Source of the DNA: Nitrosospira sp.
GTDB taxonomy: Bacteria; Pseudomonadota; Gammaproteobacteria; Burkholderiales; Nitrosomonadaceae
NCBI GenBank assembly: GCA_030453055.1
Contig: JAKDLC010000032.1
Span: forward strand, 1-12,126
Length of the DNA: 12,126 nucleotides
Direction: 5' to 3'
Numbering within the stretch: the first letter of the stretch is position 1; the number at the start of each line of letters is the position of its first letter. Positions 1 to 12,126 of this stretch are shown here, piece by piece. The notes below the pieces were generated by a model. It made no database searches. It worked only from the letters and a program-made list of their open reading frames with translations, and was not told where the DNA came from. Position numbers and translations under genes: made by a program.

Positions 1-155
1 GCAGTGTCATGGGGGTAGGGGGTATTTTGTTTCCAACAATAGTCTTTCACAGTAATTTGTTAATAGGCCACTATTCTAACGATTTTGTCCGTTTTGGTCT
101 GGTTATCATTTTTATGAGGCGTCAATCGTGAAGAAGTTTCCGTTTTCGGCCTGCA

Positions 156-794
156 ATGGGTGAACGGCAGAAGCAACTGCTCAAGCTGCTGCGCGGGAGC
201 AAGTCCGGCCTGAGTGTGGATGAGTTGGCGCAAGAGCTCGAGATCACGCGAAACGCGGTGCGGCAGCACCTGGCCTCCCTGGAGGCCGAAAGATTGGTGG
301 AGGCCGGCATCACGCGACCGTCAGGAGGAGGGCGTCCGCAGCAGCTATACATTCTTACCGAACTGGGCAAGGAGATGTCGCCGCGTCAATACTCTTGGCT
401 GGCGCAGTTAGTGGTGGCGTCGGTTCAGCGTGAAGGAGGCGCCGAAAAGAGGGGCAGGCGCATGAAAGAGATCGGTGTGAACGTTGCGCATCAGATACGC
501 AGCCAGTATCCGGGTCTCACCACGCACGAAGAGAAAGTCGAAAAGCTGGCCGAGGTAATGGACCTGCTTGGTTACAATGCGAGAAATGTGACAGTGCCCG
601 GTGGCGAGACCGTGATCGAAGCCGATAATTGCGTGTTTCACCCCATGGCGCAAAAAGACCTCGAGATTTGCAACATTGACAGGGGCTTGATGGGGACCTT
701 TACCGATAGTAAAGTTGAGCAACATGAATGCATGGCTCGCGGCGGAAACGTGTGCCGCTTCAAACTCGAGCCAAACGAGGATCAGCTACTCTAA
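156..794 (+). CDS. Winged-helix transcriptional regulator with four-cysteine (SufR-like) C-terminal domain
   Basis: 212-residue predicted cytoplasmic DNA-binding regulator. Residues about 5-60 form a DeoR/ArsR-type winged helix: LLKLL, then the HTH around VDELAQELEITRNAVRQHLA and a wing at GGGRPQQLY. The C-terminal half carries four cysteines, C159, C172, C192 and C200, spaced C-X12-C-X19-C-X7-C and ending in a CMARGGNVCRF segment. SufR repressors have the same architecture and share the first X12 spacing, so an Fe-S cluster or metal sensor is inferred; the later spacings differ, so it should not be called SufR. ATG156 is chosen because an in-frame TGA lies at 129-131 and the HTH begins at once. 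No clear Shine-Dalgarno precedes it, which suggests weak or leaderless initiation. It stands alone, 173 bp before the VOC gene on the same strand. Its targets are unknown; autoregulation or control of its neighbours is possible. Confidence 0.85.
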   Translation: MGERQKQLLKLLRGSKSGLSVDELAQELEITRNAVRQHLASLEAERLVEAGITRPSGGGRPQQLYILTELGKEMSPRQYSWLAQLVVASVQREGGAEKRGRRMKEIGVNVAHQIRSQYPGLTTHEEKVEKLAEVMDLLGYNARNVTVPGGETVIEADNCVFHPMAQKDLEICNIDRGLMGTFTDSKVEQHECMARGGNVCRFKLEPNEDQLL

Positions 795-843
795 ATTCCG
801 CCTGATCAAGGGCGTCACTTATATTCATCCGATGTCGCAATAT

Positions 844-863
844 TTTGCCGCTTTTTCGGCAAA
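844..863. other. Short perfect hairpin downstream of the regulator
   Basis: TTTGCCG at 844-850 pairs exactly with CGGCAAA at 857-863 around a CTTTTT loop. It lies about 50 bp after the regulator stop. Neither strand has a T-run after the stem, so it is not a textbook terminator. It could be an mRNA 3'-end structure or a protein-binding palindrome in the leader of the VOC gene. Confidence 0.35.
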
Positions 864-967
864 TAGAACAACTATCGGCCTTCAAAATCGTCACAATCTG
901 TCTCACCCAGTTATTTTTCGCTTCGATCTTCAAGTCCGACAGGCTGCTGACATAAAATGGGAGCACC

Positions 968-1453
968 ATGGACCAGAAAACGAAACCTTATATCGTCGGT
1001 ATCAATCACGTCGCGCTCGAAGTCGGAGATATTGAGGAAGCGCTGGCGTTCTATGCTCGCATCTTCACGTTCGAATTACGGGGGCGCGGCCAACGCGCCG
1101 CCTTCATCGACATGGGCGATCAGTTCATTGCGTTGAGTGAGGGGCGGTCGCAGAATGCGGACCACGACAGGCATTTCGGCCTCGTCGTCGATGACCGTTC
1201 GCGCGTGCGAGAACTCGCCGAAGCGGCGGGGGCGAAGATTCTGGAAGGCGCGACTCTTGACTTCCTCGACCCGTGGGGCAACCGCATTCAAGTGGTCGAG
1301 TACCGCGATCTGCAATTTACCAAGACCTCCGCCGTGCTGAAATTCATGGGACTGGACCTGGACAAGAGCGAAGAGGCACAAGCGGAACTGTGCAAGAAAG
1401 GAATCGAGCCGGCAACGGGCGGAGATTCCGCAGAGGTTCGAAAACCGCGATAA
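968..1453 (+). CDS. VOC (glyoxalase/bleomycin-resistance/dioxygenase fold) family protein
   Basis: 161 residues with one vicinal-oxygen-chelate module. The start GINHVALEVGDIEEALAFYARIF and the end FLDPWGNRIQVVEY are typical of the fold. Likely metal ligands are H14, H69 (in DRHFGLVVDD) and E111 (in QVVEYRD). The module would pair or dimerise to complete a metal site; the substrate cannot be told from sequence. After residue 115 there is a tail of about 45 residues (KFMGLDLDKSEEAQ...) that is charged and helical-looking and outside the core fold. Start ATG968 follows a GGGAGC ribosome binding site at suitable spacing. The HVA1-type gene follows after 16 bp, so the two are probably cotranscribed. 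Family is confident; a detoxification or stress role is only inferred. Confidence 0.88.
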   Translation: MDQKTKPYIVGINHVALEVGDIEEALAFYARIFTFELRGRGQRAAFIDMGDQFIALSEGRSQNADHDRHFGLVVDDRSRVRELAEAAGAKILEGATLDFLDPWGNRIQVVEYRDLQFTKTSAVLKFMGLDLDKSEEAQAELCKKGIEPATGGDSAEVRKPR

Positions 1454-1454
1454 C

Positions 1455-1467
1455 TGAGGACACCTCA
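1455..1467 (+). promoter_or_regulatory. Inverted repeat covering the ribosome binding site of the HVA1-type gene
   Basis: TGAGG-ACA-CCTCA is a perfect 5-bp stem with a 3-nt loop, 2 bp before the ATG at 1470 and 1 bp after the VOC stop. The Shine-Dalgarno GAGGA (1456-1460) lies in the left arm, so folding would hide it. Ribosomes finishing the upstream gene could open it, giving translational coupling. The stem is short, so the effect is uncertain. Confidence 0.35.
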
Positions 1468-1469
1468 TC

Positions 1470-1685
1470 ATGACTGCAAAATTCAAAGTTGGCGATCACG
1501 TGACCTGGAACTCGGAGGCCGGCCATGTCAGCGGCAAGATTATCAAGGTTCATACAAAAGATGCCGAATACAAGGGGCACACGCATCACGCAAGCCCGGA
1601 TGATCCACAGTATGAAATCAAAAGCGACAAGACCGACCACATCGCGATGCACAAAGGTACGGCGCTGAAGAAGACGCACACCTGA
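1470..1685 (+). CDS. HVA1/DUF2945-type small SH3/Tudor-like protein
   Basis: 71-residue, lysine- and histidine-rich protein. It opens with FKVGDHVTWNSEAGHVSGKIIKVHTKD, a small beta-barrel (SH3/Tudor-like) pattern, followed by PQYEIKSDKTDHIAMHKGTALKK. This matches the DUF2945 family, also called the hypervirulence-associated HVA1 TUDOR domain, and is about the family's full length. The biochemical role is not established; members often sit near stress and DNA-modification genes. There is no signal peptide or membrane segment, so it is probably cytoplasmic. It follows the VOC gene by 16 bp with a GAGGA ribosome binding site and is likely the last gene of that pair. Only 36 bp separate its stop from the stop of the convergent ASRT gene, and no clear terminator was seen there. 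Confidence 0.85.
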   Translation: MTAKFKVGDHVTWNSEAGHVSGKIIKVHTKDAEYKGHTHHASPDDPQYEIKSDKTDHIAMHKGTALKKTHT

Positions 1686-1721
1686 GAGATTTTCACTAAG
1701 GTACCTACGGCGCCTCAGAGA

Positions 1722-2096
1722 TCACGCCGGATAGGCAATCGTACTCATTAGCGCGAGTGCGGGCTGGCGAGAATCGAGCCGCGTATGCTGCACGACGATG
1801 GGAACGTCCGATTCGATTATGCTGGCATAATCCGTATCGTGCGGCACCGGTTCGGGTTCGGTAAGTTCATTGAAGCGAACGTGCTTGGTACGCAGTGCTT
1901 CAACGGTTATCCGGTACGGTCCTGCAGGTTCGCGGCTGGCAAAAAAAATGGTGACTTCGACATGCGCATCCTGATCGCCGCTGTTCAGGATGCAGATCGC
2001 ATCATGGCTCACCAGCGGCCGGGTGGCTCCGGTGCTGGCCGGTGGTATATAACCGTCGGCGACTACCCAGCGCTTATGTCCTAACGACTTGTTCAT
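1722..2096 (-). CDS. Sensory rhodopsin transducer (ASRT) family protein
   Basis: 124 residues, matching the length of the Anabaena sensory rhodopsin transducer (about 125) and recognisably similar throughout. The start HKRWVVADGYIPP, the centre HDAICILNSGDQDAHVEVTIFF, GPYRITVEALRTKHVRFNEL and the end DVPIVVQHTRLDSRQ..LMSTIAY are hallmark stretches. The Anabaena protein is a soluble tetrameric beta-sandwich that interacts with a retinal sensory rhodopsin. Comparative work has proposed that the wider superfamily binds small molecules, probably carbohydrates. No rhodopsin gene occurs here. It is the distal gene of the five-gene operon, starting 3 bp after the SDR stop, with a strong AGGAG at 2105-2109 inside the SDR end. 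A role as ligand-binding partner of the sugar-acid enzymes is inferred. Family assignment is firm; function is not. Confidence 0.9.
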   Translation of the reverse strand: MNKSLGHKRWVVADGYIPPASTGATRPLVSHDAICILNSGDQDAHVEVTIFFASREPAGPYRITVEALRTKHVRFNELTEPEPVPHDTDYASIIESDVPIVVQHTRLDSRQPALALMSTIAYPA

Positions 2097-2099
2097 CTA

Positions 2100-3152
2100 T
2101 CATTCTCCTGAAAACTTTCCATTATCCTGGCGGAGCCTCTTTCGCGTACTGCACTTCGATAGGGTCGGAAAACACGCGAAGGCAAGGGTTGCGCAAAGCA
2201 ATCCTATAATGATCGGCCCGCGATGGAGGGTTGCCCAAAGCTGTACCCCACCGGGCTTCGCACGATTGTCGAAGCGGCCATGAGCAGCGAAATCGCCGCT
2301 GACGGGCTTCCATAAGTTGTCGGGACGTGACGGGTCGGCCGCCTCGTTGTCCTGTTGTCCGGAATAACCCGTGCGGGCGAGATAACGATCGAGCAAGCCG
2401 GGAATGAATTTGTTTGCCCAGATCGCTTTCAATGATGGCCATTCCACATAAACTTCTCGCCGCTTGTGGTGCGCCGCCCAGAAAATAGCCTTTGCCGCCG
2501 TTTCCGGCTGAAAAATGGGGGGCACCGGTTGCGGCCTCATGGGCATATGGTTTTTACCCCAGTCGAATTGTGGCGTATTGAGTGCCGGCATCTGTACCAT
2601 GGTCAGGCGAACATTGCTGCGCTCATGCAGCAGTTCGCTGCGCAACGCGTCAGTGAATCCTCGAATCGCGAACTTCGCGCCACAATAAGGCGCTTGCAAC
2701 GGAATCGCTCGATAAGCGAGCGCCGATCCAACCTGCACGATGACACCGTGATCGTGCTTCTTCATGCGCTTTAGGGCGGCCATCGTGCCATACACGGCGC
2801 CCAGATAGGTGACTTCAGTAGCTCGCTTGTAGTCTTCGGCGGAAATCTCGCTGAACGGAGAATAAATTGTCGCCATCGCGTCGTTAACCCACACATCAAA
2901 GGGCCCGAATGCGGCTTCGACCGCCGCTGCCGCTGCTTCGACCTGCGTTGCGTCGGCTACATCGGCAACGCAGGCGATTGCTTGGCCGCCCAGATCAAGC
3001 ACTTCGGCCGCCGCTTGCTCAAGGCGCTCCCGGTCTCGTGCGATGAGACCAATGCAAGAACCTCTCCGGGCGAACTCCCGTACCGTTGCACGGCCAATAC
3101 CTGCGCTTGCACCGGTGATCACAACAATTTGCGGCTTACGACCTGTTCTCAT
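2100..3152 (-). CDS. Short-chain dehydrogenase/reductase with C-terminal membrane segment
   Basis: 350-residue classical SDR with a long extension. The Rossmann motif TGASAGIG is at residues 13-20, D64 lies in the CVADVAD stretch, NDAMA at 90-94 replaces the usual NNAG, catalytic S143 is in VGSALAY, and Y156/K160 lie in APYCGAKFA. It should therefore be an active NAD(P)-dependent alcohol/carbonyl oxidoreductase; R21 and the downstream ARD could favour NADP. Residues about 260-310 are a polar linker (RPDNLWKPVSGDFAAHGRFD), followed by a hydrophobic stretch near 312-331 and a basic tail, predicting a C-terminal membrane anchor. Core SDRs are about 250 residues, so roughly 100 are extra; soil-bacterial relatives with similar tails are familiar. 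The start overlaps the previous gene's stop as ATGA, with AAGGAG 5 bases upstream, so the two are translationally coupled. The substrate is unknown. Confidence 0.9.
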   Translation of the reverse strand: MRTGRKPQIVVITGASAGIGRATVREFARRGSCIGLIARDRERLEQAAAEVLDLGGQAIACVADVADATQVEAAAAAVEAAFGPFDVWVNDAMATIYSPFSEISAEDYKRATEVTYLGAVYGTMAALKRMKKHDHGVIVQVGSALAYRAIPLQAPYCGAKFAIRGFTDALRSELLHERSNVRLTMVQMPALNTPQFDWGKNHMPMRPQPVPPIFQPETAAKAIFWAAHHKRREVYVEWPSLKAIWANKFIPGLLDRYLARTGYSGQQDNEAADPSRPDNLWKPVSGDFAAHGRFDNRAKPGGVQLWATLHRGPIIIGLLCATLAFACFPTLSKCSTRKRLRQDNGKFSGE

Positions 3153-6049
3153 GATCTCTCCTTCGCGTCAGCCTGACTTTGCATCGCCATGTGAATCACG
3201 TCGGCTATATGCAAACCTTGCCGATTCGTTGTTTGCGCAATCTGTTCTCGGCAGCTATAGCCGTTGGTCACTATCAACGTAGCGTCATCGGCGGCTCGCA
3301 CGGCAGGCAGCAAAACCAATTCGCCAACTTGAATCGAAACGTCGTATTTGTCTTTGTCGAAGCCAAATGAACCGGCCATACCGCAACAGCCCGAATCGAG
3401 ACTTTCCAGATCGACCCCCATATTTTCAAGCACAGCTTCTTCGCCTTCCATTTCAATAAGCGCTTTTTGATGGCAATGACCGTGTAGCAAGGCTTTCCGT
3501 GCAAAACGCGGATAAGGAAATTCAGGCGCCTTCTTCAGAAGAAACTCGCTGAAAAAATAGGTCTGCCGGCTTAACCTCTTGGCGACTTCGTCTTCAGGGA
3601 AAAGGTTCATCAATTCGTTGCGGAAAACGGCAACGCAAGCGGGCTCAAGACCGACGACCGGTACGCCATTGTTGATGTCCTGCTGCATATCGGCGAGTAT
3701 CCGGCGCAGTTGCTTCTTCGCTTGATCAAGCATGCCGAAATCGTACAGAGGCCGCCCGCAGCAAACATGTTTTGCCGGTACGCGCACGAGAAAGCCGGCG
3801 GCTTCCAATACGGAAACGGCGGCTTTGGCGGTTTCCGGGTGAAAATGATTGTTAAACGTATCCGGCCAAAGGATGACGTGCGGCTTACCCTGGTTGCCCG
3901 GCGGACGTTGTTTGAACCAATGTAAAAATGTTTCCGGTGCGAACTCTGGAACGCGGCGCTGCTGGGGCAGGCCGGCCGTATTTTTTGCAAGGGCGCTCAA
4001 ACCGGGCGTTTGCGTGAGCCAGTTGACCGTTCGTGGGGCGTAAGCCGCGAGCCGCGCCCAGCGATTAATCCAGCCAAATACGTAGGCCTGGCGGGGCCGT
4101 CTTTTGTGCTCGTAATAGTGTGACAAAAATTCCGCCTTATAGGTCGCCATATCGACCTTTACCGGACAATCACCCAGGCAGCCTTTGCAGGCGAGGCATA
4201 GGTCGAGCGATTCTTTCATTTCCTCGCTTTGCCACATATCCTTGATGACTTCCCCGCGCATGGTTTCGAACAACAAGCGCGCACGGCCGCGAGTAGAATG
4301 TTTTTCTTCGCGCGTTGCCTTATAGCTGGGGCACATGGTTTGCAAGTGCTGCTGGCGGCAGTTGCCGATGCCGACACAACGCAATGTTACGCGGCCAAAG
4401 TTGTCCTTATCCTTTGGATACTGAAAGTGTGTTGCCGGTTGCGGCGGATTGTAGCCTGTGCCCAGGCGCAAATTTTCTATAGGCGAATAGGCATCCACGA
4501 TTTTCCCGGGATTCATCTTCCAGTCCGGATCCCAGATCGATTTGAATTCGCGGAAGGCCTGGATCAATTCTTCGCCAAACATTTTTGGCAGAAATTGCGC
4601 TTTCGATTGGCCATCGCCATGTTCGCCCGATAACGAGCCGCCATAGCTCACCACCAAGTCCGCCGCCTCATTCAAAAACGAATGAAAGGCCTGGATGCCA
4701 TCATGCGTTTGAAGATCAAAATCAATGCGGGTGTGGATGCAGCCCTGGCCAAAATGCCCGTACAGGTCACATTCGTAGCCAAATTTTTCCAGCAGTTTAC
4801 GAAAATCGCGTAAATACGCGCCGACTTTATCCGGAGGGACGGCGGCGTCTTCCCACCCTTCCCAGGTAATCTCTTTGTTGGGTACGTGCGCAGTCGCTCC
4901 CAGCCCGGATTCGCGCACTTTCCAGACCATTCTTTCTTCTTTCGGGTCATCGAACAGTTTCATTGCCGGCGCATTGCCGGTTTGCTTCAAAGCGTCCATG
5001 CAGGCAGTCGCGCGTGCCTCGGATTCGACTTTATCCTTGCCGCCAAATTCTGCGAGCAGCCAGCCACCGCCTTCGGGAAGCATCTGCGTATTTTCCAGAT
5101 GCAGCCCGATTGCCTGCATATCCGCAATCAGACGATCATCTATGCCTTCAAGGCCAATGGGGTCAAACTTGAGAATATCGGGGACATGATCGCCGGCGCT
5201 ATATACATCAGGATAGCCGAGTACCAGGAGCGTCCGGCCGGGCGGGCTGTAGACGAGACGCAGTTTCGCCTCGAGAATGACGACACATGTACTTTCAGTG
5301 CCGACCAAGGCGCGGGCGACGTCAAAACCATTTTCTGGCAATAGATCGTCCAGATTATAGCCCGACACGCGTCGTGGTATTTTTGGGTAGCGTGCGCGAA
5401 TCTCATTGGCTTCCCGATCGCACAACGCCTTCAATTGCGCATATATCTCGCCCCGCCGCCCGCCCGCTGAGACGATACGTGCAAATTCCGCGGCATCGGT
5501 CCTGCTGACGGTCATGCGTGTGCCATCATACAGCAGTACATCCAGAGAAATGACGTTGTCAACCGTCTTGCCGCCCATTACCGAATGTACGCCGCACGAG
5601 TTATTGCCAATCATGCCGCCCAGCGTATTATGGCTATGCGTCGAAGGATCCGGCGCGAAAGTCAGGTGATGTTTTTCGGCGGCGTGCCGCAAATCGTCGA
5701 GCACACAACCGGGCTCGACACGCGCGATTTTCTTCACCGGGTCCAGCTCGAGGATGCGATTGAGATACTTGGACATATCCATGACGACCGCCACGTTACA
5801 GCACTGGCCTCCAAGGCTGGTGCCGCCACCGCGCGAGAGCACCGGCGCGCCATGTTTGCGGCAGGCGGCAACCGTCGCGATAACGTCATCAACAGATTTG
5901 GGGATGACCACACCGATTGGAACCTGGCGATAATTGGAGGCATCCGTTGCATAAAGCGCACGGTCGCCATCGTCGAAACGTACCTCACCCCTAATCCGGT
6001 CTCTTAACTCGGCGGCTAGAATCTGCGCATCGAGAGGCGAAGTTGTCAT
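3149..6049 (-). CDS. FAD-linked 2-hydroxyacid dehydrogenase/Fe-S oxidoreductase (YdiJ-type)
   Basis: 966 residues, close to E. coli YdiJ (about 1018). Residues about 40-265 are the FAD-binding (PCMH/VAO) domain, with RGGGTSLGGQ at 73-82 and a THSHNTLGGMIGNNSCG stretch near 137-153. Residues about 275-520 are the FAD-oxidase C-terminal domain, with YGHFGQGCIHTR, SGEHGDGQSK and NPGKIVD. Cysteines C558, C564 and C573 and then C618/C621/C624/C628 (CLACKGCLGDCP) suggest Fe-S clusters. CCG motifs at 763-765 and 888-890, with HGHCHQ at 856-861, mark the heterodisulfide-reductase-like region. Such fusions oxidise D-lactate, glycolate or D-2-hydroxyglutarate and pass electrons to the respiratory chain; the substrate here is undetermined. 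The start is 44 bp after the dehydratase stop, with only a weak GGGCAA-like ribosome binding site. All key motifs look intact. Confidence 0.92.
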   Translation of the reverse strand: MTTSPLDAQILAAELRDRIRGEVRFDDGDRALYATDASNYRQVPIGVVIPKSVDDVIATVAACRKHGAPVLSRGGGTSLGGQCCNVAVVMDMSKYLNRILELDPVKKIARVEPGCVLDDLRHAAEKHHLTFAPDPSTHSHNTLGGMIGNNSCGVHSVMGGKTVDNVISLDVLLYDGTRMTVSRTDAAEFARIVSAGGRRGEIYAQLKALCDREANEIRARYPKIPRRVSGYNLDDLLPENGFDVARALVGTESTCVVILEAKLRLVYSPPGRTLLVLGYPDVYSAGDHVPDILKFDPIGLEGIDDRLIADMQAIGLHLENTQMLPEGGGWLLAEFGGKDKVESEARATACMDALKQTGNAPAMKLFDDPKEERMVWKVRESGLGATAHVPNKEITWEGWEDAAVPPDKVGAYLRDFRKLLEKFGYECDLYGHFGQGCIHTRIDFDLQTHDGIQAFHSFLNEAADLVVSYGGSLSGEHGDGQSKAQFLPKMFGEELIQAFREFKSIWDPDWKMNPGKIVDAYSPIENLRLGTGYNPPQPATHFQYPKDKDNFGRVTLRCVGIGNCRQQHLQTMCPSYKATREEKHSTRGRARLLFETMRGEVIKDMWQSEEMKESLDLCLACKGCLGDCPVKVDMATYKAEFLSHYYEHKRRPRQAYVFGWINRWARLAAYAPRTVNWLTQTPGLSALAKNTAGLPQQRRVPEFAPETFLHWFKQRPPGNQGKPHVILWPDTFNNHFHPETAKAAVSVLEAAGFLVRVPAKHVCCGRPLYDFGMLDQAKKQLRRILADMQQDINNGVPVVGLEPACVAVFRNELMNLFPEDEVAKRLSRQTYFFSEFLLKKAPEFPYPRFARKALLHGHCHQKALIEMEGEEAVLENMGVDLESLDSGCCGMAGSFGFDKDKYDVSIQVGELVLLPAVRAADDATLIVTNGYSCREQIAQTTNRQGLHIADVIHMAMQSQADAKERS

Positions 6050-6093
6050 GATTGTATTGCCCGATAGGGTTGGCTAAACGGCCAGTTCGATGT

Positions 6094-7218
6094 TCATACC
6101 GCATACCGTGCCGCATCCGCGCGCTTGAACTCCAGGCCCAGTCCGGGACGTGTCAGGTCCGGAGCCAGCAAACCGTCCCTGGGTTCGATTGCTCCGTCAA
6201 ATAGCATCCTTTCTATCCGGACATGATCGTAAAAATATTCCAGGTGGCAGACCGGCGTCGCCGCGCAGCACGGATGGATGTGGATCGACGGCGCGCAGTG
6301 ACTGGATAACGGTAGATGAAATCCCTCGCATAGAGCCGCCGCCTGCATGAAACCGGTAATGCCCGCGCACCGGGTCGCGTCCGCCTGGAGCACATCAATG
6401 GCTTCTGCCTGAAGCATGCGGCGAAAATAACCGCTTTCGTAACCGTATTCCCCCGCGCTGATGTCCATCTCCGGCGGCGCTCTGTCGCGTATTAGCCGCA
6501 AGCCCTCGAGATCATCGCTTGAGACCGGTTCTTCAAACCACGACACACCGTATTCCGCGAATGAAAATGCCATGGCCAATGCCTGTTTGCGCGAGTACGC
6601 ACCGTTGGCGTCGACAAAGAGTTCCGTATCCTCACCGATCGCCTCACGCGCGGCAGTGACGCGCGTGATATCTTTATCCGGTTCGCGTCCGACCTTCATT
6701 TTGACGCGGGTAATTCCGCTCGAGGCCCAATCGGCAAGCTGTTTTCGCAATTCGGCAAGGCTGTAGGAGGTGAAACCACCGCTTCCATAGATCGGCACCG
6801 CAGTCCGTACGGGGCCCAACAGGGAAACCAGCGGCAGGCCGAGAATACGCGCCTTGAGATCCCACAGCGCGTTGTCGACTGCTGCGATCGCCATTGAACA
6901 AATGCCGGGCCGTCCCAGATTACGGATGGAAGCAACCATGGCGTTCCAGCAATCGCTGACGTCGAGCGCGTACCGCCCGACAACGATATCCGTTAGCGTA
7001 TCGTGAATCAACTTTGCCGTAGCGGTATCGGCATAGGTAAAGCCGATACCGGTTTTCCCCCCTCCATCGATCTCCGCTATTACCAAAGTTGTCGCATTCC
7101 ATTTGAGCGTGCCATCGGACTCGGGTGTGGCGGTGGGAATGGTGAAGGCCGATACTCGTACCCCCGCAATACGCGGCCCGCCGTCTTTGAGCCGCGTCAG
7201 AATGGTCGGGGCATTCAT
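6094..7218 (-). CDS. Mandelate racemase/muconate lactonizing enzyme family protein (likely acid-sugar dehydratase)
   Basis: 374-residue enolase-superfamily protein of normal length with an N-terminal capping domain and a TIM barrel. Active-site residues line up with mandelate racemase at a near-constant offset: K173/K175 (VKMKVG), metal ligands D203 (FVDANG), E229 (FEEP) and E257 (SAGEYGY), the D280-H307 dyad (LQAD and SSH) and E327 (HLEYFY). This full set defines the mandelate racemase subgroup, most of whose members dehydrate aldonic or aldaric acids to 2-keto-3-deoxy acids. The substrate is not readable. The start ATG7218 lies 11 bp after the ThDP-enzyme stop. Its ribosome binding site is weak (GCGAGCG), so translation is probably coupled. 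Next to the 2-hydroxyacid dehydrogenase, it suggests oxidation of a sugar acid. The family is certain; dehydratase versus racemase is inferred. Confidence 0.92.
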   Translation of the reverse strand: MNAPTILTRLKDGGPRIAGVRVSAFTIPTATPESDGTLKWNATTLVIAEIDGGGKTGIGFTYADTATAKLIHDTLTDIVVGRYALDVSDCWNAMVASIRNLGRPGICSMAIAAVDNALWDLKARILGLPLVSLLGPVRTAVPIYGSGGFTSYSLAELRKQLADWASSGITRVKMKVGREPDKDITRVTAAREAIGEDTELFVDANGAYSRKQALAMAFSFAEYGVSWFEEPVSSDDLEGLRLIRDRAPPEMDISAGEYGYESGYFRRMLQAEAIDVLQADATRCAGITGFMQAAALCEGFHLPLSSHCAPSIHIHPCCAATPVCHLEYFYDHVRIERMLFDGAIEPRDGLLAPDLTRPGLGLEFKRADAARYAV

Positions 7219-7229
7219 TTTGGCGCTCG

Positions 7230-8996
7230 CTACGCGAAAATCTGCTTGATAGACTGCCTGATTATGCCGGCTGAATCCGGATCGCCGTGAAGTATCGCCG
7301 ACATATACGCTCGCGCCTGTTTGAATGTTATGTGTGGCGGCAATGGCGGCACATCCGGATCAGCGCAGACCTCGAGAACCACTGGCCGGTTCGCGCTTAG
7401 GGCGTTATCCCAGGCGTTGCCAAGTTCTTCGGGTTGATCAACAAATATACCTTGCAGACCGATCAATTCCGCGTAGCGCGCATAGGGAAAGTCGGGTAGT
7501 TCCTGAGAAGCCTCGAATTTCGGATCGCCTTCCATGGCGCGCTGTTCCCATGTAACCTGATTAAGATCACGATTGTTCAGAACCATCACTACCAGACGCG
7601 GATTACTCCAGCGTTTCCAATACTTGCCGATGGTAATCAGTTCGTTCAGGCCGTTCATTTGCATTGCGCCATCCCCTACCATGGCGATTACCACTCGATC
7701 CGGATGTGCGAACTTGGCTGAAATAGCATAGGGCACGCCTGGCCCCATGGTCGCGAGTCCCCCCGAGAGTGAGGCCATCATGCCCTGACGAATTTTCAAA
7801 TCGCGCGAATACCAGTTTGCCGAAGAGCCCGAATCGCAAGTGAGAATGCAGTTATCCGGCAGGCGTGGGGATAGCTCCCAGAAGACCCTTTGCGGGTTAA
7901 TTGGATTGGCTGACTCCATTGCCCGCGCTTCCATCGTTTTCCACCATCGCGCGACGTTTCTCTCAATCCGGTTGCGCCAGTCACGATCCTTTTTTCTTTT
8001 CAATAACGGTATCAGCAGTTTTAACGTTTCCGAGCTGTCGCCGACCAGATTTACTTCCATCGGGTAACGGATGCTGAGCATACGACCATTGATGTCGATC
8101 TGGACGCCGCGCGCATGGCCTTCCTCGGGCAGAAATTCGGAATAGGGGAAGCTCGATCCAATCATCAATAGCGTATCGCATCGCATCATCATGTCGTAGC
8201 TCGGCTTTGTGCCCAGCAGACCGATCGAGCCGGTCACAAAAGGCAGGTTGTCGGGAACCGCCGCCTTGCCCAGCAATGCTTTGGCGATGCCGGCGCCGAG
8301 CAGATCGGCTACCTCGATCACCTCCGACGTTGCATTCAGCGCGCCCGCTCCCGCCAATATGGCTACTTTCGAGCCTGTATTCAAAGCGTCCGCAGCGCGT
8401 TGCAAATCCTCAGCCCGCGGCGCGACGCGCGGCGCCTTATAGCCAATTCCTGAATGTATCGTGCCGTGCTCGCGCGGAGGCTTTTCAGCATCCATTTCCT
8501 GGATATCGTTGGGCACGATGATGCAGCACACATTGCGCTCAACCTGCGCAATACGCATGGCGCGGTCGACGATATGGCGCATTTGGGCGGGTGTGGAAAC
8601 CATGTGCACGTATTCATGCGCAACGTCTTTAAACAACGAAATAAGGTCGACTTCCTGCTGGTAGTTACCCCCCAGCGCTGCCCGTTTCTGCTGGCCGACA
8701 ATAGCGACCACAGGTTGATGATCGAGTTTGGCGTCATACAGGCCATTGAGCAAATGAATCGCGCCAGGACCCGAGGTGGCGAGGCAAACCCCTACTTCAC
8801 CCGTGAATTTGGCGTGGGCGCATGCCATGAATGCGGCCATTTCTTCATGCCGCACCTGGATAAAATCGATCTTGTCGGAAGCGCGATCCAGCGCTCCCAT
8901 GATGCCGTTTATACCGTCGCCGGGATAACCAAAGATGCGTTTGACTCCCCATTCAGACAAACGCCGCATGAGAAACTCACTGACATTTTCCTTCAT
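7230..8996 (-). CDS. Thiamine diphosphate-dependent enzyme (pyruvate oxidase/acetolactate synthase family)
   Basis: 588 residues with the three-domain ThDP fold. The N-terminal PYR domain has FGYPGDGING (22-31) and the catalytic glutamate E51 in QVRHEEMAAF. The central domain spans about 190-330. The C-terminal PP domain has the ThDP/Mg motif from GDGAMQMNG at 441 to the NN pair at 474-475. Relatives include PoxB pyruvate oxidase, acetolactate synthase and many enzymes of unknown substrate, all decarboxylating or transferring 2-oxoacids; no closer call is safe. An in-frame GTG 13 codons upstream (9035) has no ribosome binding site, whereas ATG8996 has AGGAGA 7 bases before it, so 8996 is chosen. 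This is the first gene of the five-gene minus-strand operon and would handle the 2-oxoacid formed by the dehydratase or dehydrogenase. Confidence 0.9.
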   Translation of the reverse strand: MKENVSEFLMRRLSEWGVKRIFGYPGDGINGIMGALDRASDKIDFIQVRHEEMAAFMACAHAKFTGEVGVCLATSGPGAIHLLNGLYDAKLDHQPVVAIVGQQKRAALGGNYQQEVDLISLFKDVAHEYVHMVSTPAQMRHIVDRAMRIAQVERNVCCIIVPNDIQEMDAEKPPREHGTIHSGIGYKAPRVAPRAEDLQRAADALNTGSKVAILAGAGALNATSEVIEVADLLGAGIAKALLGKAAVPDNLPFVTGSIGLLGTKPSYDMMMRCDTLLMIGSSFPYSEFLPEEGHARGVQIDINGRMLSIRYPMEVNLVGDSSETLKLLIPLLKRKKDRDWRNRIERNVARWWKTMEARAMESANPINPQRVFWELSPRLPDNCILTCDSGSSANWYSRDLKIRQGMMASLSGGLATMGPGVPYAISAKFAHPDRVVIAMVGDGAMQMNGLNELITIGKYWKRWSNPRLVVMVLNNRDLNQVTWEQRAMEGDPKFEASQELPDFPYARYAELIGLQGIFVDQPEELGNAWDNALSANRPVVLEVCADPDVPPLPPHITFKQARAYMSAILHGDPDSAGIIRQSIKQIFA

Positions 8997-9062
8997 CTCG
9001 CCATCTCCTGTTCGATCTTGCGCCCCTATGCGCACACTCGTTTTGGGTCTCGGCTCAAACGC

Positions 9063-9161
9063 CTATGTAACGGATAGTGCCGCCGTGCTCTCCTCATTTC
9101 CGTTCGCTAACGCACTCACAATTTCTTCACAGGTTCCAACTACCCGGTAAGGCGTAGCCAT
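9063..9161 (-). CDS. Possible small ORF or gene remnant in the operon leader
   Basis: Reading the minus strand gives 32 residues, MATPYRVVGTCEEIVSALAN and onward, ending in LSVT and a TAG. The frame stays open about 12 codons further upstream (KERLPFIIRQNVA) before a TAG. The composition is protein-like rather than random-looking. No Shine-Dalgarno precedes the ATG, and no family was recognised. It lies 66 bp before the ThDP-enzyme start on the same strand, so it could be a leader peptide, the tail of a decayed gene, or chance. Confidence 0.25.
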   Translation of the reverse strand: MATPYRVVGTCEEIVSALANGNEESTAALSVT

Positions 9162-9201
9162 TGCCACATTCTGGCGAATGATGAATGGAAGACGTTCTTT
9201 G

Positions 9202-9254
9202 GCTATGCGCTATGTGCTATGTGGATGGGCAGATGGGCAGGCGCGCAGATGCGC
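9202..9254. repeat. Short tandem-repeat tract
   Basis: GCTATGC, GCTATGT, GCTATGT (9202-9222) are three adjacent 7-mers. They are followed by GATGGGCA twice (9224-9239) and by related units ending GATGCGCA. This is a compact, microsatellite-like tract upstream of the five-gene operon. Slippage could vary its length between strains; no function is shown. Confidence 0.6.
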
Positions 9255-9289
9255 AAAGGGAACATCGAGCACCCGAGCGCCGTTAATTC

Positions 9290-9307
9290 CCGGCGCCGCC
9301 GGCGCCG
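9290..9307. repeat. GC-only palindrome made of two identical 9-mers
   Basis: CCGGCGCCG occurs twice in direct succession, and bases 9291-9307 (17 nt) are also nearly or fully self-complementary. It could form a strong hairpin or bind a dimeric protein. There is no T-run beside it, so it is not a standard terminator. Confidence 0.55.
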
Positions 9308-9390
9308 ATCTGTTCGATGAAGGTTATTGATACCGGGAAGATAGGAAGCGCATTCCGGCTGTAAACTGCGGGAATTTGTATGACGGAGGT

Positions 9391-9434
9391 GAAAAAAAGA
9401 TGTATCCCAAGCAGGTATTGGCCATGCTTGGGAT
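9391..9434 (-). terminator. Candidate terminator for the porin transcript
   Basis: A perfect 10-bp inverted repeat, ATCCCAAGCA (9404-9413) and TGCTTGGGAT (9425-9434), has an 11-nt loop. On the minus strand the stem is followed by ACATC and then seven T residues (complement of the A-run at 9392-9398). It lies about 125 bp past the porin stop in the right orientation. The 5-nt gap before the T-run and the AT-containing stem make it weaker than a textbook intrinsic terminator. Confidence 0.4.
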
Positions 9435-9468
9435 CAAATACAACGAGCTGAACAGGATTGCTAGCTAG
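9400..9468 (+). CDS. Doubtful 22-residue ORF with an excellent ribosome binding site
   Basis: ATG9400 follows GGAGGT (9385-9390) at 9 bases, a near-ideal Shine-Dalgarno and spacing. It encodes MYPKQVLAMLGIKYNELNRI followed by AS and a TAG. The first 12 codons fall on the hairpin described at 9404-9434, and the A-run between site and start is the T-run of that hairpin on the other strand, so the signal may be coincidental. The peptide is amphipathic and resembles a helix-turn-helix fragment, but no family was recognised. It could be a real small protein, a truncated gene or an artefact. Confidence 0.25.
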   Translation: MYPKQVLAMLGIKYNELNRIAS

Positions 9469-9559
9469 TGTAGTGAGTCAGAGATATCGTACATAACCGA
9501 TTAGAAACCGGCTGCAAAGCGTATGACCGGTTCCTGTTTCGCTGCTGTTCCGGCAGGCG

Positions 9560-11224
9560 TTAGAAAGCGACCTGATATTGCACGACGAACATCCCCCTGC
9601 TGCTGGTTTTCACGATATCCCCTCCTGCGTTTGCATTGAATATGGGTCTGTTCTGATAGTTGAAAGTGAGCTTGCTGTTATGCCCTTTTAACAACCAGTT
9701 TACCCCGCCGTTGAATACGTTACTTTGATCGTGCAGGCGTTCCCAGTTGGCGCTTGTCAGAGAAGCGTAGAGCTGGAGCTGGCCATTATTCCCGGGAATC
9801 CAATTTTTCGGCAACAAGTAACCGATCTGGGAATACCATAATTCACCCGTGCCAAACATCGCATAGAGATTGCCAGGCCCGTTGAAACTTCCTCCCGGAC
9901 CAATACCATTGGCCGAATTCGGCCCATGCCCATTCATCCGAAGATAATTCGGGCCATAATCGTAGACGAAATAACCAATATAAGCAGAGATAGCCGTTTC
10001 CTTCGACTTGTCCACCGCGGCGTCCAGGTAGCCGGCAACCGAATAGTGATTCATATCATGATACTGGGCGCTTGCTGGCGCGAGGCCGGTCCACGTGGCG
10101 TTTTTCTCGGTGATAAAGCCGGCTTCCAGATTCAGTATGTCCTTCTTGCCCAGATAGGTTCCCTGCATATAATCGTTCGTCATCGGTTCCTTATCCCAGA
10201 AGTTCCAGTAGAACATGCCGCCGTATTGTTGTTTATGGCCTATCCGGGCGAAATCGGCAATGTTTGGCGAGATGCCGGGATTTGCAAGCCCGTCTGTTGT
10301 GACCGGGAACGAGTCGTGCGCCGCTATCCGATAGCGAAACCTGCTGATCTGGCCGCGAAGCCAAACACCCAGGTTCCTGTTGAACAGCTGCGTCCTTTCC
10401 GTGGCGTATTGGGCTCCAACGGGAACATCCAGTGTCATGATGGTACTCACGCTGGGGGAGGTGAAGCGGGACAAACCATTGGCCATCGAAAGGCCGCCGC
10501 CCACAATCATCTGATATCCCTCTGTCAGCCGCAACTCAGCAAATGCATCGTGAAAATAGGGCATGGCTGCAATATGCCTGTTGTCGTTCTGCTGAGATAG
10601 AAAATTGAAATTGTTTATCCCGTATTGGGTGTAAAAGTATACGCGGTCGGTAAGCTGTCCCTGCAACACGAAGCGGGCCCGCCGAAGGGCGACATCGGTC
10701 GTATCGTCTACAGGCTGGTCTTGTACGAGCGATCCCGGATTATTCTGTATAAACCGACCCTGGGCCTGCAGTAACATGCCAAATTTGAGGTACTGGCTTC
10801 CGTCGCCGTTCAGATTGTATTTAAAGGGATCCTTTTCCTTCCAGTTTGCAAAGCCATATCCTCCCGGCCCCGCCCCGACGTTTTTCAATGGAACATCTCG
10901 AAGGAGGGCTCCTCCCTCCTTACCCGTCGCCGTAGTCGGCGGTGTCCCGCCTGCAGCGGGACTGGGTACGGCTGTACCGGGCGCGGCGGTACTGGGCACG
11001 GGTTTCTTTGGTGTATCCGAGACTTTCTCAAAAGATCCCATGCGTACCCGGCCTTCTCCGGGTTCCGAATAAATCTGCTTGGTTTTTGTGTCAACATATA
11101 AATCGATGGTATATCCCTTGGATGACGGGTTCGCTGAATCTGAAGGCGGTAGCTTGTCGTCCGCCTGCAGAGAAGTTGAAAATAAGAAACAGCAACAAGC
11201 TATCAACGAAAGACTAGGCTTCAT
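9560..11224 (-). CDS. Outer-membrane porin, phosphate-selective porin O/P-like
   Basis: 554 residues. A signal peptide of about 21 residues (MKPSLSLIACCCFLFSTSLQA) precedes ADDK. Residues 36-66 (GYTIDLYVDTKTKQIYSEPG) are a small conserved-looking segment, followed by a Pro/Ala/Thr-rich linker (about 70-105). From about residue 135 onward aromatic-alternating strands (YLKFGMLLQAQGRF, RRARFVLQGQL, YFYTQYGINNF) continue to the terminal ...FVVQYQVAF, whose C-terminal Phe is the outer-membrane assembly signal. This fits the OprP/OprO-type barrel (Pfam Porin_O_P); ion specificity cannot be assigned. GGAG (11233-11236) lies 8 bases before the ATG. Nothing is cotranscribed downstream before 9391-9434, so it appears monocistronic. 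The Pro-rich pre-barrel region is longer than in classical OprP. Confidence 0.85.
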   Translation of the reverse strand: MKPSLSLIACCCFLFSTSLQADDKLPPSDSANPSSKGYTIDLYVDTKTKQIYSEPGEGRVRMGSFEKVSDTPKKPVPSTAAPGTAVPSPAAGGTPPTTATGKEGGALLRDVPLKNVGAGPGGYGFANWKEKDPFKYNLNGDGSQYLKFGMLLQAQGRFIQNNPGSLVQDQPVDDTTDVALRRARFVLQGQLTDRVYFYTQYGINNFNFLSQQNDNRHIAAMPYFHDAFAELRLTEGYQMIVGGGLSMANGLSRFTSPSVSTIMTLDVPVGAQYATERTQLFNRNLGVWLRGQISRFRYRIAAHDSFPVTTDGLANPGISPNIADFARIGHKQQYGGMFYWNFWDKEPMTNDYMQGTYLGKKDILNLEAGFITEKNATWTGLAPASAQYHDMNHYSVAGYLDAAVDKSKETAISAYIGYFVYDYGPNYLRMNGHGPNSANGIGPGGSFNGPGNLYAMFGTGELWYSQIGYLLPKNWIPGNNGQLQLYASLTSANWERLHDQSNVFNGGVNWLLKGHNSKLTFNYQNRPIFNANAGGDIVKTSSRGMFVVQYQVAF

Positions 11225-11368
11225 TAAATTTACTCCGCTTTAAAGATCGAGGCTGAGGTGGGAAATCCAAGGATTAAATAATATGAATATTAGGATTTTT
11301 TATTTACGAGAACATAACATGGGAAAGGTGAAGAAAATGTCATCTGTAAGTGAAAAATCAGTGATTTC

Positions 11369-11398
11369 TTTGTAATGAAAATGTCAGGAGAAAGTCAA
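11369..11398 (-). promoter_or_regulatory. Possible sigma-70-type promoter for the porin gene
   Basis: On the minus strand TTGACT (11398-11393) is followed after 18 bases by TACAAA (11374-11369). The -35 is a 5/6 match to TTGACA and the -10 a 4/6 match to TATAAT. It would leave a leader of about 135 bases before the porin ATG, with the palindrome AAATCAGTGATTT just downstream of the -10 as a possible operator. This is a by-eye match only. Confidence 0.3.
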
Positions 11399-11525
11399 GA
11401 ATTTGTGAAGACATACTCGCTGGGGTTTATGCCGCAATTTTTTTGCGGATTCAGGCTTAATGCATGCAATGACCTGTAAGGGTATCTTTCCCAGTGAATT
11501 TCACTTCCCCCGGAGAGGGACGTTG

Positions 11526-11555
11526 CAGGATATCGGTGGCGCCTGCCGCATCCTG
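11526..11555. other. Long interrupted hairpin downstream of the secreted-protein gene
   Basis: CAGGAT (11526-11531) pairs with ATCCTG (11550-11555). Inside it CGGTGG (11534-11539) pairs with CTGCCG (11543-11548) using two wobble pairs. It lies about 47 bp past the stop of the secreted-protein gene. There is no T-run on either side, so it may be a REP-like 3'-end stabiliser rather than an intrinsic terminator. Confidence 0.35.
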
Positions 11556-11601
11556 TCACGAGCTCCCTATACTTGGTTCCGTTTATTTCCCGTCAAATCT
11601 T

Positions 11602-12030
11602 CTATCCGCCGCCAGCTCCTCCCGCAGAGATATTGGTGTCCACATCCGGGTTTGGCCCAGGAGGTCTGTCGCGTCCGTAAAAGAGCTTGATAATTCTGCG
11701 GAGAAAGCTTTCCTGTTCCGGGGCTGGTTGTTCGCATGCGTTAGCTTCCTGTTCTGCGCATTTCTCGTTTGACGAAGCGTCAGGCCCGTCATGCCTGCCA
11801 TGACCGGCCGCGTCGACATCCTTTTTTTGCGGCGTTTTCCCCCGATCTTCCGCGGAATCTTCCCTTCCAGACTGTGCTGCCTTGAAGCCACGCGTTTCAG
11901 GCATCGAGGCACTGGCTTGTTCTTCCGAGCCGCCCTGCGCGTGAGATATGCCGGCTGCGGTAAAAATCAGGATGCCGACAAGCACCGCCGGCCGAGCCAA
12001 AGCGTGTTGAAGGTTGAAATTATGTTTCAT
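11602..12030 (-). CDS. Small secreted protein of unknown function with Gly-rich tail
   Basis: 142 residues; no known family was recognised. Residues 1-31 form a signal peptide (basic start, LARPAVLVGILIFTAAGISHA, likely cut before Q32). The mature part is polar, charged and probably disordered over residues 32-105, with two cysteines, C91 and C99, that could form a disulfide. Residues 108-119 (ESFLRRIIKLFYGR) look like an amphipathic basic helix, followed by DRPPGPNPDVDTNISAGGAGGG to the end. The mature protein is therefore periplasmic or exported. AGGAG (12037-12041) lies 6 bases before the ATG. An upstream gene ending 50 bp earlier shares the same tail motif, so these are tandem paralogues in one transcript. 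The repeated pattern suggests the tail is functional. Confidence 0.75.
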   Translation of the reverse strand: MKHNFNLQHALARPAVLVGILIFTAAGISHAQGGSEEQASASMPETRGFKAAQSGREDSAEDRGKTPQKKDVDAAGHGRHDGPDASSNEKCAEQEANACEQPAPEQESFLRRIIKLFYGRDRPPGPNPDVDTNISAGGAGGG

Positions 12031-12080
12031 GATAATCTCCTGCCATCAATTCAGTGAAAGGGCGAAAGGAAGTACCGCGA

Positions 12081-12126
12081 TCAGCCTCCCGCACCGCGTG
12101 CTGAAATATTTTCGTCCATGTCCCGG
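12081..12126 (-). CDS. C-terminal end of a paralogous secreted protein (partial, cut by window edge)
   Basis: The minus strand entering from the window edge reads RDMDENISARGAGG and a TGA at 12083-12081. This closely matches the end of the next gene downstream (PDVDTNISAGGAGGG), sharing D-x-D-x-N-I-S-A-x-G-A-G-G. With only 14 codons visible the rest cannot be described, but the match in frame, strand and position just before a stop makes it convincing as the 3' end of a tandem duplicate. The next ATG starts 50 bp downstream. Confidence 0.6.
   Translation of the reverse strand, partial: RDMDENISARGAGG

Follow-up and report, generated by a model that had tools for sequence, protein, structure and literature searches.

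The window analysed here, a stretch of 12,126 nucleotides from Nitrosospira sp., encodes an ASRT-family protein as the last gene of an operon that otherwise consists of four metabolic enzymes. We find that the linkage of ASRT to these enzymes is conserved across genomes, that the residues of its predicted pocket are nearly uniform, and that no rhodopsin gene can be found in the available genome. The operon genes and the ribosome binding site of the last of them, all on the minus strand, are listed below in the order of transcription; the enzymes are abbreviated as ThDP, MLE, FAD and SDR.

7230..9035, minus strand: ThDP-dependent enzyme, PRK08273 family (NCBIfam, 1099.8 bits, cut-off 724)
6094..7218, minus strand: MR/MLE enolase-superfamily protein, probable sugar-acid dehydratase (family-level match)
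3149..6049, minus strand: FAD-binding_4 / FAD-oxidase_C / 4Fe-4S / CCG fusion, D-2-hydroxyacid dehydrogenase type (profile matches)
2100..3152, minus strand: SDR oxidoreductase, PRK07109 subfamily (NCBIfam, 479.5 bits, cut-off 264)
2105..2109, minus strand: ribosome binding site AGGAG, lying within the 3' end of the SDR gene, 8 nt upstream of the ASRT ATG
1722..2096, minus strand: ASRT-family protein (PF07100), 124 aa (open reading frame and profile match)

Along the operon, 11 bp separate ThDP from MR/MLE and 44 bp separate MR/MLE from FAD/FeS; FAD/FeS and SDR overlap by 4 bp, and 3 bp lie between SDR and ASRT. Because of this close spacing, we infer that the five genes are co-transcribed. 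The initial annotation had described a full-length ASRT-like protein at the end of a tight four-enzyme operon, with its own ribosome binding site and a 3-bp gap after the previous stop, and this description is confirmed. PF07100 matches residues 6-123 of the protein over profile positions 2-119 of 119, with 182.2 bits against a curated cut-off of 25, and the protein is a single-domain beta-sandwich like the rest of the family. The segment SHDAICILN (residues 30-38) corresponds to the SHExxCxxN signature of De Souza, Iyer and Aravind 2009 (PMC2739507), which borders the predicted cleft, with D replacing E and with S30, H31, C35 and N38 all kept. We note that a 71-aa protein with a Hva1_TUDOR domain (PF11160) is encoded at 1470-1685 on the plus strand, facing the ASRT gene; no copy of it was found near the other ASRT loci examined.

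Two family members of known structure serve for comparison. The Anabaena ASRT (PDB 2ii7, 2ii8, 2ii9 and 2iia) shares its fold and conserved residues, with 2ii7 aligning to residues 1-122 at 180.7 bits and about 61% identity. According to the available text of PMC3198991 the Anabaena protein is encoded beside a rhodopsin, whereas the neighbours of the window gene are metabolic enzymes and no rhodopsin was found. Thermotoga maritima TM1070 (PDB 1nc7) belongs to the same family, but scores 67 bits only; it nevertheless keeps the residues aligned with H31, C35, N38, H72, R74, Q103, R106 and D108. TM1070 resembles the window protein in its setting, a genome without rhodopsin and a neighbourhood of sugar genes (PMC2739507), although the Thermotoga neighbours are a sugar isomerase, an aldolase and a kinase and the window module differs from these.

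The enzymes themselves are assigned at the level of families. The closest PDB chains of the ThDP protein are PoxB and pyruvate oxidases. The window MLE reaches 204 bits against the talarate/galactarate dehydratase model (cut-off 500) and is not that named enzyme; its best PDB chain, 3cyj (446 bits), is annotated only as an MR/MLE-like protein and comes from Rubrobacter. Similarly, the FAD/FeS protein scores 528 bits to YdiJ, with a cut-off of 1350, and thus belongs to the same superfamily without being YdiJ itself. The earlier label of the operon, sugar-acid/2-hydroxyacid oxidation, is fair at family level, but since MLE and FAD fall far below the cut-offs of the named enzymes it can be used at that level only. 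The operon probably oxidises sugar acids. The SDR carries a C-terminal hydrophobic stretch, kept to varying degree in the SDR orthologues at ASRT loci, which is a possible membrane anchor. Two further genes were seen in the window: a winged-helix regulator at 156-794 (plus strand), with weak resemblance to SufR and a C-terminal MetOD1 match, which may or may not control the operon, and, upstream of the operon at 9560-11224 (minus strand), a porin-like outer membrane protein with weak, below-cut-off resemblance to ExtI.

The claimed linkage of ASRT with these enzymes holds across genomes. We scanned genome contigs and took the best 80 of at least 586 confirmed ASRT stretches, ranked by similarity to the query; these loci are the most query-like, and the fractions therefore do not describe the whole ASRT family. 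Module genes were counted by tblastn with identity thresholds of 55% for ThDP and 50% for MLE, FAD and SDR. Among these best 80, ThDP was present at 21/80, MLE at 19/80, FAD at 16/80 and SDR at 26/80 loci; ThDP, MLE or FAD occurred at 27/80, at least three of the four genes at 16/80 and all four at 9/80. For the 53 of these loci that extend 5 kb to both sides, 18/53 carry ThDP, MLE or FAD and 15/53 carry three or more of the four genes. The 27 module-bearing loci span five phyla (Pseudomonadota 21, Chloroflexota 3, and one each in Actinomycetota, Acidobacteriota and Myxococcota) and differ in gene order and strand, and one locus (L016) has ASRT without the module. All four enzymes lie with ASRT at one locus in Methylomicrobium sp. 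RS1 (L019), Frateuria terrea (L088), Paucimonas lemoignei (L029) and Noviherbaspirillum autotrophicum (L049), isolates that are suited to testing the tie between module and ASRT.

Two samples were drawn without regard to similarity. In the phylum sample, ASRT was found in 5/397 genomes, all five with a sugar context adjoining: the window and G357 with the FAD orthologue, G483 with ThDP, MLE and SDR, and G272 and G422 with GH13 and the LLM flavoenzyme. The FAD protein itself was matched in 33/397 genomes at E 1e-150, with only the window, G357 and G543 at 57% identity or more and the remaining matches shown at 32-38%. G543 holds a complete ThDP-MLE-FAD-SDR cluster in a genome without ASRT and therefore counts against a strict tie between ASRT and the module. 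The second sample, the order around a Methylobacter genome, taken as Methylococcales, comprised 201 genomes, seven of which were already known as ASRT carriers. The FAD orthologue (E 1e-190) occurred in 8/201 and ASRT in 12/201; 8/8 genomes with the FAD orthologue also carry ASRT, and in 6/8 the two genes are no more than a few kb apart. G102 has them on separate contigs, one of which ends nearby; G111 has a partial FAD match, located on a contig other than that of ASRT. Leaving out the seven known carriers, the FAD orthologue was found in 3/194 and ASRT in 5/194, with both in 3/3 (Fisher p 8.3e-6; p 8.6e-12 with the seven included). Two ASRT carriers of this sample, G105 (L020) and G656 (L185), fell below the FAD threshold; the MLE and FAD matches close to their intact ASRT genes are partial.

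The genome of the window, of Nitrosospira type (G000), comprises 2.50 Mb in 446 contigs and is 80.34% complete. A PF01036 profile search found no rhodopsin in it, adjacent to ASRT or elsewhere, and none among the nine window proteins scanned, so that the claimed absence of a rhodopsin stands within the limits of a genome in which a missed gene is possible. The same model does match rhodopsins in other genomes; 14 control genomes likewise gave zero matches, and that search alone therefore does not show absence.

Among relatives, ASRT is patchy and matched in 7/101 genomes. Within the same genus, 3 of the 22 other members listed exceeded the ASRT cut-off (G003, G012, G016), and G020 carries a sub-threshold ASRT fragment with a stop. 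A full-length FAD orthologue was found in 2/7 genomes examined, namely G000 and G085 (57%), and was missing from G012, G003, G016, G020 and G057. The nearest named ASRT, 87% identical and from another Nitrosospira, has no module genes adjoining and sits in a genome without the FAD orthologue. In the tree, the window ASRT belongs to a set of 10 rows (SH-aLRT 98) together with the Nitrosospira copy, one from Nitrosomonas and proteins of Methylococcales. The co-directional cluster of enzyme orthologues and ASRT in the window has the same gene order as the Methylococcales loci L019 and L022, and its proteins are each 73-83% identical to their counterparts there. The tree grouping and these identities suggest horizontal exchange between the window lineage and methanotrophs. 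A contaminant contig was considered and judged unlikely: a 90% copy of MLE and the 87% copy of ASRT are both labelled Nitrosospira sp., and the operon G+C of 0.558 compares with 0.528-0.559 in the genus loci L011-L013.

ASRT genes also recur in other sugar contexts. From clustered neighbour gene calls, in which ASRT itself was not placed in L028, L029, L049 and L058, the best 80 of at least 586 loci have GH13 at 17/80, GH15 at 14/80 and the LLM flavoenzyme at 12/80 (tblastn gives 17, 15 and 12). The distance to ASRT is at most 1 kb in 15/17 cases for GH13 and in 7/12 for LLM. The GH13 representative resembles treS and the GH15 representative trehalase models, both below cut-off, and the LLM representative resembles TIGR03885 above cut-off. 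Within 1 kb of ASRT we also found glucose-dehydrogenase-type genes at three loci and 6-phosphogluconate-dehydrogenase-type genes at two. A trehalose-synthase-like GH13 together with a TIGR03885-type LLM and ASRT recurs in cyanobacteria and Burkholderiales (L027, L033, L045, L052, L064, L073 and L187-L190). Together, the module and the GH13/GH15/LLM contexts account for 52/80 loci. Neither is present in 28/80; eight of these belong to the rhodopsin-pairing cyanobacterial group, four have an SDR orthologue only, and some are on short contigs. What these contexts of ASRT have in common may be that they process glucose and the products of its oxidation.

Pairing with a rhodopsin, by comparison, is limited to one cyanobacterial group in the samples examined. 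The best 80 loci represent 79 genomes, 78 of which were searched with PF01036, the genome of L041 being left out. The profile was present in 6/78, and in three of the six (Scytonema L025, Plectonema L053 and Rivularia L090) the rhodopsin lies directly upstream of ASRT; in the other three no rhodopsin was found within the ASRT locus sequence examined. Of the 243 genomes in an order-level sample centred on the Plectonema genome, 14 have ASRT, 29 have a rhodopsin (27 of them over the cut-off) and 4 have both, an excess that is not significant (p 0.07); in 4/4 of the latter the rhodopsin is immediately upstream of ASRT on the same strand. The signal of pairing in this sample is therefore adjacency and not co-occurrence. 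In all, six cyanobacterial genomes besides Anabaena PCC 7120 have a rhodopsin directly upstream of ASRT (L025, L053, L090, L193, L194 and L195), and the 2011 statement that the ASR-ASRT association is specific to PCC 7120 (available text of PMC3198991) is not upheld in the samples examined. In the tree, the row closest to the protein of PCC 7120 is L068, for which no rhodopsin was found, and therefore none of the other paired ASRT proteins is that of PCC 7120.

All 7/7 rhodopsin-linked ASRT proteins, Anabaena included, fall within one set of 12 cyanobacterial proteins, with an SH-aLRT of 82 that is not strong, and a single origin was not rejected by the tree test. For the other five proteins of this set no adjacent rhodopsin was found, save for a 54-residue hint upstream of ASRT in L084 (E 0.08) that is too weak to count, and the four genomes searched contained none. 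L068 has an ASRT 98% identical to the Anabaena protein and no rhodopsin was found there, with the proviso that draft genomes can be missing genes. The rhodopsin of L025 can be recognised over its final two thirds only and has a TGA inside the match, and ASRT is intact. The pairing can thus break down while ASRT stays.

Conservation of the predicted pocket does not follow these contexts. In 104/104 canonical ASRT proteins H31, N38, H72, Q103, R106 and D108 are invariant, and C35 is kept in 97%; none of the seven residues, not even C35, varies among the 7 rhodopsin-linked rows or among the 31 module-linked ones. As aligned, rhodopsin-linked and operon-linked ASRT share one and the same predicted pocket. 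In the TM1070 structure, ethanediol occupies the pocket and contacts the conserved H and C (De Souza 2009, PMC2739507). We note that a second ASRT-like gene beside or near the canonical copy (L013:12281-12622, L010:10061-10420 and L086:11578-11943) has H31, C35 and H72 replaced; its product is possibly a subunit of a mixed tetramer.

Much of this setting was described before. De Souza 2009 (PMC2739507) reported rhodopsin-less ASRT orthologues and a neighbourhood of the window's type, from a different phylum and with no mention of SDR in the main text, proposed a sugar-sensing or sugar-binding role, and favoured control through protein-protein contact. With the neighbourhood, the rhodopsin-free orthologues and the sugar role published in 2009, the context of the window locus and the core idea are therefore not new. 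The present analysis contributes the counts, the GH13-LLM context and its gene order in different phyla, the uniform conservation of pocket residues, and the finding of rhodopsin pairs outside PCC 7120, all in a single cyanobacterial group and one of them with a broken rhodopsin. A title and abstract search, mostly of literature outside the subscription journals, found no assay of any rhodopsin-free ASRT member, which is not proof of absence.

For the module-linked ASRT we infer a ligand, a partner, a regulatory action and a pathway as follows. We lean modestly towards an accessory protein that would bind a sugar or sugar acid of the oxidative module and tune a partner, and that a rhodopsin would have recruited later. 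ASRT would be the soluble beta-sandwich accessory member of a widespread oxidative sugar/sugar-acid module (ThDP, MR/MLE, FAD/FeS, SDR). A sugar or sugar acid of the pathway, with glucose, gluconolactone and gluconate as leading guesses, would bind in the region of H31/C35/H72/Q103/R106/D108, and the ligand-bound protein would tune its partner through contact. The partnership with rhodopsin would be a later recruitment in one cyanobacterial group with the same residues retained. The initial annotation had proposed that the protein binds a pathway intermediate and signals, chaperones or regulates; the failure to find a rhodopsin in the incomplete genome and the conserved enzyme linkage support this in part, while its context had been published and it meets exceptions in G543, L016 and the 28/80 loci with neither context. 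The patchy spread among relatives (7/101) also counts against our preferred reading, as does the reported binding and looping of DNA by the Anabaena protein (available text of PMC8660804), which would be another mode of action.

Alternatively, ASRT may itself be a sugar enzyme, for example an aldose mutarotase or aldonolactonase that speeds a self-running step, the cyanobacterial rhodopsin link being a side role. The ionisable H31, H72, R106 and D108 are invariant, with C35 at 97%, across all contexts and in TM1070, and the neighbours include enzyme types that would yield or consume free aldoses and lactones (TreS-like GH13, trehalase-like GH15, glucose-dehydrogenase type) as well as the Thermotoga isomerase, aldolase and kinase (PMC2739507). 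At least one complete module, G543, does without ASRT, as it could do without a helper of a spontaneous reaction. We nonetheless regard this as unlikely. Somewhat less probable still is the broader claim that the whole ASRT family are sugar enzymes (aldose mutarotases or aldonolactonases) and that the Anabaena transducer was recruited with its active site intact; if true, the light signal and the glucose/gluconate pool would meet in one Anabaena protein. A rhamnose-mutarotase lead was pursued in PMC3870299, in the available text of which TM1070, TM107 and DUF1362 are absent, and is kept only within the enzyme alternative.

By analogy with what has been proposed for the Anabaena protein, ASRT could instead be a small DNA-binding regulator of its own operon. 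The Anabaena protein is reported to bind promoter DNA and to form DNA loops (available text of PMC8660804 and PMC3198991), and the last-gene position would suit feedback control. However, the Pfam scan of the window ASRT recognised PF07100 and no known DNA-binding domain, the conserved residues are those of a predicted small-molecule cleft, and De Souza 2009 (PMC2739507) argued for protein-protein control; we hold this role to be quite improbable. Least convincing is that ASRT is a passenger of mobile stress/sugar gene sets with no functional tie to the enzymes: its patchy spread, L016 and the 28 loci with neither context would fit, but these enzymes keep turning up beside ASRT in several phyla, with gene order and strand varying, and co-occur with it in samples not chosen by similarity, and we consider this reading very unlikely.

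In sum, the module of the window is one of two recurring sugar contexts of ASRT, and our results suggest that a light sensor as partner is exceptional in this family. The counts shift the question posed by the ASRT family from photobiology to sugar oxidation.
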